Origin: Acidobacteriota bacterium
GTDB lineage: Bacteria > Acidobacteriota > Vicinamibacteria > Fen-336
Length of the DNA stretch: 64,000 nt
Assembly (NCBI GenBank): GCA_011526565.1
Contig: WYBL01000026.1
Location: forward strand, 167,928 to 231,927
Reading direction: 5' to 3'
Position 1 is the first letter of the stretch. Each line of letters starts with the position of its first letter. Positions 1 to 64,000 of this stretch are shown piece by piece. The position numbers and the translations under genes were made by a program. The notes beneath the pieces were generated by a model. It was not told the DNA's origin and searched no databases. It was given only the letters and a program-made list of their open reading frames with translations.

Positions 1-1056
1 GACGCGATCTACTACGTGTCCTACGCCGAGCCGGGCAGCTCGGGCATCTGGAAGCTGCGGCTGGGCGCCGAAGGCCGCGGACCCGAGTGGGTGCGGGCGC
101 AGCTCGTCGGCTCCGGGCTCCAGCGCGTCCGGCACCTCTCGCTGTCGGCGGACGGGAGTCGGCTGGCGTTCACCGCGGTCGCAGCCGAGGCTCACCTCGC
201 TTCGCTGCCGCTCGACCCGGCGACCAGCCTCCCGTCCGGCCCGCCCCGGCTGCTGACCTCCGGCGAGGGCCGCCACTCGCGACCCGCGTTTTCGCCGGAC
301 GGCCGCTGGCTCGCGTACAGTCGCGTCGCCAACGGAGCCCGCTCCGACGTCTGGATCGCGGCTGCCGACGGGCGCGACGCGCGCCCGCTCACCTCCGATC
401 CGGGCACCGACACCATGCCGTCGTGGTTCCCCGACGGCAAGCGAGTGGCGTTCGTGTCGGACCGCGGCGGCCACCCGTCGTTGTGGGCCGCCGACGTGCG
501 CGACGGGCGCGCGACGCCGCTGCGCGACATCGGGCAGCCGATCGACGCCCCGCGCCTGGCGCCCGACGGCCTGCGGGTGGCGTTCAATTGGTCCCCCGGA
601 GGAGGGCCGATCAACACCTGGTGGATGCCGCTCGCGGGCGGGGCGCCGCGGCAGCTCACGGACGACCCCGAGATGATGGGCTTCCCGGTCTGGGCGCCGG
701 ACGGCCGCGCGATCGCGCTGCAGATGAAGCGTGGCGACGAAACCCACGTCGTGCTGCTCGAGCTGCGGGCGGACGGCCGGCCGGCAGGGCCGCCGCGACC
801 ACTGACCCGCGGCCCGGGCCTGCACTGGGTCCACTCCTGGTCCCCCGACGGCGACAAGGTGGCATTCGTCGCGCTGCACGGTGGCACCGCGTGGAACGTG
901 CGCTGGGTCTCGCGCGCGGGAGAAGAGCGGGCGCTGACCGACTACCGTTCGCCGGGCAGCTACGTCCGCTACCCGGCCTGGTCGCCACGCGGCGACCGCA
1001 TCGTCTACGAGCTCGCCGAGACCCGCGCCGACATCTGGACGGTGGCGATGCCCTGA
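1..1056 (+). CDS. TolB/WD40-like beta-propeller protein, C-terminal part
   Basis: The reading frame is open from the first base, so the true start lies before the window; 351 residues are visible. They contain repeated propeller blades with the PD40 signature (SPDGRWLAYSR, FPDGKRVAFVSD, SPDGDKVAFVA, SPRGDRIVYEL), about every 45 residues. Such propellers are found in TolB, in S9 peptidase N-termini and in the periplasmic ends of serine/threonine kinases with a DNA-binding or kinase N-terminus. Which of these it is cannot be decided without the missing N-terminus. No catalytic peptidase motif follows the propeller before the stop at 1054-1056, so it is not an S9 enzyme. It is the last gene of its transcription unit, or is followed at 105 bp by the next plus-strand gene. 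Confidence 0.8.
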   Translation, partial: DAIYYVSYAEPGSSGIWKLRLGAEGRGPEWVRAQLVGSGLQRVRHLSLSADGSRLAFTAVAAEAHLASLPLDPATSLPSGPPRLLTSGEGRHSRPAFSPDGRWLAYSRVANGARSDVWIAAADGRDARPLTSDPGTDTMPSWFPDGKRVAFVSDRGGHPSLWAADVRDGRATPLRDIGQPIDAPRLAPDGLRVAFNWSPGGGPINTWWMPLAGGAPRQLTDDPEMMGFPVWAPDGRAIALQMKRGDETHVVLLELRADGRPAGPPRPLTRGPGLHWVHSWSPDGDKVAFVALHGGTAWNVRWVSRAGEERALTDYRSPGSYVRYPAWSPRGDRIVYELAETRADIWTVAMP

Positions 1057-1160
1057 GCCGACCTCTCCGGTTCGGCGTGCGCGGCGGGCGCCGCGGGAGT
1101 AACATCCAACATCCCCCAGGGCAGGACAGGCCTCCCGCTGCCGCCCGGGGAAATTAGGGC

Positions 1161-3329
1161 ATGGCGAACCCGGCGGCGATCGCGAGCCCGCAGGACGCAC
1201 TGGCCGCGCTGGTGACGGCCTGGCGGAGTCTGTCGTCGTATCCCCCCGGCCACCCGGCCCGGGCCCATGCGCTGGAGGCCGCGCACCGCAAGCTTCACGC
1301 CTTCACAGCCGGCGCCGGGGCGCTGCGGCTGGGCGTCGAGAAGGAGGGCCTCGTCTGGGGCGAGACGCGGCTGCGGTCGCCCAACGTCTCCGGGCTGGCG
1401 CACGCCCTCCACGCCCGCGGCGTCGCCCTGATCGTGTTCGCGGAGGCGGTCGCCCCCGCAGCCCTGGAGGCCCTGCTCGCGCGGCTGGGCGGCCGGCGCG
1501 AGGGCGACGCGGCGCTGGCGGAAGAGCTGCGAGCGGCCGGCGTCCTCGGGATCGAGGTCAAGGGCGTCGACTTCGACCAGCTCGCGCTCGACGAACTCGG
1601 TCCCGCTCGCGCGCCGCGCGACCTGTGGCAGGCGATCCTGCGCGCGCTGCTGACCGGCCGCCAGCTCGACGCGGCCGGGCGCGAGGCGAGCGCAGGCGAG
1701 AGCTACTCCGCCGAGGCGATCGCGCGCCTGTTCCAGGAGGCACTGGCCCGCGGCGACTCGGGGGCCAGCGTGGAGGCGCTGGCCGCGGCCGTCGGGGGCC
1801 ACCTGGAGCGATCGCAGGCGGCGGCCCGCGAGCTGGCGGTCCACCAGGTGGCCGAACTGGTCCGGGCCCTGCCCGCCGACGTCCGCGAGCCGGTGCTGGC
1901 CGCGGCCCTGCGCACGCTGGCGACCGACGAAGGCGCCTCCGATGCCGTCGCCGAGCTCGCGCAGGCCGTTGCGCCGGACGAGATGCTGCAGGCGCTGCGC
2001 CGGCTCAACGCGGGAGGCAGCCGCCTCTCGTCGCACGCCCTGCGCATGGTGCAGACGCTGGCCGCCGCGGCCGGCCGCGAGCGCGCCGAGCGGACGGCTC
2101 TGGGAAAGCTCGACACCGACGCGCTGGCACTCGAGCTGTCGATGATCTTCAAGGAAGAGGACATCGACCGCTACAACCCCGAGGATCACCAGGCCCTGGT
2201 CGAGCAGGCGGCGGCGGTCGACCTCGCGGGCTTCGCCTACCTGCCGGAGGAGCCGCTGGCGCTCGAAGGCCGCGGCGACACGATCACCGACCTGGCGCTG
2301 TCGAATCGCCTGGTCGAGACGCTGCTCGACTTCGTCGCCGGGGAAGGCGACCGCGGGCCCGCGTTCGACCGCCTGCAGGCGCTGTTCGGGGCCTGTCTCG
2401 CCGACGGCCGGCTGGACGAGGCGATCGCGCTGGTCGAGGCCTTCCACACGTTGATCGCCGACCCGGCGCTGCCCGACGAAGCGCGCGAGGCCACCCGCGA
2501 GTTCCTCGGCCGGCTCGCGGAGAGCCAGCAGGTGATGGGCATGGTCGCCGGCATGGGGCAGTCCCGCTCGGGGACCGCCGAGAAGCTGGGGCGCCTGGTG
2601 CAGAGCCTGGGGCAGGCGGCAGGGCGCTCGCTGCTCGGCGCGCTGGCCAACGAGAAGGACCAGTCGCGGCGGCGTCGCCTGTTCGACCTGCTGGTGTCGC
2701 TGGGGCCCGTGATGGTGCCCGAGGCGAAGCGGCTGCTCGCCGACTCCCGCTGGTACGTGGTGCGCAACATGCTGGTCCTGCTGCGCGCCGTGGACGACCG
2801 CAGCTCGTTGCCCGAGGTGCGGCGGGTGGCGAAGGACGCCGACCTGCGGGTGCGGCTGGAGGCGATCAAGACGCTGCTCGCCTTCGACCCCGAGCCGCCG
2901 CTCGACCTGCTCCAGAAGGCGATCCTCGACCCCGACCCGAAGCTGGCCGAGGTCGCCGTCGCGCTGACCGGCCAGTACGGCATCGCCGAGGCCCGCGAGC
3001 CGCTGCTCGGGGTACTGCTGCGCTGGGACCCCTTCGGCGCCCGGCGCAGCCTGCGGATGAAGGCCCTGCGGGCGCTGGCCGACATCGGTGACCCGTCGGT
3101 GCTGCCGCGGCTGTCGCGCTTCTTCCGCGACTGGCGCCTGCCGCTCGTCGCGCTGGACGAGCGGCGGGCCGCCTACAAGGCGCTCGAGTCGTATCCCGTG
3201 GAGGCGCGCCAGCCCTGGCTGGAACAGGGCCTGCGCTCGCGCGACCCGAAGATCCGCGAGACCTGCCATCAGCTCCAGCGGACGCAGCCGGCGCCGCCCG
3301 CGCCTCCCGGCGGGGAGGAGCCCGCGTGA
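1161..3329 (+). CDS. HEAT-repeat-like protein of unknown function
   Basis: 722 residues, rich in Ala, Leu, Arg and Glu and almost wholly helical. The last 220 residues look like HEAT/armadillo repeats (blocks such as SRWYVVRNMLVLLRAVDD and DLRVRLEAIKTLLAFDPEP), a fold used for protein-protein contacts. The first 150 residues are more globular and resemble the N-terminus of the next gene's product (both speak of a population of items then a numeric threshold region, but I find no named domain). No signal peptide or membrane segment is visible. The stop overlaps the next start by four bases (GTGA), so it is translated with the HD-GYP-like protein and probably acts as its scaffold or partner. 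The start ATG is preceded by GGGGAA 15 nt upstream. Function not recognised. Confidence 0.75.
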   Translation: MANPAAIASPQDALAALVTAWRSLSSYPPGHPARAHALEAAHRKLHAFTAGAGALRLGVEKEGLVWGETRLRSPNVSGLAHALHARGVALIVFAEAVAPAALEALLARLGGRREGDAALAEELRAAGVLGIEVKGVDFDQLALDELGPARAPRDLWQAILRALLTGRQLDAAGREASAGESYSAEAIARLFQEALARGDSGASVEALAAAVGGHLERSQAAARELAVHQVAELVRALPADVREPVLAAALRTLATDEGASDAVAELAQAVAPDEMLQALRRLNAGGSRLSSHALRMVQTLAAAAGRERAERTALGKLDTDALALELSMIFKEEDIDRYNPEDHQALVEQAAAVDLAGFAYLPEEPLALEGRGDTITDLALSNRLVETLLDFVAGEGDRGPAFDRLQALFGACLADGRLDEAIALVEAFHTLIADPALPDEAREATREFLGRLAESQQVMGMVAGMGQSRSGTAEKLGRLVQSLGQAAGRSLLGALANEKDQSRRRRLFDLLVSLGPVMVPEAKRLLADSRWYVVRNMLVLLRAVDDRSSLPEVRRVAKDADLRVRLEAIKTLLAFDPEPPLDLLQKAILDPDPKLAEVAVALTGQYGIAEAREPLLGVLLRWDPFGARRSLRMKALRALADIGDPSVLPRLSRFFRDWRLPLVALDERRAAYKALESYPVEARQPWLEQGLRSRDPKIRETCHQLQRTQPAPPAPPGGEEPA

Positions 3330-4459
3330 ACGGCCCCGCGCCCGACCCGATCGACCGCCTGGTGGTCCAGCTCGACCAGGCCATCAACTGCCGCGCGCTC
3401 TACTCGGCGACGCACCCCAACGTGCTGCGGGCGACCGAGCGCATGGTGGCGGCGCTCGAGGCCGCGTGCGACGCGCGGCACGAGGCGGCGATCACGTTCC
3501 TCGCGGTGGGCGACGACGTCGTGGTCGGCCGCGAGCCGCTGGGCCGCGGCAGCCTCTACGTCGAGCAGTTCGTCCACCTGCTGACCCGGCGCGGCGTCGA
3601 GCGGCTGACGCTCGCCCGCGGCCTCACCGCCGACGAGTGCCGCGCGTTCGTCGAGCCGTTCGCGGTCGGCGGCGTGCCCGCGGGCAGCGCTCACGTGGAG
3701 GTGGGCCGGGTCAAGGCGAAGGTCAAGGAGGGCCTCGAGGCCGCCGCGTCCCACGAGCCGCTGTCGAGCCGCAGCCTCGACGAGGCGCGCGAGGCCTTCA
3801 CCGCCTTCCGTCGCGACGGCCGCGGCGGGCTGCGGCGGCTGGAGGACGTGGTCTGGGGCCTGATCGAGGGCCTGAGCCGGGCCACCCGCGAGGTGATCCC
3901 GCTGGCGCCGCTCAAGGACCACGACGAGTACACCTTCGTGCACTCGATCAACGTCTCGCTGCTGACCATCGCCCAGGCCCGCGCGTTCGGCATCCAGGGC
4001 GACAAGCTGCACGACCTGGGCACGGCCGCGCTGCTGCACGACGTCGGCAAGCTCAAGATCCCGCTCGAGGTGCTGAACCGCCCGGGGCGCCTCGAGGGCG
4101 AGCAGTGGAAGATCATGCAGGGCCACGCGGAGCTGGGCGCCCGCCACCTGTGCGGGATCGAGGGCTGCCGGCCGCTGGCCGTGCTGGTCGCCTACGAACA
4201 CCACATGCGCTACGACGGGGTGCCGAGCTACCCGCAGCCGCGCCAGGCGCGCCGCCCCAACCTGGTCAGCCAGCTCACGTCGATCTCCGACGTGTTCGAC
4301 GCGTTGTGCACGACGCGTCCCTACTCGAAGGCGCGCCCCCGTGACGTCGCCCTGGGCGTGCTGGCCGAGCGCGCGGGCACGTTCCACGACCCGTTCCTGG
4401 TCGAGAGCTTCGCGCGCATCGTCACCGAGTCCGGCCTCGCCCTGGGCGACGGGAGCTGA
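3326..4459 (+). CDS. HD-GYP-like phosphohydrolase
   Basis: 377 residues. The C-terminal half carries an HD domain of the HD-GYP type: H206, the paired H238-D239 in LLHDVGKLKIP, H292-H293 followed by RYDG, and ISDVFDALCTTRPY near 320. HD-GYP enzymes hydrolyse cyclic di-GMP. Here the GYP triplet reads SYP (YDGVPSYP), so c-di-GMP specificity is not assured. The N-terminal 180 residues match no domain I recognise. The GTG start is chosen because it forms a GTGA overlap with the upstream HEAT-repeat gene and sits behind the GGGGAGGAG sequence at 3311-3319. It converges on the antiporter gene with only 7 bp between stops. Confidence 0.8.
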   Translation: MNGPAPDPIDRLVVQLDQAINCRALYSATHPNVLRATERMVAALEAACDARHEAAITFLAVGDDVVVGREPLGRGSLYVEQFVHLLTRRGVERLTLARGLTADECRAFVEPFAVGGVPAGSAHVEVGRVKAKVKEGLEAAASHEPLSSRSLDEAREAFTAFRRDGRGGLRRLEDVVWGLIEGLSRATREVIPLAPLKDHDEYTFVHSINVSLLTIAQARAFGIQGDKLHDLGTAALLHDVGKLKIPLEVLNRPGRLEGEQWKIMQGHAELGARHLCGIEGCRPLAVLVAYEHHMRYDGVPSYPQPRQARRPNLVSQLTSISDVFDALCTTRPYSKARPRDVALGVLAERAGTFHDPFLVESFARIVTESGLALGDGS

Positions 4460-4466
4460 AGCGGGC

Positions 4467-5738
4467 TCAGTCGACCGGTGCGGCGCCCGCCGAGCGCAGG
4501 CGGCGCGCGGCCCACATCAGCGCCGGCGGCGTCGCGACCGTGGTCGCCACCACCATGAAGACCGCCGCGGCGTAGGTGCCGGCGTCGATCACGGGGCGGC
4601 CGGCCAGGTGCAGCGTGGCGCCGATGCCCGCGAAGATCAGGCCCACCTCGCCGCGCGGCATCATGCCGAGGCCGACCACCAGCCGCGACACGCCCGGCGG
4701 CACGGCGATCGCGCAGGCCAGCTTGCCGATCACGGCGGCGGCCGTCAGTGCCAGCGCGACGACGATCACCGAGCCGTCGAAGAACGAGCGCACGTCGACC
4801 AGCATCCCCATCCGCACGAAGAAGACCGGCACGAACAGCCCGATCAGCGGCTCCAGCGAGTGGTGGAGCGCGGGCTCGCCGCGCTCCTTCAGCCGCTCGA
4901 AGTGCACGTCCTCCAGCACCAGCCCGGCCGCGAAGGCGCCGACGATCGGGGCCAGTCCGGCGGCCAGCGCCGCCCAGGCCATCAGGAAGCAGAAGCTGAG
5001 CGAGAGGGTCTGGACCAGGCCGCGCGAGCGCAACGCCACGGCCGCCGCGAAGAGGCGCGGCGAGAGCAGGCCGCCCACGCCGAGCGAGCCGACCAGGAAC
5101 ACGACCGCCTTGACGACGATCAGGGCGATCGCGCCCGCGCCGAGCGCCTGGCCGCTGCCGGCGGCGGTGATGATCCCGGAGATCACCGCCAGCACGACGA
5201 GGCCCAGCACGTCGTCGATCACGGCCGCGCCGAGGATGATGCGGCCGGCCGCGGAACGCACGAGGCCGAGGTCGTCCAGCACGCGGGCCGTGATGCCGAC
5301 GCTGGTGGCGCACAACATGGCGCCCAGGAACGCGTGCAGCATCCACGAGTCGCCGGGCCGCGCCAGCATGCCGACCCCCCAGCCCAGCGCCATCGGCGTG
5401 ACCACGCCGATCACGGCGACGGCGAAGGCCCGGCCGCCCACCGCCAGCATCTCGCGCGGCGTGGACTCGAGCCCGACGTGGAACAGCAGCAGCACCGCGC
5501 CGAGCTCGGCCAGCACCAGGAAGGTCTCGCTCGCGCGGAGCTCCTGCACCCAGGGGCCCGCGACCGCGTTGCCGAGCAGGATGCCGGCGAGCAACTCGCC
5601 GAGCACCGCGGGCTGGCCGAGGCGCTCGGTGACCTCGCCGGCCAGCTTGGCGCCGATCAGCACGAAAGCGAGCATGAGCAGGGTCGCGGACACGGCCTCT
5701 CCGCCGTGGCCGCCGGAGAGCAGGACTGCTTGGATCAA
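4467..5738 (-). CDS. CPA2-family cation/proton antiporter
   Basis: 423 residues, about 12 hydrophobic segments. The start region (ATLLMLAFVLIGAKLAGEV) and the GELLAGILLGN segment are typical of the Na+/H+ exchanger fold of the CPA2 (KefB/NapA) family, which exchanges Na+ or K+ for H+ across the inner membrane. There is no C-terminal RCK domain; that role is probably filled by the separate RCK/cNMP gene immediately upstream on the same strand (27 bp gap). The start is TTG with GGGAG about 8 nt upstream. Na+ versus K+ preference cannot be read from the sequence. Confidence 0.85.
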   Translation of the reverse strand: MIQAVLLSGGHGGEAVSATLLMLAFVLIGAKLAGEVTERLGQPAVLGELLAGILLGNAVAGPWVQELRASETFLVLAELGAVLLLFHVGLESTPREMLAVGGRAFAVAVIGVVTPMALGWGVGMLARPGDSWMLHAFLGAMLCATSVGITARVLDDLGLVRSAAGRIILGAAVIDDVLGLVVLAVISGIITAAGSGQALGAGAIALIVVKAVVFLVGSLGVGGLLSPRLFAAAVALRSRGLVQTLSLSFCFLMAWAALAAGLAPIVGAFAAGLVLEDVHFERLKERGEPALHHSLEPLIGLFVPVFFVRMGMLVDVRSFFDGSVIVVALALTAAAVIGKLACAIAVPPGVSRLVVGLGMMPRGEVGLIFAGIGATLHLAGRPVIDAGTYAAAVFMVVATTVATPPALMWAARRLRSAGAAPVD

Positions 5739-5765
5739 GGTGGGGCTCCCGGGGGATCGCGAGGT

Positions 5766-6845
5766 TCAGGCGCCGGCGCTGAGCAGCTTGGCGAACTCGA
5801 GGGCGAGGAACGGGTTGCGCAGCGCCAGCGCGCGCACGGCGGCGCCGGGCACCGCGAGCAGCACGCCGTCTTCGACCATCCGCGCGCTGCGGGTGCGGGC
5901 CTGGCCGGTGAGCGCGGTGCGCTCGCCGAAGAAGGCGGGGCTGCGCAACACCGCGCTGCCGCCGCGCCCGCTGACCTCGCAGGCGCCGGACTTCACGACG
6001 TAGAGGGCATCGCCCGGTTCGCCCTGGGCGTACACCGCCGCGCCCGCGGCGAAGCGGGTGAACCGCGCCTCGGCGGCCAGCGGCTCCAGGTCGTCGCGCG
6101 AGACGCCGGCCAGGAAGCTGACCCGGGCCAGCAGCGAGAGCGCCTCGCCGGCCTCCGGGGCGAGCGCCTCGGGGCGCGGAGCGGTCAGGCAGCGCAGCAG
6201 GGCGGGCAGGTCGGGACGGTGCGCGGCGAGGATCACGCTGGCGCCGCCGGCGATCACGGTCGCCCCGCCCGGCACCTTGACGTCGCCCTCGGGCGACTCG
6301 ACGCCGATGAACAGGCAGCCGCTGGGGAACGCCTCGTCGCGCACGATGTCCTGCACCGTGCGGCCGGCGACGCGGGCCAGCGGCGAGACGCGCACCTCGA
6401 AGGCGACCAGGTCGCGCGGGCCGATCGACATCAGCGCGCCGATCTCGGGGAACTCGAGCGAGGTCAGGAACGAGCTCACGATGAGGTCGGTCTCGGAGTG
6501 GATCTTGGTCGCGCCGACCAGCTTGTAGGGCACCTCGTACTGCGGGTCGAGCATGCGCGCCAGCACCCGCGGCACTCCGTAGTAGCGGGCCAGCAGGCAG
6601 AAGGCCAGGTTGTCGGCGTCGCGGCCGGTCATCGCCACCGCGGCGTCGGCGCGCTTGAGCCCCGCCTGCTCGAGCACCGACAGGTCCGTCGCGCTGCCGG
6701 TCACGGTGACCACGCCGTGCTCCGCGTACAGCCGCTCGGTGACCCGCGCGTCGGTGTCGATCACCAGCGTCTCGTGGCCCGCGGCCAGCAGGCGCGTGGC
6801 CAGGAACGACCCCATGTGCCCGCCGCCTGCCACCAGCACGTACAT
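5766..6845 (-). CDS. TrkA-like RCK protein with C-terminal cyclic-nucleotide-binding domain
   Basis: 359 residues. N-terminal Rossmann RCK domain with the dinucleotide motif GGGHMG (residues 7-12) and an acidic residue closing beta2 (VIDTD), then a TrkA-C-like module near 140-220, then a cyclic-nucleotide-binding fold (QGEPGDALYVVKSGACEVSG, FFGERTALTGQARTRSARM). RCK proteins gate cation channels and antiporters in response to NAD(H) or ATP. The frame stays open 57 codons further upstream, but that part is low-complexity antisense of the neighbour; ATG at 6845 begins exactly at the Rossmann strand MYVLVAGGG. It lies 13 bp after the CPA1 gene and 27 bp before the CPA2 gene, so it likely regulates one or both antiporters. 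Confidence 0.85.
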   Translation of the reverse strand: MYVLVAGGGHMGSFLATRLLAAGHETLVIDTDARVTERLYAEHGVVTVTGSATDLSVLEQAGLKRADAAVAMTGRDADNLAFCLLARYYGVPRVLARMLDPQYEVPYKLVGATKIHSETDLIVSSFLTSLEFPEIGALMSIGPRDLVAFEVRVSPLARVAGRTVQDIVRDEAFPSGCLFIGVESPEGDVKVPGGATVIAGGASVILAAHRPDLPALLRCLTAPRPEALAPEAGEALSLLARVSFLAGVSRDDLEPLAAEARFTRFAAGAAVYAQGEPGDALYVVKSGACEVSGRGGSAVLRSPAFFGERTALTGQARTRSARMVEDGVLLAVPGAAVRALALRNPFLALEFAKLLSAGA

Positions 6846-6858
6846 GTCGCTCCTCCGC

Positions 6859-8388
6859 CTATTCGTTGCCGAGCTGGTCGAGCGCGCTGTCGATGTCGCG
6901 GGACAGCCGAGCCCCGACCTCCTCGGCGAGGATGCCCGACCCGACCGCCTCGCGCACCGCGCTCTTCTCGACCAGCAACAGGTGGCGCCGCAGCAGGCGC
7001 AGGCGCCGGCTGTCACCGGTGTCGCGCACCGCGGCCAGGTCGCGCAGGCCGCGTTCGGAGCGGGCGATCACCTGCTGGTACTGGGCGCGCAGGCGCTGGA
7101 AGTCCGCGAGCGCCAGCAGCCCCATGTGCTGCAGGCGATCGAGCTCCGCCTGGCCCGCGCGCGCCGCCAGCAACTGCCCCTGGTGGCCCTCGAGTTCCTC
7201 CTCGGCCGCGTCGCGGTGCCCGATGCCCAGCCGCCGCGCGACGCCGGCCAGGCTCAGGCCCTGCACGGTCAGCGTCACCAGCGCGCAGCCGAAGGTGACG
7301 GTGACCAGCAGCTCGCGGTAGGGGAGGTCGGCGGGCAGCGAGAGCGCCACCGCCATCGACAGGCTGCCCTTGAGGTTGGACCACACAAGCAGGTGCTGCC
7401 AGCGCAGCGGCACTTCCAGGCGGGAGCCGCGCAGCAGCGCGAGCAGCGGGTAGACGTTGGCCAGGCGGCCGGCGACCAGCGCCAGGAGCACCCAGAACAG
7501 CGCGGGCGCCGCGGCCAGCAGCGCCGGGCCGTCGACCTGCATGCCGACCAGCAGGAAGACGACGCTGTTGACGGCGAAGGCGGCGACTTCCCAGAACGAG
7601 CGCACGGCAAGCCGCGACGGCGCGTCGAGGCCGGCCCAGCCGTGGGCGCGCAGGGCGAGGCCGGCCGCGACGACGGCCAGCACGCCGGAGGCGCCCGCCG
7701 CCTGCGCGACGAGCGAGGCGCTGTAGGCGAGGGCGACGGTCAGCACGATCGTGTTCAGGTGGTCGCCGGCGTGGCGGGCCAGCAACGACGCCGCGAAACC
7801 GCACAGCCAGCCGACTGCGGTGCCCACGGCCATCACCCACAGGAGATTGCGCGCGACGGCCCCGGCTTCGAAGCCGCCCCCCGTGAGCACCGCCAGGATC
7901 GCGCCGTAGGCGACGAGGCCGGTGCCGTCGTTGAACAGGCTCTCGTTCTCGACGAGGCTGCGCAGGCGCGGCGGTGCGCCGACGCTGCGGAAGCCCGAGA
8001 GCACCGCGATGGTGTCGGTCGGGGCCAGGATCGCCCCCAGCAGCAGCCCGAAGCCGAGCGGCAGCCCGATCGTCGCGAGCAGCAGGCCGCCGGTCGCCAG
8101 CAGCGACAGCAGCAGGCCGGGCAGCGCCAGCAGCAGGATCGGGCCCAGGTTCTCGCGGAGCCGTCGCAGGTCGGTCGAGATCGCCGCCTCGAGCAGCAGC
8201 ACCGGCAGGAAGAGCTGCAGCACGATGTCCGGGCTGAGGCCGATCGGCTTGATGAACTGGGTTGCGCCGACCGCGATGCCGGCGACGACCAGCGCCACGT
8301 TGTAGTGCACGCGCACGCGCCGCGCCACGAAGCCGACCACGAGGGCCAGCAGCAGCAGCTCCAGAGCGGTCGTGAGCAGCGCCTGCAT
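6859..8388 (-). CDS. CPA1-family (NhaP-type) sodium/proton antiporter
   Basis: 509 residues. About 12 membrane segments occupy residues 1-400, with the family motifs ILAPTDTIAVL and NDGTGLVAYGAIL (the ND pair in the core helix). A cytosolic tail of about 110 residues follows, rich in charged helices (ELDRLQHMGLLALADFQRL). NhaP-type proteins exchange Na+, K+ or Li+ for H+. It is the first gene of a three-gene minus-strand cluster for monovalent cation handling. A TAACAT hexamer sits 9 nt upstream of the ATG, consistent with a leaderless transcript. An upstream palindrome (8411-8427) is shared with the divergent peptidase gene. Confidence 0.85.
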   Translation of the reverse strand: MQALLTTALELLLLALVVGFVARRVRVHYNVALVVAGIAVGATQFIKPIGLSPDIVLQLFLPVLLLEAAISTDLRRLRENLGPILLLALPGLLLSLLATGGLLLATIGLPLGFGLLLGAILAPTDTIAVLSGFRSVGAPPRLRSLVENESLFNDGTGLVAYGAILAVLTGGGFEAGAVARNLLWVMAVGTAVGWLCGFAASLLARHAGDHLNTIVLTVALAYSASLVAQAAGASGVLAVVAAGLALRAHGWAGLDAPSRLAVRSFWEVAAFAVNSVVFLLVGMQVDGPALLAAAPALFWVLLALVAGRLANVYPLLALLRGSRLEVPLRWQHLLVWSNLKGSLSMAVALSLPADLPYRELLVTVTFGCALVTLTVQGLSLAGVARRLGIGHRDAAEEELEGHQGQLLAARAGQAELDRLQHMGLLALADFQRLRAQYQQVIARSERGLRDLAAVRDTGDSRRLRLLRRHLLLVEKSAVREAVGSGILAEEVGARLSRDIDSALDQLGNE

Positions 8389-8397
8389 CGCGCCCGC

Positions 8398-8463
8398 ATG
8401 TTAGCCGCGGGACGTGGCGGCCACGTCAGGCCCTTGGCGAAAAAACGCGCGGCGCGGTAGGTT
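8398..8463. promoter_or_regulatory. divergent promoter region with palindromic operator candidate
   Basis: Between divergent starts at 8388 and 8472. On the minus strand TAACAT (8398-8403) is 9 nt before the ATG. On the plus strand TTGGCG (8434-8439) and TAGGTT (8458-8463) have an 18-bp spacer and the latter is 8 nt before the ATG. A perfect 7-bp inverted repeat GACGTGG-CGG-CCACGTC spans 8411-8427 and could be a shared operator. Promoter calls are by eye only. Confidence 0.4.
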
Positions 8464-8471
8464 TGGGAGCC

Positions 8472-10283
8472 ATGCGCTTCGCCTTCGCCGCCACTCTCTG
8501 CCTCGGGCTGCTCGCGCCGACTGCCGGAGCGGACGATCCCTGGGCCGCGCCGCTCCCCCCGGTGCCCGCGTGGTCCGGGGCCAGCCGCGACCGCGTCGCT
8601 CCAGCCGGTCACCCGTGGATCACGCCGGCCGAGGTCGCCGGTTTCCGCACGACCCCCTCGTACGACGAGACGGTCGCCTGGCTGCAGCGCCTCGACGCGG
8701 CCTCGGACCGCGTCGCCATGGTGCCGATCGGCCGCAGCGGCGAAGGGCGCACGCTCTGGATGGTGGTGGCCAGCGCGGAGGGGGCCGCGACGCCGGCCGC
8801 CGTGCGCGCCGCCGGCAAGCCGGTGCTGCTGGCGCAGGCGGGCATCCACGCCGGCGAGATCGACGGCAAGGACGCGGGGCTGATGCTGCTGCGCGACGTG
8901 GCCTTCGCCGGTGCGCCGCGCGCGGCACTGCTCGAGCGCGCCACGTTCCTGTTCGTGCCGATCCTCAACGCGGACGGCCACGAGCGGGTCTCTCCCCGCA
9001 GCCGCATCAACCAGCGCGGCCCGGAGAACGCCGGCTGGCGCACCAACGCCCGCAACCTGAACCTCAACCGCGACTACACGAAGCTCGACACTCCGGAGAT
9101 CCGGGCCGTGGTCGCCGCCCTGCAGCAGTGGGGCGCCGACCTCTACTTCGACCTCCACGTCACCGACGGCGGCGACCACGCCTACGACATCACCTTCGGC
9201 GCGCTGGGCCCGCACGGCCACTCGCCGGCGATCGACGGCTGGATGAGCGGCGTGCTCGGCGAAGCGCTGACCCGCGACCTGGCGGCGGCGGGGCACGAGC
9301 CGGGCCCGCTCTACGTCGCGAACTGGGTCGACTCGCGCGACCCCGCAAAGGGCTTCCGCGACTACCCGGCCTCGGCCCGCCTCTCGCACCCGTGGGGCGA
9401 CGCCCGCCACCTCGGCGCGCTGCTCGTCGAGAACCACTCGCTGAAGCCCTACGAGCGCCGCGTGCTGGGCACCCACGTGCTGCTGGAGTCGGCGCTGCGC
9501 GCGCTCGGCGAGCGGGGGGCGGAGCTGAAGGCGGCCACCGCGGCCGACCGCGCGCGACGGCCCGCCGAGGTGCCCGTGGCGTGGAAGCCGAGCGGCGCCG
9601 CGGTCGAGGTCGAGGCGAAGCTGATCGCTTGGCGCCACGAACCGTCGGCGGCCACCGGCGGCACGAAGCTCGTCTACACGGGCGAGGTCGTGACGCGCAA
9701 GCTGCCGCTCCACACCGCGGACGCGGTTGCCGCTGCCGTGCACCGGCCGCGCGCGTACTGGCTCGGACCGCAGTGGGACGACGCGATCGAGCGGCTGCGG
9801 CTGCAGGGGATCGCCTTCGAGACGCTGGACGCGCCACGCGAGGTCGCCGTCGAGCAGTGCCGGCTGGTCGAGGCCGAGGTGGCTCCGGTCAACGAGGGGC
9901 GCGCGGGGCTGGGCAAGGCGAACTGCCGCTGGGAGACCGCGACGCGCCGCTTCCCGACGGGCTCCGTGCGGGTGCCGACCGACCAGGACCTGGGCGCGCT
10001 CGCGGTCGTGCTGCTCGACCCGCTCTCGCCCGAGTCGTTCCTGCGCTGGGGCTTCTTCAACAGCGTGCTGGCCCGCACCGAGTACGTCGAGGAGTACGTG
10101 ATGGCGCCGCTCGGCGAGCGCATGCTCCAGCAGGACTCGAAGCTGCGCGCGGAGTTCGAGGCCGCGCTCGCCGCCGATCCGAAGTTCGCCGCCGACGGCG
10201 ACGCCCGCCTGCGCTGGCTGTACGCGCGCACGCCGTGGGTCGACGCGCTGTGGCGCGTGGCGCCGGTGATGGTGGAGCGCTGA
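8472..10283 (+). CDS. secreted M14-family zinc carboxypeptidase-like protein
   Basis: 603 residues with a Sec signal peptide (MRFAFAATLCLGLLAPTAGA, cleavage after AGA). The M14 zinc site is visible as H and E in QAGIHAGEIDGKD, with the third ligand in YFDLHVTDGG; N and R specificity residues are in NARNLNLNRDYTKL. M14 enzymes remove C-terminal residues; long periplasmic forms with an extra beta-rich C-terminal half are common in Acidobacteriota and Bacteroidota. A candidate catalytic Glu is in VENHSLKPYERR. ATG at 8472 is preferred over an upstream TTG because it begins the signal peptide. Next gene starts 2 bp after the stop. Confidence 0.85.
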   Translation: MRFAFAATLCLGLLAPTAGADDPWAAPLPPVPAWSGASRDRVAPAGHPWITPAEVAGFRTTPSYDETVAWLQRLDAASDRVAMVPIGRSGEGRTLWMVVASAEGAATPAAVRAAGKPVLLAQAGIHAGEIDGKDAGLMLLRDVAFAGAPRAALLERATFLFVPILNADGHERVSPRSRINQRGPENAGWRTNARNLNLNRDYTKLDTPEIRAVVAALQQWGADLYFDLHVTDGGDHAYDITFGALGPHGHSPAIDGWMSGVLGEALTRDLAAAGHEPGPLYVANWVDSRDPAKGFRDYPASARLSHPWGDARHLGALLVENHSLKPYERRVLGTHVLLESALRALGERGAELKAATAADRARRPAEVPVAWKPSGAAVEVEAKLIAWRHEPSAATGGTKLVYTGEVVTRKLPLHTADAVAAAVHRPRAYWLGPQWDDAIERLRLQGIAFETLDAPREVAVEQCRLVEAEVAPVNEGRAGLGKANCRWETATRRFPTGSVRVPTDQDLGALAVVLLDPLSPESFLRWGFFNSVLARTEYVEEYVMAPLGERMLQQDSKLRAEFEAALAADPKFAADGDARLRWLYARTPWVDALWRVAPVMVER

Positions 10284-10285
10284 AC

Positions 10286-11422
10286 GTGGACGACGCGATC
10301 TACCTCGACCACAACTCGTCCTGTCCGCTTTGCCCGGAGGCGTTCGAGGAGATGCGGCCGTATCTGGTCGAGGTGCAGGGCAACGCCGCCTCGGCACACG
10401 CCGTCGGCCGTCGCCTGGCCGAGGCGGTGGGCGAGGCGCGGGCGGCGCTGGCCGCGCTGATCGGGGCCGAGCCCGACGAGATCGTGTTCACGAGCGGCGG
10501 CACCGAGTCCAACAACTGGGTGATGAACGGCGTCGGCCCCGGCCACGTCGTGGTCACCGCCGTCGAGCACTTCTCCGTGCTCGAGAATGCGCGGCGGCGG
10601 GCGGCCCGCGGCGGGCGCGCGACGATCGTGCCCGTCTCGATCGAGGGCCGCGTCGATCCCGAGGCCGTGGCGGCCGCGATCGCCGACGACACCCGGCTGG
10701 TGTCGGTGATGCTGGCCCAGAACGAGGTCGGCACGGTCGAACCGGTGGCGGAGGTCGCCCGCGCCGCGCGGGCCCGCGGCGTGCTGGTCCACACCGACGC
10801 CTCGCAGGCGGTCGGCAAGATCCCGGTCGACGTGCGGGCGTTGGGCGTGGACCTGCTGACGATCGCGGGGCACAAGCTCTACGGACCGAAGGGCGTCGGC
10901 GCGCTCTACGTGCGCCGCGGCGTCGAGCTCGAGCCGTGGATGCTCGGCGCGCCGCACGAGAAGGGCCTGCGCGCGGGGACCCAGAACGTGCCCGGCATCG
11001 TCGGCCTCGGCGCCGCGGCGCGGGTGGCCGCCGCGAAGCTGCCGGCCGAGGTGCCTCGCCTGCGCGAGCTGTCGCGCCGGTTCCACGACGCTCTCGCCGG
11101 GCGGGTGCCCGGCCTGCTGCTCAACGGCCCGCCGCTCGACGATCCCGCCCGCCTGCCCAACACCGTCAACGTCTCGTTCCCGGGCGTCGCCGGCTTCACG
11201 CTGTTGTCGCGCGCGCCCGAGGTGCTCGCCACGCCCGGCGCCGCCTGCCACTCCGGCGAGCCGTCGCCGTCGTCCACGCTGCTGGCGATGGGCCTGGCGA
11301 AGGAACGCGCGGGCGGCGCGATCCGCTTCTCGCTCGGCCGCTCGTCGACGGCCGAACTGCTCGACCGTGCCGCCGCACGCGTCGCCGACGCCTGGAAGGA
11401 CCTCGAGGAAGGACGCCCATGA
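10286..11422 (+). CDS. cysteine desulfurase (NifS/IscS-type)
   Basis: 378 residues, a normal length for the family. PLP lysine K197 in LLTIAGHKLYGPKG; H95 in TAVEHFSVLE stacks on the cofactor; the sulfur-carrying cysteine is C321 in GAACHSGEPSPSS. The N-terminus is canonical (AIYLDHNSS). These enzymes take sulfur from L-cysteine for Fe-S cluster and thiocofactor assembly. The short loop after C321 and the missing scaffold genes (iscU, iscA) suggest a NifS-like or SufS-independent role. The start is GTG, two bases after the upstream stop. The gene overlaps the next small gene by ATGA, so the two products are made together. Confidence 0.9.
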   Translation: MDDAIYLDHNSSCPLCPEAFEEMRPYLVEVQGNAASAHAVGRRLAEAVGEARAALAALIGAEPDEIVFTSGGTESNNWVMNGVGPGHVVVTAVEHFSVLENARRRAARGGRATIVPVSIEGRVDPEAVAAAIADDTRLVSVMLAQNEVGTVEPVAEVARAARARGVLVHTDASQAVGKIPVDVRALGVDLLTIAGHKLYGPKGVGALYVRRGVELEPWMLGAPHEKGLRAGTQNVPGIVGLGAAARVAAAKLPAEVPRLRELSRRFHDALAGRVPGLLLNGPPLDDPARLPNTVNVSFPGVAGFTLLSRAPEVLATPGAACHSGEPSPSSTLLAMGLAKERAGGAIRFSLGRSSTAELLDRAAARVADAWKDLEEGRP

Positions 11423-11610
11423 CCGACACCAACGCCTGCGTGCTGTGCGCGAAGACCTCCGCGGAGACGCCGCTGATCCCGTTCGACTACCACGGCCGAG
11501 CCTGGCGCATCTGCTCGCAGCACCTGCCGGTGCTGATCCACGACCCCGCCCGCCTGGCGGGAGCGCTGCCCGACGCCGACAAGCTGAGCCCGGCCGAGCA
11601 CAAGGACTAG
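11419..11610 (+). CDS. small CxxC...CxxH protein coupled to cysteine desulfurase
   Basis: 63 residues. C7 and C10 (CVLC) with C32 and H35 (CSQH) give a plausible four-ligand zinc or Fe-S site; the rest is polar. It overlaps the desulfurase stop by ATGA, so co-translation is expected. A role as sulfur acceptor or metal-bound partner is inference; I do not recognise a named family. The stop overlaps the convergent Kef gene stop in a shared CTAG. Confidence 0.65.
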   Translation: MTDTNACVLCAKTSAETPLIPFDYHGRAWRICSQHLPVLIHDPARLAGALPDADKLSPAEHKD

Positions 11611-13325
11611 CCGAGCACCTCGTCGCGCTTCTTCAGGGCCTCGATCTCCTCGGCGCGCAGCGCATCGAGGCCCTCCTCGTAGCCGGCCTCGATCACCTCG
11701 GCCATCCGGTGCACGGAGTGCAGGCGCGGCACGTAGACGAAGTCCGCGCCGTCCTCGTAGAGCTCGAGGGCGGTCGTGAACGTGTCGGCGGCGACCACGA
11801 CCCGCGCCTCCGGGCACAGGCGGCGGGCGGCCTGCAGCAGCCGCCTGTTGGTCGTGCCCTTGAGCACCGCGTCGGTGATGGTGGCCACAACCAGCTTCGC
11901 GTGGTGCACGGCCGCGTGGTGCAGGGTGTCGAGACTGGCGATGTCGCCGTAGACCGCGCGCACGCCGCGCTTCTTGAGCGCTGCCAGCACGGCCGGGCTG
12001 AAGTCGACCACCTGGATCTCCTTCAGCAGCGGGTGGGGGCCGTCCTCGAACTCGTGGAGGATCGAGCTGGCGTCGCGCCAGAAGCCGAGGAACACGATGC
12101 CCGCGCCGTCGCCGTGGCCCTCGTCCTCGTGGATCTCGCCGGAGTCGCGCAGCCCCAGCCGGCGCGCCAGCGCCGCGAGGCCCGCCTGCAACGGGTGGTT
12201 CCACGTGATCATGTAGGTCGAACTGACCGAGGTCAGCGCGAAGACCAGGGTCAGCAGCGCGACCGTGCCGGCCGAGACGTGACCGAGAGCGAGGCCGAGG
12301 GCGGCGATCACCAGCGAGAACTCGCTCATCTGCGACAGGTTGATCGCCGGCAGCAGCGAGCCGCGCAGCCCGCTGCGCAGGACGTAGAGGACCGGGAACA
12401 CGGTCACGAAGCGAGTGGCGACCAGGAACACCGCTGCCGCCACGGCCGCGGCCAGCAGCGCCGGCTCAGGCTTCGGGACCTGCATGCCGAGGGTGACGAA
12501 GAACAGCGTCACGAAGAAGTCTCGGATGTTGATCACCTTGGCGATCACGTCGAGGTTGTAGGGGAAGGTCGACAGCGCGACGCCGGCGACCAGCGCGCCC
12601 ATCTCCTTGGAGAGCCCCAGCGCGCCGGCGGCTCCCGCGACCAGGAAGCACCACGCGAGCGCCGTCACCAGCATCAGCTCCGGCAGCTTGGCGATGAAGG
12701 CGAACAGCCGCGGCAGCGCGTAGCGGGCGAGCAGCAGCGAGACGCCGACCAGCAGCGTGCCGCGGACCAGCGAGCCGAGCAGGATCGCGGGCTTGGGGTC
12801 GGCCAGGTTGGGCTGGATCGCCAGCGCCAGGATCGCCCACAGGTCCTGGAACACCAGCACGCCGAGCGTGATGCGCCCGGGCTGCGTCATCAGCTCGAAC
12901 TTGTCGTAGAGCAGCTTGACCACGATCATCGTGGACGACAGCGCCAGCGCGACGCCCGCGTAGAGCGCGTCGAAGCGCCCCTCGCCCAGAGGCAGGCCGA
13001 AGGAGCGGGCCGCCAGCGTGCCGAGCAGGACGCAGGCCGGGAACTGGACGACGCCCGTGACCACCAGCGGCTTGCCGGCGCCCATCAGCTTCTTGAGGTC
13101 CATCTCGAGGCCGATGATGAACAGCAGCAGGATCAGGCCGATCTCCGAGATCAGCGCGACCGAGGCCTGTTCCTCGACCAGCGACAGGCCGAGCGGGCCG
13201 ACCAGCACGCCGGCCAGCAGGTAGCCGAGGATCAGCGGCTGGCGCAGGGCGCGGGCGACCAGCGCCAGCGCGGTGGCGGCGATGATCGCGATGCCGATGT
13301 CGTGGAGGAGGTGGCTCTCGTGCAT
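11607..13325 (-). CDS. KefB-like CPA2 transporter with C-terminal RCK-like domain
   Basis: 572 residues: about 12 membrane segments (residues 1-380; LGYLLAGVLVGP and LLLFIIGLEMDLKKL are classic CPA2), followed by a cytosolic nucleotide-binding-like domain (VVDFSPAVLAALKKRGVRAVYGDI). The first strand-turn of that domain reads VFLGFWRDAS instead of the usual GxGxxG, so NAD(H) binding may be lost or altered. Family members export K+ or Na+ for H+. The start ATG has AGGAG about 10 nt upstream. It is the last gene of a minus-strand series beginning near 17005; a 51-bp gap separates it from the TPP-enzyme gene. Confidence 0.85.
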   Translation of the reverse strand: MHESHLLHDIGIAIIAATALALVARALRQPLILGYLLAGVLVGPLGLSLVEEQASVALISEIGLILLLFIIGLEMDLKKLMGAGKPLVVTGVVQFPACVLLGTLAARSFGLPLGEGRFDALYAGVALALSSTMIVVKLLYDKFELMTQPGRITLGVLVFQDLWAILALAIQPNLADPKPAILLGSLVRGTLLVGVSLLLARYALPRLFAFIAKLPELMLVTALAWCFLVAGAAGALGLSKEMGALVAGVALSTFPYNLDVIAKVINIRDFFVTLFFVTLGMQVPKPEPALLAAAVAAAVFLVATRFVTVFPVLYVLRSGLRGSLLPAINLSQMSEFSLVIAALGLALGHVSAGTVALLTLVFALTSVSSTYMITWNHPLQAGLAALARRLGLRDSGEIHEDEGHGDGAGIVFLGFWRDASSILHEFEDGPHPLLKEIQVVDFSPAVLAALKKRGVRAVYGDIASLDTLHHAAVHHAKLVVATITDAVLKGTTNRRLLQAARRLCPEARVVVAADTFTTALELYEDGADFVYVPRLHSVHRMAEVIEAGYEEGLDALRAEEIEALKKRDEVLG

Positions 13326-13376
13326 GGTCGGTCGGGGGTCTCCTGGGGGCGGTTGTTCTCGCGTGCGCCGCCGGGC

Positions 13377-15113
<1,737 letters not shown>

Positions 15114-15136
15114 GAACCGGAGCTTACCGAAAAAGC

Positions 15137-16438
15137 TCAGCCCAGGTCGGCGGGGAGGCGCTGGGAGGCGAGCAGGCTGGCGAAGACCTGCCAGCGGCGC
15201 TCCGGGCTCGGGTCGGGGCCCGCGGTCTTCTCGACCCAGGCCCGGACCAGGTCCTGGCCGAGGTTGTAGTTGATCACGTAGCTGCGGTACTGGTCGAAGA
15301 AGCGCACCCGCTGCTTCGCGCGCTCGGGAGCGGCGAGCGTGTAGGTCTCGAGGAAGCGGGCGGCCGCGTCGGCGTCGAGGCGGCCCTCGAGGTAGCGGCG
15401 GGCCGCCTCGTTGCCGGCGTAGGCGAGCGTGCGCATCGCGCGCTGCGCCGCGTGCCAGGCCGGGGCGCTCTTCGGGTCGAGCCCGGCGAGGCCGAACAGC
15501 ACCTCGGCCTCGAACGCCTCCTTCTCGGCGCCCGGGAAGCAGACCTCGACGCCGTAGTTGGCCGTGCCTTCGGCGATCAGCGACTGCGGGCTGAACAGCG
15601 GGTACACGGTCATCTCGACGCAGCCGCGCCCGTTCACGAGGTGGTGCTCGAGCAGAGCGTTGTAGACGTGGTGGCCCGGGTAGCCCTCGTGGGCCGCGAG
15701 GTCGACCGCGCGGTCGATCGTGATCGGCAGCTCGACGTTCATCTGGATCAGGCTCCGGTAGCCGCCCTGGTACCAGTTGTAGCCGCTCCACGACTTGCCG
15801 GTGACGTACTCGAGCCGGAACGCCTCGCCCGGCGGCAGCTCCAGGTGCAGCGCGGTGCGGCGCCGGGCCTCGGCGAGCGCCGCCTGGAACACCGCGTCCA
15901 GCTTCTCGCGCGGGATCCGGTAGCGCGCCGAGAAGCCGGAGTAGCGCTCGGCCAGCGGACCGTCGCCGCGCGGGATCACGGCCTCGAGCTCGCGCAGCGC
16001 CGCGTCGAGCTCCGCCTCGGTGTGGGTCGGGGCCACCGCGTCGTAGAAGGCGCGCGACTCGGCGTCGAAGCCGAGCCGGGCGCCGCCCAGGAACTCGGCG
16101 CGCGCCACGAGTGCCGCGAGCTGCCGGTCGAGGTAGGTGCGGCGCAGGCGGGCGAACTCGTCGGGCGCGGGCTGCGCGGCCACCCGCTCGCGCAGCGCGA
16201 TCGCGCCGGCGCGGATCGCCTGCGGCGCGCGTTTCGAGCGAAGGGCCTCGCCCTTCCACTCGGCCGGACCGTAATAGGCGTCCACGTAGTCGGCGTCGTG
16301 CTGGCCGAGCGCCAGCACCAGCTTCACGTAGGCCTCGGCGATCTCCCGCATGGTGTCCTCCGCCGCGCGTCCCGCGCCGGCCAGCAGCAGGCCCGTCGCG
16401 CCCGCGATCGCGCGCCTGCCGAACTCGCGCCGCTCCAT
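15137..16438 (-). CDS. DUF885-family exported metallohydrolase
   Basis: 433 residues. The N-terminus [16 protein letters not shown] has the twin-arginine pattern followed by a hydrophobic stretch, so Tat export is likely. A zinc-type motif HEGYPGHH lies near residue 240, followed by a distal acidic segment [11 protein letters not shown]; both are hallmarks of DUF885 proteins, which are thought to be metallopeptidases. Substrate unknown. It is 16 bp downstream of the PilZ gene and 23 bp upstream of the TPP-enzyme gene on the same strand. Confidence 0.8.
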
Positions 16439-16454
16439 CGGGCCTCGCTTCCGC

Positions 16455-16790
16455 CTACTTGAGCCGCGCCGGCGGCGGCGTCTGCCGCTTGAGCAGGTCG
16501 AGCAGCGCGACCTTGTCGGCCAGCGCGATGCGGTGGATGCGCAGGCCGAAGCCCTGGGGCAGCTCGGGCGCGCGCGGTGCTGCCGGGTCGTTGATCCACG
16601 AGACCACGCCGGCCACGGTGAACGGCTCGCGGCCCGGCAGCTCCAGCTCGAGGTCGACGAACTGGCCCTTCATCGGGCAGTGCGGCGTGGCCACGAACAG
16701 GCCGCCCACGGAGACGTTCAGCACCGGCCAGCGCTCGCCCTGGAGCAGGCAGGTGGCGCCGGCGATGTCGAAGCGGTCGGCGGCCTTCAC
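16455..16790 (-). CDS. PilZ-domain-like protein
   Basis: 111 residues. LNVSVGGLFVATPHCPMKGQ matches the PilZ core D/NxSxxG, with a beta-barrel layout after it (FVDLELELPGREPFTVAGVV, FGLRI). The N-terminal RxxxR c-di-GMP loop is not clearly present, so ligand binding is uncertain. The frame continues upstream to 17090 but overlaps a better gene there. GTG at 16790 is chosen because it forms a GTGA overlap with that gene's stop. Confidence 0.75.
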   Translation of the reverse strand: MKAADRFDIAGATCLLQGERWPVLNVSVGGLFVATPHCPMKGQFVDLELELPGREPFTVAGVVSWINDPAAPRAPELPQGFGLRIHRIALADKVALLDLLKRQTPPPARLK

Positions 16791-17005
16791 CCGCGCCTCG
16801 GCCAGCGCTCGTCGACGAAGCCGCGCACGATGCGCTCCAGTTCGGGGTCGGACGCCGCGCTGAAGCGGGCGAGCGGTTCGGCAGCGGGGGAGCGGCCCGA
16901 CTCGAGCACGAACACCGACGCCTGCATCGCCCCGCCCTCCCGATAGAAATACACCTGGATCGAGACCCCCTCCCGCTCCAGCTTGAGCAGCCGCCCAGTC
17001 TTCAC
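16787..17005 (-). CDS. small conserved-looking protein upstream of PilZ gene
   Basis: 72 residues (MKTGRLLKLEREGVSIQVYF...). It predicts a short beta-alpha protein: paired strands with alternating hydrophobics, then a helix ending ELERIVRGFVDERWPRRG. No family recognised. It is real by context: GTGA overlap with the PilZ gene, and a TATCAT -10-like box on its strand at 17024-17029. It could be a partner of the PilZ protein. Confidence 0.55.
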   Translation of the reverse strand: MKTGRLLKLEREGVSIQVYFYREGGAMQASVFVLESGRSPAAEPLARFSAASDPELERIVRGFVDERWPRRG

Positions 17006-17023
17006 CTTGCCCCCGTGGCGCGA

Positions 17024-17060
17024 ATGATAAGGGTGACGCGCGCGGCGTGAGCGTTATACT
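17024..17060. promoter_or_regulatory. divergent -10 boxes between two PilZ operons
   Basis: The minus strand has TATCAT (17024-17029), 18 nt before the ATG at 17005. The plus strand has TATACT (17055-17060), 41 nt before the ATG at 17102. Both match TATAAT at five of six positions. No convincing -35 is seen for either, though GTGACG lies at 17034-17039. The two PilZ genes may be regulated together from this 96-bp spacer. Confidence 0.5.
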
Positions 17061-17101
17061 CGTCACATCTCTCCGGTCCTCCTCCCGCACGGTGCCCCGC
17101 C

Positions 17102-17443
17102 ATGAACGAGTACATCACGAGGGGCCGCAACCGCCGGCTCGCAGCGCGCCGCTCCTGCCTGCTCGGCGTGCGCTATCGCGCGCCGGGCGGAGAGTGGCGC
17201 GCGGCCACCGTGACGGACGTGTCGAGCAAGGGCTGCCGCCTGCGGATCGGCGAGGACCTCGAGCGCGGCGCCGCCCTCGAGCTCGCGTTCGAGGCGCCAC
17301 TGAAGGACGGTTCCACGTCGCCCCAGCTCGAGGTGCCGGCCACCGTCACCTGGTCGCGCCCCGAGGGCCTCTCCCGCCATGTCGGGCTGGAGTTCCCGCG
17401 GGAGCGGCCGGAGATCGAAGAACTGCTCCGCGCGATCCGCTGA
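17102..17443 (+). CDS. PilZ-domain protein
   Basis: 113 residues, the size of a stand-alone PilZ domain. The RRLAARRSC segment offers the RxxxR loop and VTDVSSKGCRLRIG the DxSxxG strand; the end (LSRHVGLEFPRERPEIEELLRAI) is the usual last strand and helix. PilZ domains bind c-di-GMP and act as effectors of motility or exopolysaccharide systems. The window has GGDEF/EAL and HD-GYP genes that could make or degrade the ligand, but none is in the same operon. Confidence 0.8.
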   Translation: MNEYITRGRNRRLAARRSCLLGVRYRAPGGEWRAATVTDVSSKGCRLRIGEDLERGAALELAFEAPLKDGSTSPQLEVPATVTWSRPEGLSRHVGLEFPRERPEIEELLRAIR

Positions 17444-17463
17444 CCGCCGCGACTCCCTCCGCG

Positions 17464-17526
17464 CGAACGGCGACGACGCCACGTCGAACGGCGACAACGC
17501 CACGTCGAACGGCGACGACGCCACAG
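17464..17526 (+). repeat. 21-bp tandem repeat, three units
   Basis: Three consecutive 21-bp units (17464-17484, 17485-17505, 17506-17526) with the core CGAACGGCGACGACGCCAC. Units differ by one base (GACAAC in the second) and the third ends in the next element. It begins 20 bp after the PilZ stop in non-coding DNA. Confidence 0.85.
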
Positions 17527-17602
17527 AGGCACCGAGGCACAGAGAACGGCAGAGGGGGCCGCGGCTGGGGCCTTGCCTCTGTGTCTCTGTGTCTCGGTGG
17601 CG
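17521..17602. repeat. imperfect palindrome of CACAGAG-type repeats
   Basis: The left arm 17521-17544 (CACAGAGGCACCGAGGCACAG) and right arm 17574-17602 (CTCTGTGTCTCTGTGTCTCGG) are imperfect reverse complements around a 29-nt GC-rich loop. Such CACAGAGACACAGAG-rich palindromes occur between genes in several soil phyla and can yield spurious HRDTE-like peptides. It lies between convergent genes (17443 and 17639) and could fold as a bidirectional terminator. Confidence 0.7.
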
Positions 17603-17638
17603 CCGTTTCCCGTGAACGCCCGGCGGCGGCGCGGGCTG

Positions 17639-19669
17639 CTACTTCAGCCAGCGCGCCAGCCAGCCGTGGACCTCGCCGTACCAGTGGCGGGAGTTCTGCG
17701 GCTTCAGGATCCAGTGGTTCTCGTCGGGGTAGTAGACGAGCCGCGCCGGCACGCCTTTCGCCTGCAGCACGCCGTAGAACTCCAGGCCCTGGGTCACCGG
17801 CACCCGGTAGTCGCGCTCGCCGTGCAGGATCAACGTCGGCGTCTTGAAGCCGGCCGCGAAGCGGTTGGGGCTCCACTTCTCGACGTTCGCCAGGTTGGTG
17901 AACGGGTAGCCGCCGTACGAGTGGTGGCGGCCCCAGGTGGCGTCCGACGCGCTCTGGCCCAGCAGCGAGTAGACGCCCGCGTGGCTGACCAGGGCCTTGA
18001 AGCGGTCGGTGTGGCCCGCGATCCAGTTGACCATGAAGCCGCCGTACGAGCCGCCCAGCGCCGCCATCCGCGCGGAGTCGACGTAGCCCTTCGCGATCAG
18101 GAAGTCGGTCGCCTTCATGATGTCGACGAACGGCTTGTCGGGGTGGGCGCCGAGGATCGACTCCACCCACTTCTGGCCGAAGCTCGACGAGCCGTGGAAG
18201 TTGACCATCGCCACGACGTAGCCGGGTGCCGCGAAGGCGTGGGCGTTCCAGCGGAAGTGGAACGAGTCGGCCGAGGTGCCGACGGGGCCGCCGTGGATGA
18301 CCTGCAGCAGCGGGTACTTCTTCGACTTGTCGAAGCCCGGGGGGAAGGCGACGAACATCTGCACCTCGTCGCCTCCCGCGCCTGCGAACACCATCTCCTC
18401 GGACGGCCCGAGGTCCCAGCTCGCGACGCGCTCCGCGTTGAGCGTCGTCAGGTCGCGCCAGCCGCTGCCGTCGGCGTTCGCCACCGCGAGCTCGGGTGGC
18501 TTCGCCAGCGTCGTGTGGGAGAAGACCAGCGCTCCTCCGGCCGCCACCGCCACGCCCGACGTCACGCCGCCCTTCACGACCTCGCGCGGCTTTCCACCCG
18601 CGACCGGGACCGAGTAGATCCCGGTGCGGGCGCGCACCTCGGAGTGGAAGAAGATCGTCTTCCCGTCCGCGGAGAACGCGTACCCGCCGGTCGAGTTGTC
18701 CCACGCCTCGGTCAGCGCCGTGACCTTGCCGGTGGCGATGTCGAGCAGCGCGACGCGCGAGTAGTCCGGCCAGCCGTCGGCCTTGCGCTCCAGCGAGAAC
18801 GCGATCGTCCTGCCGTCCGGCGAGAAGGCCGGGTCGCCGTCGTTCGCGGGGTTGGCCGCGGTCAGGTTCTTCACCTCGCCGCCCGCCGTCGAGACCAGGA
18901 ACAGGTCGGACTGCACCGTCAGGTACGGCGGCTCGGTCGCGTTGGCCGCGAAGACGATCCACTGCCCGTCGGGCGAGACGTCGTACGAGCCGGCGCCGGT
19001 CTGGAACGAGAAGAAGCGCTTCGATCCGGGCAGCAGGTCGGTCGCCTGCTTCGTCTCCACGTCGACCACGAACAGGCGCGGATACTCCTCGTCGGTCAGC
19101 CAGCGGTCCCAGAACCGGTACAGGCGGCTCTCGGACGTCTTCGCGCTGACCTTGTTCTTCTCGCGCGCCTCCTTCGCCTTCTTCGTCGCCTCGGGCGTCT
19201 CGTGGCCCGCGATCACGTGGGAGACCACGACGATCCGCTTCCCGTCCGGCAGCCAGCGCGGCCCGGACACGCCCAGCGGCAGGTCCGTGACGCGCTCCGC
19301 CTCGCCGCCGTCGATCGGGATCACGTAGAGCTGGCCAGCGGCGTCGCCCTCGCGGCGCGAGACGAACGCGATGCGGGTGCCGTCGGGGCTCCACGCGGGT
19401 GACGAGTCGGAGGCCCTGTTCGTCGTCAGCCGCTTCGTCGTGCCGCCGGCCAGCGGCACGACGTAGATGTCGGTGTCGCCGCGGTTCTCGCCCATGTCGT
19501 AGCGGCTGACGGTGAAGGCGACCCGGGTGCCGTCGGGCGAGACCTGCGGGGCGCCGACCCGCCCGACCGCCCACAGTTCGTCGGCGGTGAGCGGCTTCTT
19601 GTCGGCCGCGAGGCCGGTGGGCGCGGCGAGGCCAGCGGCGAGCAGCGCGAGGGCGAGGCGACGGAGCAT
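17639..19669 (-). CDS. S9-family prolyl oligopeptidase, secreted
   Basis: 676 residues. Signal peptide MLRRLALALLAAGLAAPTGL, then propeller blades (SPDGTRVAFTVSR, SPDGTRIAFVSRR, SPDGRTIAFSLER) to about residue 400, then an alpha/beta hydrolase domain. Nucleophile Ser in ALGGSYGGFM, Asp in LHGERDYRVPV, His in YPDENHWIL, all complete. S9C enzymes cleave short peptides or acyl-peptides and here act in the periplasm. ATG at 19669 is the start of the signal peptide; the open frame upstream is antisense. The gene is 50 bp downstream of the RluA gene, on the same strand. Confidence 0.9.
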   Translation of the reverse strand: MLRRLALALLAAGLAAPTGLAADKKPLTADELWAVGRVGAPQVSPDGTRVAFTVSRYDMGENRGDTDIYVVPLAGGTTKRLTTNRASDSSPAWSPDGTRIAFVSRREGDAAGQLYVIPIDGGEAERVTDLPLGVSGPRWLPDGKRIVVVSHVIAGHETPEATKKAKEAREKNKVSAKTSESRLYRFWDRWLTDEEYPRLFVVDVETKQATDLLPGSKRFFSFQTGAGSYDVSPDGQWIVFAANATEPPYLTVQSDLFLVSTAGGEVKNLTAANPANDGDPAFSPDGRTIAFSLERKADGWPDYSRVALLDIATGKVTALTEAWDNSTGGYAFSADGKTIFFHSEVRARTGIYSVPVAGGKPREVVKGGVTSGVAVAAGGALVFSHTTLAKPPELAVANADGSGWRDLTTLNAERVASWDLGPSEEMVFAGAGGDEVQMFVAFPPGFDKSKKYPLLQVIHGGPVGTSADSFHFRWNAHAFAAPGYVVAMVNFHGSSSFGQKWVESILGAHPDKPFVDIMKATDFLIAKGYVDSARMAALGGSYGGFMVNWIAGHTDRFKALVSHAGVYSLLGQSASDATWGRHHSYGGYPFTNLANVEKWSPNRFAAGFKTPTLILHGERDYRVPVTQGLEFYGVLQAKGVPARLVYYPDENHWILKPQNSRHWYGEVHGWLARWLK

Positions 19670-19719
19670 GAGGACCTCCAGCGGGATGGACGCTTCGGCG
19701 GCGTGCCGACCCGCGGAGC

Positions 19720-20643
19720 TTAACGCCGCGACGCGGGCTTGCGGGGCGGGCGGTGGCGGCGCGGGTCGCGGGGGAGGCCGGCGGCGACGCCCTGGCGCAC
19801 GCGGTTGAGCGGCTTCAGGAAGTCGGGCGGCAGCGGCGAGTCGGCGCGCACGGGCTCGCCGGTGACCGGGTGGCGCAGGCCGAGCCGCGCCGCGTGCAGC
19901 ATCAGCCGCGGCGCCTTCGCTTCGCCGTAGATCGGGTCGCCGAGCACCGGGTGGCCGAGGTGGGCGAGGTGGGCGCGGATCTGGTGCTGGCGGCCGGTCT
20001 CCAGCCGCACCTCGACGAGCGCGAAGCCGCGCAGCCGCTCGAGCACGCGCCAGTGGGTGATCGCGTCGCTCGCGTCTTCGCCCTCGCGCGCGATGCCGCG
20101 GCGGCCGCCCTTCCACTCGTCGCGGATCGGCGCGTCGATCGTGCCCGCGTCCTGCTGCGGCTCGCCGGCGACGAGCGCCACGTAGCGGCGGTCGATCGCG
20201 TGGCGGCGGAAGGCGTCGATCAGGCCGGCGCGGGCCTGGGCCGAGAGCGCGAACGCGAGCGCGCCCGAGGTCTCGCGGTCGAGCCGGTGCACGCGGGCGG
20301 CGAAGGCGCCGCGCGGGCGCAGCCGCTTCACGTACTCCTCGACGCGGCGCAGCGCCGTGTCTTCGTCGTCGCCGCCGCCGGGCGTGGGCACGGTCAGGAG
20401 CCCCGCCGGCTTGTCGACGATCAGCAGGTGCTCGTCCTCGTGCAGGCGCACGAGGTCGAGCCGCGCTGTGCGGCGGGCAGGCCGGTTGGGGTCCCAGTCG
20501 GGCTGGGCGTCGTCGGCGACCTCGAGCCCGGGCTCGGTCACGGTGGCGCCGTCGAGCCGCACCTGGCCCTTCTCGACGACCTCCTTCGCGCGGCGCCGCG
20601 AGAGTCCGGGGTGGAGGGCGATCAGTCGCTGGTCGAGGCGCAT
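19720..20643 (-). CDS. RluA-family pseudouridine synthase
   Basis: 307 residues. An N-terminal S4 RNA-binding domain (LSRRRAKEVVEKGQVRLDG) is followed by the catalytic domain, with the catalytic Asp D122 in VHRLDRETSGAL, and later GRQHQIRAHLAHLGHPVLGD. These enzymes isomerise uridine in 23S rRNA or tRNA. The C-terminal part is short and basic. The exact site (RluC/RluD-like) cannot be told. It sits 12 bp downstream of the large HD-GYP gene. Confidence 0.9.
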   Translation of the reverse strand: MRLDQRLIALHPGLSRRRAKEVVEKGQVRLDGATVTEPGLEVADDAQPDWDPNRPARRTARLDLVRLHEDEHLLIVDKPAGLLTVPTPGGGDDEDTALRRVEEYVKRLRPRGAFAARVHRLDRETSGALAFALSAQARAGLIDAFRRHAIDRRYVALVAGEPQQDAGTIDAPIRDEWKGGRRGIAREGEDASDAITHWRVLERLRGFALVEVRLETGRQHQIRAHLAHLGHPVLGDPIYGEAKAPRLMLHAARLGLRHPVTGEPVRADSPLPPDFLKPLNRVRQGVAAGLPRDPRRHRPPRKPASRR

Positions 20644-20655
20644 GGGGGAGCTCTG

Positions 20656-22635
20656 CTAGATGACGTGGCCGCCGCGGCGGACCATGGCCGCGAGCGCCGC
20701 GTAGGTCGCCGGGTCCCACTTTCCCTCGACGGTCTCGTTCGCCAGGATCGCGACCGCCTCGCTGGCGGGCAGCGCCTTGCGGTACGAGCGGTCCGAGGTC
20801 AGCGCGTCGAAGGCGTCGGCCATGGCCAGCACCCGGGCGCCGAGCGGGATCTGCTCGCCGGCCAGCCGGTCGGGGTAGCCGCGGCCGTCCCAGCGCTCGT
20901 GGTGGTGGCGGATCATCGGCAGCACGTCGCGCACGGTGCGCAGGGGCCGCACCATCGTCGCGCCGCCGCCGGGGTGGCTCATGATGGTGAGGAACTCCTC
21001 GTCGGTCAGCCGCCCGGGCTTGTTGATCACCCGCTCCGGAACGCCGACCTTGCCGATGTCGTGCAGCAGCCCCGCGATCTTCAGTTGCTCGCAGAGCTGC
21101 GCGGGCAGCCCCATCTCGCCGGCCAGCCGGGCGGCGAGCTCGCCGACTCGCGAGGAGTGGCCGCGGGTGTAGGGGTCCTTGGCCTCCAGCACCGAGGCCA
21201 GCGACAGCACGACGCTCTGGTGGTCCTCGAGGTCGTCGTGGTACGCGCGCAGGCGCAGCAGCGAGCGCACGCGCGCCACCAGCTCCAGGCGGTTGACCGG
21301 CAGCGTGAGGAAGTCGTCGGCTCCGACCCGCGCGCTGCGGGCGCGGTCGGCAGGCTCGCCGAACGCCGTCACCAGCACCACCGGCAGGAACTCCGTCTCG
21401 GGCGAGCGCTTGATCCACTCGCACACCTCGAAGCCGTCGAGGCCGGGCATCCGGATGTCGAGGATCACGAGATCGGGGCGGTGCTCTTCCACGGCGTGGA
21501 CCGCAGCGCCACCGTTCGCCTCGGCGATCACCTCGAAGCCGGCCTCCTCGAGCATGGCCTGGAGCACCTCGCGGTTGGCGGCGGTGTCGTCACACACGAG
21601 GATGCGGCCGCCCTCGCTGGCGTGGGCGGGCGCCAGGTCGGCCCACGGGTCGGAGAGCGCCGTGCCCGAGCGGCCGAAGGCGGCGGGCCCGGTGCGCAGG
21701 AAGGCCTCGACCAGGTCGCCGCGGAAGCGGCCGGCCGCGGCTTCGGCGCGCAGGGCCTGGCCGGCGGCGGCGGCACCGCCGGCGCCGTGGGCGATCTCGT
21801 CGTAGAGGTTGGCGAGGGCGACGAGCTGCGCGGGCACCGTGAAGGCGTCGCCGCTCAGGCCGTCGGGGTAGCCGGAGCCGTCGAGCCGCTCGTGGTGGTG
21901 GCGGACCACGTCGACCACGCCGCCCAGCGAGCGCAGCGGCCGGAGGATGCGCTCGCCGATCTCCGGGTGCCGGCGGTAGGCGGCCAGGTTCTCGCCGGTG
22001 AAGGGGTGTGGCGCCGCCAGCACGTCCTCCGGCACGCCGAGCCGGCCGATGTCGTGCAGCAGCGCGCCCTTGCCGACGGCCTCGAACTCGCGCGCGCTCA
22101 GCCCCAGCGCCGCGGCGGTCGACATCGCCATCGCGGCCACCCGCTCGGAGTGCCCCGCCGAGCGCGGGTCCTTGCTCTCCAGCGCCTTCACCATCGTGTA
22201 GATCAGCGCGTCCGCCGTGTCGAGCTCCTCGCGCAGGCGGCGGATGCGGACCAGCGAGCGCACCCGCGCCAGCAGCTCCTCGCGCCGCACCGGCTTGTTC
22301 AGGAAGTCGTCGGCGCCCAGCTCCAGGCCGCGCACCTTGTCGCGGGTGTCGGAGAGCGCGGTCAGGATCACGATCGGCACGAAGCGGGTGCGGGGCGCGG
22401 CGCGCAGCCGGCGGCACACCTCGAAGCCGTCGAGCCGCGGCATCATCACGTCGAGCACGATGCACTCGGGCAGGGCCACCTCGATCCGGTCGAGGGCGTC
22501 CTGGCCGTCGACCGCCAGTTCCACCTCGTAGCCGGCGGAGCCGAGGATCTCCTCGACCAGCTCGCGGTTCGCCTCCTGGTCGTCGACGACCAGCACGCGG
22601 CCGCCGGCGCCGAGCAGCGCGTCGTCACCCCTCAT
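20656..22635 (-). CDS. tandem REC-HD-GYP-REC-HD-GYP response regulator
   Basis: 659 residues made of two response-regulator/HD-GYP units. REC1 (about 12-130): phospho-acceptor D62 and K114. HD-GYP1 (about 145-280): H194-D195, HHHER at 246-250, LDGSGYP. REC2 (about 343-460): D393, but the usual KP is LP at 445-446. HD-GYP2 (about 478-640): H525-D526, HHHERWDGRGYP, MADAFDALTSDRSY. HD-GYP1 has HDIGR in place of HDIGK and ANLYDEI in place of ADxFDAL, so its metal site may be impaired; HD-GYP2 looks intact. The predicted role is regulated c-di-GMP hydrolysis. The gene overlaps the upstream REC gene by 11 bp and belongs with the hybrid kinase. Confidence 0.85.
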   Translation of the reverse strand: MRGDDALLGAGGRVLVVDDQEANRELVEEILGSAGYEVELAVDGQDALDRIEVALPECIVLDVMMPRLDGFEVCRRLRAAPRTRFVPIVILTALSDTRDKVRGLELGADDFLNKPVRREELLARVRSLVRIRRLREELDTADALIYTMVKALESKDPRSAGHSERVAAMAMSTAAALGLSAREFEAVGKGALLHDIGRLGVPEDVLAAPHPFTGENLAAYRRHPEIGERILRPLRSLGGVVDVVRHHHERLDGSGYPDGLSGDAFTVPAQLVALANLYDEIAHGAGGAAAAGQALRAEAAAGRFRGDLVEAFLRTGPAAFGRSGTALSDPWADLAPAHASEGGRILVCDDTAANREVLQAMLEEAGFEVIAEANGGAAVHAVEEHRPDLVILDIRMPGLDGFEVCEWIKRSPETEFLPVVLVTAFGEPADRARSARVGADDFLTLPVNRLELVARVRSLLRLRAYHDDLEDHQSVVLSLASVLEAKDPYTRGHSSRVGELAARLAGEMGLPAQLCEQLKIAGLLHDIGKVGVPERVINKPGRLTDEEFLTIMSHPGGGATMVRPLRTVRDVLPMIRHHHERWDGRGYPDRLAGEQIPLGARVLAMADAFDALTSDRSYRKALPASEAVAILANETVEGKWDPATYAALAAMVRRGGHVI

Positions 22636-23008
22636 CGCTGGTCCTCCCCGGCAGGTGGCCCTCGACCGCCGCCACGAACGTGCGCACCTCGATCGGCTTG
22701 GCGAGGTAGCCGTCGCAGCCGCCCTCCAGGAAACGCTCGCGGTCGCCGCGCATGGCGTGGGCCGTCAGCGCCAGCACCGGCACCTGCACCAGCCGCGGCT
22801 CGTGCCGGATCTCGGCCACCAGCGCCATCCCGTCCTCCCCGGCCACGTTCATGTCGAGCAGCACCAGCTCCGGCACCTCGTCGCGCAACGCCGCGCGCGC
22901 CTCGTCGAGCGAGCGGGCCACGCGCAGCGCGTGGCCCGCCTCCTCGAGCAGGAACACGGTCAGCTCCAGGTTCTGCTCGTTGTCCTCGACGACCAGGATG
23001 CGGCTCAC
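22625..23008 (-). CDS. single-domain REC response regulator
   Basis: 127 residues, one REC domain: VVEDNEQN at the N-terminus, phospho-acceptor Asp in LVLLDMNVAGEDG, T/A-rich strand ALTAHAM and K in YLAKPIEV. No output domain, so it works by protein contact or phosphorelay. GTG at 23008 forms a GTGA overlap with the hybrid kinase stop, and the 3' end overlaps the REC/HD-GYP gene by 11 bp. The three genes thus make a coupled two-component set. Confidence 0.85.
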   Translation of the reverse strand: MSRILVVEDNEQNLELTVFLLEEAGHALRVARSLDEARAALRDEVPELVLLDMNVAGEDGMALVAEIRHEPRLVQVPVLALTAHAMRGDRERFLEGGCDGYLAKPIEVRTFVAAVEGHLPGRTSDEG

Positions 23009-25197
23009 GGCGCGGCTCCCGCCTGGCGCGCGCGCTCGAGTTGCCGCACCGCCTCGACCAGCTTCAGGGTCCCCCCTTCGCCCTTGCGCACCAGGCTTTC
23101 GATCTTGCCCGAGAGCGCCTCGCGCTCGGGTGCGGAGAGGTCGCGCGCCGTCAGCACGACGATCGGGAGCGCCGCCGTCGCGGGATCGTCCTTGAGCCGG
23201 GCCGCGACCTCGAACCCGGACAGGTCCGGCATCATCAGGTCGAGGATCACCGCCTCGAAGCGGCCGCCGCGCGCGCGCTCGAGGCCCTCGCGCCCGGAGT
23301 GGGCGTGTTCGAGAACGTAGCCGAGCGGCAGCAGCTCGGCCTCGACCAGCTCGTGCACGGCGGGGTCGTCGTCCACCACCAGCACCCGCGCACCGGCCGG
23401 TGGCGGAGGGCCCGGCGCGATCTCGCGCAGCCGCGCCACCAGCCGGCCGCGGTCGACCGGCTTCGTGAAGTAGTCCTCGGCGCCGAGCGCCAGGCCCAGC
23501 TCGCGGTTCTGCATCAGCGAGACGATGACGACGGGGATGTCGCAGGTGTCCGCCTGCCGCTTCAGCTCCTTCAGCACCTCCCACCCCGACATCCCCGGCA
23601 GCCCGATGTCGAGGGTGATCACCGCAGGCCGCAGCCGGCGCGCGGCGTCGAGCGCGTCTTCGCCCTGGCGCGCGCGCACCGGCGCGTAGCCGGCGGCGCG
23701 TAGCGCGCGGGCGAGGCCCTCGAAGGCAGCCGGGTCGTCTTCGACGACCAGCACGACGTGCTCCCGCTCGACCCCGGCGTACGGCTCGGGCGCGTGCGGC
23801 GCGCTGCCCGCGGGGTGGAGCGGCAGCAGCACCGTGAACGTGCTGCCGAGGCCCAGGTGGCTCTCGACCCGCACCCGGCCGCCCTGGTGCTCCACGAACT
23901 TCTTGACGATGGCGAGGCCGAGCCCGGTGCCGCCGAAGCGGCGGGTCGAGCCGCCGTCGACCTGGTGGAACTCGCGGAAGATCTCGTCGAGATCGGTCTC
24001 GGGGATGCCGATGCCGCGGTCGCGCACGGAGATCGCCAGGCTGGCCGCGCCCAGCGGCGACTCGGCCGCCGCCAGCAGGCGGGCCGCCACCTGAACCGTG
24101 GAGCCCTCCAGCGAGAACTTCACGGCGTTCGAGAGCAGGTTGTAGAGCACCTGCTTGAACTTGGCGGGGTCGGTCACCACCTCGGGCAGGTCGGCCGGCA
24201 CGTCGAGCTCGAACGTGATGCGCTGCTGCTGGGCCATGCCCTGCATCACGTGCAGCACGCCGTCGAGCGTCGGCCCCGGCCGCAGCGGCTCCGGGTGGAA
24301 CTCCATCTTGCCGGCCTCGACCTTCGACAGGTCGAGGATGTCGTTGATGATCGCCAGCAGGTGCTGGCCGGAGGCGTGGACGTTGTGCAGGAACTTCAGG
24401 TGCTTGGGCTGGACCTGCTCGCGCAGCCGGTCGATCAGGATCTCCGAGAAGCCGATGATCGAGTTGAGCGGGGTCCGCAGCTCGTGGCTCATGTTGGCCA
24501 GGAACTGGCTCTTCATGCGGTCCGCCTCGCGGATCGCCACGTTGGCCTCGGCCAGCGCGCGGGTGCCCTGCTCGAGGTCCTGGGTCAGCTCGAGGAGCTG
24601 CTCGACCTTGTCCGCCTGCTCCTGCTGGAGACGGCGGATCTCGCGCTGGCGCTCCTGCAGCATGCCGATCCCGCGCAGCGGGAACACGGCGGCAGCGTAG
24701 AGGAAGCCGAGCCGGGCGAAGGCCTCGGCCAGGGTGCCGTCGAAGCCCGTGATCTGGCCCAGCGCCGCCAGCGCGCCGACGTAGGCGATCGCGTTGGCGA
24801 CCGCCACCAGCGCCGCCGCCCGCAAGCCGGCGGCGAAGGCCGCTGCGCCCGTGTTCGACAGGTACCACACGAACCACGGGCTGTGCAGCCCGCCGGTGAT
24901 CCACACGCCCCAGGTCACGACCACGACGTCGGTCGCCATCCACAGCGGGCGCAGCGGCACGAAGGCGTCGAAGCGGCGGCGGTACGCCCACGCGAAGAGC
25001 AGGCAGGAACCGAGGCCGACGAGCAGGAGCGGCAGGCCCTGGCTCCAGCTCGCCTGGATCACGCCGATCCACTTGCCGCCGACGGCCGCCAGGGCGGCCA
25101 GCGAGTACACCGCGAGCCGCGTGCGCTGCAGCGCCAGCGCGAAGCGCAGCTCGGGCGGCTCGTGCTCGATGCGGACGGTGGGAGCGGGGGGCGTCAC
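23005..25197 (-). CDS. membrane hybrid histidine kinase with two REC domains
   Basis: 730 residues. Five or six hydrophobic segments in the first 180 residues, then a coiled coil (QREIRRLQQEQADKVEQLLE), a HisKA dimer helix with H238 (MSHELRTPLNSIIGF), an HATPase domain (GTGLGLAIVKKFVEHQGG) and two receiver domains (Asp in LDIGLPGM and in LDLMMPDL). The membrane part resembles MASE-type 6TM sensors but I do not assign it. GTG at 25197 is taken over a TTG 13 codons upstream, with no clear Shine-Dalgarno for either. It feeds the two response regulators that overlap it downstream. Confidence 0.85.
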   Translation of the reverse strand: MTPPAPTVRIEHEPPELRFALALQRTRLAVYSLAALAAVGGKWIGVIQASWSQGLPLLLVGLGSCLLFAWAYRRRFDAFVPLRPLWMATDVVVVTWGVWITGGLHSPWFVWYLSNTGAAAFAAGLRAAALVAVANAIAYVGALAALGQITGFDGTLAEAFARLGFLYAAAVFPLRGIGMLQERQREIRRLQQEQADKVEQLLELTQDLEQGTRALAEANVAIREADRMKSQFLANMSHELRTPLNSIIGFSEILIDRLREQVQPKHLKFLHNVHASGQHLLAIINDILDLSKVEAGKMEFHPEPLRPGPTLDGVLHVMQGMAQQQRITFELDVPADLPEVVTDPAKFKQVLYNLLSNAVKFSLEGSTVQVAARLLAAAESPLGAASLAISVRDRGIGIPETDLDEIFREFHQVDGGSTRRFGGTGLGLAIVKKFVEHQGGRVRVESHLGLGSTFTVLLPLHPAGSAPHAPEPYAGVEREHVVLVVEDDPAAFEGLARALRAAGYAPVRARQGEDALDAARRLRPAVITLDIGLPGMSGWEVLKELKRQADTCDIPVVIVSLMQNRELGLALGAEDYFTKPVDRGRLVARLREIAPGPPPPAGARVLVVDDDPAVHELVEAELLPLGYVLEHAHSGREGLERARGGRFEAVILDLMMPDLSGFEVAARLKDDPATAALPIVVLTARDLSAPEREALSGKIESLVRKGEGGTLKLVEAVRQLERARQAGAAP

Positions 25198-25260
25198 CGG
25201 TCCGCGAAGGCTACGGGCGGGCCCCCGCCCGGTCAACCGCCCTTTCCCGTTCCGCCGCGG

Positions 25261-26166
25261 TCACAGCTCCAGCCCGCGCGCGTCGTCCCAGGCCGCGGGG
25301 TCCTGGCCGAAGTAGGCGCGCAGCGCGTCGTAGAGCTCGCGGTGGCGCTGGCGCAGCGCGAGCGAGGCCTCGAAGAAGCCCTCGACCGCGCAGGCGAAGA
25401 ACTCGGCGGGTTCGTCGGCCCCGTAGTCGTCGAGCACGGAGCGGCCCTTGCGCATGCGGTCCATCTCGCGCTCCGCGAGCTGCGTCCAGGCCCGCGCGGC
25501 CTCGCCCGAGAGGCCGGGCGGGATGCCGTCGAAGTGGCTGTGCTCGACGTCCAGCAGGTGGGCGAACTCGTGGATGCCGACGTGGAACGCGTCGTCGGGG
25601 TCGTCGAAGCTCTGCTCGAGCGACGGCACCGACAGGATGATCGTGCCCCACGGGTGGGTCTCGCCGGCGCGGTCGGGGTCCTCCGCGTCCCCGACGCGCC
25701 AGTCGCGGTCGAAGTCGTCGGGGTAGAGCAGCACCTCGGTGAGCTGGTCCCACTCGTAGTCGGGCCAGCCGACGGACAGCGTGACCGCCGACGCCGCGAC
25801 CAGCAGCCGCAGCTCGTCGGTGACGTCGACGCCGATGCCGGTGATGCGCTGCTCGGCGAGGAAGATGCGCAGGTCGGCCTCGAAGCGGGCGCGCCAGCCT
25901 TCGTCCATCCGCTCGTAGTGGTCGTAGCGCTCCAGCAGGTAGCGGCGCCAGCGCTCGGGGAACGGGGTCGCCAGCGCACGCCTCCGGGCGCGCGTCCGCC
26001 GCGAGAGTCCGCGGGCGACGGTCCAGCCGATCGCGCCGCCGGCCGCGAGGCCGGCCGCGGCTCCCGCGATCCCGAGCGCGGCGCCGCCCACCGCCGCTCC
26101 CGCGATCACGCTGACGCCCGCGGCCGCCGGCGCGAACCAGCGGTCGCTCTCGCGCTCGGCCTTCAC
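25261..26166 (-). CDS. MtfA-like (M90) zinc peptidase
   Basis: 301 residues. The motif HEFAHLLDVEHSHFDGIP holds the HExxH zinc site with a later Glu (ADEPAEFFACAVEGFFE); the spacing matches the MtfA/Mlc titration factor family, in which a PRxF/SxG-type context and a distal E complete the site. A glycine-rich hydrophobic stretch at the N-terminus (VSVIAGAAVGGAALGI) suggests membrane attachment, unlike E. coli MtfA. Start GTG 26166 forms GTGA with the upstream gene's stop. Substrate unknown; in E. coli it affects glucose PTS regulation via Mlc. Confidence 0.75.
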   Translation of the reverse strand: MKAERESDRWFAPAAAGVSVIAGAAVGGAALGIAGAAAGLAAGGAIGWTVARGLSRRTRARRRALATPFPERWRRYLLERYDHYERMDEGWRARFEADLRIFLAEQRITGIGVDVTDELRLLVAASAVTLSVGWPDYEWDQLTEVLLYPDDFDRDWRVGDAEDPDRAGETHPWGTIILSVPSLEQSFDDPDDAFHVGIHEFAHLLDVEHSHFDGIPPGLSGEAARAWTQLAEREMDRMRKGRSVLDDYGADEPAEFFACAVEGFFEASLALRQRHRELYDALRAYFGQDPAAWDDARGLEL

Positions 26167-27113
26167 CCGCGCTCCGCCAGCACGTCGAGCAGCACGGCCG
26201 CGTCGAGGTTGGCGCCGGTGACGACCGCGACGGGCCGGGCCGCCTCGACCCTGCCGCTGCGCAGCGCCGCGACCGCGATCGCGCCCGACGCCTCCGCCAA
26301 AACCTGGTCCGCGGCGACCAGCTCGGCGATCGCCGCCCGCGTCTCCGCCTCCGGCACCTCGATCACCTCGTCGATCAGCGCGCGGTGCTCCCAGGCGAAG
26401 CGGCCGATGCCGCCCGCGAGGCCGTCGCACAACGTGGGCCCGGCGGGGTACTCGAGCAGCGGAGCCCCCTGCCGGAGCGACGCGCGCAGGGCCGGCGAGG
26501 CCTCCGGCTGCACCGCGATCACCCTCACCTGCGGCGCCAGCGCGTCGAGCGCGGCGGCCATGCCGCTGATCAGGCCGCCGCCGCCGACCGGCACCACCAC
26601 CGCGTCGAGGTCGGGCGCCTGCTCCAGCAGCTCGAGCGCGACGGTGCCCTGGCCGGCCGCGGTGAAGGCGTCGTCGAACGCGTGGACGTAGACGGCGCGG
26701 GTCTCGCGCTCGAACGCGTGTGCCGCCGCCGCGGCCGCGTCGTAGTCGGCGCCTTCGACGACGACCCGCACCGGGAACAGGCCGAGCTTCCGGCGCTTGG
26801 CGAGCGGCGCCGAGGCTGGGACGAACACCGTCGCCGAGAGCGGCCCCAGCCGCGAGACGGCGAAAGCGACGCCCAGCGCGTGGTTGCCGGCGGAGGCGGT
26901 GACGATCCCGCGTTCGCGCTCCTCCGGGCCCATCGCCGCGATGCGGTTGAGCGCGCCGCGCACCTTGAAGGAGCCGGTGGGCTGGAAGCACTCGAGCTTG
27001 AGTCGCGCCCCGGGGGCCGCCAGGCTCTCGCGCAGGGGCGTCGGCGCCAGGTGGGGTCGCAGCCGCTCGCGGGCCGCGCGCACCTCGTCGAGCGTCAGCC
27101 GGCGCGTGTTCAC
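26163..27113 (-). CDS. threonine dehydratase / Ser-Thr racemase-like PLP enzyme
   Basis: 316 residues, fold type II PLP. The lysine is in PTGSFKVRGALN, the phosphate-binding loop is VPVGGGGLISGMAAAL, and the asparagine clamp SAGNHALGVAF is present. There is no C-terminal ACT regulatory domain, so it is the short catabolic or racemase type (like TdcB or serine racemase). The GTG start overlaps the acyl-ligase stop by GTGA; the 3' end overlaps the MtfA-like gene by GTGA. Specificity between dehydratase and racemase cannot be read off. Confidence 0.85.
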   Translation of the reverse strand: MNTRRLTLDEVRAARERLRPHLAPTPLRESLAAPGARLKLECFQPTGSFKVRGALNRIAAMGPEERERGIVTASAGNHALGVAFAVSRLGPLSATVFVPASAPLAKRRKLGLFPVRVVVEGADYDAAAAAAHAFERETRAVYVHAFDDAFTAAGQGTVALELLEQAPDLDAVVVPVGGGGLISGMAAALDALAPQVRVIAVQPEASPALRASLRQGAPLLEYPAGPTLCDGLAGGIGRFAWEHRALIDEVIEVPEAETRAAIAELVAADQVLAEASGAIAVAALRSGRVEAARPVAVVTGANLDAAVLLDVLAERG

Positions 27114-29938
27114 TGTTGATGCGGGCGCTCCGGGCCCGCGTTGACGAGGTCGAGCCGCGGCTCGCCGCAGCGGGCGGCGATCGCCTCGAAGCTCGCGTCG
27201 CGCAGCGCGATCACCCCGTGCCAGCCGCTGCCCGCGGGCGTGATCGGCGTCCCGACGTGGACCTCGAGAGTCACCTGCCGCGGCACGAACGAGCCGTCGC
27301 GCAGCAGGCGACGGGTCCCGACCAGGGCGACCGGCACCACCGGCACGCCGGCCTCGGCCGCCGAGTGGAACGCGCCGAGCTTGAACGGGCGCAGGCCCGC
27401 GGCCGCCGTGAAGGTGCCCTCCGGGAACACGACGACGCGCTCGCCGCCCGCGAGCGCCTGCGTCACCCGGCTCGCGTCCTGCGCCGACTGCGCGGCGTCG
27501 AAGCGCTCGACGGGGAGGTGGCCGCTGCGGCGCAGGAAGGTGCCGACGATCGGGTAGCCGATCGCCTCGCGCTTGTAGGCGAAGGCGACCGGGAACGGCA
27601 GCGCGGCCAGCAGCACGACGGCGTCGGCGTAGCTCGCGTGGTTGGCGGCGATCACGCAGGCGCCGGTCGCGGGCACGTGCTCGAGGCCGCTCACCTCGAG
27701 CCGCAGCCCCAGCAGCCGCAGCGCGAGCCGGCAACCGTGGCGCTCGATCCAGCGCACGCCGGAGGCCGGCAGCACGGCGGCCAGCGGCCAGGCGAGCAGC
27801 AGCAGGCCGCCGACGACCAGCGCGGTCCACGCGCCGCGCAGCGCGAGGCCGGCGCTCGACAGCGCCTGGCCGAGACCGGCGCGGAAGACGCCCGCGAGCA
27901 GCCGCGCCCGCGTGGCCCACGACAGCGCGGGCCGCTGGCCGAGTTCGCCGCTCTCGAGCAGCGCCTTCGTCTCCGCGCGGCGGATCTTGCCGGACGAGGT
28001 CTTCGGGATCGAGCCCGGCGGCACCAGCTCCACGCGGTCGGGCGGCACGCCCACGGCCTCGGCGACCTTCTCGACGACCGCCGCGGCGAGCGCGCGGCGT
28101 TCTTCTTCGCCCTGCGCGCGGGTCTCGGCCACCACGACCAGCGCCTCGGTGCCGGTGCCGGCGGCGGCGAGGCCCACCGCGGCGACGCAGCCCTTGCGGA
28201 TGCCGGCGACCTGGGATGCGATCTCCTCGATCTCCTGCGGCACCAGGTTGCGGCCGCCCTTGATGATGAGGTCCTTGCGCCGGCCCGCGACGTGGATCTC
28301 GCCGTCCGCGCGGTACGCGAGGTCGCCGCTGTCGAGCCAGCCGCCGGGCAGGGTGATCGCGGCCGTGGCCTCGGGCTTGCCGAAGTAGCCGGCGGTCATC
28401 GACGGCCCGCGGAAGACGAGCCGGCCCACCACGCGCTCGGCGACGCCGTTCCCGGCGTCGTCGACGATCCGCACCTCGTGCTCGGGCAGCTCGCGGCCGA
28501 CGCTCACGAAGCGCAGCGCGTCGGCGTCGTCGGCCGGCGCGGCCGTGGCGCGGCCGTGGTCGGCGAAGTCCGCGCGCCGCACGCGGTCGATCTTCGGCCC
28601 GCGGCCCGGCGGCGGGAACGCCAGCGCCACCGAGTTCTCCGCCAGGCCGTAGACCGGGAGCATCGCCTCGCGGCGGAAGCCGTAGGGTTCGAAGCGGCGG
28701 GCGAAGCGCTCGAGCGTTTCCGGATTGACGGGCTCGGCGCCGTTGAGCGCGCAGCGCCAGGAGGAGAGGTCGAGGCCCTCGAGCGCCTCGTCGCTGATCT
28801 TGCGCGCGCACAGCTCGTAGGCGAAGTTGGGCGCCGCGGAGAGCGTGCCGCGGCGGGCGTGGATCGTCCACAGCCACGACTCGGGCCGGGCCAGGAAGGC
28901 GAGCGGCGACATCACCGCCAGCGGCAGGCCGTCGTGCAGGCAGAACAGCCAGGAGCCGATCAGGCCCATGTCGTGGTACAGCGGCAGCCACGACACGCCG
29001 ACGTCCGTGGGCTGCGCCTGCAGCCCCGCGCGGATCGCCGCGATGTTGGCGAGCAGGTTCTGGTGGGTCAGCAGCACGCCCTTGGGCTGGCCGGTGCTGC
29101 CCGAGGTGTACTGGATGAAGGCGGCGTCGCCCGCCTCGCCCTCGGGCGCGCGCAGGACGCGGCCGACGTCGGCCAGCTCGCCGGCGGTGACGACCGCCTG
29201 CAGGCTCGGCACCCGCGCGCGGAGCAGGTCGGCGACCGGCCGCGCGCGGTCGATCGTGACCAGCAGCTTGACGCCCGCGTCCGCCAGGATCGCGGACTGG
29301 CGCAGCGCGTACTCCTCGAGCCGGTCGAGCCGCACGGGCGGGTAGATCGGGACCGGGATCGCGCCGGCGGCGAGGATGCCCTGGAAGGCGCGCAGGAAGT
29401 CGAAGCCGGTCGGCAGCATCAGCGCGACGGTGTCGCCGCGGCCGAGGCCGCGCTCGCGCAGGCCGCCGGCGACCGCGGCGGCGGCGTCGCGCAGCGCCGC
29501 GTACGTGATCGTGCGCTCTTCGCTGGCGCCGTCCTCGCGCAGGTACACGGCAGGGCGGTCGGGGTGGCCGTCGGCGCGGCGCCACAGCGCCTCGGGGATC
29601 GTGCGCGCGCCGCGGGCGAGGTCGGCGGCGGCGGGCGCGAGCTGGGGCCCGCGCGCGCCGCCGAGCCTGGGCGTGGCTTCGGCGCCCGGCGCGGAAGACA
29701 GAGCGCGCGCGAGTTCGGCCGCGCTGTCGAGGCGGAGGTGGGCCTCGTCGAGGCGGCGGCCGACGCGACGCTCCAGGCGCGAGAGCAGTTCGACCCGCTC
29801 CAGCGAGCCGAGGCCGACCTCGCGCTCGAGCGACGCGGTCGCCGACACCGCCGCCGCGGCCCGCGGCCCGCCGGCCTCGGCCGCCAGCGCGCGGACCTCT
29901 TCCAGCACGGCTTCCAGGTCGTCGGGTCTCTCGGTCAT
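27110..29938 (-). CDS. ACP + fatty acyl-AMP ligase + PlsC acyltransferase fusion
   Basis: 942 residues, three parts. Residues 1-90: carrier protein with the phosphopantetheine serine S45 in VGLGSLERVEL. Residues about 110-680: adenylating enzyme of the fatty acyl-AMP ligase type (YTSGSTGQPKG, YGLAENSVALAFP, GWLDSGDLAYRADGEIHV, PKTSSGKIRRAETK). Residues about 740-920: membrane-linked PlsC acyltransferase (NHASYAD, FPEGTFTAAAG) after a hydrophobic helix pair. Inferred job: activate a fatty acid, load it on the built-in carrier and pass it to a lipid acceptor. The ATG at 29938 is 10 nt from a TACCCT box. It heads a minus-strand chain with dehydratase and MtfA genes, whose connection is unclear. 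Confidence 0.85.
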   Translation of the reverse strand: MTERPDDLEAVLEEVRALAAEAGGPRAAAAVSATASLEREVGLGSLERVELLSRLERRVGRRLDEAHLRLDSAAELARALSSAPGAEATPRLGGARGPQLAPAAADLARGARTIPEALWRRADGHPDRPAVYLREDGASEERTITYAALRDAAAAVAGGLRERGLGRGDTVALMLPTGFDFLRAFQGILAAGAIPVPIYPPVRLDRLEEYALRQSAILADAGVKLLVTIDRARPVADLLRARVPSLQAVVTAGELADVGRVLRAPEGEAGDAAFIQYTSGSTGQPKGVLLTHQNLLANIAAIRAGLQAQPTDVGVSWLPLYHDMGLIGSWLFCLHDGLPLAVMSPLAFLARPESWLWTIHARRGTLSAAPNFAYELCARKISDEALEGLDLSSWRCALNGAEPVNPETLERFARRFEPYGFRREAMLPVYGLAENSVALAFPPPGRGPKIDRVRRADFADHGRATAAPADDADALRFVSVGRELPEHEVRIVDDAGNGVAERVVGRLVFRGPSMTAGYFGKPEATAAITLPGGWLDSGDLAYRADGEIHVAGRRKDLIIKGGRNLVPQEIEEIASQVAGIRKGCVAAVGLAAAGTGTEALVVVAETRAQGEEERRALAAAVVEKVAEAVGVPPDRVELVPPGSIPKTSSGKIRRAETKALLESGELGQRPALSWATRARLLAGVFRAGLGQALSSAGLALRGAWTALVVGGLLLLAWPLAAVLPASGVRWIERHGCRLALRLLGLRLEVSGLEHVPATGACVIAANHASYADAVVLLAALPFPVAFAYKREAIGYPIVGTFLRRSGHLPVERFDAAQSAQDASRVTQALAGGERVVVFPEGTFTAAAGLRPFKLGAFHSAAEAGVPVVPVALVGTRRLLRDGSFVPRQVTLEVHVGTPITPAGSGWHGVIALRDASFEAIAARCGEPRLDLVNAGPERPHQQ

Positions 29939-29948
29939 GCGCGGGCTC

Positions 29949-29990
29949 AGGGTAGCAGGCCGCGCGCGCGCCGTGCGCCGCTGCTACCCT
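29949..29990. promoter_or_regulatory. symmetric divergent promoter with GGTAGCAG/CTGCTACC arms
   Basis: A perfect 8-bp inverted repeat (29951-29958 GGTAGCAG; 29981-29988 CTGCTACC) flanks the centre of a 60-bp divergent spacer. Each arm carries TACCCT reading outward (minus 29949-29954, plus 29985-29990), ending 10 nt and 8 nt before the two ATG codons. The same CTGCTAC word precedes the gene starting at 45406. Both transcripts would be close to leaderless. Confidence 0.45.
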
Positions 29991-29998
29991 ATTCGCGT

Positions 29999-30217
29999 AT
30001 GCCTCTCGAGATGGTGACGCAGCGCGAGATGGAGAAGGTGTTCGCGACGACGGATGCGCTCGGCATCCACCGCGAGCAGGTGGTGGTGCCGCTGGGCCCG
30101 CGCAACCCCGGGCGGGTCCGCAAGCGCCCCGACGGCAAGTTCGAGATCGTGCTCGACGCGGCCGACCCCGACGCGTTCCTGGCCGCGCTCGGCGAGGCGC
30201 TGAAGCCGCTGCTCTAG
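29999..30217 (+). CDS. small conserved-looking protein, unknown
   Basis: 72 residues: MPLEMVTQREMEKVFATTDA..., a helix, a strand pair around VVVPLGPRNPGRVRKRPDG, and a C-terminal helix ADPDAFLAALGEALKPLL. No family recognised. It has a TACCCT box 8 nt upstream of ATG and codon use like its neighbours. It is divergent from the acyl ligase. Its stop shares CTAG with the convergent SGNH gene. Confidence 0.6.
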   Translation: MPLEMVTQREMEKVFATTDALGIHREQVVVPLGPRNPGRVRKRPDGKFEIVLDAADPDAFLAALGEALKPLL

Positions 30218-31428
30218 CAGCCCGCCGGCAGCAGGCCCCGCTCGCGCAGGAAGGCGGCCGTGGCTGCCGCCGCTGCCGCGTGACCGGTCTCGTTCCAGTG
30301 GCCGTCGAAGCGGAAGTACGGCCCGCCCATCACGCCGCGGTCGGCCGCGCGCAACGCCGCCGTCAGGTCGAGCAGCGGGTAGCCGTCGGCCGCGGCGATC
30401 GCGGACAGCCGGCGCGCGACCAGGCCGCGGTCCCAGACGCGCTCGTTGAGCGCGAAGCGCAACCGGGTCAGCTCCCAGTCGCGATCCGACACCTCCATCC
30501 GGCTGGGCACGTAGACGAGGGCGAAGCGGGCGCCATCCGCGGCGACCTGTCTCGCCAGCGCCCCCAGGATGCCGGCCGTCTGGCGCCAGGCCGCTTCCAC
30601 CTCGCGCTGGCCGCGCCGGGCCTTGTAGACGAGCAACTGGGCGTCGATGCCGTCGTCCCCCAGCGGTTCCCACAGGCCCAGCCGCGACAACGCCTGGAAG
30701 GCCCGCGGGGCACCGCGCATCAGTCGGTTCGCGAACCAGTCGAACGCCGCCGAGCCGCGCAGGTACTGCGGCGGTTCCGGCGTCGCCGGCTGGGGATCGG
30801 GCGGCGCAGGGCGGGCGACCGGGAAGTTGGCGATCGCGGGCGGCTCGTCACCCCTCAACTCCAGCAGCGGCTTCGGGGACCCCCAGTACCGGTCGATGGT
30901 GTTGGCGAGGATGTCGTTGTAGTAGAGGAAGACCAGCACGACGTCCGGCCGCAACGCGCGCCCGCGATCCAGGTACCACAGGTACTCCTGGTCGGTGCTG
31001 TAGGCGGCGACGCCCCCGTTGAGCACCTCGGTGGGACAGGTGCGGCCCAGTTCCGCTTCCGTGCGCCGGGTCACCGTCTGCTCCAGCGGCACGGTGTAGC
31101 CCTCCAGGAAGGAGTCGCCGAGGGCGAGCACGCGGCGGCTGCCTGCGGGGGGCAACGCCGGGCGCTCCGGGTCGCGCATGCCGAGCGCGTTGACCTCCAC
31201 GCGCACGGTGTACTCCCGACGCCGGTACGTCGCGCTCGTGCCCGGGGCCAGGCGCCAGCCCAGCCGCTCGTCGTGCATCGTGTACTGGACCGGTTCGAAA
31301 CCCTCCTTGCCGCCGCCGCGGCGGGCGTCGAGCACGCGGGCCGCGATCTCGAGCACGGCGGCGCAGAAGAGGAGGGAGATCGAGAGCAGCGCGAGGCGCA
31401 GCAGCCACTCGCGGCGGGCAGCGGTCAT
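30214..31428 (-). CDS. membrane-anchored SGNH hydrolase-like protein
   Basis: 404 residues. One N-terminal membrane segment (LALLSISLLFCAAVLEI), then an SGNH fold: nucleophile Ser in LALGDSFLEG, Gly and Asn in LNGGVAAYST, and the Asp/His block FRFDGHWNETGH. SGNH proteins deacylate or acetylate sugars; membrane-tethered ones act at the cell surface, often in polysaccharide decoration. A related gene is at 49607, next to a GT39-like membrane protein. A TAGTCT box lies 10 nt before its ATG. Confidence 0.75.
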   Translation of the reverse strand: MTAARREWLLRLALLSISLLFCAAVLEIAARVLDARRGGGKEGFEPVQYTMHDERLGWRLAPGTSATYRRREYTVRVEVNALGMRDPERPALPPAGSRRVLALGDSFLEGYTVPLEQTVTRRTEAELGRTCPTEVLNGGVAAYSTDQEYLWYLDRGRALRPDVVLVFLYYNDILANTIDRYWGSPKPLLELRGDEPPAIANFPVARPAPPDPQPATPEPPQYLRGSAAFDWFANRLMRGAPRAFQALSRLGLWEPLGDDGIDAQLLVYKARRGQREVEAAWRQTAGILGALARQVAADGARFALVYVPSRMEVSDRDWELTRLRFALNERVWDRGLVARRLSAIAAADGYPLLDLTAALRAADRGVMGGPYFRFDGHWNETGHAAAAAATAAFLRERGLLPAGC

Positions 31429-31438
31429 CAGGAGCAGA

Positions 31439-31444
31439 AGACTA
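31439..31444 (-). promoter_or_regulatory. -10-like TAGTCT box for SGNH gene
   Basis: The hexamer TAGTCT on the minus strand ends 10 nt before the ATG at 31428. No clear -35. A leaderless start is suggested by position only. Confidence 0.3.
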
Positions 31445-31473
31445 CTTCAGGGGAGAGCCGGCGCCGAAAAGAG

Positions 31474-31509
31474 CGAAGGCGCGGAGCCTGGGGAGGGACC
31501 GCGCCTTCG
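31474..31509 (-). terminator. intrinsic terminator downstream of HU gene
   Basis: A perfect 11-bp inverted repeat (CGAAGGCGCGG at 31474-31484, CCGCGCCTTCG at 31499-31509) with a 14-nt loop, followed on the minus strand by CTCTTTTC. It lies about 50 bp past the HU stop. The T-run gives a classical intrinsic terminator reading on the HU strand. Confidence 0.7.
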
Positions 31510-31557
31510 TTGCTGACGGGCTCGCCCCGGGGACGGGCCCGCTTCCTGTTTCGGTAA

Positions 31558-31845
31558 CTACTTGGAGCCGAGAACGGCGTCCTTGGCGGCCTTCGCCACC
31601 ACGAACTTCAGGCGCTTCCGGGCCGGGATCTTGATGGCCTCGCCCGTCTGCGGGTTGCGGCCCATGCGGGCCTTGTAGTTCCGGACGACGAGCTTCCCGA
31701 CGCCGGGGATCGTGAAGCCGTTCTTGGCTTCCTTGTGGGCCATCGCGGCCAGGGTCTCGAGCGCCGCAGCGGCCGTCTTCTTCGGCACGTCGAGCTTCTC
31801 GGCCAGGGCGGCCACGATCTTCGACTTGGTCATCGGCTTCGCCAT
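31558..31845 (-). CDS. HU-family nucleoid DNA-binding protein
   Basis: 95 residues, normal for HU/IHF. MTKSKIVAALAEKLDVPKKTA is the dimer helix region, GFTIPGVGKLVVRNYKARMG and RNPQTGEAIKIPARKRLKF are the beta-saddle and DNA-grasping arm (GRNPxTG hallmark). HU compacts and bends DNA without strong sequence preference. Start ATG with AGGAGG about 11 nt upstream. It has its own TTGACA/TACAAT promoter and terminator, so it is a monocistronic, highly expressed gene. Confidence 0.95.
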   Translation of the reverse strand: MAKPMTKSKIVAALAEKLDVPKKTAAAALETLAAMAHKEAKNGFTIPGVGKLVVRNYKARMGRNPQTGEAIKIPARKRLKFVVAKAAKDAVLGSK

Positions 31846-31922
31846 TCGAGTGAATCCTCCTAGTCAGACTCGTTCAAAGGAGCACGGGGTTGAAAGCGAC
31901 CAGCTTTGACGAGTGCGCGCGC

Positions 31923-31953
31923 ATTGTACATGCGCCGCGAGTGCGACTGTCAA
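31923..31953 (-). promoter_or_regulatory. sigma70-type promoter of the HU gene
   Basis: On the minus strand TTGACA (31948-31953) and TACAAT (31923-31928) are separated by 19 bp. The -35 is a perfect consensus and the -10 matches at five of six. A leader of about 70 nt leads to an AGGAGG Shine-Dalgarno sequence. The leader contains a short TCAAAG...CTTTGA pair that could form a weak hairpin. Confidence 0.7.
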
Positions 31954-31975
31954 GGACTTCGTGAAGGTGGGCCGC

Positions 31976-32338
31976 TCAGGGCCGCGCGGGCGGCGCCTGC
32001 AGCGTGCGGACGACGAACACGACCTCTCCCGGCGCGGCCAGTCCCAGCTCCTCGCGGGCGATGCGCTCGATGGCCCGCGGGTCGGAGCGCAGCGCGCGGA
32101 TCTCCTCGACGAGCCGTGCGTTCTCCGCGCGCAGTTCCTCGAGCTCGAGCCGGGCCTGCTCGGCCCGGGCCTGGCTCTTCCACAAGGCGAGCATGCCGCC
32201 GTCGCCCAGGAACGACCCGACGACCAGGGCGATGAACGCGACGCCGGAGAAGAGCATCACCGCCTTGCGGCGGGTGCTCGGCTCGCGCTCGCGCTTCGAA
32301 AGCTGGACCTGAGGTGGCACTTTAAGACCTGAGTCCAA
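31976..32338 (-). CDS. FtsB/DivIC-like septum protein
   Basis: 120 residues. A cytosolic basic head (KREREPSTRRK), one membrane segment (AVMLFSGVAFIALVVGSFLG), then a coiled coil (ARAEQARLELEELRAENARL) and the DPRAIERIAREELGLAAPGE region conserved in FtsB/DivIC. These bitopic proteins join the FtsQLB division complex. The start is TTG at 32338 or GTG at 32320 (114 aa); TTG has a weak AGGGTAGGATC upstream. Transcription seems separate from HU. Confidence 0.75.
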   Translation of the reverse strand: MDSGLKVPPQVQLSKREREPSTRRKAVMLFSGVAFIALVVGSFLGDGGMLALWKSQARAEQARLELEELRAENARLVEEIRALRSDPRAIERIAREELGLAAPGEVVFVVRTLQAPPARP

Positions 32339-32365
32339 GATCCTACCCTGCTTGAATTCCAGCCG

Positions 32366-32764
32366 CTAAACAGCGGCCGCCACTCCGACCCGGCGCCCGG
32401 CCGATTCCGCGGCCGCCGCCTGGTACTCCTTCATCAGTCCGACCAGCTCGTCGTTGACCTTCTTGAGCTCCTTCAGCCCCTCCCGGAACTCGCGGTGGGC
32501 GTCGACCAGCTCCTTGGCGGCGGCCGCCCCCCGCTCGTCGAGGTAGGCGAAGGCGGCCTTGCCGGCCCGGCGGGTCGAGAGCACGTAGTACGGCCCGTGC
32601 TTGTGGCCCTCCTGGCACACGCAACCCTCCTTGCCGCACTCGGAGAAGCGGGCGAACAGCGAGCCGGGGAGCTGCTCGCGCAGGGCCAGCAGGCGCTCCA
32701 CCAGCGCGCGCTGCTCGGCCAGCCGCTCCTGCACCCGCCGCCTGAGGTCGTCGATTCGTGCCAT
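32366..32764 (-). CDS. DUF6788-like small protein with Cys pair
   Basis: 132 residues. The middle reads GSLFARFSECGKEGCVCQEG then HGPYYVLSTRRAGK, the pattern of DUF6788-type proteins (small, often near mobile or repeat elements). Helices on both sides, with a long N-terminal coiled coil (RRRVQERLAEQRALVERLLA). Four Cys in CGKEGCVC look metal-binding. ATG at 32764 is chosen; an in-frame TTG at 32797 adds 11 residues but lies inside the operator/hairpin. It has a clear TTGACA promoter and an inverted repeat at its 5' end. Confidence 0.6.
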   Translation of the reverse strand: MARIDDLRRRVQERLAEQRALVERLLALREQLPGSLFARFSECGKEGCVCQEGHKHGPYYVLSTRRAGKAAFAYLDERGAAAAKELVDAHREFREGLKELKKVNDELVGLMKEYQAAAAESAGRRVGVAAAV

Positions 32765-32766
32765 TT

Positions 32767-32825
32767 CTTGCAGTATGTTTATAAAAAAGTGCTGCAAGAG
32801 TAGACGCGGGGAGTGGAACTGTCAA
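32767..32825 (-). promoter_or_regulatory. TTGACA promoter with CTTGCAG/CTGCAAG operator, AT-rich
   Basis: On the minus strand TTGACA (32820-32825), 17-bp spacer, TACTCT (32797-32802). Overlapping the -10 and the leader is a perfect 7-bp inverted repeat, CTTGCAG (32767-32773) and CTGCAAG (32792-32798), with an 18-bp AT-rich centre. The block is unusually AT-rich for this window. It could be an autoregulatory operator, or an end of an inserted element. Confidence 0.55.
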
Positions 32826-32887
32826 CGCCTTTCTGGCGGCCGGGCTAGGATTCCGGGCGGGCGGGGGACCGCTGGAGGGCACGGACG

Positions 32888-33289
32888 ATGTGGCTGGTGA
32901 AGACGGAGCCGGAGGAGTACTCGTTCGCGCGGCTTCGCGCGGAGAAGCGCGGCGTGTGGGACGGCGTCACCAACCCGACCGCGCAGAAGAACCTGCGCGC
33001 GATGCAGGTGGGCGAGAAGGTGTTCGTCTACCACACGGGCGGCGAGAAGGCGGTGGTCGGCGTCGCGAAGGTCGCGGGCGCGGCCCGCGTCGACCCGAAG
33101 TACCCGAACGGCAAGCTGGTGGTGGTCGACCTGGAGCCGGTGGCCGCGCTCGCGCGGCCGGTGACGCTCGCCGAGATCAAGGCGCTGCCGCTGTTCGCGG
33201 ACAGCCCGCTGGTGCGCCAGGGGCGGCTGTCGGTGGTACCGCTGACCGCCGCGCAGGTGAAGGCGATCGAGGAGCTGGGACGGAAGTGA
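32888..33289 (+). CDS. EVE-domain protein
   Basis: 133 residues, one EVE (PUA-like) domain: MWLVKTEPEEYSFARL at the N-terminus, WDGVTNPTAQKNLRAM, KVFVYHTGGEKAVVGVAKV. EVE domains read modified bases in DNA or RNA and appear in anti-phage proteins and in stand-alone form, often near restriction genes. It is the first gene of a four-gene chain (EVE, cutA, hsdM, hsdS) with 4-nt overlaps, so its product probably meets the methylation system. A TAGGAT box is at 32846-32851. Confidence 0.85.
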   Translation: MWLVKTEPEEYSFARLRAEKRGVWDGVTNPTAQKNLRAMQVGEKVFVYHTGGEKAVVGVAKVAGAARVDPKYPNGKLVVVDLEPVAALARPVTLAEIKALPLFADSPLVRQGRLSVVPLTAAQVKAIEELGRK

Positions 33290-33615
33290 GCGGGGCTGGC
33301 GCTGACGCGCTCGTCGTCCTGTGCACGGTGGCGGAGGCGGCGGACGCCGACCGGATCGCGCGCGCCCTCGTCGAGCAGCAACTCGCGGCCTGCGTCCACG
33401 TGCTGCCGCGGGGGACCTCGACCTACCGCTGGCAGGGCGCCGTCGAGCAGGCGCAGGAGCACCAGCTCGTGATCAAGACCGCGGCCGACCGCTTCGAGGC
33501 GCTGCGCGCCGCCCTGGTGCAGCTCCACCCCTACGAGGTCCCGGAACTGATCGCGCTCCCGATCACCGCGGCCCACGCCCCGTACCTGGAGTGGCTCCTG
33601 GAGCAGTCGCGTTGA
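33286..33615 (+). CDS. cutA: CutA-like divalent cation tolerance protein
   Basis: 109 residues. The CutA trimer core is clear: LVVLCTVAEAADADRIARAL, LAACVHVLPRGTSTYRWQG, HQLVIKTAADRF, HPYEVPELIALPI. CutA binds Cu2+ in a ferredoxin-like trimer, and its physiological role is unsettled. GTG start in GTGA overlap with the EVE gene and TTGA overlap with hsdM. Its presence in the restriction chain is unusual; it may simply be a co-transcribed housekeeping gene. Confidence 0.85.
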   Translation: MSGAGADALVVLCTVAEAADADRIARALVEQQLAACVHVLPRGTSTYRWQGAVEQAQEHQLVIKTAADRFEALRAALVQLHPYEVPELIALPITAAHAPYLEWLLEQSR

Positions 33616-35711
33616 CGGTCGAGACCCACGCTCAGCTCGCGTCGTTCGTGTGGAGCATCTGCAACCTGTTGCGGGGGCCGTACAAGCGCAACGAGTACCG
33701 CAAGGTGATCCTGCCGCTGACCGTGCTGCGGCGGTTCGACTGCCTGCTGGCGCCGACCAAGGACAAGGTCCTGGCGAAGAAGGCCGAGCTGAAGGGCAAG
33801 CCCGACAGCGTGATCCTCTCCGTGCTGGGCAAGATCACCGGCCACTCCTTCTACAACACCCACAAGCTGGACTTCGTCCGCCTGCTCGACGCGCCGAACG
33901 ACCTGGCGGCCAACCTCAACGCCTACATCCACGGCTTCTCGCCGAACGTGCGCGAGATCCTCGAGCGCTTCGCGTTCGAGCCGCAGATCGCGCGGATGGC
34001 CGAGAAGAACCTGCTCTACGAGGTGGTCAAGGCCTTCTCCCGCGTCGACCTCTCGCCCGAGCGGGTCGACAACGTGCAGATGGGCTACGTGTTCGAGGAG
34101 CTGATCCGGCTCGGGGCCGAGCAGGCGAACGAGGAGGCCGGGGAGCACTTCACGCCGCGCGAGGTGATCAAGCTGATGGTCAACCTGCTGCTGGCGCCCG
34201 AGCAGGACCTGCGACGCAGCCACGTCGTCAAGACCATCTACGACCCCGCCTGCGGCACGGGCGGCATGCTCTCGGTCGCCGAGCGCTACGTGCGCGAGCT
34301 GAACGCGAAGGCGCGGCCGATGCTGTTCGGCCAGGACTGGAACGACGAGGCGTGGGCCGTCTGCAAGTCGGACATGCTGATCAAGGGCGAGGACGCCGAC
34401 AACATCCGCCTCGGCGACACCTTCACGAAGGACGCCTTCGAGCACGACGAGCGCGGGCGGCGAATCGCGTTCGACTACATGCTCGCCAACCCGCCGTTCG
34501 GCGTCGAGTGGAAGCAGCAGCAGCGGTTCATCGAGAACGAGCGCGACACCCGCGGCTTCGAGGGCCGCTTCGGGGCCGGCACGCCGCGCATCAACGACGG
34601 CTCGCTGCTGTTCCTGCAGCACATGCTGTCGAAGATGCGGGCCGTCGAGAAGGGCGGCAGCCGGATCGCGATCGTGTTCAACGGGTCGCCGCTGTTCACG
34701 GGCGACGCGGGCAGCGGCGAGAGCGAGATCCGCCGCTGGATCCTGGAGAACGACTGGCTCGAGGCGGTGGTCGCCCTGCCCGACCAGCTCTTCTACAACA
34801 CGGGGATCTCGACCTACGTGTGGGTGCTGACCAACCGCAAGGAGCCGCACCGGCGCGGCAAGGTCCAGCTCGTCGACGCCCGGAACTTCTTCGTGAAGAT
34901 GAAGAAGAGCCTGGGCAACAAGCGCAACAAGATCGGGGACAAGGCCGAGGGCGAGCCCGACCAGATCGGCGATATCGCGCAGGTGCACGGTGACGCCCGC
35001 GACGGCGACACCCGGCGGCTCGTGGTCGATGGGGAAGAGAAGGAACTGGTGGTCAGCCGCGTGTTCGACAACGAAGACTTCGGCTACCGCAAGGTCACCG
35101 TCGAGCGCCCGCTGCGGTTGAGCCTCGCGCTGACGCCGGAGCGCCTGGCGCGGCTCGAGCAGGAGAGCGGCTTCCGCAACCTGGCGACGTCCGCGAAGAA
35201 GGCGGAGAAGGCGCGCCAGGCCGAGATCGCGGAGGGCGAAGCGCGGCAGGCGGACCTGCGGGCGCTGCTGGCGGCGCTTGGCGGTGGCGGCGAGCCGAAG
35301 ACCTGGCGCGACCGCGCGGCGTTCCTCGACGACCTGCACGCCGCCGCGAAGGCGCGCGGCCTGCGGCTTGCGGCACCGGAGGTGAAGGCGATCGTCGCGG
35401 CGCTCGGCGAGCGCGACGAGGCGGCCGAGATCTGCCGCGACCGCGACGGCCACCCGGAGCCCGACGCCGACCTGCGCGACACCGAGACGGTGCCGCTGAA
35501 GGAGGACGTGCAGGCCTACTTCGAGCGCGAGGTGCGGCCCCACGTCCCCGACGCCTGGATCGACGAGAGCAAGACCAAGGTCGGCTACGAGATCCCGCTC
35601 AACCGCCACTTCTACCGCTACGAGCCGCCCCGCCCGCTGGAGGCGATCGAGGCCGACATCAAGCAGCTCGAGTCCGAGATCCTGATCCTGCTCAAGGACG
35701 TCACGGCATGA
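33612..35711 (+). CDS. hsdM: type I restriction-modification DNA methyltransferase subunit HsdM
   Basis: 699 residues, longer than most HsdM (about 500) because of a C-terminal helical extension of about 150 residues. HsdM N-terminal domain (LPLTVLRRFDCLLAPTKDKV), SAM-binding motif I at D211 (DPACGTGGML) and motif IV NPPF at 293-296, typical of N6-adenine methylases. The start is TTG, overlapping the cutA stop as TTGA; no better in-frame start precedes the domain. The C-terminus overlaps hsdS by ATGA. The hsdR gene is not next to it but 4.1 kb away, beyond the inserted TA modules. Confidence 0.9.
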   Translation: MTVETHAQLASFVWSICNLLRGPYKRNEYRKVILPLTVLRRFDCLLAPTKDKVLAKKAELKGKPDSVILSVLGKITGHSFYNTHKLDFVRLLDAPNDLAANLNAYIHGFSPNVREILERFAFEPQIARMAEKNLLYEVVKAFSRVDLSPERVDNVQMGYVFEELIRLGAEQANEEAGEHFTPREVIKLMVNLLLAPEQDLRRSHVVKTIYDPACGTGGMLSVAERYVRELNAKARPMLFGQDWNDEAWAVCKSDMLIKGEDADNIRLGDTFTKDAFEHDERGRRIAFDYMLANPPFGVEWKQQQRFIENERDTRGFEGRFGAGTPRINDGSLLFLQHMLSKMRAVEKGGSRIAIVFNGSPLFTGDAGSGESEIRRWILENDWLEAVVALPDQLFYNTGISTYVWVLTNRKEPHRRGKVQLVDARNFFVKMKKSLGNKRNKIGDKAEGEPDQIGDIAQVHGDARDGDTRRLVVDGEEKELVVSRVFDNEDFGYRKVTVERPLRLSLALTPERLARLEQESGFRNLATSAKKAEKARQAEIAEGEARQADLRALLAALGGGGEPKTWRDRAAFLDDLHAAAKARGLRLAAPEVKAIVAALGERDEAAEICRDRDGHPEPDADLRDTETVPLKEDVQAYFEREVRPHVPDAWIDESKTKVGYEIPLNRHFYRYEPPRPLEAIEADIKQLESEILILLKDVTA

Positions 35712-37072
35712 AGTGGAAGCCGTACCCGTCCTACAAGCCCAGCGGCGTGGAGTGGCTGGGTGACGTCCCGGCACACTGGGGAACGCCCCCTCTCTACACG
35801 CGGTACTCGATCGACCTGGGCAAGATGCTGGACGAGAGCCGGATCACTGGCGCGCACCTTGTCCCCTACCTCCGCAATGTCGACGTCCAGTGGGACCGCA
35901 TCAACTTCGAAGACTTGCCCGAGATTGACGTGGCTCCTTCCGAGCGGGGCCGCTTCACTCTTCGCGCTGGTGACCTGCTGGTGTGCGAGGGCGGCGAAGT
36001 AGGGCGCGCCGCGATTGTCCCGCCCGAGGGAGCCGGGTTCGCCTACCAGAAGGCCTTGCATCGCATGCGCCCGCTCCGGCCATCGCTCGATGACCCGCGC
36101 TTTGTCTTCTACCTGCTGTCGGCGGCAGCCTCGTCGGGCGTGTTCCTCGCAGAAGGGAACCCGAACACGATTCCGCACCTGACAGGCGAGAAGCTCCGCC
36201 GCTACCGCTTCCCCATGCCCACGGTTCAGGAACAGACAGCCATTGCGCGCTTCCTGGACGAGACGACGACCAAGCTGGGTCTGCTGGTTGCGAAGAAGCG
36301 GGCGCTGGTCGAGAGGCTGCGCGAGAAGCGCACCGCCCTCATCTCGCGGACGGTCACCCGCGGCCTCCCTCCGGAAGCCGCCCGCGCCGCCGGCCTCGCC
36401 CCCCACCCCAACCTGAAGCCCTCAGGCATCCCCGAGGGCTGGCGCGAGTCTCCCTTGATGCACCTCGTGGAGCCGCGACGACCGATCATGTACGGCATCG
36501 TGCTTCCGGGCCCCGATGTCGACGAAGGTGTCCTGATCGTCAAGGGAGGCGACGTCAAGCCCGGCCGCCTGACCCCCGAGAGCTTGTGCCGGACCACCAT
36601 CGAGATCGCAGCCGGTTACGAACGAAGTCGTTTGCGAGCGGGCGACCTCCTCTTCTCGATTCGCGGAACCGTCGGCGAGGTTGAGATGGTCCCCGCCGGG
36701 ATCGATGGCGCGAACATCACGCAAGACGTGGCGAGAGTCGCGCCGGCGGCCGAAGTGGACGGGCGCTGGCTCCTCCACGCGTTGAAAGCGGAGGCTGTCG
36801 TCGGTCCGCTTCTGGCGCTCAGCCTCGGAGCGGCGGTGCGAGGCGTCAACATCCGGGACCTCAAGCGCGTGCGCATCCCGGTGCCTCCTGTCCGGGAGCA
36901 GCAAGCGATCGCCGAGTACCTCGACCGGGAGACGGCGCGGATCGACCGCCTGGTCGAGAAGGTCGAGGCCGCCATCGAACGCCTTCAGGAGTACCGCCAG
37001 GCCCTGATCACGGCCGCCGTCACCGGCAAGATCGGCGTCCGCGACAAGGCGCCCGGTCCCGCCGCGGCCTGA
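35708..37072 (+). CDS. hsdS: type I restriction-modification specificity subunit HsdS
   Basis: 454 residues, two target-recognition domains with the conserved spacer helices. TRD1 (about 1-200) ends in RFLDETTTKLGLLVAKKRAL; TRD2 (about 230-420) ends in EYLDRETARIDRLVEKVEA; both conserved helices are long and coiled. HsdS dictates the bipartite DNA target of the methylase and nuclease. Start ATG 35708 overlaps the hsdM stop. Base composition is a little lower in GC in the TRD1 half than in hsdM, as is common for exchanged TRDs. Confidence 0.9.
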   Translation: MKWKPYPSYKPSGVEWLGDVPAHWGTPPLYTRYSIDLGKMLDESRITGAHLVPYLRNVDVQWDRINFEDLPEIDVAPSERGRFTLRAGDLLVCEGGEVGRAAIVPPEGAGFAYQKALHRMRPLRPSLDDPRFVFYLLSAAASSGVFLAEGNPNTIPHLTGEKLRRYRFPMPTVQEQTAIARFLDETTTKLGLLVAKKRALVERLREKRTALISRTVTRGLPPEAARAAGLAPHPNLKPSGIPEGWRESPLMHLVEPRRPIMYGIVLPGPDVDEGVLIVKGGDVKPGRLTPESLCRTTIEIAAGYERSRLRAGDLLFSIRGTVGEVEMVPAGIDGANITQDVARVAPAAEVDGRWLLHALKAEAVVGPLLALSLGAAVRGVNIRDLKRVRIPVPPVREQQAIAEYLDRETARIDRLVEKVEAAIERLQEYRQALITAAVTGKIGVRDKAPGPAAA

Positions 37073-37131
37073 CCGGCCCGTAGCCTCCGCCGCGGAGGTC
37101 GCGAATGCCGACGCGCAGGAAGCGATGGACG

Positions 37132-37160
37132 TTGACGCCTATACGCAAGTTGCGTATGGT
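37132..37160 (+). promoter_or_regulatory. higBA-type promoter with overlapping 17-bp palindrome
   Basis: TTGACG (37132-37137), 17-bp spacer, TATGGT (37155-37160). The palindrome ATACGCAA-G-TTGCGTAT at 37141-37157 covers the spacer and most of the -10, as expected for autorepression by the antitoxin. The TTG start of the toxin is 10 nt after the -10, so the leader is very short. Confidence 0.7.
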
Positions 37161-37170
37161 GGGATGACCC

Positions 37171-37518
37171 TTGGAGTTCATCGAGGCGCCGGCCTTCACG
37201 CAGCTCCTGCCGGAGTACCTGACCGATGACGAGTACGCCGAGTTGCAGCAGCACCTGGCTCGCGATCCCGAGGCCGGCGACGTCATCCCGGGCACGGGTG
37301 GCTTTCGTAAGGTTCGCTGGGGTGATGCGCGCCGTGGGCGCGGTCGGCGCGGCGGCCTGCGGGTGATCTACTACTTGTTCCATCAGCCTGACCTGATCTG
37401 GCTCGTGACGCTCTACGGAAAGAGCGAGGTGGCCGACCTGACGCCAAACGAGAGGCGACTCCTGAAGGCGGCGGCAGACGAGGAGAAGCGTCGGCGCTCG
37501 GGACCGCGAAGGAAGTAG
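37171..37518 (+). CDS. higB: HigB/RelE-type toxin
   Basis: 115 residues, size and layout of RelE-superfamily toxins of the HigB2 type: EYLTDDEYAELQQHLARDPE, FRKVRWGDARRGRGRRGG, LRVIYYLFHQPDLIWLVTLYGKSE. These are ribosome-dependent mRNA endonucleases; the basic patch and the final LTLYGKSE core are present. The toxin gene precedes the antitoxin gene, as in higBA. The TTG start is used because an in-frame stop lies just upstream. The tail (KAAADEEKRRRSGPRRK) is an unusual basic extension. Confidence 0.85.
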   Translation: MEFIEAPAFTQLLPEYLTDDEYAELQQHLARDPEAGDVIPGTGGFRKVRWGDARRGRGRRGGLRVIYYLFHQPDLIWLVTLYGKSEVADLTPNERRLLKAAADEEKRRRSGPRRK

Positions 37519-37521
37519 AAG

Positions 37522-37872
37522 ATGCCGAAGAAAAACCAGGGGCGAGCGCCCCGACGTAGCCTCTTTGAGGAGTTGCGGGCCGGCGTCGACGCCATGCGCG
37601 AGCACCGCGAAGGCCGGCTGACCCTGCGCACCCATCGCGTCGAGCCGATCGCCCTCCCGGCCCTCGCTCCCGACACGGTCCGCGAGACCCGCGAGGCGCT
37701 CCACATGTCGCGTCAGGTGTTCGCCTTCAAGCTTGGCGTGAACCCGCGGACCCTCGAGCGCTGGGAGCAGGGTCGCAGCAAGCCTAACGACCAGGCGGCA
37801 GCGCTCATCTGGCTCGTCAAGAAGTACCCCGACACCCTGGACCGGCTGGAGTCCCTGAGCGCGTCAGCCTGA
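37522..37872 (+). CDS. higA: HigA-type helix-turn-helix antitoxin
   Basis: 116 residues. The C-terminal XRE helix-turn-helix is TVRETREALHMSRQVFAFKLG then VNPRTLERWEQGR; the N-terminal 45 residues (LFEELRAGVDAMREHREGRL) are the toxin-binding segment. Antitoxins of this type neutralise HigB and repress their promoter, consistent with the palindrome at 37141. The gene follows the toxin by 3 bp. Confidence 0.85.
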   Translation: MPKKNQGRAPRRSLFEELRAGVDAMREHREGRLTLRTHRVEPIALPALAPDTVRETREALHMSRQVFAFKLGVNPRTLERWEQGRSKPNDQAAALIWLVKKYPDTLDRLESLSASA

Positions 37873-37900
37873 CGGGCACGGCCGCATCTCGTCCACCTCG

Positions 37901-38028
37901 CCAGGTTCGATGCTCCTTGCCGCTGTCGACAAGGCGCGGCTGGAGCAGGCTTGCGCAGCCGTGATGAAGGTGCTGGGCCAGAGACGAGGTCGGCCGGGCG
38001 GAGAGCGCAGGGCCCAAGCTGCGGCTCC
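37901..38028 (+). pseudogene. decayed partial copy of the 38625 gene, in a 358-bp gene-free stretch
   Basis: Sequence 37901-38028 is near identical to 38771-38904 inside the intact gene at 38625 (shared block ACAAGGCGCGGCTGGAGCAG and onward). It carries an early 1-bp indel, a 6-bp deletion and base changes, and has no start. Its 3' end runs into a GC hairpin (38025-38033/38046-38054). It shows a duplicated or shuffled gene fragment. The rest of 37873-38230 shows no gene. Confidence 0.8.
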
Positions 38029-38230
38029 GCCCCCGTCGGGGGGTTGGGGCGGAGGAGCGTAAGGTGGCTGCGACGTAGCGGGCTCTGCCCGGCGCCAGAA
38101 CCCCTCGGGCCGGTGGTCCTGACCTGGAGGTTCCGGGGTGCAGCGTCCTCGCCGAAGTCACTCGCGACGCTGGCTTCGGGGGGCAGGTCATGGCACACTC
38201 ATTTGTGGTCCATGGGACCGGAAAAGCGGG

Positions 38231-38623
38231 ATGAGGAAGCGAACGGAGAAGAGCTACCTCGTGGCCATCCCGATCCCGGCCTTGGATCGACGAGGGCGAC
38301 CGCTGGCGGCGGTGCTGATTGCGGAGTGGACGAGGCGGGCGATGGACGAGTTGACGTCCTGTTTCGGCGGCGCGACGCCGGTGCCGGCGCCCGGCACGAA
38401 CGTCGTGTTCGGACCGGACGGAGAGGCCCAGGTGCTGTACGAGGGTGGGCAGACGCTGATCCTGGCCGCGTGCGATTCCCGGGATCAGTTCCTCGAACAC
38501 CGCGGCCGGATCGACGTCCTGGCCGAGCAGATGGCGGATGCGCTCGACCAGTACGCCGTGTTCGTGCTGGCGTGCCCATCGGACTCGTTCCTGGTCGAGG
38601 ACGTCTTGCCCGGAGGTGAGTGA
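38231..38623 (+). CDS. unknown protein, first gene of a two-gene unit
   Basis: 130 residues: MRKRTEKSYLVAIPIPALD..., an alpha/beta-looking soluble protein with strands (NVVFGPDGEAQVLYEG, TLILAACDSRDQ) and helices (RIDVLAEQMADALDQYAV). No named family recognised. It lies 1 bp before the 38625 gene, whose C-terminus resembles a ribbon-helix-helix; small two-gene units like this near TA modules are candidates for a new TA pair. The start ATG is taken as the first with a plausible ribosome site (GAAAAGCGGG). Confidence 0.5.
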   Translation: MRKRTEKSYLVAIPIPALDRRGRPLAAVLIAEWTRRAMDELTSCFGGATPVPAPGTNVVFGPDGEAQVLYEGGQTLILAACDSRDQFLEHRGRIDVLAEQMADALDQYAVFVLACPSDSFLVEDVLPGGE

Positions 38624-38624
38624 G

Positions 38625-39005
38625 ATGACCAAGAGGGCGCAGTGGATCGAAGTGGTTCCGGATGCGGGCCTGCGCGAGCAGGAAGCGCAGGCGACTGCCG
38701 CCTTCCGCCGCTTCTTCCCGAAAGCGCCGGCCCTCAAGCTCTACCGCACGAGTGACGGCCGGGTGGGCTTCCAGGCCCAGATGCTCCTCGCCGCTGGCGA
38801 CAAGGCGCGGCTGGAGCAGGCCTACGCAGCCGTGATGAAGGTGCTAGGCCAGAGGCGAGGCCGGCCGGGCGGTGAGCGCAAGGTCCAGGCCAAGCTGCGG
38901 CTCCACGAACCGGTCTACAGGGCGCTGCAAGAAGCTGCGCAGTCCTCGCACACCACACTCTCGGCCGTCGTCGAAGACCTGGCTCGCAAGGCCCACCTCG
39001 TCTGA
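38625..39005 (+). CDS. unknown protein with C-terminal ribbon-helix-helix-like segment
   Basis: 126 residues. The C-terminal 45 residues (KVQAKLRLHEPVYRALQEAA then SSHTTLSAVVEDLARKAHLV) have the RHH pattern of strand, helix, S/T-L-S turn, helix. The N-terminal part (WIEVVPDAGLREQEAQATAA) is unassigned. An RHH DNA-binding end on a small protein behind a small partner gene is typical of antitoxins or repressors. The start ATG is preceded by GGAGGTGAG. A fragment of the same gene lies upstream at 37901. Confidence 0.55.
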   Translation: MTKRAQWIEVVPDAGLREQEAQATAAFRRFFPKAPALKLYRTSDGRVGFQAQMLLAAGDKARLEQAYAAVMKVLGQRRGRPGGERKVQAKLRLHEPVYRALQEAAQSSHTTLSAVVEDLARKAHLV

Positions 39006-39029
39006 CCCTCTCACCCCCGGGAGTGCTCG

Positions 39030-39544
39030 ATGACCCTTCCGACCGACAGTGCGCTCACGCCCCTTCAGTGCCCGAAGTGCGGCGCGAGCCTCGGCCTGCC
39101 GGGGCCCCAGGGCGGCTTCGGGCAACGCGTGCAGTGTTCGTACTGCGGAACGCTGTCGGTGCTCGTGATCGGCCGGGAACTCCTCGTCTCCCACGGCGCC
39201 GAGAACGTCTGCGTCGATCGTGGGCGGGTCGGGGTCCGCGCTGCCCGCTTCTGCCAGTGCGGTTCCGCTCTCCGGAAGGAGTGCCGAGCGTGCGGTCGCG
39301 AGACTGCCGTCGACAACGAGCGGTGTCACCGTTGCGGCGTCGCCCTGGCCCCCCCGAGTACTGTGTCCACTGCACCATCACCCGCACCGCCGTGCGGGGC
39401 ACCGCCCGGCTCGACCTCGTGCCTTTCGTCCACACCTTCATGCTGGACGGTGAACTCCCGGACGGCCCGCCCACTCCGCGAGGGGCGCCGCGCCGCCCCC
39501 TCATCGAAGTCGAGCTCCAGCCTGGCTCCTCGCGGCCGGGGTAG
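39030..39544 (+). CDS. zinc-ribbon protein interrupted by a frameshift at a C7 tract
   Basis: Starts ATG after GGGAGTG. The first frame gives CPKCGASLGLPGP, CSYCGTLS, then CQCGSALRKECRACGRE and CHRCGVALAPP: repeated CxxC zinc ribbons. The frame then loses sense at a run of seven C (39349-39355). With one extra C the next frame continues as EYCVHCTITRTAV...FVHTFMLDGEL to the stop at 39542-39544, completing the last CxxC. So a 1-nt indel is present or the read is wrong. It could be slippage-based switching. Corrected length 171 residues. Function unknown. Confidence 0.6.
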
Positions 39545-39588
39545 CGGGCGGCGCGGCGTCGGCGTTCCGCCTCCCGAGAGCAGTCGTG

Positions 39589-39699
39589 TTACTGATCGGG
39601 AAGCCACGGTCTCGGGTCAGGGAATCCCGGCTATGTATTCCCGATCGGGAATGTCCTGGACTTCTTGGAGACGCCGGCCCATGATTGTCCCGATCGGGA
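39589..39699 (+). promoter_or_regulatory. three GATCGGGA palindromes, 49-bp phased, upstream of hipB
   Basis: Sites: TTACTGATCGGGAA (39589-39602), ATTCCCGATCGGGAAT (39637-39652, perfect) and TCCCGATCGGGA (39688-39699, perfect). Centres are at 39595.5, 39644.5 and 39693.5, exactly 49 bp apart. The last is only 7 bp before the hipB ATG. Regular spacing suggests co-operative binding, likely by HipB. Confidence 0.75.
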
Positions 39700-39706
39700 A
39701 GTTAGT

Positions 39707-39922
39707 ATGGATTCCAGGCAGATCGGTGGCGTCGTGCGGGAGGCTCGGGTAGGGCAGGGGCTGCGCCAGGACCAACTGGCGGCCGCGGCCGGCGTGGGCG
39801 TGCGCTTCGTCGTCGAACTCGAGGCCGGGAAGCCGACCGTGCGCCTCGACAAGGTGCTGGCCGTCCTGGCCGCTCTCGGTTGCCGGGTCGATGTGATTCC
39901 GCCGCCCGCGGAGCGGCGCTGA
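39707..39922 (+). CDS. hipB: HipB-like XRE antitoxin
   Basis: 71 residues with one helix-turn-helix (RQDQLAAAAGVGVRFVVELE then AGKPTVRLDKVLAVLAALG). HipB represses its operon and neutralises HipA. ATG at 39707 is chosen because it directly follows the third palindrome; the longer reading at 39665 would pass through the operators. Gene is 7 bp upstream of hipA. Confidence 0.85.
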   Translation: MDSRQIGGVVREARVGQGLRQDQLAAAAGVGVRFVVELEAGKPTVRLDKVLAVLAALGCRVDVIPPPAERR

Positions 39923-39929
39923 CAGGCCC

Positions 39930-41219
39930 ATGCCGCGCACGCTCGTCGTCTGGTGGGATCGCGCGCGGGTCGGCACGCTGCGCGTCGACAGGCACGGGGC
40001 GATGCGGTTCGCCTATGCCGCGGAATGGCTGTCGGACGGGGCGCGTCCGGCGATCTCGTGTTCGCTGCCGAAGCGGGAGAAGCCGTTCAGTCAGCGGGCG
40101 ACGCGGCCCTTCTTCGCGGGCCTGCTTCCCGAAGACGCGCAGCGAGAAGCGATTGCCGCGGCGCTCGGGATCTCGAGGAGCAACGACTTCGCTTTCCTCG
40201 ACGCGCTCGGGGGCGACGTCGCGGGGGCGCTGTCGCTGTGGCCCGAAGGTGTGACGCCCCCCGGGCCGGCCGGCGATGCGCAGCCGCGCCCACTCGACGA
40301 CGACGCCCTCTCGCAGATCCTCGACGCGCTGCCGACTCGGCCGCTGCTGGCCGGTCGCGACGGGCTCCGGCTCTCTCTCGCCGGCGCGCAATCCAAGTTG
40401 CCCGTCGTGCTGGCGGACGGGCGCGTCGCCCTGCCCGCGCCGGGGCAGCCGACCACGCACATCTTGAAACCGCCGCTCGCGCGCTTCCCACACACGACCG
40501 AGAACGAAGCCTTCGTGATGACGCTGGCCGCCGAGGCGGGGCTCGACGTGGCGCCCGTGGCAGCTCGGGTGATCGCCGGGCGCCCGTACCTGCTGGTCAC
40601 CCGATACGACCGGCGCGTCGACGAGCGGGGTCACGCACGTCGGCTGCACCAGGAAGACTTCTGCCAGGCGCTGGCCAACCCGCCCGAGCGCAAGTACGCG
40701 GCCGAGGGCGGGCCGAACCTGCGGGCGTGCTTCGACCTCGCGCGTCGCGCGACGACGGTTCCGGCGAAGGCGGTGCTGGCGCTGCTCGACGCCGCCGTGT
40801 TCAACGTGATCGCGGGCAACGCCGATGCGCATGGCAAGAACTTCAGCCTGCTCCACGCCGGCGGCGTCGTGCGCCTGGCGCCGCTCTACGACCTGCTCTG
40901 CACCGCGGCGTACCCGGACCTGTCGCCGAGGCTCGCGATGAAGATCGGTGGCGGCGCGACGCTCGACGAGATCGGCCCGGCGCCATGGACCGCGTTCGCG
41001 GAGGAGGCGGGTCTCGCGCCGCCCTTCGTGCGCCGCCGTGTCGGCGAACTTGCGGAGGCCGTCGCCCTTCGAGCGCAAGCCGTTGCGTCGAGTCCGGCGC
41101 TCGTGGGCCTCGACGCGAGCGCCCTCGCAAGCCTCGCGGATCTCGTCGTCGGTCGCGCCCGGCGCGTCGGCCGGAGTGCCGGCCCGACCTCGCCCGGTGG
41201 CAGAATCGGGCATCCATGA
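39930..41219 (+). CDS. hipA: HipA-like serine/threonine kinase toxin
   Basis: 429 residues. N-terminal subdomain (VVWWDRARVGTLRV), conserved loop RLSLAGAQSKLPVV (K156), catalytic GNADAHGKNFS with D299 and N304, and the metal-binding Asp D321 in PLYDLLC. HipA phosphorylates glutamyl-tRNA synthetase and causes growth arrest. All key residues are present, so it is likely active. The final bases overlap hsdR (ATGA), so translation of hsdR depends on this reading frame. Confidence 0.85.
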   Translation: MPRTLVVWWDRARVGTLRVDRHGAMRFAYAAEWLSDGARPAISCSLPKREKPFSQRATRPFFAGLLPEDAQREAIAAALGISRSNDFAFLDALGGDVAGALSLWPEGVTPPGPAGDAQPRPLDDDALSQILDALPTRPLLAGRDGLRLSLAGAQSKLPVVLADGRVALPAPGQPTTHILKPPLARFPHTTENEAFVMTLAAEAGLDVAPVAARVIAGRPYLLVTRYDRRVDERGHARRLHQEDFCQALANPPERKYAAEGGPNLRACFDLARRATTVPAKAVLALLDAAVFNVIAGNADAHGKNFSLLHAGGVVRLAPLYDLLCTAAYPDLSPRLAMKIGGGATLDEIGPAPWTAFAEEAGLAPPFVRRRVGELAEAVALRAQAVASSPALVGLDASALASLADLVVGRARRVGRSAGPTSPGGRIGHP

Positions 41220-44200
41220 GCCAGACCGACGAGCGGGCGTTCGAGAGCTGGCTCGAGGTCGTCCTGTGCGAGGGCTCCGGTTGGGAAGCCGGGTCCGCGG
41301 CCGATTGGGATGTCGAGCGGGCGCTGTTCCCCTCCGTCGTCGTCGGGTTTCTCCAGGACACGCAGGGGCCGCTGTGGGCGCAGATGAAGGCGCTGCACGG
41401 AAGCGCGCTCGACGCGCTCGTCGTCGAATCGCTCGCCAAGGAGCTGGCGCTCAAGGGCGCGCTCCACGTGCTGCGGCACGGCTTCAAGTTCCACGGCAAG
41501 ACGTTCCGCCTGTGCTACTTCAAGCCTGCGCACGGGCTCAACGAGGAGATCCTCGGCCTCTATGCCCGCAACCGCCTGACGCTGACGCGGCAGGTGCGCT
41601 GCCACCCGGGGAAGAACGACACCGTCGACCTGCTGTTCGCCGTCAACGGGCTGCCGGTTGCGACCTGCGAGCTGAAGAACCCGGGCACTGGGCAGACCTG
41701 GCGCCACGCCGTCGCCCAGTACAAGCGCGACCGCGACCCACGGGCGCCGCTGTTCGAGTTCGGCAAGCGCGCGCTCGTCCACTTCGCCGTCGATCCGGAC
41801 GAAGTGCACATGGCCACCCAGTTGCGGCGCGAGGCGACCGTCTTCCTGCCCTTCAACCGGGGGAGCCACCCCGGCCAGGTCCAGTGCGGAAAGGGCAACC
41901 CGCAGCACCCGTCGGGGTACCGCAGCGGCTACTTCTGGGAGGAAGTGCTGCAGCGCGACAGCGTCCTCGACGTCCTCGGCCACTTCATGTTCCTCGAGCG
42001 CTCCGAGGAGCGGGTGGACGACGGGCAGGGCGGCAGGAAGAAGCTCGTGCGCGAGGCGCTGATCTTCCCGCGCTACCACCAGCTCGACGCGGTGCGCGGG
42101 CTGGTGGCCGCGGCGCGCGAGGAGGGGGCGGGCCACAACTACTTGATCCAGCACTCGGCCGGCAGCGGCAAGACCAACAGCATCTCGTGGCTGTCGCACC
42201 GGCTGGCCAGCCTGCACGACGGGCACGACCGCAAGGTCTTCGATTGCGTGATCGTGATCACCGATCGGCGCGTGCTCGACCAGCAGCTCCAGGACGCGAT
42301 CTACCAGATCGAGCATGCGCAGGGCGTCGTCAAGGCGATCGACGAGAACTCGCGCCAGCTCGCCGAGGCGCTGGTCGATGGTACGGCGATCGTGATCACC
42401 ACCCTGCAGAAGTTTCCGTTCGTGCTGCGCGGGCTCCTGCGCGTCGCGGGCGCGGAGACCCACGAGCAGGCCTCGGCCGAGGAACGCCGGCAGGCGGCGG
42501 CGTGGGAAGCGGCGATCGCGGCCCGGCGCTACGCCGTGATCGTGGACGAGGCGCACTCCAGCCAGACGGGGGAGTCGGCGCGCGAGCTGAAGGCCCTGCT
42601 CGGCGCGGCGAGCGCCGGCAGCGGAGAAGACGGCGAGGAAGACTGGGAAGACCGGCTCAGCCAGATCGTCCAGTCGCGCGGCCGGCAGCCGAACCTGAGC
42701 TTCTTCGCGTTCACCGCCACGCCCAAGGGCAAGACCCTGGAGCTGTTCGGCCGCCCGGGCGCGAGCGGCAAGCCGGAGCCGTTCCGGATCTACAGCATGC
42801 GGCAGGCGATCGAGGAGGGCTTCATCCTCGACGTGTTGTCGCACTACACGACGTACGCGACGTTCTACCGGCTCCAGAAGGCGGTCGCCGACGACCCGGC
42901 GCTGCCGAAGAAGCGGGCCGCCCGGGCGCTGGCCAAGTTCATGAGCCTGCACCCGCACAACGTCGAGCAGAAGACCGAGGTGATGGTCGAGCACTTCCGC
43001 GAGCACGTGAAGCACCGCCTCGGCGGGCGCGCGAAGGCGATGCTCGTCACCTCGTCGCGGCTGCACGCGGTGCGCTACAAGCTGGCGTTCGACCGCTACA
43101 TCGCCGAGCAGGGCTACGGCGACGTGCGCACGCTGGTCGCCTTCAGCGGCAGCGTGACGGACCCGGACACCGGGCAGGAGTACACCGAGCCGGGGATGAA
43201 CCTCGACGTCGTCACGGGCCGGCCGATCGGCGAAGCGGCCCTGCCGGAGCGCTTTGAGTCGGCGGACTACCAGCTCCTGCTGGTCGCCAACAAGTACCAG
43301 ACCGGCTTCGACCAGCCGCTGCTGCACACGATGTACGTCGACAAGCGGCTCGACGGCGTGCAGGCGGTGCAGACGCTGTCCCGGCTCAACCGCATGGTGC
43401 CGGGCAAGGACGCGCCGTTCGTGCTCGACTTCGTCAACGACGCCGAGGACATCCTCCGCGCCTTCAAGCCCTACTACGACCGCACGGAGCTCGAAGAGGT
43501 GTCCGACCCGGGGCAGCTCGAGGCGCTGAAGCACGAACTCGACCAGGCCCAGGTCTGGCACCGCAGCGAGGTCGAGGCGTTCGCGCGCGTGTTCTACAAG
43601 CCCGTGACCCAGCAATCGCGCGGCGATCACGCGGAGTTGCAGCGTCACTTGCAGCCCTCGGTCGACCGCTTCAAGGCGATCGCGGAGGCCGAGGACCGCG
43701 AGGCCTTCCGCAACCGCCTGGCGGGCTACGTGCGGCTGTATGCGTTCCTCTCACAGATCATTCCCTGGGGCGACGCTGAGCAAGAGCAGCTCTACAGCTT
43801 CGGCCGCCTGCTGCTCGACCACCTGCCGGCCGAGCGGGACCCCGCGGTGGTGAGTGTCGGCGACGAGGTGGCGCTCCAGTACTACCGCCTGGAGCGGATT
43901 GCCTCGGGGCCGATCGAGGTGCGCGAGGGCGAAGCGCAGTACGTCAAGAGCCCGACGGACCTCGGCACCGGCCGCGCGCAGGACGAGGAGGCCCCGCTCT
44001 CCGCGATCATCGAGGTGCTGAACGAGCGCTTCGGGACCCAGTTCAACGAAGAGGACCGGCTCTTCTTCCAGCAGATCAAGGAGCGGGCCTGCCGCAACGA
44101 GCAGGTGATCGAGACGGCGCTCGCCAACCCGCTCGACCGCTTCGAGATCGGCATCCGGCGCCTGATCGAGGACCTGATGGTCGAGCGGATGGGCGAAAAC

Positions 44201-44320
44201 GACCGCATCGTCACCCGCTACATGGACGACGCGGATTTCCGCGGCTCCGCATTCCCGATCCTGGCCCGCGAGATTTTTGACGCGATCCGCGCCCGGGGCG
44301 CGAGCCGGGGCGACCAGTAG
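41216..44320 (+). CDS. hsdR: type I restriction enzyme motor/nuclease subunit HsdR
   Basis: 1034 residues. N-terminal PD-(D/E)xK nuclease: D138 in TVDLLFAVNG, E152-L-K154 in ATCELKNPG. Walker A K319 in HSAGSGKTNS and DEAH at 444-447, then the rest of a superfamily-2 translocase and a helical C-terminus for HsdM/HsdS contact. HsdR cleaves DNA after translocation. Its ATG overlaps hipA by ATGA, not hsdS, so expression follows the HipBA operon. 9 bp separates its stop from the convergent methyltransferase gene. Confidence 0.9.
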   Translation: MSQTDERAFESWLEVVLCEGSGWEAGSAADWDVERALFPSVVVGFLQDTQGPLWAQMKALHGSALDALVVESLAKELALKGALHVLRHGFKFHGKTFRLCYFKPAHGLNEEILGLYARNRLTLTRQVRCHPGKNDTVDLLFAVNGLPVATCELKNPGTGQTWRHAVAQYKRDRDPRAPLFEFGKRALVHFAVDPDEVHMATQLRREATVFLPFNRGSHPGQVQCGKGNPQHPSGYRSGYFWEEVLQRDSVLDVLGHFMFLERSEERVDDGQGGRKKLVREALIFPRYHQLDAVRGLVAAAREEGAGHNYLIQHSAGSGKTNSISWLSHRLASLHDGHDRKVFDCVIVITDRRVLDQQLQDAIYQIEHAQGVVKAIDENSRQLAEALVDGTAIVITTLQKFPFVLRGLLRVAGAETHEQASAEERRQAAAWEAAIAARRYAVIVDEAHSSQTGESARELKALLGAASAGSGEDGEEDWEDRLSQIVQSRGRQPNLSFFAFTATPKGKTLELFGRPGASGKPEPFRIYSMRQAIEEGFILDVLSHYTTYATFYRLQKAVADDPALPKKRAARALAKFMSLHPHNVEQKTEVMVEHFREHVKHRLGGRAKAMLVTSSRLHAVRYKLAFDRYIAEQGYGDVRTLVAFSGSVTDPDTGQEYTEPGMNLDVVTGRPIGEAALPERFESADYQLLLVANKYQTGFDQPLLHTMYVDKRLDGVQAVQTLSRLNRMVPGKDAPFVLDFVNDAEDILRAFKPYYDRTELEEVSDPGQLEALKHELDQAQVWHRSEVEAFARVFYKPVTQQSRGDHAELQRHLQPSVDRFKAIAEAEDREAFRNRLAGYVRLYAFLSQIIPWGDAEQEQLYSFGRLLLDHLPAERDPAVVSVGDEVALQYYRLERIASGPIEVREGEAQYVKSPTDLGTGRAQDEEAPLSAIIEVLNERFGTQFNEEDRLFFQQIKERACRNEQVIETALANPLDRFEIGIRRLIEDLMVERMGENDRIVTRYMDDADFRGSAFPILAREIFDAIRARGASRGDQ

Positions 44321-44329
44321 CCCAGGTCC

Positions 44330-45406
44330 TCACTGCAGGCGGTAGAAGGTCCAGCCGTCGTGGGGGACGTCGAGGATCAGGGCGTCCGTGAAGCCCGCCT
44401 CGCGCGCGTAGGCGCGCAGGGTGTCCGGGCGCATCGCCGCGCCGGTGCCGGCGGGCTGCGGGCCGCTCATGCTCGAGGCGAGGCAGGAGAGCACGCTCCA
44501 GCCGTACACGAAGCGGTCGAGGTCGGTGCCGGGAGCGGAGAACGCCGGCGGCAACTTGAGGTCGACGACCAGCGCCGTGCCGCCCGAAGTGGTCAGGCGG
44601 CGCAGCGTGCGCAGGGCCTCGATCGGGCGCGGCATGTCGTGCAGCGCCTCGAACACCATCGCCAGGTCGTAGTCGCCGGCCAGCGCAGGGTCGGCGGCGT
44701 CCCGCGTCTCGAACCGCACGCGGTCGGCGACGCCCGCACTGCGCGCGTGCGCGCGCGCCATCTCCACGCTCGCGGGGTCGACGTCGAAGCCGTCGACCGT
44801 GACCGCCGGGAAGGCGCGGGCGAGGCCGATCGCGGACCAGCCGGCGCCGCAGCCGAGGTCGGCGACGCGCGCCGGGGGCCTGGCGTGCAGCCGCGCCTCG
44901 AGGCCCGGCACCGCCGCGATCCAGCCCGCCATCTCCGTCAGGTAGGCGACGCGGCCGAGGCTCGCCTGGGCGATGCGGGCCTCCTCGTCGTGGTCGGCGG
45001 AGGCGATGCCGCCTCCCTCGCGGAAGGCCTCGAGCAGGGACGGCATCTGGCGCGAGAGCGGCAGCAGGCTCAGCGGACGGTCGCCCTGCCACAGCGGGTC
45101 GTCGCGCTCGACCAGCACGCGCGCGTGGGCCCGCGGCAGCGAGTAGCGGCGCTCCGCCGGCGCCGCCTCCACGTCGTCCACCTCCAGCACGCCCGTGACG
45201 GCCTGCTGCTCGAGCCACTCGCGCACGTAGCGCTCGTGGGTGCCCGTGCGGGATGCCAGCTCGCACGCCGTCAGCGACCCGGCGGCCGCCAGCGCATCGT
45301 AGAAGCCGAGTTGGCGTCCGAGGTAGCCGGCCAGCACGTCGAAGTAGCCGAGCGTGGCCTGTTGCAGCCGCGCCGCGAATGCCTGCGCCGGATCGTCGGG
45401 CTCCAT
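44330..45406 (-). CDS. class I SAM-dependent methyltransferase
   Basis: 358 residues. N-terminal helical/winged segment (ELASRTGTHERYVREWLEQQ, a dimerisation HTH seen in O-methyltransferases), then a Rossmann core with VADLGCGAGWSAIGLARAFP (motif I), VDGFDVDPASVEMAR (motif II) and DLAMVFEALHDMPRP (post-motif). The substrate is unknown; similar proteins methylate small molecules. TACAGT box 8 nt before the ATG. Confidence 0.75.
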   Translation of the reverse strand: MEPDDPAQAFAARLQQATLGYFDVLAGYLGRQLGFYDALAAAGSLTACELASRTGTHERYVREWLEQQAVTGVLEVDDVEAAPAERRYSLPRAHARVLVERDDPLWQGDRPLSLLPLSRQMPSLLEAFREGGGIASADHDEEARIAQASLGRVAYLTEMAGWIAAVPGLEARLHARPPARVADLGCGAGWSAIGLARAFPAVTVDGFDVDPASVEMARAHARSAGVADRVRFETRDAADPALAGDYDLAMVFEALHDMPRPIEALRTLRRLTTSGGTALVVDLKLPPAFSAPGTDLDRFVYGWSVLSCLASSMSGPQPAGTGAAMRPDTLRAYAREAGFTDALILDVPHDGWTFYRLQ

Positions 45407-45414
45407 CGCCCGCG

Positions 45415-45420
45415 ACTGTA
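45415..45420 (-). promoter_or_regulatory. -10-like TACAGT box of the methyltransferase gene
   Basis: TACAGT on the minus strand, ending 8 nt before the ATG at 45406, and preceded by CTGC as at 29981. The position implies a near-leaderless transcript. Confidence 0.35.
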
Positions 45421-45423
45421 GCA

Positions 45424-45452
45424 GCGCCGGGGCGGAAGCTCCGCCCCGGCGC
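45424..45452 (-). terminator. perfect 13-bp hairpin after the cytochrome gene
   Basis: GCGCCGGGGCGGA (45424-45436) pairs with TCCGCCCCGGCGC (45440-45452) across a 3-nt loop. No T-run follows on either strand, so it is a strong structure of uncertain terminator strength, 9 bp past the cytochrome stop. Confidence 0.5.
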
Positions 45453-45460
45453 GCGTGACG

Positions 45461-46003
45461 CTACTGCGCCGGCGGGAGCGGGGCGGGGACCTTGTTCTTG
45501 ATCGGGGTCAGGGACATGAAGTAGGCGTACATGTCCTCGATGTGATCGTCCGTGGCGTGGGACAGGGGCAGCAGCGGCATCGGCGGCAGGATCGGGCGGC
45601 CCTTGCCCATGTGGCGGCCGGTGCGCAGCGCCTGCACGAAGTTCTCCTCGGTCCAGGTGCCGATGCCGGTCTCCTTGTCCGGGGTCAGGTTGGCCGAGAA
45701 GCTCGTGCCCCACGGGCCCGACCACGCGGTCATCGTGCCGGTGCCCGTGAACAGCCAGGGTCCGGGCGGCAGCTTCGGAGCGGGCGGCAGCACCATCGAC
45801 TCCGGGTGGCCGGCGTAGGCCATCGTCTCGTCGGGCTGCGGCCCGTTGGGGCCGAGCTTGTGCGCGGTGTGGCAGTCGGCGCAGCCGGACGTCAGCACCA
45901 GGTACTTGCCGCGCTCGATGCGCGACTGGGCGGCGTCATCCGCGGCGGCGGCGGGTGCGGCTCCGAGCCCGGCGAGGGCCAGGACGGCGATCCCCATCTT
46001 CAT
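45461..46003 (-). CDS. secreted monoheme c-type cytochrome
   Basis: 180 residues. Signal peptide (MGIAVLALAGLGAAPAAAAD), heme motif CADCH in VLTSGCADCHTAHKLG near residue 35, and Met candidates in the C-terminal half (FMSLTPIKNK). It is a periplasmic electron carrier. ATG at 46003 with GGAGGAAGACCGAAGG upstream. A 29-bp gap follows the diheme-like gene upstream, so the two are probably an operon. Confidence 0.85.
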   Translation of the reverse strand: MKMGIAVLALAGLGAAPAAAADDAAQSRIERGKYLVLTSGCADCHTAHKLGPNGPQPDETMAYAGHPESMVLPPAPKLPPGPWLFTGTGTMTAWSGPWGTSFSANLTPDKETGIGTWTEENFVQALRTGRHMGKGRPILPPMPLLPLSHATDDHIEDMYAYFMSLTPIKNKVPAPLPPAQ

Positions 46004-46032
46004 CCTTCGGTCTTCCTCCACTTGGTCCGGTT

Positions 46033-47127
46033 TCAGTCGTGCACGGCGGGAAGGTCTTCGGCGATCCAGGCGCGGATCAGCGCCACGGCCTCGCGGTCGA
46101 CGCGCTCCGAGCCCAGCGGCGGCATCTGGCGCAGCGGGTGGCGCGACTCCATGCGTTGCACGAGCGCGCTGTGGCCGGGATCGCCCGCGGCGATGCGAAG
46201 TCCCGCGCCGCCGGGAACGCCTTCGACGGGGCTGCCGGCCGGCCGGCCCGGCGCCGTGCGCAGCGCAGCGTGGCTGCCGGCCGCCTCGCCGGGGGCCACC
46301 CGCAGCCACAAGCCGGCCGAAGCCGCCTCGTCGTCGGGGTGGTGGCACGTGCCGCAGTTCGCGTGCAGGTAGCCGAGCGCGGCGCGCTCGCGCGGGCTGC
46401 GCGCCGTGATGCGGGCGGACGCGCCGCCGTCCGCGGGGGCGGGCGACAGCCGGCCGGCCGCGACGAGGCCGGCGAGGTCGAGCATGCCCGGCTCGAACGG
46501 CTCGGCGTGGGGCGCCAGCGGGTCGCGCTCCGGGGCGAGCTGCACCGCGCCGAAGCCGAGCACCGCGTCGCGGCCCGCGGCCTCGTGGCACACCGCGCAG
46601 TCGGCGACGCCGGGGATGTCGTGCCGCACGCCTTCGCCCGCGTCGGCGTGGTCGCGCAGGCCGCGCGCCGGCGCCAGCGTGGCCTCGGTCTGCGCCTCGT
46701 TCCACACGTAGGCCGCGTAGAGCCAGGTGCCGTCCGCGCGTTTCTCCATGTAGCGGGTCTCGACCTTGCGCCCGCCGAACGCGAACTCCTTCCAGAACCG
46801 CGTACCGGCCGGGAACACCCACGCGCCGGGCCGCGAGGCGTCGATCGTCGCGCCGGCCGGCAGCGACACCCAGCGCCGCTTGGCCGCCCCGTCCGTCCAC
46901 AGCGGGTAGACGGGAGCGTAGCGGGAGAGCCCGGGCCCGTCGTCGCCGGTCAGGCCCGTCGCGGCCAGCGTGACCGGCGCTGCGCGATCGGCGGCGCCGC
47001 CGGCGGAGAGAGCCGCGCCGAGGCACACGAGCGACGCCCATCGCCACCTCGATCTCGTTGCGCCTCGCACCCGTCGAGAGACGTTGCGGCGAGCAGGCGG
47101 GTTCCGTGGCGCCGTGATCCCGGTCAC
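46033..47127 (-). CDS. diheme cytochrome c-like protein
   Basis: 364 residues. Hydrophobic signal (WASLVCLGAALSAGGAA), then a beta-rich domain with WVFPAGTRFWKEFAFGG, and two heme-binding motifs, CAVCH (GVADCAVCHEAAG) and CGTCH (LHANCGTCHHPDD). Such diheme proteins are exported and pair with small cytochromes. GTG at 47127 is used because it makes GTGA with the phosphatase stop; a GTG at 47070 is an alternative start. Confidence 0.75.
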   Translation of the reverse strand: MTGITAPRNPPARRNVSRRVRGATRSRWRWASLVCLGAALSAGGAADRAAPVTLAATGLTGDDGPGLSRYAPVYPLWTDGAAKRRWVSLPAGATIDASRPGAWVFPAGTRFWKEFAFGGRKVETRYMEKRADGTWLYAAYVWNEAQTEATLAPARGLRDHADAGEGVRHDIPGVADCAVCHEAAGRDAVLGFGAVQLAPERDPLAPHAEPFEPGMLDLAGLVAAGRLSPAPADGGASARITARSPRERAALGYLHANCGTCHHPDDEAASAGLWLRVAPGEAAGSHAALRTAPGRPAGSPVEGVPGGAGLRIAAGDPGHSALVQRMESRHPLRQMPPLGSERVDREAVALIRAWIAEDLPAVHD

Positions 47128-49560
47128 CCGCGGGCCCCGAGGTAGCGCACGGCCAGCGCGGTGATGTCGTCCGACGGCGGCGCGCCCGCGGCGTGCTCCT
47201 TCACCGCCGCGAAGCTGTGGCCGACGAGATCGGCGCTCGCGGCGCCCGCCTGCGCGGCGAGCAGCGCCTCGAGCCGCGCGGGCGTGAACAGCGCCTCGGT
47301 CACGCCGTCGGTGTAGAGGTACAGCGCGTCGCCCGCGGCCAGCGTCACCGCCGCCGACTCGTAGCCGGGGCCGTCCATCAGGCCCAGCGGCAGGCCGAGG
47401 CCGCCGTGCAGCGGCTCGACGCGGCCGCCCGCCCGCACGATGTACGGAGGGTTGTGGCCGGCGTTCGCGAAAGCGAGCGCGCCGGTCGCCAGGTCGAGGC
47501 GGCCGAGGAACGTGGTCACGTACAGCCCGCGCTCGTTGTCGCGGTACAGCTCGCGGTTCACTCGCTCGAACAGCGCGCCGGGGCCCAGGCTGGCGCTGCC
47601 CATCGCGGCCCGCAGCAGCGTCTTCGCCATGGTCATGAACAGCGCGGCGCCGATGCCCTTGCCGGAGACGTCGCCCAGCGTGAACCACAGCGCGCCGTCC
47701 TTGACCAGGAAGTCGTAGAGGTCGCCGCCCACCGAGCGGGCCGGTTCCAGCCGCGCCGCGATCTCGAACTCCGCCGCGGCCGGGAACACCCGCGGCAGCA
47801 TCGCCATCTGGATGTCGTGGGCGAGGCGCAGGCCGTGCTCGATCTTCTGCTTGTCGACGAAGGCCTCGACCAGCCGCGCGCGGTCGAGGGCGACCGCGGC
47901 GTGGGACGCGAACGCCGAGAGCAGCGCCTCGTCCTGCGCGCCGAACGGTCCGGCCGCCTTGTTCATCACCTCCAGCACGCCGATCAGGCGCCCGGCGTGG
48001 GTGTACATCGGCGCGCACAGCAGCGAGCGGATCGGCGCGCCGCCGGCGGGTTCGAGGGCGGGGTCGAAGCGGTGGTCGCGCGTCGCGTCGGCCACGTTGA
48101 CGATCGCCCCCGTGCGCGCCGAGTGGCCGGCGAAGCCGACGCCGACCGGCACCCGCAGCGGACGCGCCGCGGCGTCGCCCGGCTCGCGGCTGCGCAGCAC
48201 GTCCTCCTTCTCGTCGTGGACCCACAGCCGGCTGCGCTCCGCGTCGACCACCCCGCGGGCGCGGGACAGGATCACCGCGAGCTGGGAGTCGAGGTCGGCG
48301 GCGCCGGACAGCGCCTCGCTCGCCTCCAGCAGCGAGCGCAGGCGCTGGATCGTCGCGTTGAGGTCGTCGACCATGCGCGCGTTCTGCATCGCGATCGCCG
48401 TCTGCGCGCAGAACGCGGCCAGGTGCGCGAGGTCGCCTGCCGCGAACGCCCCGCCGCTTGTCGAGCGCCTCGACCACCGCCACGGTCGCGCCGTCGCGGT
48501 CGCGCACGGGCAGGCAGGCGAGCGAGCGGGTGACGCGCCCGGCCTTCGCGTCGAGCGTGCGGTCGAAGCGCGGGTCGGCCGCCGGGTCGGCCAGCACGAT
48601 GCCTTCGCCGGAGCGGAACACGAGGTCGGCGATCTCCGGGTGCGACGGCCCGACGCCCGCCCCGCCGTCTTCGCTGGTCATGCCCCACAGCTCGCCGCTG
48701 CGGCGATCGCGGACCAGCAGCGTGACCCGCTCGGCGTCGAGCACGGAGGCGGCCGTGGCGGCGATGCGGCCGAGCAGCGGGCGCAGGTCGACCTCGCGCG
48801 AGAGCGCCGCGCTGACCTCGAGGAACTGAGACTCCTCGGACCGCGCGCGCCGGACCTCCTCGTGCAGCATCGCGTTGGCGAGCGCCGTGGCGGCGGGTGC
48901 CGCCAGCGCCTCCAGCAGCTTGACGTCCTCGTCGTCGAAGCCGCGCCGGCGCTTGTTCAGCACCTGCGCCACGCCGACCGTCTCGGCGTGGCCCGCGCGC
49001 ACGTGCTTGAGCGGGACGCAGAGCAGGTCGCGGGTGCGGAAGCCGGTCTCCTCGTCGACCCGGGTGTTGAAGCGCGGGTCGGCGTAGGCGTCCGGGATCA
49101 GCAGCGGCTGGCCGCTCGCGAACACGGCGCCGGCGATGCCCTGGTTGGCGGGGAAGCGGATCTCCGCGTCGAGGCCCGAGGCGACCTTGGTGAACAGCTC
49201 GCCCGTGCGCTTGTCGTAGAGGAACACCGAGCAGCGCTCGGCCTCGAGGAAGTCGCAGATCAGCTCGACCAGCCGCGGCAGCAGCACGTCGACGAACAGC
49301 GAGTCGGAGAGCTGGCGCGAGATCAGCAGCAGCGCCGAGGTCTTGCGCAGCAGCGCCGACAGCCGGGACAGGAAGCCGTCGCGGTCCTGGCGGTCGAGCT
49401 TGCCGAGGATGCGGCGGACGTCCGCCTCCTCCAGGTTGCGCCGCACGAGCTCGGTGACCACGTCGATGTCGACGACGGTCTCGACGAGCGCCCGCTGGTA
49501 GTCGGCGGGCAGGTCGCGATGCGGCTCCTCGGGCAGGCCGAGGGGGGAGGGCTCGGTCAT
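47124..49560 (-). CDS. GAF/SpoIIE-type phosphatase, frameshifted
   Basis: The N-terminal frame holds a helical leader, GAF1 (about 70-250, ERCSVFLYDKRTGELF) and GAF2 (about 255-360, DAERVTLLVRDRRSGELWG). At 48448-48459 it loses sense in VVEALDKRR. The correct continuation in another frame is FCAQTAIAMQNARM, then GAF3 (VDAERSRLWVHDEKEDVLRS) and a PP2C/SpoIIE domain (SVGGDLYDFLVKDG, FTLGDVSGKG, YLYTDGVTEA) to 47124. Removing 1 nt or adding 2 joins the halves (about 811 aa). Reads as a recent lesion or assembly error. The SpoIIE domain dephosphorylates anti-sigma-factor antagonists. Confidence 0.7.
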
Positions 49561-49606
49561 TCGGTTCCAGGCGGCTCCGAGGGTATCCAGCGGATCGTAC
49601 ACCGGG

Positions 49607-50692
49607 CTACCTGCGAGGCGAGGGCCGCGAGCCCGAGGAAGCCCCGTCTGCCAGATCGCGCGCCAGCCGCTGCGCCATCAGTGCCGCTCCGGCGGCGTTC
49701 CAGTGCACGTCGCCGGACCCGAACAGCGAGCGCGGGTCGGGGTGGGCGCGGAATTCGGGGAAGGCGTCCGTGAGGGGCAGGCCGAGCGATGCGGCCAGCT
49801 CCGCGAACGCCCGCTGCGCCCGCGACGGCGTGCGCGGGCTGTCGATCTGGGTGGGCCACGGGTAGATCGCGATCCGGAGCCGGATGCCACGGCCGGCGGC
49901 CAGGTCACGAAGGCGCCGGACACTGCGACGACAGCGCTCGACTCCGAGCCGCCCGAATCGCTCCCAGAGGGCGTCGTCTTCCGTCCAGCGGTCACGCACC
50001 GCGTAGTAGTCCACCTTCTCCTCATGGGAAGCGAACCGGGTCGTCTCCCAGAAGGCCTGTGGCCCTCGCGCCCAGTCGTCGAGCCGGCGGCGCCACAGGG
50101 GAGGGAACCGCCCCGTCTCGCCCAGGCGTTCGTAGTCGCCGACGGCTTCGTCCTGCACGTCGGAGACGTCGAGCAACAGCACCAGTTCGTCCGCCTCGTA
50201 CCCGGCCTCCAGGAAGCGGCGAAGGACGCGCTCCGAGAGGAACGGCGAGTAGCTGGCGACCCCGCCGTTGAGCACCTCGACGTCTGCCGATCGCCTCCCG
50301 AGTTCGGCCTCCAACTCTCCGGCGAGAGACTCCTCGTACCCGAGCCCGAGGCCCTCGGTGAAAGAATCCCCCAGCAAGAGCAAGCGGCGGCCGGCCCGGG
50401 TGATCGGCGGGACTCGCCGCACCGCGCGGTCGCGAAAGCCGAGGTCGTTCACGAAGTAGGGGACGGCGGCCGCACCCCACGTCTCGGTTCCGCTGAAGCC
50501 GGGGCGCAGCCCGTGGTGCACGAACGTGTCGACGACGCGCAGGCGCCCGCGAGCAGCGAGCACGCCGCCGGCGATCCACGCGGCGGTCGCGCTCGCGATC
50601 CCCAGCGCCATGCCCAGCGCCAGCGACAGCGCGCGCAAGACCACGGCGCGCCGGGGCGAAGCCGCCGGCGGGATCGGCTGAGCGTATTCCAA
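49607..50692 (-). CDS. SGNH hydrolase-like membrane-anchored protein
   Basis: 361 residues. Hydrophobic N-terminal segment (LRALSLALGMALGIASATAA), nucleophile Ser in LLLGDSFTEG, Asn/Gly in LNGGVASYSP, and the Asp/His block FGSGDVHWNAAG. Same domain pattern as the 30214 gene. It may decorate a glycan with a coupled transmembrane protein. TTG start with GGGGAGG about 8 nt upstream. It overlaps no neighbour. The phosphatase gene starts 46 bp downstream. Confidence 0.75.
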   Translation of the reverse strand: MEYAQPIPPAASPRRAVVLRALSLALGMALGIASATAAWIAGGVLAARGRLRVVDTFVHHGLRPGFSGTETWGAAAVPYFVNDLGFRDRAVRRVPPITRAGRRLLLLGDSFTEGLGLGYEESLAGELEAELGRRSADVEVLNGGVASYSPFLSERVLRRFLEAGYEADELVLLLDVSDVQDEAVGDYERLGETGRFPPLWRRRLDDWARGPQAFWETTRFASHEEKVDYYAVRDRWTEDDALWERFGRLGVERCRRSVRRLRDLAAGRGIRLRIAIYPWPTQIDSPRTPSRAQRAFAELAASLGLPLTDAFPEFRAHPDPRSLFGSGDVHWNAAGAALMAQRLARDLADGASSGSRPSPRR

Positions 50693-50710
50693 GGGCCTCC
50701 CCGGCCGCTG

Positions 50711-50740
50711 TTGACCGCGCGAGCGGAACTAGTCTAGCGT
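50711..50740 (+). promoter_or_regulatory. promoter of the GT39-like gene
   Basis: TTGACC (50711-50716), 18-bp spacer, TAGCGT (50735-50740), ending 9 nt before the TTG start at 50750. The in-frame stop at 50735-50737 excludes an earlier start, so a leaderless transcript is likely. Confidence 0.5.
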
Positions 50741-50749
50741 GCGGCCTTC

Positions 50750-52210
50750 TTGCGCCCCGGTCGCCTCGTCACCCCGCTGCTGCGCCACAGCCTCTTGCTC
50801 GCCTGCCTGGTCCATGTCGTCGCGCTGGCGGTGGTCGTGGCCATGCGCCTGCCGTTCCCGTTCGAGCTGGAACAACTCGAGGGGAGCATCGTGGACCAGG
50901 TGCTCCGCGTGACGCGGGGGCAGCCGCTCTACGTGGAACCGGGCCTCGACCATGTGCCCTACCTGTACACGCCGCTGTACTTCCTCGCCAGCGCGGCGGC
51001 CTCCGCGATGCTTGGCGACGGCTTCCTCGCCCCGCGTCTCGTGTCGGTGCTCTCCACCCTGGGCTCGCTGGCGATCGCCGGCTGGCTGGCGCAGCGGGAG
51101 ACCGGATCGCGCTTCGCCGCGCTGCTGGCGATCGGTTCCTGCGCCTCGACCTACGCGGCGACGGGGGCGTGGTTCGATCTCGCGCGGGTCGACATGCTGG
51201 CGTGCTTCCTGACCCTGCTCGGCGTGGCCGTCGCCCGCGTTGGCAGGAGCGTCACGCCGCAGGTCCTCGCGGGAGTCGTCCTGTTCCTGGCCTTCTTCAC
51301 GAAGCAGACGTCGTTGTTCGTCGCGGTCGCGATCGGGGCGTGGGCCGCCTGGAGCCTCGCCGGCGCCGCCCGTGCGGCCCTGCTCGCCACGTTCGCGTCG
51401 CTGGTCTTCGCCACCTCGATCGGCCTCGATGCCGTGACCGGGGGCTGGTACGGCTTCTACGTCTTCGCCCTGGGGGCGTCGCACGCATGGCACTTCCCGA
51501 CCCTGGTGCGATTCGTGACCCACGACCTGCTGTGGGCCATGGCCGTGCCGCTGGCGCTGGGCCTGGGCTTGCTGGCGCGCCGGTCGGCGCCCGTCGAGCG
51601 CGACCGGCTCGCGTTCTTCCTGTCGTGGCTGACGGGTGCGTTGTTCGCGAGCGGAGCCGGGCGCGGGCACGTCGGTGGATATCTGAACGCGCTGATCCCG
51701 GCCTACTTCGCGCTCGGCGTGGCGGCGGCCGTGGGGCTCGCGCAGTGGGGCGCGGGCGGGACCCGGCGCGCGAACGCCGCCGCGGCGCTGCTCCTCCTCC
51801 ACCTGGCCGCGAACACTCACGACCTGCGCTCGGTCGTGCCCGGCCGATCCGACCTGGCTGCCGGCCACCGGCTGCTCGAGGTCGTGCGGTCCTTCCCCGG
51901 CGAGGTCTACGTCGCCGACCGCGGGTTCGTGCCGACTCTCGCCGGAAAGCGCAGCTATGCCCAGGGGTTGACCGTCTGGGACGTGCTGCGCTCGCGCGAC
52001 TCTCCCTCCAGGTCGCTCCTGCTGGCCGAGCTGCAGGCAGCGTTCGCGGCCCGCCGCTTCGACGCCGTCGTGGTCAGCGACGAGGGCTGGCACCCCGAGG
52101 TCGGGCTCGAGCGTCACTACCGGCTCGCCGGCCGCGTGTTTTCCGCCGAAGCAGGCTATCCGCGGAGCGGGGCCCGCAAGCGACCCGACTACGTCTACGT
52201 GCCGCGTTGA
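50750..52210 (+). CDS. GT39-like polytopic membrane protein
   Basis: 486 residues, about 10 membrane segments (LACLVHVVALAVVVAM, VLAGVVLFLAFFTKQTSLFVA) and an N-terminal loop FELEQLEGSIVDQVLRVTRG; the DxxR-type loop of GT39/ArnT glycosyltransferases is hinted by this EQLEGS stretch. The C-terminal 120 residues are soluble. GT39 enzymes transfer sugars from polyprenyl donors to lipids or proteins. Neighbouring SGNH gene fits surface-glycan work. Start is TTG, leaderless-like; the next in-frame ATG is at 50842. Confidence 0.6.
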   Translation: MRPGRLVTPLLRHSLLLACLVHVVALAVVVAMRLPFPFELEQLEGSIVDQVLRVTRGQPLYVEPGLDHVPYLYTPLYFLASAAASAMLGDGFLAPRLVSVLSTLGSLAIAGWLAQRETGSRFAALLAIGSCASTYAATGAWFDLARVDMLACFLTLLGVAVARVGRSVTPQVLAGVVLFLAFFTKQTSLFVAVAIGAWAAWSLAGAARAALLATFASLVFATSIGLDAVTGGWYGFYVFALGASHAWHFPTLVRFVTHDLLWAMAVPLALGLGLLARRSAPVERDRLAFFLSWLTGALFASGAGRGHVGGYLNALIPAYFALGVAAAVGLAQWGAGGTRRANAAAALLLLHLAANTHDLRSVVPGRSDLAAGHRLLEVVRSFPGEVYVADRGFVPTLAGKRSYAQGLTVWDVLRSRDSPSRSLLLAELQAAFAARRFDAVVVSDEGWHPEVGLERHYRLAGRVFSAEAGYPRSGARKRPDYVYVPR

Positions 52211-52403
52211 CCGACCCCGTCTCCGGCCTGTGGTGAGGTCGTGAAGCGGATCGCCGTCGCCGCGTGCCTTCGTTCGTCGCGACTCGCCGCTGGAGCGTCG
52301 CGCCGCGAACTCGACGACGCGTTGGCGCGGGCTTTCGAGGTCCTCACGTCCGGCGTCTCCGCTCAGCCGGGCAGGCCGAGGGAGGCGGAAGGCTCGCCCT
52401 GCG
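52211..52403. other. 193-bp spacer between convergent genes
   Basis: No gene, clear hairpin with T-run or repeat is visible here. A 65-codon reading starting at 52241 overlaps the M20 gene and has no supporting feature. Confidence 0.6.
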
Positions 52404-53927
52404 TCAGTCGCGCATGCGCAGCACGGCGGCGTAGGTGACGATGCCGTCGAACAGGTGGCCGAGGCGCAGGTTCTCGTTCTCCTCGTGCTGGTTGTTGTCG
52501 TAGTTGACGACCGGCACCAGCACGGCGGGGATCTTCAGCGCCTGGATGAAGGGCGCGATCGGCACGCTGCCGCCCATCGAGCGCATCTCGACGGGCGGCG
52601 CGCCCCACGCGCGCTCGACGGCGGCCGCCAGCCGCCGCGACTCGGGCGAGAGCATCGGCGTGCGGAACGCGTGCAGCGGCGAGTCGTCGACCTCGATCCG
52701 CGCGAGGCGCGGGTGGCGGGCGCGGGTCCCGTCGTCGGGCTCGGCGTCCACGAGGTGATAGCCCTGCGCCCGGACGTGCTCGACCACCCGCGCGACGAGG
52801 CGCTCGCCCGGGGTCTCGACCAGGGTGCGGATGTCCATCTCGGCGACCGCGCGGTCGGGGATGATCGTGCGGGCCTGGGCGCCCACGAACGCGCTCTGCA
52901 TGCCGCGCACGTTGAGGGTGGGGCGCAGCAGCGCGCGCTGCAGCGTCAGCCCCGGCTGCTCCGGCTCCGCGATGCCGAAGGCCTTCAGCAGCCCCGCCTC
53001 GTCGCCGGGCACGGCGTCGATCAGCGCCAGTTCGTCCGCGGTCGGCGTCGGCACCTCGTCGAGAAAGCCCTTGACCCGCACGTTGCCCGCGTCGTCCTTC
53101 ATCGAGGCCAGCAGGTGGGCGAGGCGCAGCGCGGGGTTCGGCACCCAGTTGCCGTAGTTGCCGCTGTGCACGCCCGACTTCGGCCCGTAGACGGTGATCC
53201 GGAACGGGTGGATGCCGCGGCAGCCGTAGACGAGCGTGGGCCGGCCGCTGACGTGGGCCGGCCCGTCGAACACCAGCATCTGGTCGGCGGCCAGCCTCTC
53301 GCGGTAGCGCTCGATGGCCGCGATCAGGCTCGGCGAACCGTTCTCCTCCTCGCCGTCCATCACGACGCGCACGTTGACGTTCGGCTCGAGCCCCCCGGCG
53401 CGCAGCGCGTCGAGGGCGGCTAGGAACGCCATGATCGGACCCTTGGCGTCGGAGGCCGAGCGGGCGTAGACGCGCCAGTCGCGCTCGAAGGAGGTGAGCT
53501 CGCGCGCGTTCTCGACGAAGCCGGGCTCCTCGCCGGGCAGCCACTTGCCGCGGCGCACGACCGGCCCGAACGGATCGCCCTGAGCCCAGCCCTTCGGCGA
53601 CACCGGCTGCCCGTCGTACTGGAAGTAGATGAGCACCGTGCGGGACGCGCCCGCCGGCCGCAGCTCGCCCCAGACGATCGGGTTGCCGTCGGTGGGCAGC
53701 ACCTCCGCGCGGAAGCCTCGCTTCTCGAGCGCCGCCTTCAGGAACGCGGCGTTGCGCTCGATGTTCGGCCGGTCGGCGGCCACGTTGGGGATCGCCAGCA
53801 GGTCGAGGAACTCACCGACGATCTCGCGCTGATGGCCGGCGACCCATTCCGCGATCGCCGGCGGGGGCGCCGCGGCGGCTGAACCGGCGAGCAGGGCGAG
53901 GGGAAGGGCGAGCAGCCGTTTCGTCAT
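52404..53927 (-). CDS. secreted M20-family dipeptidase-like metallopeptidase
   Basis: 507 residues. Signal peptide MTKRLLALPLALLAGSAAAA. M20 residues visible: Asp in IYFQYDGQPV (Q103-Y104-D105 instead of the usual HxD), ASDAKGPI, the EE pair in MDGEEENGSP, DGP, and the late His in NNQHEENENL. The Gln for the first His suggests a subfamily with altered metal binding. M20 enzymes hydrolyse dipeptides or acylated amino acids. TATGAT box 6 nt before ATG. Confidence 0.8.
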   Translation of the reverse strand: MTKRLLALPLALLAGSAAAAPPPAIAEWVAGHQREIVGEFLDLLAIPNVAADRPNIERNAAFLKAALEKRGFRAEVLPTDGNPIVWGELRPAGASRTVLIYFQYDGQPVSPKGWAQGDPFGPVVRRGKWLPGEEPGFVENARELTSFERDWRVYARSASDAKGPIMAFLAALDALRAGGLEPNVNVRVVMDGEEENGSPSLIAAIERYRERLAADQMLVFDGPAHVSGRPTLVYGCRGIHPFRITVYGPKSGVHSGNYGNWVPNPALRLAHLLASMKDDAGNVRVKGFLDEVPTPTADELALIDAVPGDEAGLLKAFGIAEPEQPGLTLQRALLRPTLNVRGMQSAFVGAQARTIIPDRAVAEMDIRTLVETPGERLVARVVEHVRAQGYHLVDAEPDDGTRARHPRLARIEVDDSPLHAFRTPMLSPESRRLAAAVERAWGAPPVEMRSMGGSVPIAPFIQALKIPAVLVPVVNYDNNQHEENENLRLGHLFDGIVTYAAVLRMRD

Positions 53928-53933
53928 GGCGGC

Positions 53934-53939
53934 ATCATA
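53934..53939 (-). promoter_or_regulatory. -10-like TATGAT box of the M20 gene
   Basis: Matches TATAAT at five of six positions and ends 6 nt before the ATG at 53927. No -35 found. Confidence 0.4.
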
Positions 53940-54047
53940 GGCGCGCGGACGCGTGGCCGATCGGGGCGTGCCCGCCCATGCGGGTCGGTCCGACGCTCGC
54001 GCGGCTGCGGCGATGATGGGCGTCTTGCCGCGCTGAGCCGGGCTCGT

Positions 54048-54281
54048 TCAGGCGCGCGAGATCAACTCGACGGCCCGCGCATGGCGCGGATCGGCCGCGA
54101 GCGCGCGGATGCCCGCGTCGAAGGTCGCGAGCTTGCCCTCGTGGCGCAGCGCCAGGCCCAGCAGGTAGGCGTCGGCCACCTGGCGGTGGCCCTGGAGAGC
54201 CCCGGTGAACGGCTCCAGCACGGCCGCGACGCCCCATCGATCGACAATCAGCACGTTCACGTCGAGCAGGATCGGCGTCAC
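54048..54281 (-). pseudogene. PIN-domain toxin remnant with internal deletion (VapC-like)
   Basis: 77 residues where VapC toxins have about 130. The N-terminal strand with acidic Asp (VTPILLDVNVLI) runs straight into the C-terminal part (GHRQVADAYLLGLALRHEGKL and LATFDAGIRAL). About 60 residues of the middle are missing, including metal-site acids. The GTG start overlaps the VapB-like stop (GTGA), so it was an operon. Confidence 0.65.
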
Positions 54282-54466
54282 CGGAGCTCTTCGTCCAGCA
54301 GCCGCTCGATCGCCTCGGCGCGCACCAGCGCCGAGGCAGGGCCCGGGTCGAAGACGCGCAACCCGTTGACGTCGGCGGTCGGGCACTGGGCGCGCAGCGC
54401 GCGGCGCAGCAGCTCGGACGCAGCCTCGCCCAGCGACACCGAGCGCCCCGCCGCATGGCGCTTCAC
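54278..54466 (-). pseudogene. VapB-like antitoxin remnant
   Basis: 62 residues from GTG/ATG-type start (MKRHAAGRSVSLGEAASELL). In the same frame upstream the sequence reads TLSIDDDVLEAVKRHAAG, the usual VapB strand, but no start codon precedes it and the DNA overlaps the end of the adjacent PLP-enzyme gene. So the antitoxin has probably lost its start. Pairs with the truncated PIN gene. Confidence 0.55.
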
Positions 54467-54482
54467 GGCTTCCAGGACGTCA

Positions 54483-55634
54483 TCATCGATCGAAAGTGTA
54501 CAGCGCGGCGAAGCCGTTGGCGAGGTCCGCCTCGAGGTCGGCGGCGTCTTCGCAGCCGACGCTGATCCGCACCAGGCCGTCGCCGATGCCGAGCGCGTCG
54601 CGCTCGGGCTGGGTGTAGCCCGCGTGGGTCATCGTGGCCGGGTGCGAGATCAGGGTCTCGATGCCGCCCAGGCTCTCGCCGAGCGAGCACAGCTTCAGCT
54701 TGCGCAGGAAGCGGTCGGCCGCCTCGCGCGAGCCGAGGTCGAACGAGATCATCGAGCCGAAGCCCTTCGCCTGGCGCTTCTGGACCTGGTGCCCCGGGTG
54801 GTCCTCGAAGCCGGGCCAGAACACCTTCTTCACCTCGCGCCGGCCGCGCAGGAACTCCGCGATGCGGCGGCCGTTCTGCTCGTGGCGCTCCATCCGCAGG
54901 GCGAGGGTCTTGGTGCCGCGCAGCACCAGCCACGAGTCCATCGGCGACAGGATCGCGCCGGCCGCGTTCTGCACGAACTGCAGCCATTTCGCGTGCGCCT
55001 CGTGCTTCGTCACCGCGACGCCGCCGACCGAGTCGGAGTGGCCGTTCAGGAACTTGGTCGTCGAGTGCACGACGACGTCGGCGCCGAGCGAGAGCGGCTG
55101 CTGCAGCGCCGGGCTCATGAACGTGTTGTCGACGACGAAGATCGCGTTGCGCTTCTTCGCGACCGCCGCCAGCGCCGCGATGTCGCACACCTTCATCAGC
55201 GGGTTGGTGGGCGTCTCGATCCACAGGAGCTGGAAGTCGCCGGCCGCCGCGTCGAAGGCCGCCGCGTCGCTCGCGTCGATGAAGGCGAAGTCGATGCCGT
55301 ACTGGGCCAGCACCTTGGTGAACAGCCGGTGGGTGCCGCCGTAGACGTTGTCGGAGACGACCACGCGCTGGCCCTGCTTGACGAGCGTCAGCACCGCGTT
55401 GGTGGCGGCCATGCCGGAGGCGTAGCAGTACGCGTCGGCGCCGCCCTCGAGCGCCGCCAGGTTCAGCTCCAGCGCGCGGCGCGTGGGGTTCTGGGTGCGC
55501 GCGTACTCGTAACCCTTGTGCTCGCCGATGCCCTGCTGCACGTAGGTCGAGGTCTGGAAGATCGGCGTGATGATCGCGCCCGTCGAGGGGTCCGGCTCCT
55601 GGCCGGCGTGGATGCAGTCGGTGGCGAAACCCAA
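54483..55634 (-). CDS. cystathionine gamma-synthase/lyase-type PLP enzyme
   Basis: 383 residues of the Cys/Met-metabolism PLP family: YARTQNPTRRALELNLAALEG, YASGMAATNAVLTL, and the PLP lysine in HSTTKFLNGHSDSVGG. Such enzymes make or cleave cystathionine in transsulfuration. The TTG start has GGAGAG about 7 nt upstream. 11 bp downstream of the cysteine synthase gene. The last residues (FAALYTFDR) overlap the VapB remnant, which hints at a local rearrangement. Confidence 0.85.
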   Translation of the reverse strand: MGFATDCIHAGQEPDPSTGAIITPIFQTSTYVQQGIGEHKGYEYARTQNPTRRALELNLAALEGGADAYCYASGMAATNAVLTLVKQGQRVVVSDNVYGGTHRLFTKVLAQYGIDFAFIDASDAAAFDAAAGDFQLLWIETPTNPLMKVCDIAALAAVAKKRNAIFVVDNTFMSPALQQPLSLGADVVVHSTTKFLNGHSDSVGGVAVTKHEAHAKWLQFVQNAAGAILSPMDSWLVLRGTKTLALRMERHEQNGRRIAEFLRGRREVKKVFWPGFEDHPGHQVQKRQAKGFGSMISFDLGSREAADRFLRKLKLCSLGESLGGIETLISHPATMTHAGYTQPERDALGIGDGLVRISVGCEDAADLEADLANGFAALYTFDR

Positions 55635-55645
55635 AGCGGACTCTC

Positions 55646-56599
55646 CTAGAGGTTCTCGAACACGCCCTTGCCGAGATAGCGCTCGAAGCCGTCGGCGAAC
55701 AGCGTGACCACGGTCCTGCCCGGCCCCAGCTCGCGGGCGACCTCGCGCGCGGCGTGGGCCGCGGCCCCGGCCGAGCCGCCGATCAGCAGCCCCTCGCGGC
55801 GGGCCAGCTCGCGCACCGCGACGAACGAGGCCTCGTCGGAAACGGTGCGGATCTCGTCGATCACGGAGCGGTCCAGCGTCGACGGCCAGAACGAGTTGCC
55901 GATGCCCTCGACCTTGTGCGGACCGGCCGGGCCGCCGCCCCAGATCGAGCCCTGCGGCTCGACCAGGACGCAACGCACCTTCGGGTCGCGCTTCTTGAAG
56001 TAGCGGGCGACGCCCGTGAAGGTGCCGCCGGTGCCGCCGCCCATCACCACCGCGTCGGGGATCGCGCCACCGAGCTGCTCGTGCAGCTCCGCCGCCGTCG
56101 TCTCCTCGTGGTACTCGGGGTTGGCGGCGTTGTCGAACTGCTGCGGCACGTAGGCGCCGGGGATCGTGGCGGCCAGCTCCTTCGCCTTCTCGATCGCGAA
56201 CGGCATCCCCTTCTCGGTCGGCGTCAGCACCACCTCGGCACCCAGCACCTTCATCACGGCCGTCTTCGGCCCGACGAACTTCTCGGGCACCACGACGATC
56301 ACCCGGTAGCCGCGCAGGTTGCCGATCAGCGCCAGGCCGACTCCGGTGTTGCCGGCCGTCGGCTCGATCAGCGTCGCCCCCGGCGCGATGCGCCCGGCGC
56401 GCTCGGCAGCCAGGATCATGCCGATCGCGGCGCGGTCCTTGACGCTGCCGCCCGGGCTCAGGAACTCGAGCTTGGCCTGGATGTGGGCGGCCCCTTCCCC
56501 CGCGTAGCGGTCGAGGCGCAGCAGCGGCGTGCCGCCGACGAGATCGAGCAGGCTGTTCGCGGTGCGCAGGCGGGGGACGGCAAGAGTCGACTGTTCCAT
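55646..56599 (-). CDS. cysteine synthase / cystathionine beta-synthase-type enzyme
   Basis: 317 residues, fold type II PLP. The PLP lysine is K54 in GGSVKDRAAIG, the loop is EPTAGNTGVGLALI and the phosphate cup GGGTGGTFTGVARYF. OASS-type length, no C-terminal CBS domain. Adjacent to a cystathionine gamma-type enzyme, so a reverse transsulfuration route (homocysteine to cysteine) is likely. TACATT box 12 nt upstream and AGGA before ATG. Confidence 0.85.
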   Translation of the reverse strand: MEQSTLAVPRLRTANSLLDLVGGTPLLRLDRYAGEGAAHIQAKLEFLSPGGSVKDRAAIGMILAAERAGRIAPGATLIEPTAGNTGVGLALIGNLRGYRVIVVVPEKFVGPKTAVMKVLGAEVVLTPTEKGMPFAIEKAKELAATIPGAYVPQQFDNAANPEYHEETTAAELHEQLGGAIPDAVVMGGGTGGTFTGVARYFKKRDPKVRCVLVEPQGSIWGGGPAGPHKVEGIGNSFWPSTLDRSVIDEIRTVSDEASFVAVRELARREGLLIGGSAGAAAHAAREVARELGPGRTVVTLFADGFERYLGKGVFENL

Positions 56600-56673
56600 C
56601 GGGATCCTGAGAATGTAGTGGCCAGGCGCGGAGGCGGGATCCTATCACGCAGGAAAGGCGCGGGCCGCCCGCG

Positions 56674-59184
56674 TCAGCCGCGGGTCCGGTTGCCGAACAG
56701 CAGCGCGGCGGTGGCGTCGGCCGGCGCCGGCGCGCCGAACAGCCGGCCCTGCAGCCGGTCGGCGCCGCAGGAGTCGAAGAACTCCCGCTGCACCTCGGTC
56801 TCCACGCCGTGGGCGACGACCGCGAGGCCGAGGGTGCGCACCAGCGTCACCAGCGCGCGGGCGATCGCCTCGCTGGCGGCGTCGTCGCCGAGCAGCGCGG
56901 CGTTGAGCTTGACCGCGTCGACCGGCAGCCGCCGCAGCTCGGTCAGCGAAGCGCCGCCGCCGAAGTCGTCGAGGGCGATGGTCACGCCCGCGGCCCGCAG
57001 CGCGCCGAGCGACGCGCGGGCGGCGGCGCGGTCCAGGGTCTCGGTGCGCGACACCTCGACGCCGAGCGAGCGCGGCGGCAGGCCGCACTCGCGCACGGTG
57101 TCGAGGAAGCGGGCCGCGCAGTCCGGAGCCATCAGCTCGCGGTGCGAGAGGTTCACGGTCAGGCTCAGCTCGGCGAGCCCGGCCGAGCGCCAGCGCGCGA
57201 CGTCGAGGCAGGCGCTGCGAAGCACGAAGGAGCCGATCGCCGGCATCAGGCCCGTCTGCTCTGCGAGCGGCACGAACGCTTCGGCCGCCAGCAGGCCGCG
57301 GGTGGCGTGGCGCCAGCGCAGCAGCGCCTCCAGGGTCGCGACGCGGCCCGCACGCGGGTCCCACACCGGCTGGTAGTGGACCTCGAGCTGGCCGCGGCCG
57401 AGCGCCAGCCGCAGGTCGTGCTCGAGCGCCAGGCTGTCGAGCGCGCTGGCGTTCATCTCCGGGGTGTACAGCTCGTAGCCGTCGCGACCGCGCTCCTTGG
57501 CCCGGTACATCGCGGCGTCCGCGTTGCGCAGCAGCGACTCGGGGTCGTTGCCGTCCTCGGGCGAGAGCGCGACGCCGACGCTGCCGCTGACGTAGAGCTC
57601 GTGGTCGCCGACCCGGAACGGGCGCCGCATCGCGGCCAGCAGCTTCTCCGCGACGCGCGCGGCATCGACCGCGTCGGTCAGCGCCGGCAGCAGCAGCGTG
57701 AACTCGTCGCCGCCGAGGCGGGCGACCGTGTCGCCCTCGCGCAGCACCAGCGTCAACCGGTCGGCGACGGCGCGAAGCAGGCGGTCGCCCACCTCGTGGC
57801 CGAGCGAGTCGTTGACCGGCTTGAAGCGGTCGACGTCGAGGAACAGCACGCCGGCCTTCTGGCGGTTGCGCTGGGCCTGCGACAGCGCCACCTTGAGCCG
57901 GTCCTCGAACAGCCGGCGGTTGGGCAGCCCGGTCAGCGGGTCGTGGTAGGCGAGCTCGCGGACCCGGTCCTCCGCCCGCTTGCGCTCGGTGATGTCGAAG
58001 GCGGTGCCCATCGAGGCGATCTGGCCCTGGTACGTCAGGTTGGCCGCCGAGAAGTCGATCCAGGCCACGCGGCCGTCCTTGCGCACGATCGAGAACTCGT
58101 AGCGCGGCGGCAGCTCGCGGCCCGACTGGCGGGCCAGGCCCAGCTCCTTGACGATGTCGCGGAAGTCCGGGTGCACGAACTCCCAGAACTTCATCGCCAT
58201 CAGCTCGTCCCGCGAGAAGCCGGTGATCTCGCTGGTGGCCGGGTTCACGTAGCGGAAGTCGGGGCCCTGGTAGATGAAGATCGCGCAGGGCGCCGTCTCG
58301 GCCACGACCCGGAACCGGGCCTCGCTCTCGACCAACGCTTCCGCGGCACGCTTGCGCTCGATCGCCGCCGAGACGTGGCGCGACACGAAGGTGAGCAGCT
58401 CGCGGTCGGCGTCGGTGTAACGCTGCTCCGGGTCGTAGGTCTGCACGGCCAGCACGCCGAACGGGGCGCCGGGATCTCCGAGCGGCACGCCGAGCCAGTC
58501 GACCGAGGCGGCCCCGACGGTCTCGAGCTCGCCCGCCGCCTCCAGCTCGGCGAAGACCTCGGGGGTGGCCAGCAGCGGCTTGCCCGTGCGCAGCACGTAA
58601 GCCGTGATGCCGCGGCCGTACGGGCCCTCCGGGGGACGGTCGTCGTGTTCGTCGGAGAAGTAGGCGAAGCGCAGTCCCTCGGGGCCGGACTCGGAGAGCG
58701 CGATGTAGAAGTTGCGGGCGTAGGTCAGCTCGCCCACGATGCCCTGCAGCGCGGCGCACAGTTCCTCGACGTTGCGCACCGTCGTGGCGGTCTCGGAGAT
58801 GCGGAACAGCGCCTCCTGCACGCGCTCGGCCTGGCGCGCGGCGCTGACGTCCTGGGCCGTCACCAGCGCCGCCTCGCGCCCCGCCCAGGTCACGTTGTGG
58901 GCGTCGACGTCCACGTCGACCAGCCGGCCCGAGGCCAGCCGGTGGCGCCACACGCCGCAGCGCCGCAGCGGCTCGCCGCGGCGGCGGGCGACGTGGCCGG
59001 CGAAGCGTTCGCGCTCGGAGTCGGCCAGCAGGTCGGGCACCCGCAGCGCCAGGAACTGCTCGCGCGTGTATCCGTACGAGGAGAGCGCGGCCTCGTTGAC
59101 GTCGAGGAAGGCGAAGCTCTCGAGGTCGTAGACCCACATCGGGTGCGGGTTGTGATCGAACAGCAGCCGGAAGTCAGCGTTCAA
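56674..59184 (-). CDS. PAS-GAF-PAS-GGDEF-EAL c-di-GMP signalling protein
   Basis: 836 residues: PAS (about 1-125), GAF (about 130-290), PAS (about 300-420), GGDEF near 440-600 with intact ARLGGDEF, EAL near 610-830. In the EAL part, TLEALLRWRH is intact but the EGVE motif reads HGVE (VVAHGVETEV) and QGY is QGRL, so hydrolysis is doubtful. GGDEF domain could be an active cyclase. TTG start with GAGG upstream; TACACT box at 59217-59222. Confidence 0.85.
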   Translation of the reverse strand: MNADFRLLFDHNPHPMWVYDLESFAFLDVNEAALSSYGYTREQFLALRVPDLLADSERERFAGHVARRRGEPLRRCGVWRHRLASGRLVDVDVDAHNVTWAGREAALVTAQDVSAARQAERVQEALFRISETATTVRNVEELCAALQGIVGELTYARNFYIALSESGPEGLRFAYFSDEHDDRPPEGPYGRGITAYVLRTGKPLLATPEVFAELEAAGELETVGAASVDWLGVPLGDPGAPFGVLAVQTYDPEQRYTDADRELLTFVSRHVSAAIERKRAAEALVESEARFRVVAETAPCAIFIYQGPDFRYVNPATSEITGFSRDELMAMKFWEFVHPDFRDIVKELGLARQSGRELPPRYEFSIVRKDGRVAWIDFSAANLTYQGQIASMGTAFDITERKRAEDRVRELAYHDPLTGLPNRRLFEDRLKVALSQAQRNRQKAGVLFLDVDRFKPVNDSLGHEVGDRLLRAVADRLTLVLREGDTVARLGGDEFTLLLPALTDAVDAARVAEKLLAAMRRPFRVGDHELYVSGSVGVALSPEDGNDPESLLRNADAAMYRAKERGRDGYELYTPEMNASALDSLALEHDLRLALGRGQLEVHYQPVWDPRAGRVATLEALLRWRHATRGLLAAEAFVPLAEQTGLMPAIGSFVLRSACLDVARWRSAGLAELSLTVNLSHRELMAPDCAARFLDTVRECGLPPRSLGVEVSRTETLDRAAARASLGALRAAGVTIALDDFGGGASLTELRRLPVDAVKLNAALLGDDAASEAIARALVTLVRTLGLAVVAHGVETEVQREFFDSCGADRLQGRLFGAPAPADATAALLFGNRTRG

Positions 59185-59227
59185 CCGGGACCTCGCCTCG
59201 TGGAGAGCGCGACGGGAGTGTACCGCG

Positions 59228-59254
59228 GCGTCGCCCCGCCGCGCGGGGCGACGC
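59228..59254 (-). terminator. 10-bp perfect hairpin between ferredoxin-like and GGDEF genes
   Basis: GCGTCGCCCC (59228-59237) pairs with GGGGCGACGC (59245-59254), 7-nt loop. No T-run on the minus strand, so it may act as a pause or Rho-type boundary. Confidence 0.45.
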
Positions 59255-59260
59255 GCCTTC

Positions 59261-60541
59261 TCACTGGTCGGCGAGCAGCGCCTCGAGGTACCGGGACCGG
59301 AACTGGCGGCTGGCCAGCGCCCGCTGCACCGGCGGTAGCTTCAGGATCACGCCGAGGATCGCCGCCATCACCCGGTGGCTGAGGAACGCCTGGTTGTCGA
59401 ACACCAGTTCCTGCAGCTTGCCGCGCTCGATCGCCATCAGCACCGCGCGGTGCGCCGAGTTGAGCGGCGTGATCACGCGCGCGGGGCGTGGCGCCAGCCG
59501 CAGCGCGCCGCGGGCGCACGAGCGCACGCAGACGCCGCAGCCGAGGCAGGCGTCGGCGTCGAGCATCCCGCGCTTTCGCTCGCGCCCGTCCGGCGCCGCC
59601 GCGGCCACCGGTTCCACCCGCAGCGCCGCGACGGGGCAGGCGTCGACGCAGCGGCCGCAGCCGTTGCATCTCTCCGCGTCGATCTCCACCACGAAGTTCG
59701 TCGTGTGCACGGGGTGGAGGAAGCCGAAGCGCTTCGCCGCCAGCATCGCCTCGCAGCAGCAGCCGCAGCAGTTGCAGACGAAGGCCACGTTCTTCCGCAC
59801 GTTGTCGCCGAACTGGGCGAGCCCGTGGTCCTGCGCCTGCTGCACGACGTCCTTCGCCTCCGCGGCGTCGATGCGGCGGGCGAAGCCGTGGCGGGTCAGC
59901 GAGGCGGCGGCGTTGTTGAAGGTCAGGCAGTTGCGAAGCGGCGCGTCGCAGGCGCGGCCGACGTGCGTCATCTTGTGGCGGCAGTAGCAGACGCCGACGC
60001 CGATCGCCGTCGCGGTGTTCACGACCTCGCTGACCCGCTCGTGGTCCATCACCGTCGTCGACAGCTCGGGCGGCACCGCGGACTCGCGCACGAACATCCG
60101 CCCCAGCCGCGTCTCGCCGGTCGCGAACAGCGCGGTGATGAACTCGTCCTCGACGTTCATGTACTGGAAGAACAGCTCGGCCAGCAGCTTCTGGTCGACG
60201 TCGCCGCGCAGCCGCATCATCGAGAACTCGAAGAAGCCGGCCATCGGCGGCGGCAGGCAGTAGATCGTGCCGCCCGCGGTCTCCATGTCGAGCAGCAGCG
60301 CCTTGTCGCACAAGGCGTCGAGTTCGTGCTGCGCCTCGGCTTCCTTCATCCGCCACGCGGCGGCGGCGGTCGCCAGCCGGAATGGCTTGATCGGCAGCGC
60401 GGACACCAGCACGGCCTGCCGCGGAGTGAAGAGGAGCGACAGGATGCGGTACAGGACCTCCGAGGGCGGGGCGCCCTGGGGGTAGCGGTTCAGGCGATCG
60501 ACCAGGTGGCGATACGCCTCGCGAGAGGCCAGGTGGGTCAT
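59261..60541 (-). CDS. cysteine-rich ferredoxin-like 2[4Fe-4S] protein
   Basis: 426 residues. Two C-terminal ferredoxin repeats, CNGCGRCVDACP and CLGCGVCVRSC, each typical of [4Fe-4S]. Upstream Cys motifs CYCRHKMTHVGRACD and VCNCCGCCCEAML may hold another cofactor. The first 200 residues are helical and unassigned. Likely a redox partner with an unknown substrate. ATG at 60541 with GGAGGGGG upstream. Not next to a known oxidoreductase. Confidence 0.75.
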   Translation of the reverse strand: MTHLASREAYRHLVDRLNRYPQGAPPSEVLYRILSLLFTPRQAVLVSALPIKPFRLATAAAAWRMKEAEAQHELDALCDKALLLDMETAGGTIYCLPPPMAGFFEFSMMRLRGDVDQKLLAELFFQYMNVEDEFITALFATGETRLGRMFVRESAVPPELSTTVMDHERVSEVVNTATAIGVGVCYCRHKMTHVGRACDAPLRNCLTFNNAAASLTRHGFARRIDAAEAKDVVQQAQDHGLAQFGDNVRKNVAFVCNCCGCCCEAMLAAKRFGFLHPVHTTNFVVEIDAERCNGCGRCVDACPVAALRVEPVAAAAPDGRERKRGMLDADACLGCGVCVRSCARGALRLAPRPARVITPLNSAHRAVLMAIERGKLQELVFDNQAFLSHRVMAAILGVILKLPPVQRALASRQFRSRYLEALLADQ

Positions 60542-60625
60542 GGCCCCCTCCGATCTCCGGCGCGCGGAATCTGCGCATGCGCCGGCTCTCTCTTCGACTG
60601 TAACGCAAGAGCCGGGCCAGGGGGA

Positions 60626-60631
60626 TATGCT
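60626..60631 (+). promoter_or_regulatory. -10-like TATGCT box of the sugar operon
   Basis: TATGCT ends 8 nt before the GTG start at 60640. No clear -35. The arrangement again suggests a leaderless message. Confidence 0.4.
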
Positions 60632-60639
60632 CGGCGGCC

Positions 60640-61536
60640 GTGGCGGGTCCGACACTCGTGGTGATGGCGGCCGGCATCGGCTCGCGCTATCGCGGCGCGA
60701 AACAGGTGGAGGGCGTCGGCCCTGGCGGCGAGACGCTGCTCGACTACGCCGTCGCCGACGCCGCGCGCGCGGGTTTCTCGCGCGTCGTGCTGGTGACGCG
60801 GCGCGACCTCGAGGCCCCGTTGAGCGAGCGGGCGGTGCCGTGGCAGCGCGCGGGGCTCCGCGTCGACCTCGCCTTCCAGGACCTGGGCGACGTGCCGGCC
60901 GGCGCCGCGCCGCCGCCGGGCCGGACCCGGCCCTGGGGCACGGGCCACGCGGTGCTGGCAGCACGGGGCGCCGTCGACGGTCCGTTCGCGGTGATCAACG
61001 CCGACGACTTCTACGGGCGCTCCGCCTACGCCGCGCTCGCGGCCCACCTCGCGAGGCCGCCCGCCGACGGGGCGTGGGCACTCGCCGCCTTCCCGCTGGC
61101 GCAGACGCTCTCGCCGGAGGGGCCGGTCGCGCGCGGCCTGTGCGAGGAGCGGGACGGGCGGCTCGCGCGGATCGAGGAGGTGCTCGGGCTCGTCGCGGAC
61201 GACCGCGGCGGGGCGACGGCGTCGGACGGCCGCCGGTTCCCGGGTGACGCGCCGACCTCGATGAACGCGTGGGGCTTCACGCCCGGCCTGTTCCGCCTGC
61301 TGGCCGGGCGCTTTGCCGCCTTCCTCGCGGGCCCCGCGGGGCGCGACGCCGCGGCCGAGTTCCAGCTCTCGACCGAAGTCGGCGCTCTCCTCGCGCAAGG
61401 GCGGGCGAGCGTCGAGGTGCTGCGGGCCGGCGGCGCCTGGTTCGGCCTCACCCACCCCGGCGACCGCGAGCGGGCGCGCCAGCGCCTGCGCGAACTGCAC
61501 GCGGCGGGCGAGTACCCTGCGCCGCTGTTCGCATGA
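60640..61536 (+). CDS. sugar-phosphate nucleotidyltransferase
   Basis: 298 residues. N-terminal nucleotide-binding signature MAAGIGSRYRGAKQVEGVGP and the metal/sugar Asp pair in VINADDFYGR, as in UTP-glucose/hexosamine-1-phosphate uridylyltransferases. It overlaps the kinase gene by ATGA. Probably makes a UDP-sugar from the kinase product. Start is GTG, leaderless-like. Confidence 0.8.
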   Translation: MAGPTLVVMAAGIGSRYRGAKQVEGVGPGGETLLDYAVADAARAGFSRVVLVTRRDLEAPLSERAVPWQRAGLRVDLAFQDLGDVPAGAAPPPGRTRPWGTGHAVLAARGAVDGPFAVINADDFYGRSAYAALAAHLARPPADGAWALAAFPLAQTLSPEGPVARGLCEERDGRLARIEEVLGLVADDRGGATASDGRRFPGDAPTSMNAWGFTPGLFRLLAGRFAAFLAGPAGRDAAAEFQLSTEVGALLAQGRASVEVLRAGGAWFGLTHPGDRERARQRLRELHAAGEYPAPLFA

Positions 61537-62624
61537 AGGAGCCCGCCTTCGCCGCCACCGCCGCCCGCCTGTTCGGGCTGGAGGCCGCGGAGATCGGGAC
61601 GCTGGGCGCCGGCCACATCAACGACACGTTCCTGGTCGCCGCGGGCGACGGCAGGCGCTTCGTGCTCCAGCGCCTCAACCCGCGGGTGTTCCCCGACCCG
61701 CACGCGGTGCTGGCGAACTCCGCCGCGGTGAGCGCCCACCTGCGCGCGCGGCTCGCCGCCGCCGGAGTGCCCGACCTCGACCGCCGCGCGCCGGCGCCGG
61801 TCGCCGGCAGCGACGGACGGCCGTGGGCCGTGGACGCGGAAGGCGACTGCTGGCGCGCGTACCGCTACGTCGAGGGCGCGCGACCGGCCAGCGCAGGGGG
61901 CAGCCTCGCCGAGGCGTACGCCGCGGCCCGCGCGCTCGGCACCTTCGTCGCCCTGCTCGCCGACGACGCGGCGCCGGGCCTGCGCGAGACGCTGCCCGGC
62001 TTTCACGACACCGCGGCCCGCTTCCGCCAGCTCGAGAGCGTCGTCGCGACGGACCCGGCGGGCCGCGCCGGGGAGGCCTCGCGCGAGCTCGACGCGCTGC
62101 GCGCGCGCCGCGGGTACGCGACCTTGCTTGCCGGCGGGCTACCGGCGCGCATCGTCCACAACGACGCCAAGCTCGACAACGTGCTGCTCGACGCCGTGAG
62201 CGGCGAGGCGCTGGCCGTGATCGACCTCGACACGGTGATGCCCGGCCTCGCGGCCTGGGACTTCGGCGACCTCGTGCGCTCGGGCGCGGCGGTGGCGGCC
62301 GAGGACGACCCCGACCCGTCGCACGTCGGCCTCGACCTCGGGCGCTTCGACGCGCTCGCCGGCGGCTGGATCGCCGGCGCGGGCCCCGTGCTGACCGCGG
62401 ACGAGGCCGCGTCGCTGGTGACCGGCGCGCTCGTCATCACCTGCGAGCAGGCGGTGCGCTTCGCGACCGACTTCGTGGCCGGCGACGTGTACTACAAGGT
62501 GGCGAGGCCGAATCACAATCTCGACCGCGCCCGCACCCAGCTCGCGCTGCTCGCGGCTCTCGAGCGCGTTCAGGACGAGCTGCGCCGGCGCTGCACCGCC
62601 TGCTTCCCGGAGACCCGCTCCTGA
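61533..62624 (+). CDS. N-acetylhexosamine-kinase-like (NahK) phosphotransferase
   Basis: 363 residues of the aminoglycoside-phosphotransferase fold. Catalytic Asp in VHNDAKLDNVLLD and metal Asp in AVIDLDTVMPGLAAWDFGD match NahK. NahK phosphorylates GlcNAc/GalNAc at C1 and its product feeds a uridylyltransferase, which fits the upstream gene. Overlaps both neighbours (ATGA upstream, TGATG downstream). Confidence 0.8.
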   Translation: MKEPAFAATAARLFGLEAAEIGTLGAGHINDTFLVAAGDGRRFVLQRLNPRVFPDPHAVLANSAAVSAHLRARLAAAGVPDLDRRAPAPVAGSDGRPWAVDAEGDCWRAYRYVEGARPASAGGSLAEAYAAARALGTFVALLADDAAPGLRETLPGFHDTAARFRQLESVVATDPAGRAGEASRELDALRARRGYATLLAGGLPARIVHNDAKLDNVLLDAVSGEALAVIDLDTVMPGLAAWDFGDLVRSGAAVAAEDDPDPSHVGLDLGRFDALAGGWIAGAGPVLTADEAASLVTGALVITCEQAVRFATDFVAGDVYYKVARPNHNLDRARTQLALLAALERVQDELRRRCTACFPETRS

Positions 62625-64000
62625 TGCGCCTCTCGCTCGTCGACGGCTCGATCGTCGCCCTCTACCTGCTCGCCACGCTGGCCGCCGGCCTGCTGGTCCG
62701 GCGCTACGTGTCGAAGGTCGAGGACTTCCTGGTCGCCGGCCGCCAGATGGACGTGCACCTCGGGATCGCCTCGCTGGCCGCGACCGAGTTCGGCATCGTC
62801 ACCTGCGTCTACGCCGCCCAGAACGGCTTCCGCTACGGCTTCGCCGGCGCCACCCCCGGCATCCTGATGGCGCTCGCGATGCTGGTCGTCGGCTACACCG
62901 GCTTCGGCATCCGGCCGCTGCGCGAGGCCGGCGTGATGACGCTGCCCGAGCTGTTCGAGCACCGCTTCGGGCCGCGGGTGCGCTGGGCGTCGGGCGTCGT
63001 GATCGTGCTGGGCGGCCTGCTCAACATGGGCGTGTTCCTGCGCACCGGGGGCGAGTTCCTGGTCGAAGTCGCGGGCCTCGGCGCCGCCGACCCGGGCTCC
63101 TTCTTCTCGACCCACCGGCTCGAGATCGTGATGACCGTGCTGCTCGCGATCGTCGTGCTCTACACCGCGCTGGGCGGCATGCTCTCGGTGCTGGTCACCG
63201 ACTTCGTGCAGTTCGTCGTGATGAGCGGGGGACTGCTGGCGGTCAGCCTCCTCCTGCTCGCCCAGGTCGGCTGGGGCGCGCTGGTCGACGCCGTCGAGGT
63301 CCATCGCGGCGCCGCCGGCTTCGACCCGCTGGCCCACCCGGAGATGGGCTGGCCCTACGTGCTGTTCAACGCCTGCCTCAACCTGGCGACCGTGCTCACC
63401 TGGCAGACCGCGATCCAGCGCGTGATGTCGGCCCGCGACGCGCGCACGGGCCAGCAGGTGTACGTGCGCAGCGCGTTCTTCTTCGTCGCCCGCTTCCTGG
63501 TGCCGGGCCTGTGGGGGATCGCCGCGCTGGCGGCGCTCGGACCCGAGGCCGACTCGCTGCGGGCGATGCCGCAGTGGCTCGGCGCCTTCCTGCCCGTGGG
63601 CCTGCTCGGGCTGCTGCTGGCGGCGATGCTGGCCGCCGACATGTCGACCGACTCGAGCTACATGCTGAGCTGGGCCAGCGTCATCTACAACGACCTGCTC
63701 GGCCCCTGGCGCCGCGGCTGGAGCGAGCGCAAGGGCCTGCTGTGGAACCGCGCGCTGGTGGCGGCGATCGGCGCCTTCCTGCTCTTCTACGGGCTGTGGT
63801 ACCCGCTGAAGGGCGACCTCTGGACCTACCTCGGCGTGACCGGCACCATCTACCTCGCCAGCATGTCCACGCTGCTGCTCGCCTGCTGCTACTGGCCGCG
63901 CGCCAACGACTGGGGCGCGGCCGCGGCCATCGTGCTGGGCGCCGCGATCCCCGTCGCGTGGCTGGTGGTCGAGCAGTTGCCCGCGACGGGGGAGTGGGCA
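62624..64000 (+). CDS. sodium/solute symporter family protein, 3' truncated by window
   Basis: 459 codons visible with no stop. Polytopic, about 12 segments so far (LYLLATLAAGLLVRRYVSKV, GIRPLREAGVMTLPELFEHR), with the SSS signature GMLSVLVTDFVQF. SSS proteins import sugars, amino acids or ions with Na+. The ATG overlaps the kinase stop as TGATG. In this operon it is probably the importer of an N-acetyl sugar. The end lies outside the window. Confidence 0.85.
   Translation, partial: MRLSLVDGSIVALYLLATLAAGLLVRRYVSKVEDFLVAGRQMDVHLGIASLAATEFGIVTCVYAAQNGFRYGFAGATPGILMALAMLVVGYTGFGIRPLREAGVMTLPELFEHRFGPRVRWASGVVIVLGGLLNMGVFLRTGGEFLVEVAGLGAADPGSFFSTHRLEIVMTVLLAIVVLYTALGGMLSVLVTDFVQFVVMSGGLLAVSLLLLAQVGWGALVDAVEVHRGAAGFDPLAHPEMGWPYVLFNACLNLATVLTWQTAIQRVMSARDARTGQQVYVRSAFFFVARFLVPGLWGIAALAALGPEADSLRAMPQWLGAFLPVGLLGLLLAAMLAADMSTDSSYMLSWASVIYNDLLGPWRRGWSERKGLLWNRALVAAIGAFLLFYGLWYPLKGDLWTYLGVTGTIYLASMSTLLLACCYWPRANDWGAAAAIVLGAAIPVAWLVVEQLPATGEWA

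Follow-up and report, generated by a model that had tools for sequence, protein, structure and literature searches.

The window, by which we mean the entire 64,000-nucleotide (64-kb) stretch of an acidobacterial contig that was analyzed, contains a type I restriction-modification (R-M) locus that also harbors toxin-antitoxin genes. The genes to be discussed lie on the forward strand: hsdM (33612-35711, start codon approximate) and hsdS (35708-37072, assigned by profile matches) are upstream; hsdR, encoding a 1034-amino-acid restriction subunit (41216-44320), is downstream. Between hsdS and the operators described below are a RelE-like gene, an HTH antitoxin-like gene and three further reading frames. 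(The first two of these constitute a second toxin-antitoxin pair lodged between hsdS and hipB, at 37171-37872: a RelE-like toxin and an MqsA/HigA-like HTH antitoxin. Just upstream of the operators, a double zinc-ribbon reading frame at 39030-39544 has an apparent change of frame where seven C residues follow one another, near 39349-39355, which seems to be either a frameshift or an assembly error.)

The gene ahead of hsdR is hipA (39930-41219), encoding a 429-amino-acid kinase toxin with an N-terminal Couple_hipA domain (PF13657) and a HipA_C kinase domain (PF07804); residues invariant with E. coli HipA include S149, the AGAQ motif, K156, D299, H301, K303, N304 and D321. Directly upstream lies hipB (39707-39922), encoding a 71-amino-acid antitoxin of the Y4mF family with an XRE-type HTH (TIGR03070, HTH_3); its score against TIGR03070, 77.2 bits, exceeds the curated cut-off of 71.65. 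The hipB and hipA calls of the initial annotation are thus borne out, and profile, domains, gene order and palindromes together mark the pair as a putative toxin-antitoxin module of the Y4mF HipBA class. Among persistence modules HipBA is the founding one, and the release of HipA is linked to the way in which it assembles with HipB on operators.

Three palindromes precede hipB. The middle one (39638-39651) is a perfect copy of TTCCCGATCGGGAA; the proximal one (GTCCCGATCGGGAA, 39687-39700) has one mismatch and stops 6 bp short of the hipB start codon (ATG); the distal one (TTACTGATCGGGAA, 39589-39602) has two, with one good half-site and a poor left arm. Their centers, placed correctly by the initial annotation at 39595.5, 39644.5 and 39693.5, are separated by two steps of 49 bp; the letters that it gave for the palindrome, GATCGGGA, are those of a half-site only, the full palindrome being TTCCCGATCGGGAA. 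That the arrangement exceeds chance holds up: eight sites with three or fewer mismatches to TTCCCGATCGGGAA are found in the window, against 2.55 expected, and three of the eight fall within 112 bp. The perfect 14-mer is present once only in the 5.8-Mb genome, as the middle site, and matches with a single mismatch occur at only five places, the proximal site among them. (A candidate HipB site upstream of hsdM was discarded: the GATCGGGA found there (33557-33564) is a single half-site and lies within a gene.) The best reading of the three sites is as operators of a Y4mF-type HipB, cooperatively bound by HipB or HipBA.

One of the tests that the initial annotation had set was retention of the spacing upstream of homologous hipB genes, and the spacing is retained, although "exactly 49" describes this locus and not its relatives, in which 49 and 50 bp are about equally frequent. 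A protein search with HipA of 193 genomes of the class found matches in 47; homologues that are ~60-72% identical are mostly preceded by the same palindromes, usually three, 49-51 bp apart, with different DNA between them. An unbiased scan for pairs of CCCGATCGGG 35-65 bp apart, in one genome per species of ~85,000 species, located at least 60 pairs at 49-50 bp, and 56 of the 60 listed adjoin hipB/hipA. Among the matches listed there is a second hip-linked class at 39-41 bp, part of which has a gene-sized gap between hipB and toxin, as in HipBST; no hip-linked pairs at 42-47 or 53-59 bp are found among these matches.

It is conceivable that the true ligand is another XRE regulator, for example the HigA/MqsA-like protein encoded at 37522-37872, since a second HTH antitoxin is present in the same locus. 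We regard this as very improbable: it is hipB that the site pairs track across the genomes listed in the scan, and hsd genes are absent there. That the palindromes are no more than a tandem repeat, or the relic of a recent duplication, and regulate nothing deserves even less credence. Pairs of CCCGATCGGG away from hipBA in the same scan are, it is true, mostly tandem repeats, but hipBA-linked pairs have only the palindrome in common, with flanks that do not repeat one another. Moreover, inter-site identity is 29% when both intervals of the same promoter are compared and 28-30% from promoter to promoter, that is, at the level of chance, while the spacing is kept across phyla: it is the length of the interval that is conserved and not its sequence. 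(CCCGATCGGG pairs spaced at 42 bp or at 62-64 bp are numerous in Nostocoides japonicum and others, with several in one actinobacterial genome. The flanks of these pairs are repeats, making up a dispersed repeat family.)

A putative σ70 promoter sits between the middle and proximal sites: a -35 element, TGGACT, at 39657-39662, occupying the same place after the middle site as in homologues, and, across a 17-bp spacer, a -10 element, CATGAT, at 39680-39685, one base before the proximal operator, which would cover the transcriptional start. (A strict consensus scan of the locus found no promoter; the one proposed fits the consensus weakly.) In 67 non-redundant hipB promoters carrying the operator, the proximal interval has a σ70-like score of 9.20, against 7.17 for shuffled sequence, with a spacer of mostly 17 bp; the distal interval scores well below that, at 7.70.

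These promoters bring into focus a simpler explanation of the spacing: HipB operators might be occupied independently, with 49-50 bp being merely the room required to fit a promoter, from -35 to +1, between two of them. The -35 and -10 elements, with their 17-bp spacer, do lie in the proximal interval of most homologues, a point in favor of such packing. Packing says nothing, however, about the distal interval, which is poor in promoter signal and yet equally spaced. At least three sites are present in 57 of the 67 promoters; the distal spacing is 49 bp in 24 and 50 bp in 24 of these (48 of 57), the proximal spacing 49 bp in 23 and 50 bp in 26 (49 of 57), so that the two distributions are the same. 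When promoters depart from this pitch, both intervals usually move jointly, to 39-41, 60-61 or 72 bp (39/39, 39/41, 40/41, 60/61, 72/72); in two promoters (41/52 and 30/52) the intervals differ from each other. Viral pairs, to be described below, also keep 49-51 bp with no promoter between the sites. Packing thus seems an unlikely explanation, and the fact that the distal interval, poor in promoter signal, keeps the same spacing speaks for cooperative binding instead. (The rarer hip-linked pitches encountered are 60/61, 72/72, 65, 51/41/52 and 41/30/52 bp.)

The pitch itself varies between families of HipB. When paired palindromes were sought de novo in 19 hipBA promoters selected by protein, regular arrays emerged, with pitches that are characteristic of each family. 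E. coli K-12 hipBA comes out at 28/39/28 bp, in agreement with a check made with its TATCCN8GGATA operator; arrays at 27-28 bp are found in Citrobacter, Salmonella IncHI2, Cronobacter, Enterobacter, Vibrio and one putative phage contig; arrays at 49-50 bp in Sinorhizobium fredii NGR234, Acidovorax, Agrobacterium, Sphingobium and Rhodobacter (the last with a different palindrome); and at 38-41 bp in Neorhizobium. Two of the 19 promoters (L219, L222) yield no significant palindrome pair, and at loci L207 and L212 the best pair is not clearly an operator. (On Rhodobacter plasmid pEJ01 it is an unrelated-looking palindrome, TTTATCGAAATCGGTAAG, that precedes hipBA, yet the spacing is 49/50 bp.) The pitches of the other HipB operator families are 27-28, 39-41, 60-61 or 71-72 bp, and all pitches approximate 10.5n-3 bp (class-level resultant R 0.93, p 0.002, the p value being only indicative for five classes of related sequences). 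Helical phase therefore seems to be kept across HipB families. It is not the phase of sites on one face of the helix: 49 bp is 4.7 turns, a non-integer that puts neighboring sites on different faces, and simple same-face phasing was set aside in favor of a constant offset common to the HipB families.

What might such an array do? We consider it likely that the three sites are autoregulatory operators of hipB-hipA, and of hsdR along with them, filled as a fixed-pitch array of HipB or HipBA that shuts the promoter. A HipB dimer, alone or as HipB2HipA2, would occupy each palindrome, and neighboring complexes would make contact through a geometry that needs 49-50 bp from center to center (~4.7 turns), so that all the sites are filled together as a single array. 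This would hold the σ70 promoter within it, with the -35 just past the middle site, the -10 against the proximal site and the +1 beneath it; the filled array would keep the promoter shut, and loss of HipB would open it. The same switch would probably set the level of the restriction subunit, because hsdR follows hipA with a 4-bp overlap. One geometric reservation attaches to the contact between neighbors: two complexes of the size of E. coli HipBA, placed 50 bp (~170 Å) apart on straight DNA, may not touch, in which case bending of the DNA or some other contact would be needed.

The overlap that would bring hsdR under this control consists of a shared ATGA, in which the stop codon of hipA and the start codon of hsdR are joined. 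A different junction is found in a related genome (G094), in which hipB-hipA abuts hsdM without a gap (TAGATG), followed by hsdS and hsdR; another (G093) has the same hipA-hsdM junction, but its hipB and hipA are frameshifted. By gene order, then, the coupling of hipBA to type I R-M exists in two arrangements. Together, the ATGA overlap and the gapless hipA-hsdM junctions of the two related genomes make control of hsdR by HipB, which the initial annotation had also proposed, plausible. The link to hsdR must be rare, since no hsd genes are found near hip-operator loci among the 119 genome loci listed in the pattern scan.

Operator pairs of the HipB type also occur in viruses. In IMG/VR, the spacing of viral CCCGATCGGG pairs has two peaks, 49-51 bp and 71-72 bp, and mixed pairs of CCCGAGCGGG and CCCGATCGGG have the same 49-51 bp peak. 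HipA_C is absent throughout from 29 viral records with CCCGATCGGG pairs, and TIGR03070 has no match above cut-off in such records, which are often fragments. The pairs sit between or inside unrelated genes, no common neighbor gene was seen, and no σ70 signal lies between the sites in the pairs examined. Phage pairs of the E. coli type, TATCCN8GGATA, are 27-28 bp apart in 104 of 112 non-redundant instances among the matches listed; among these same matches there are nearly always exactly two sites, almost never near hipBA, and several of the pairs follow an Rz-like spanin gene. Phage mEp237 (NC_019704) provides an example: one pair at 42830-42875, 28 bp apart, lies 5 bp after Rz. Phage lambda has no TATCCN8GGATA pair.

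These peaks are not the outcome of an overall excess, in phages, of palindrome pairs spaced at 50 bp: two control palindromes had no peak at 49-51 bp, and a scrambled TATCC motif gave 11 matches with no peak at 27-28 bp. A reading of the pairs as RNA or DNA hairpins was also discarded: fold energy is below that of shuffled sequence in 33 of 37 viral pairs but also in 61 of 78 hipBA pairs, and thus does not discriminate, and the variable cores of the TATCC pairs match as inverted repeats no better than as direct repeats (3.73 vs 3.69 of 8 positions).

The pitches of the phage pairs that are free of hipBA match those of HipB families: 27-28 bp for TATCCN8GGATA; 49-51 and 71-72 bp for CCCGATCGGG. 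One can think of the spacing as a family-wide HipB code (n turns minus ~3 bp) that phages exploit by means of operator-pair decoys, a possibility that we consider rather doubtful. Such pairs would dock the host HipBA, and either hold the HipA kinase inactive or disturb the control of hipBA (and here of hsdR) during infection. Should phage-borne pairs indeed act on HipBA, they would be a way of countering a toxin with nothing but DNA.

Where many phyla hold a spacing to within ~1 bp and yet randomize the sequence that separates the sites, evolution itself gives direct evidence of a fixed higher-order geometry. Coupling to hsdR would tie a persistence toxin to the restriction of foreign DNA.

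Known systems permit these features to be placed. At E. coli K-12 hipBA, several palindromic HipB operators (O1-O4, TATCCN8GGATA) likewise extend over the promoter, in similar helical phase (28 and 39 bp, or 2.7 and 3.7 turns), but the operator sequence is different and there are four sites at 28/39/28, where the present locus has TTCCCGATCGGGAA at 49/49 and does not belong to the E. coli type; in E. coli one operator separates the -35 from the -10, whereas the present promoter is accommodated in the space between two. Legionella pneumophila hipBST has three evenly spaced sites of different sequence: HipB binds all three in gel shifts, the proximal operator overlaps the predicted promoter, and the spacing, 53-bp gaps between 18-nt sites, or ~71 bp center to center, is kept across species (PMC10653801). 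Its authors noted possible intermediate occupancy, unlike the cooperativity reported for E. coli HipB (PMC10653801). The HipBST toxin is split into HipS and HipT; the single 429-amino-acid HipA places the present locus outside that class. In Caulobacter crescentus, the even spacing of the HipB operators of hipBA1 and hipBA2 is remarked on, and its role called speculation (PMC7029023). The y4mF-y4mE pair of NGR234 (pNGR234a) is of the same family, with HipA 58% identical and operators at 49/49 bp; its operator core varies (CCCGACCGGG, CCCGAGCGGG), and no hsd genes are annotated within a 7-kb stretch. There is also some resemblance to the controller (C) proteins of type II R-M systems (C.AhdI, C.BclI), small XRE proteins encoded ahead of the restriction gene in one operon, to which HipB has weak sequence matches; here, the putative regulator is instead an antitoxin, whose cognate toxin gene separates it from a type I hsdR. 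In the literature searched, which most subscription papers lie outside, neither the 49-50 bp Y4mF class nor a phase rule common to the families is reported, and the same goes for hipBA-hsd operons and for phage operator pairs free of hipBA. Evenly spaced HipB operators are already known in kind, from E. coli, from Legionella HipBST and, by way of a remark, from Caulobacter; the 49-50 bp pitch and the coupling to R-M look like a new variant of such operator arrays.
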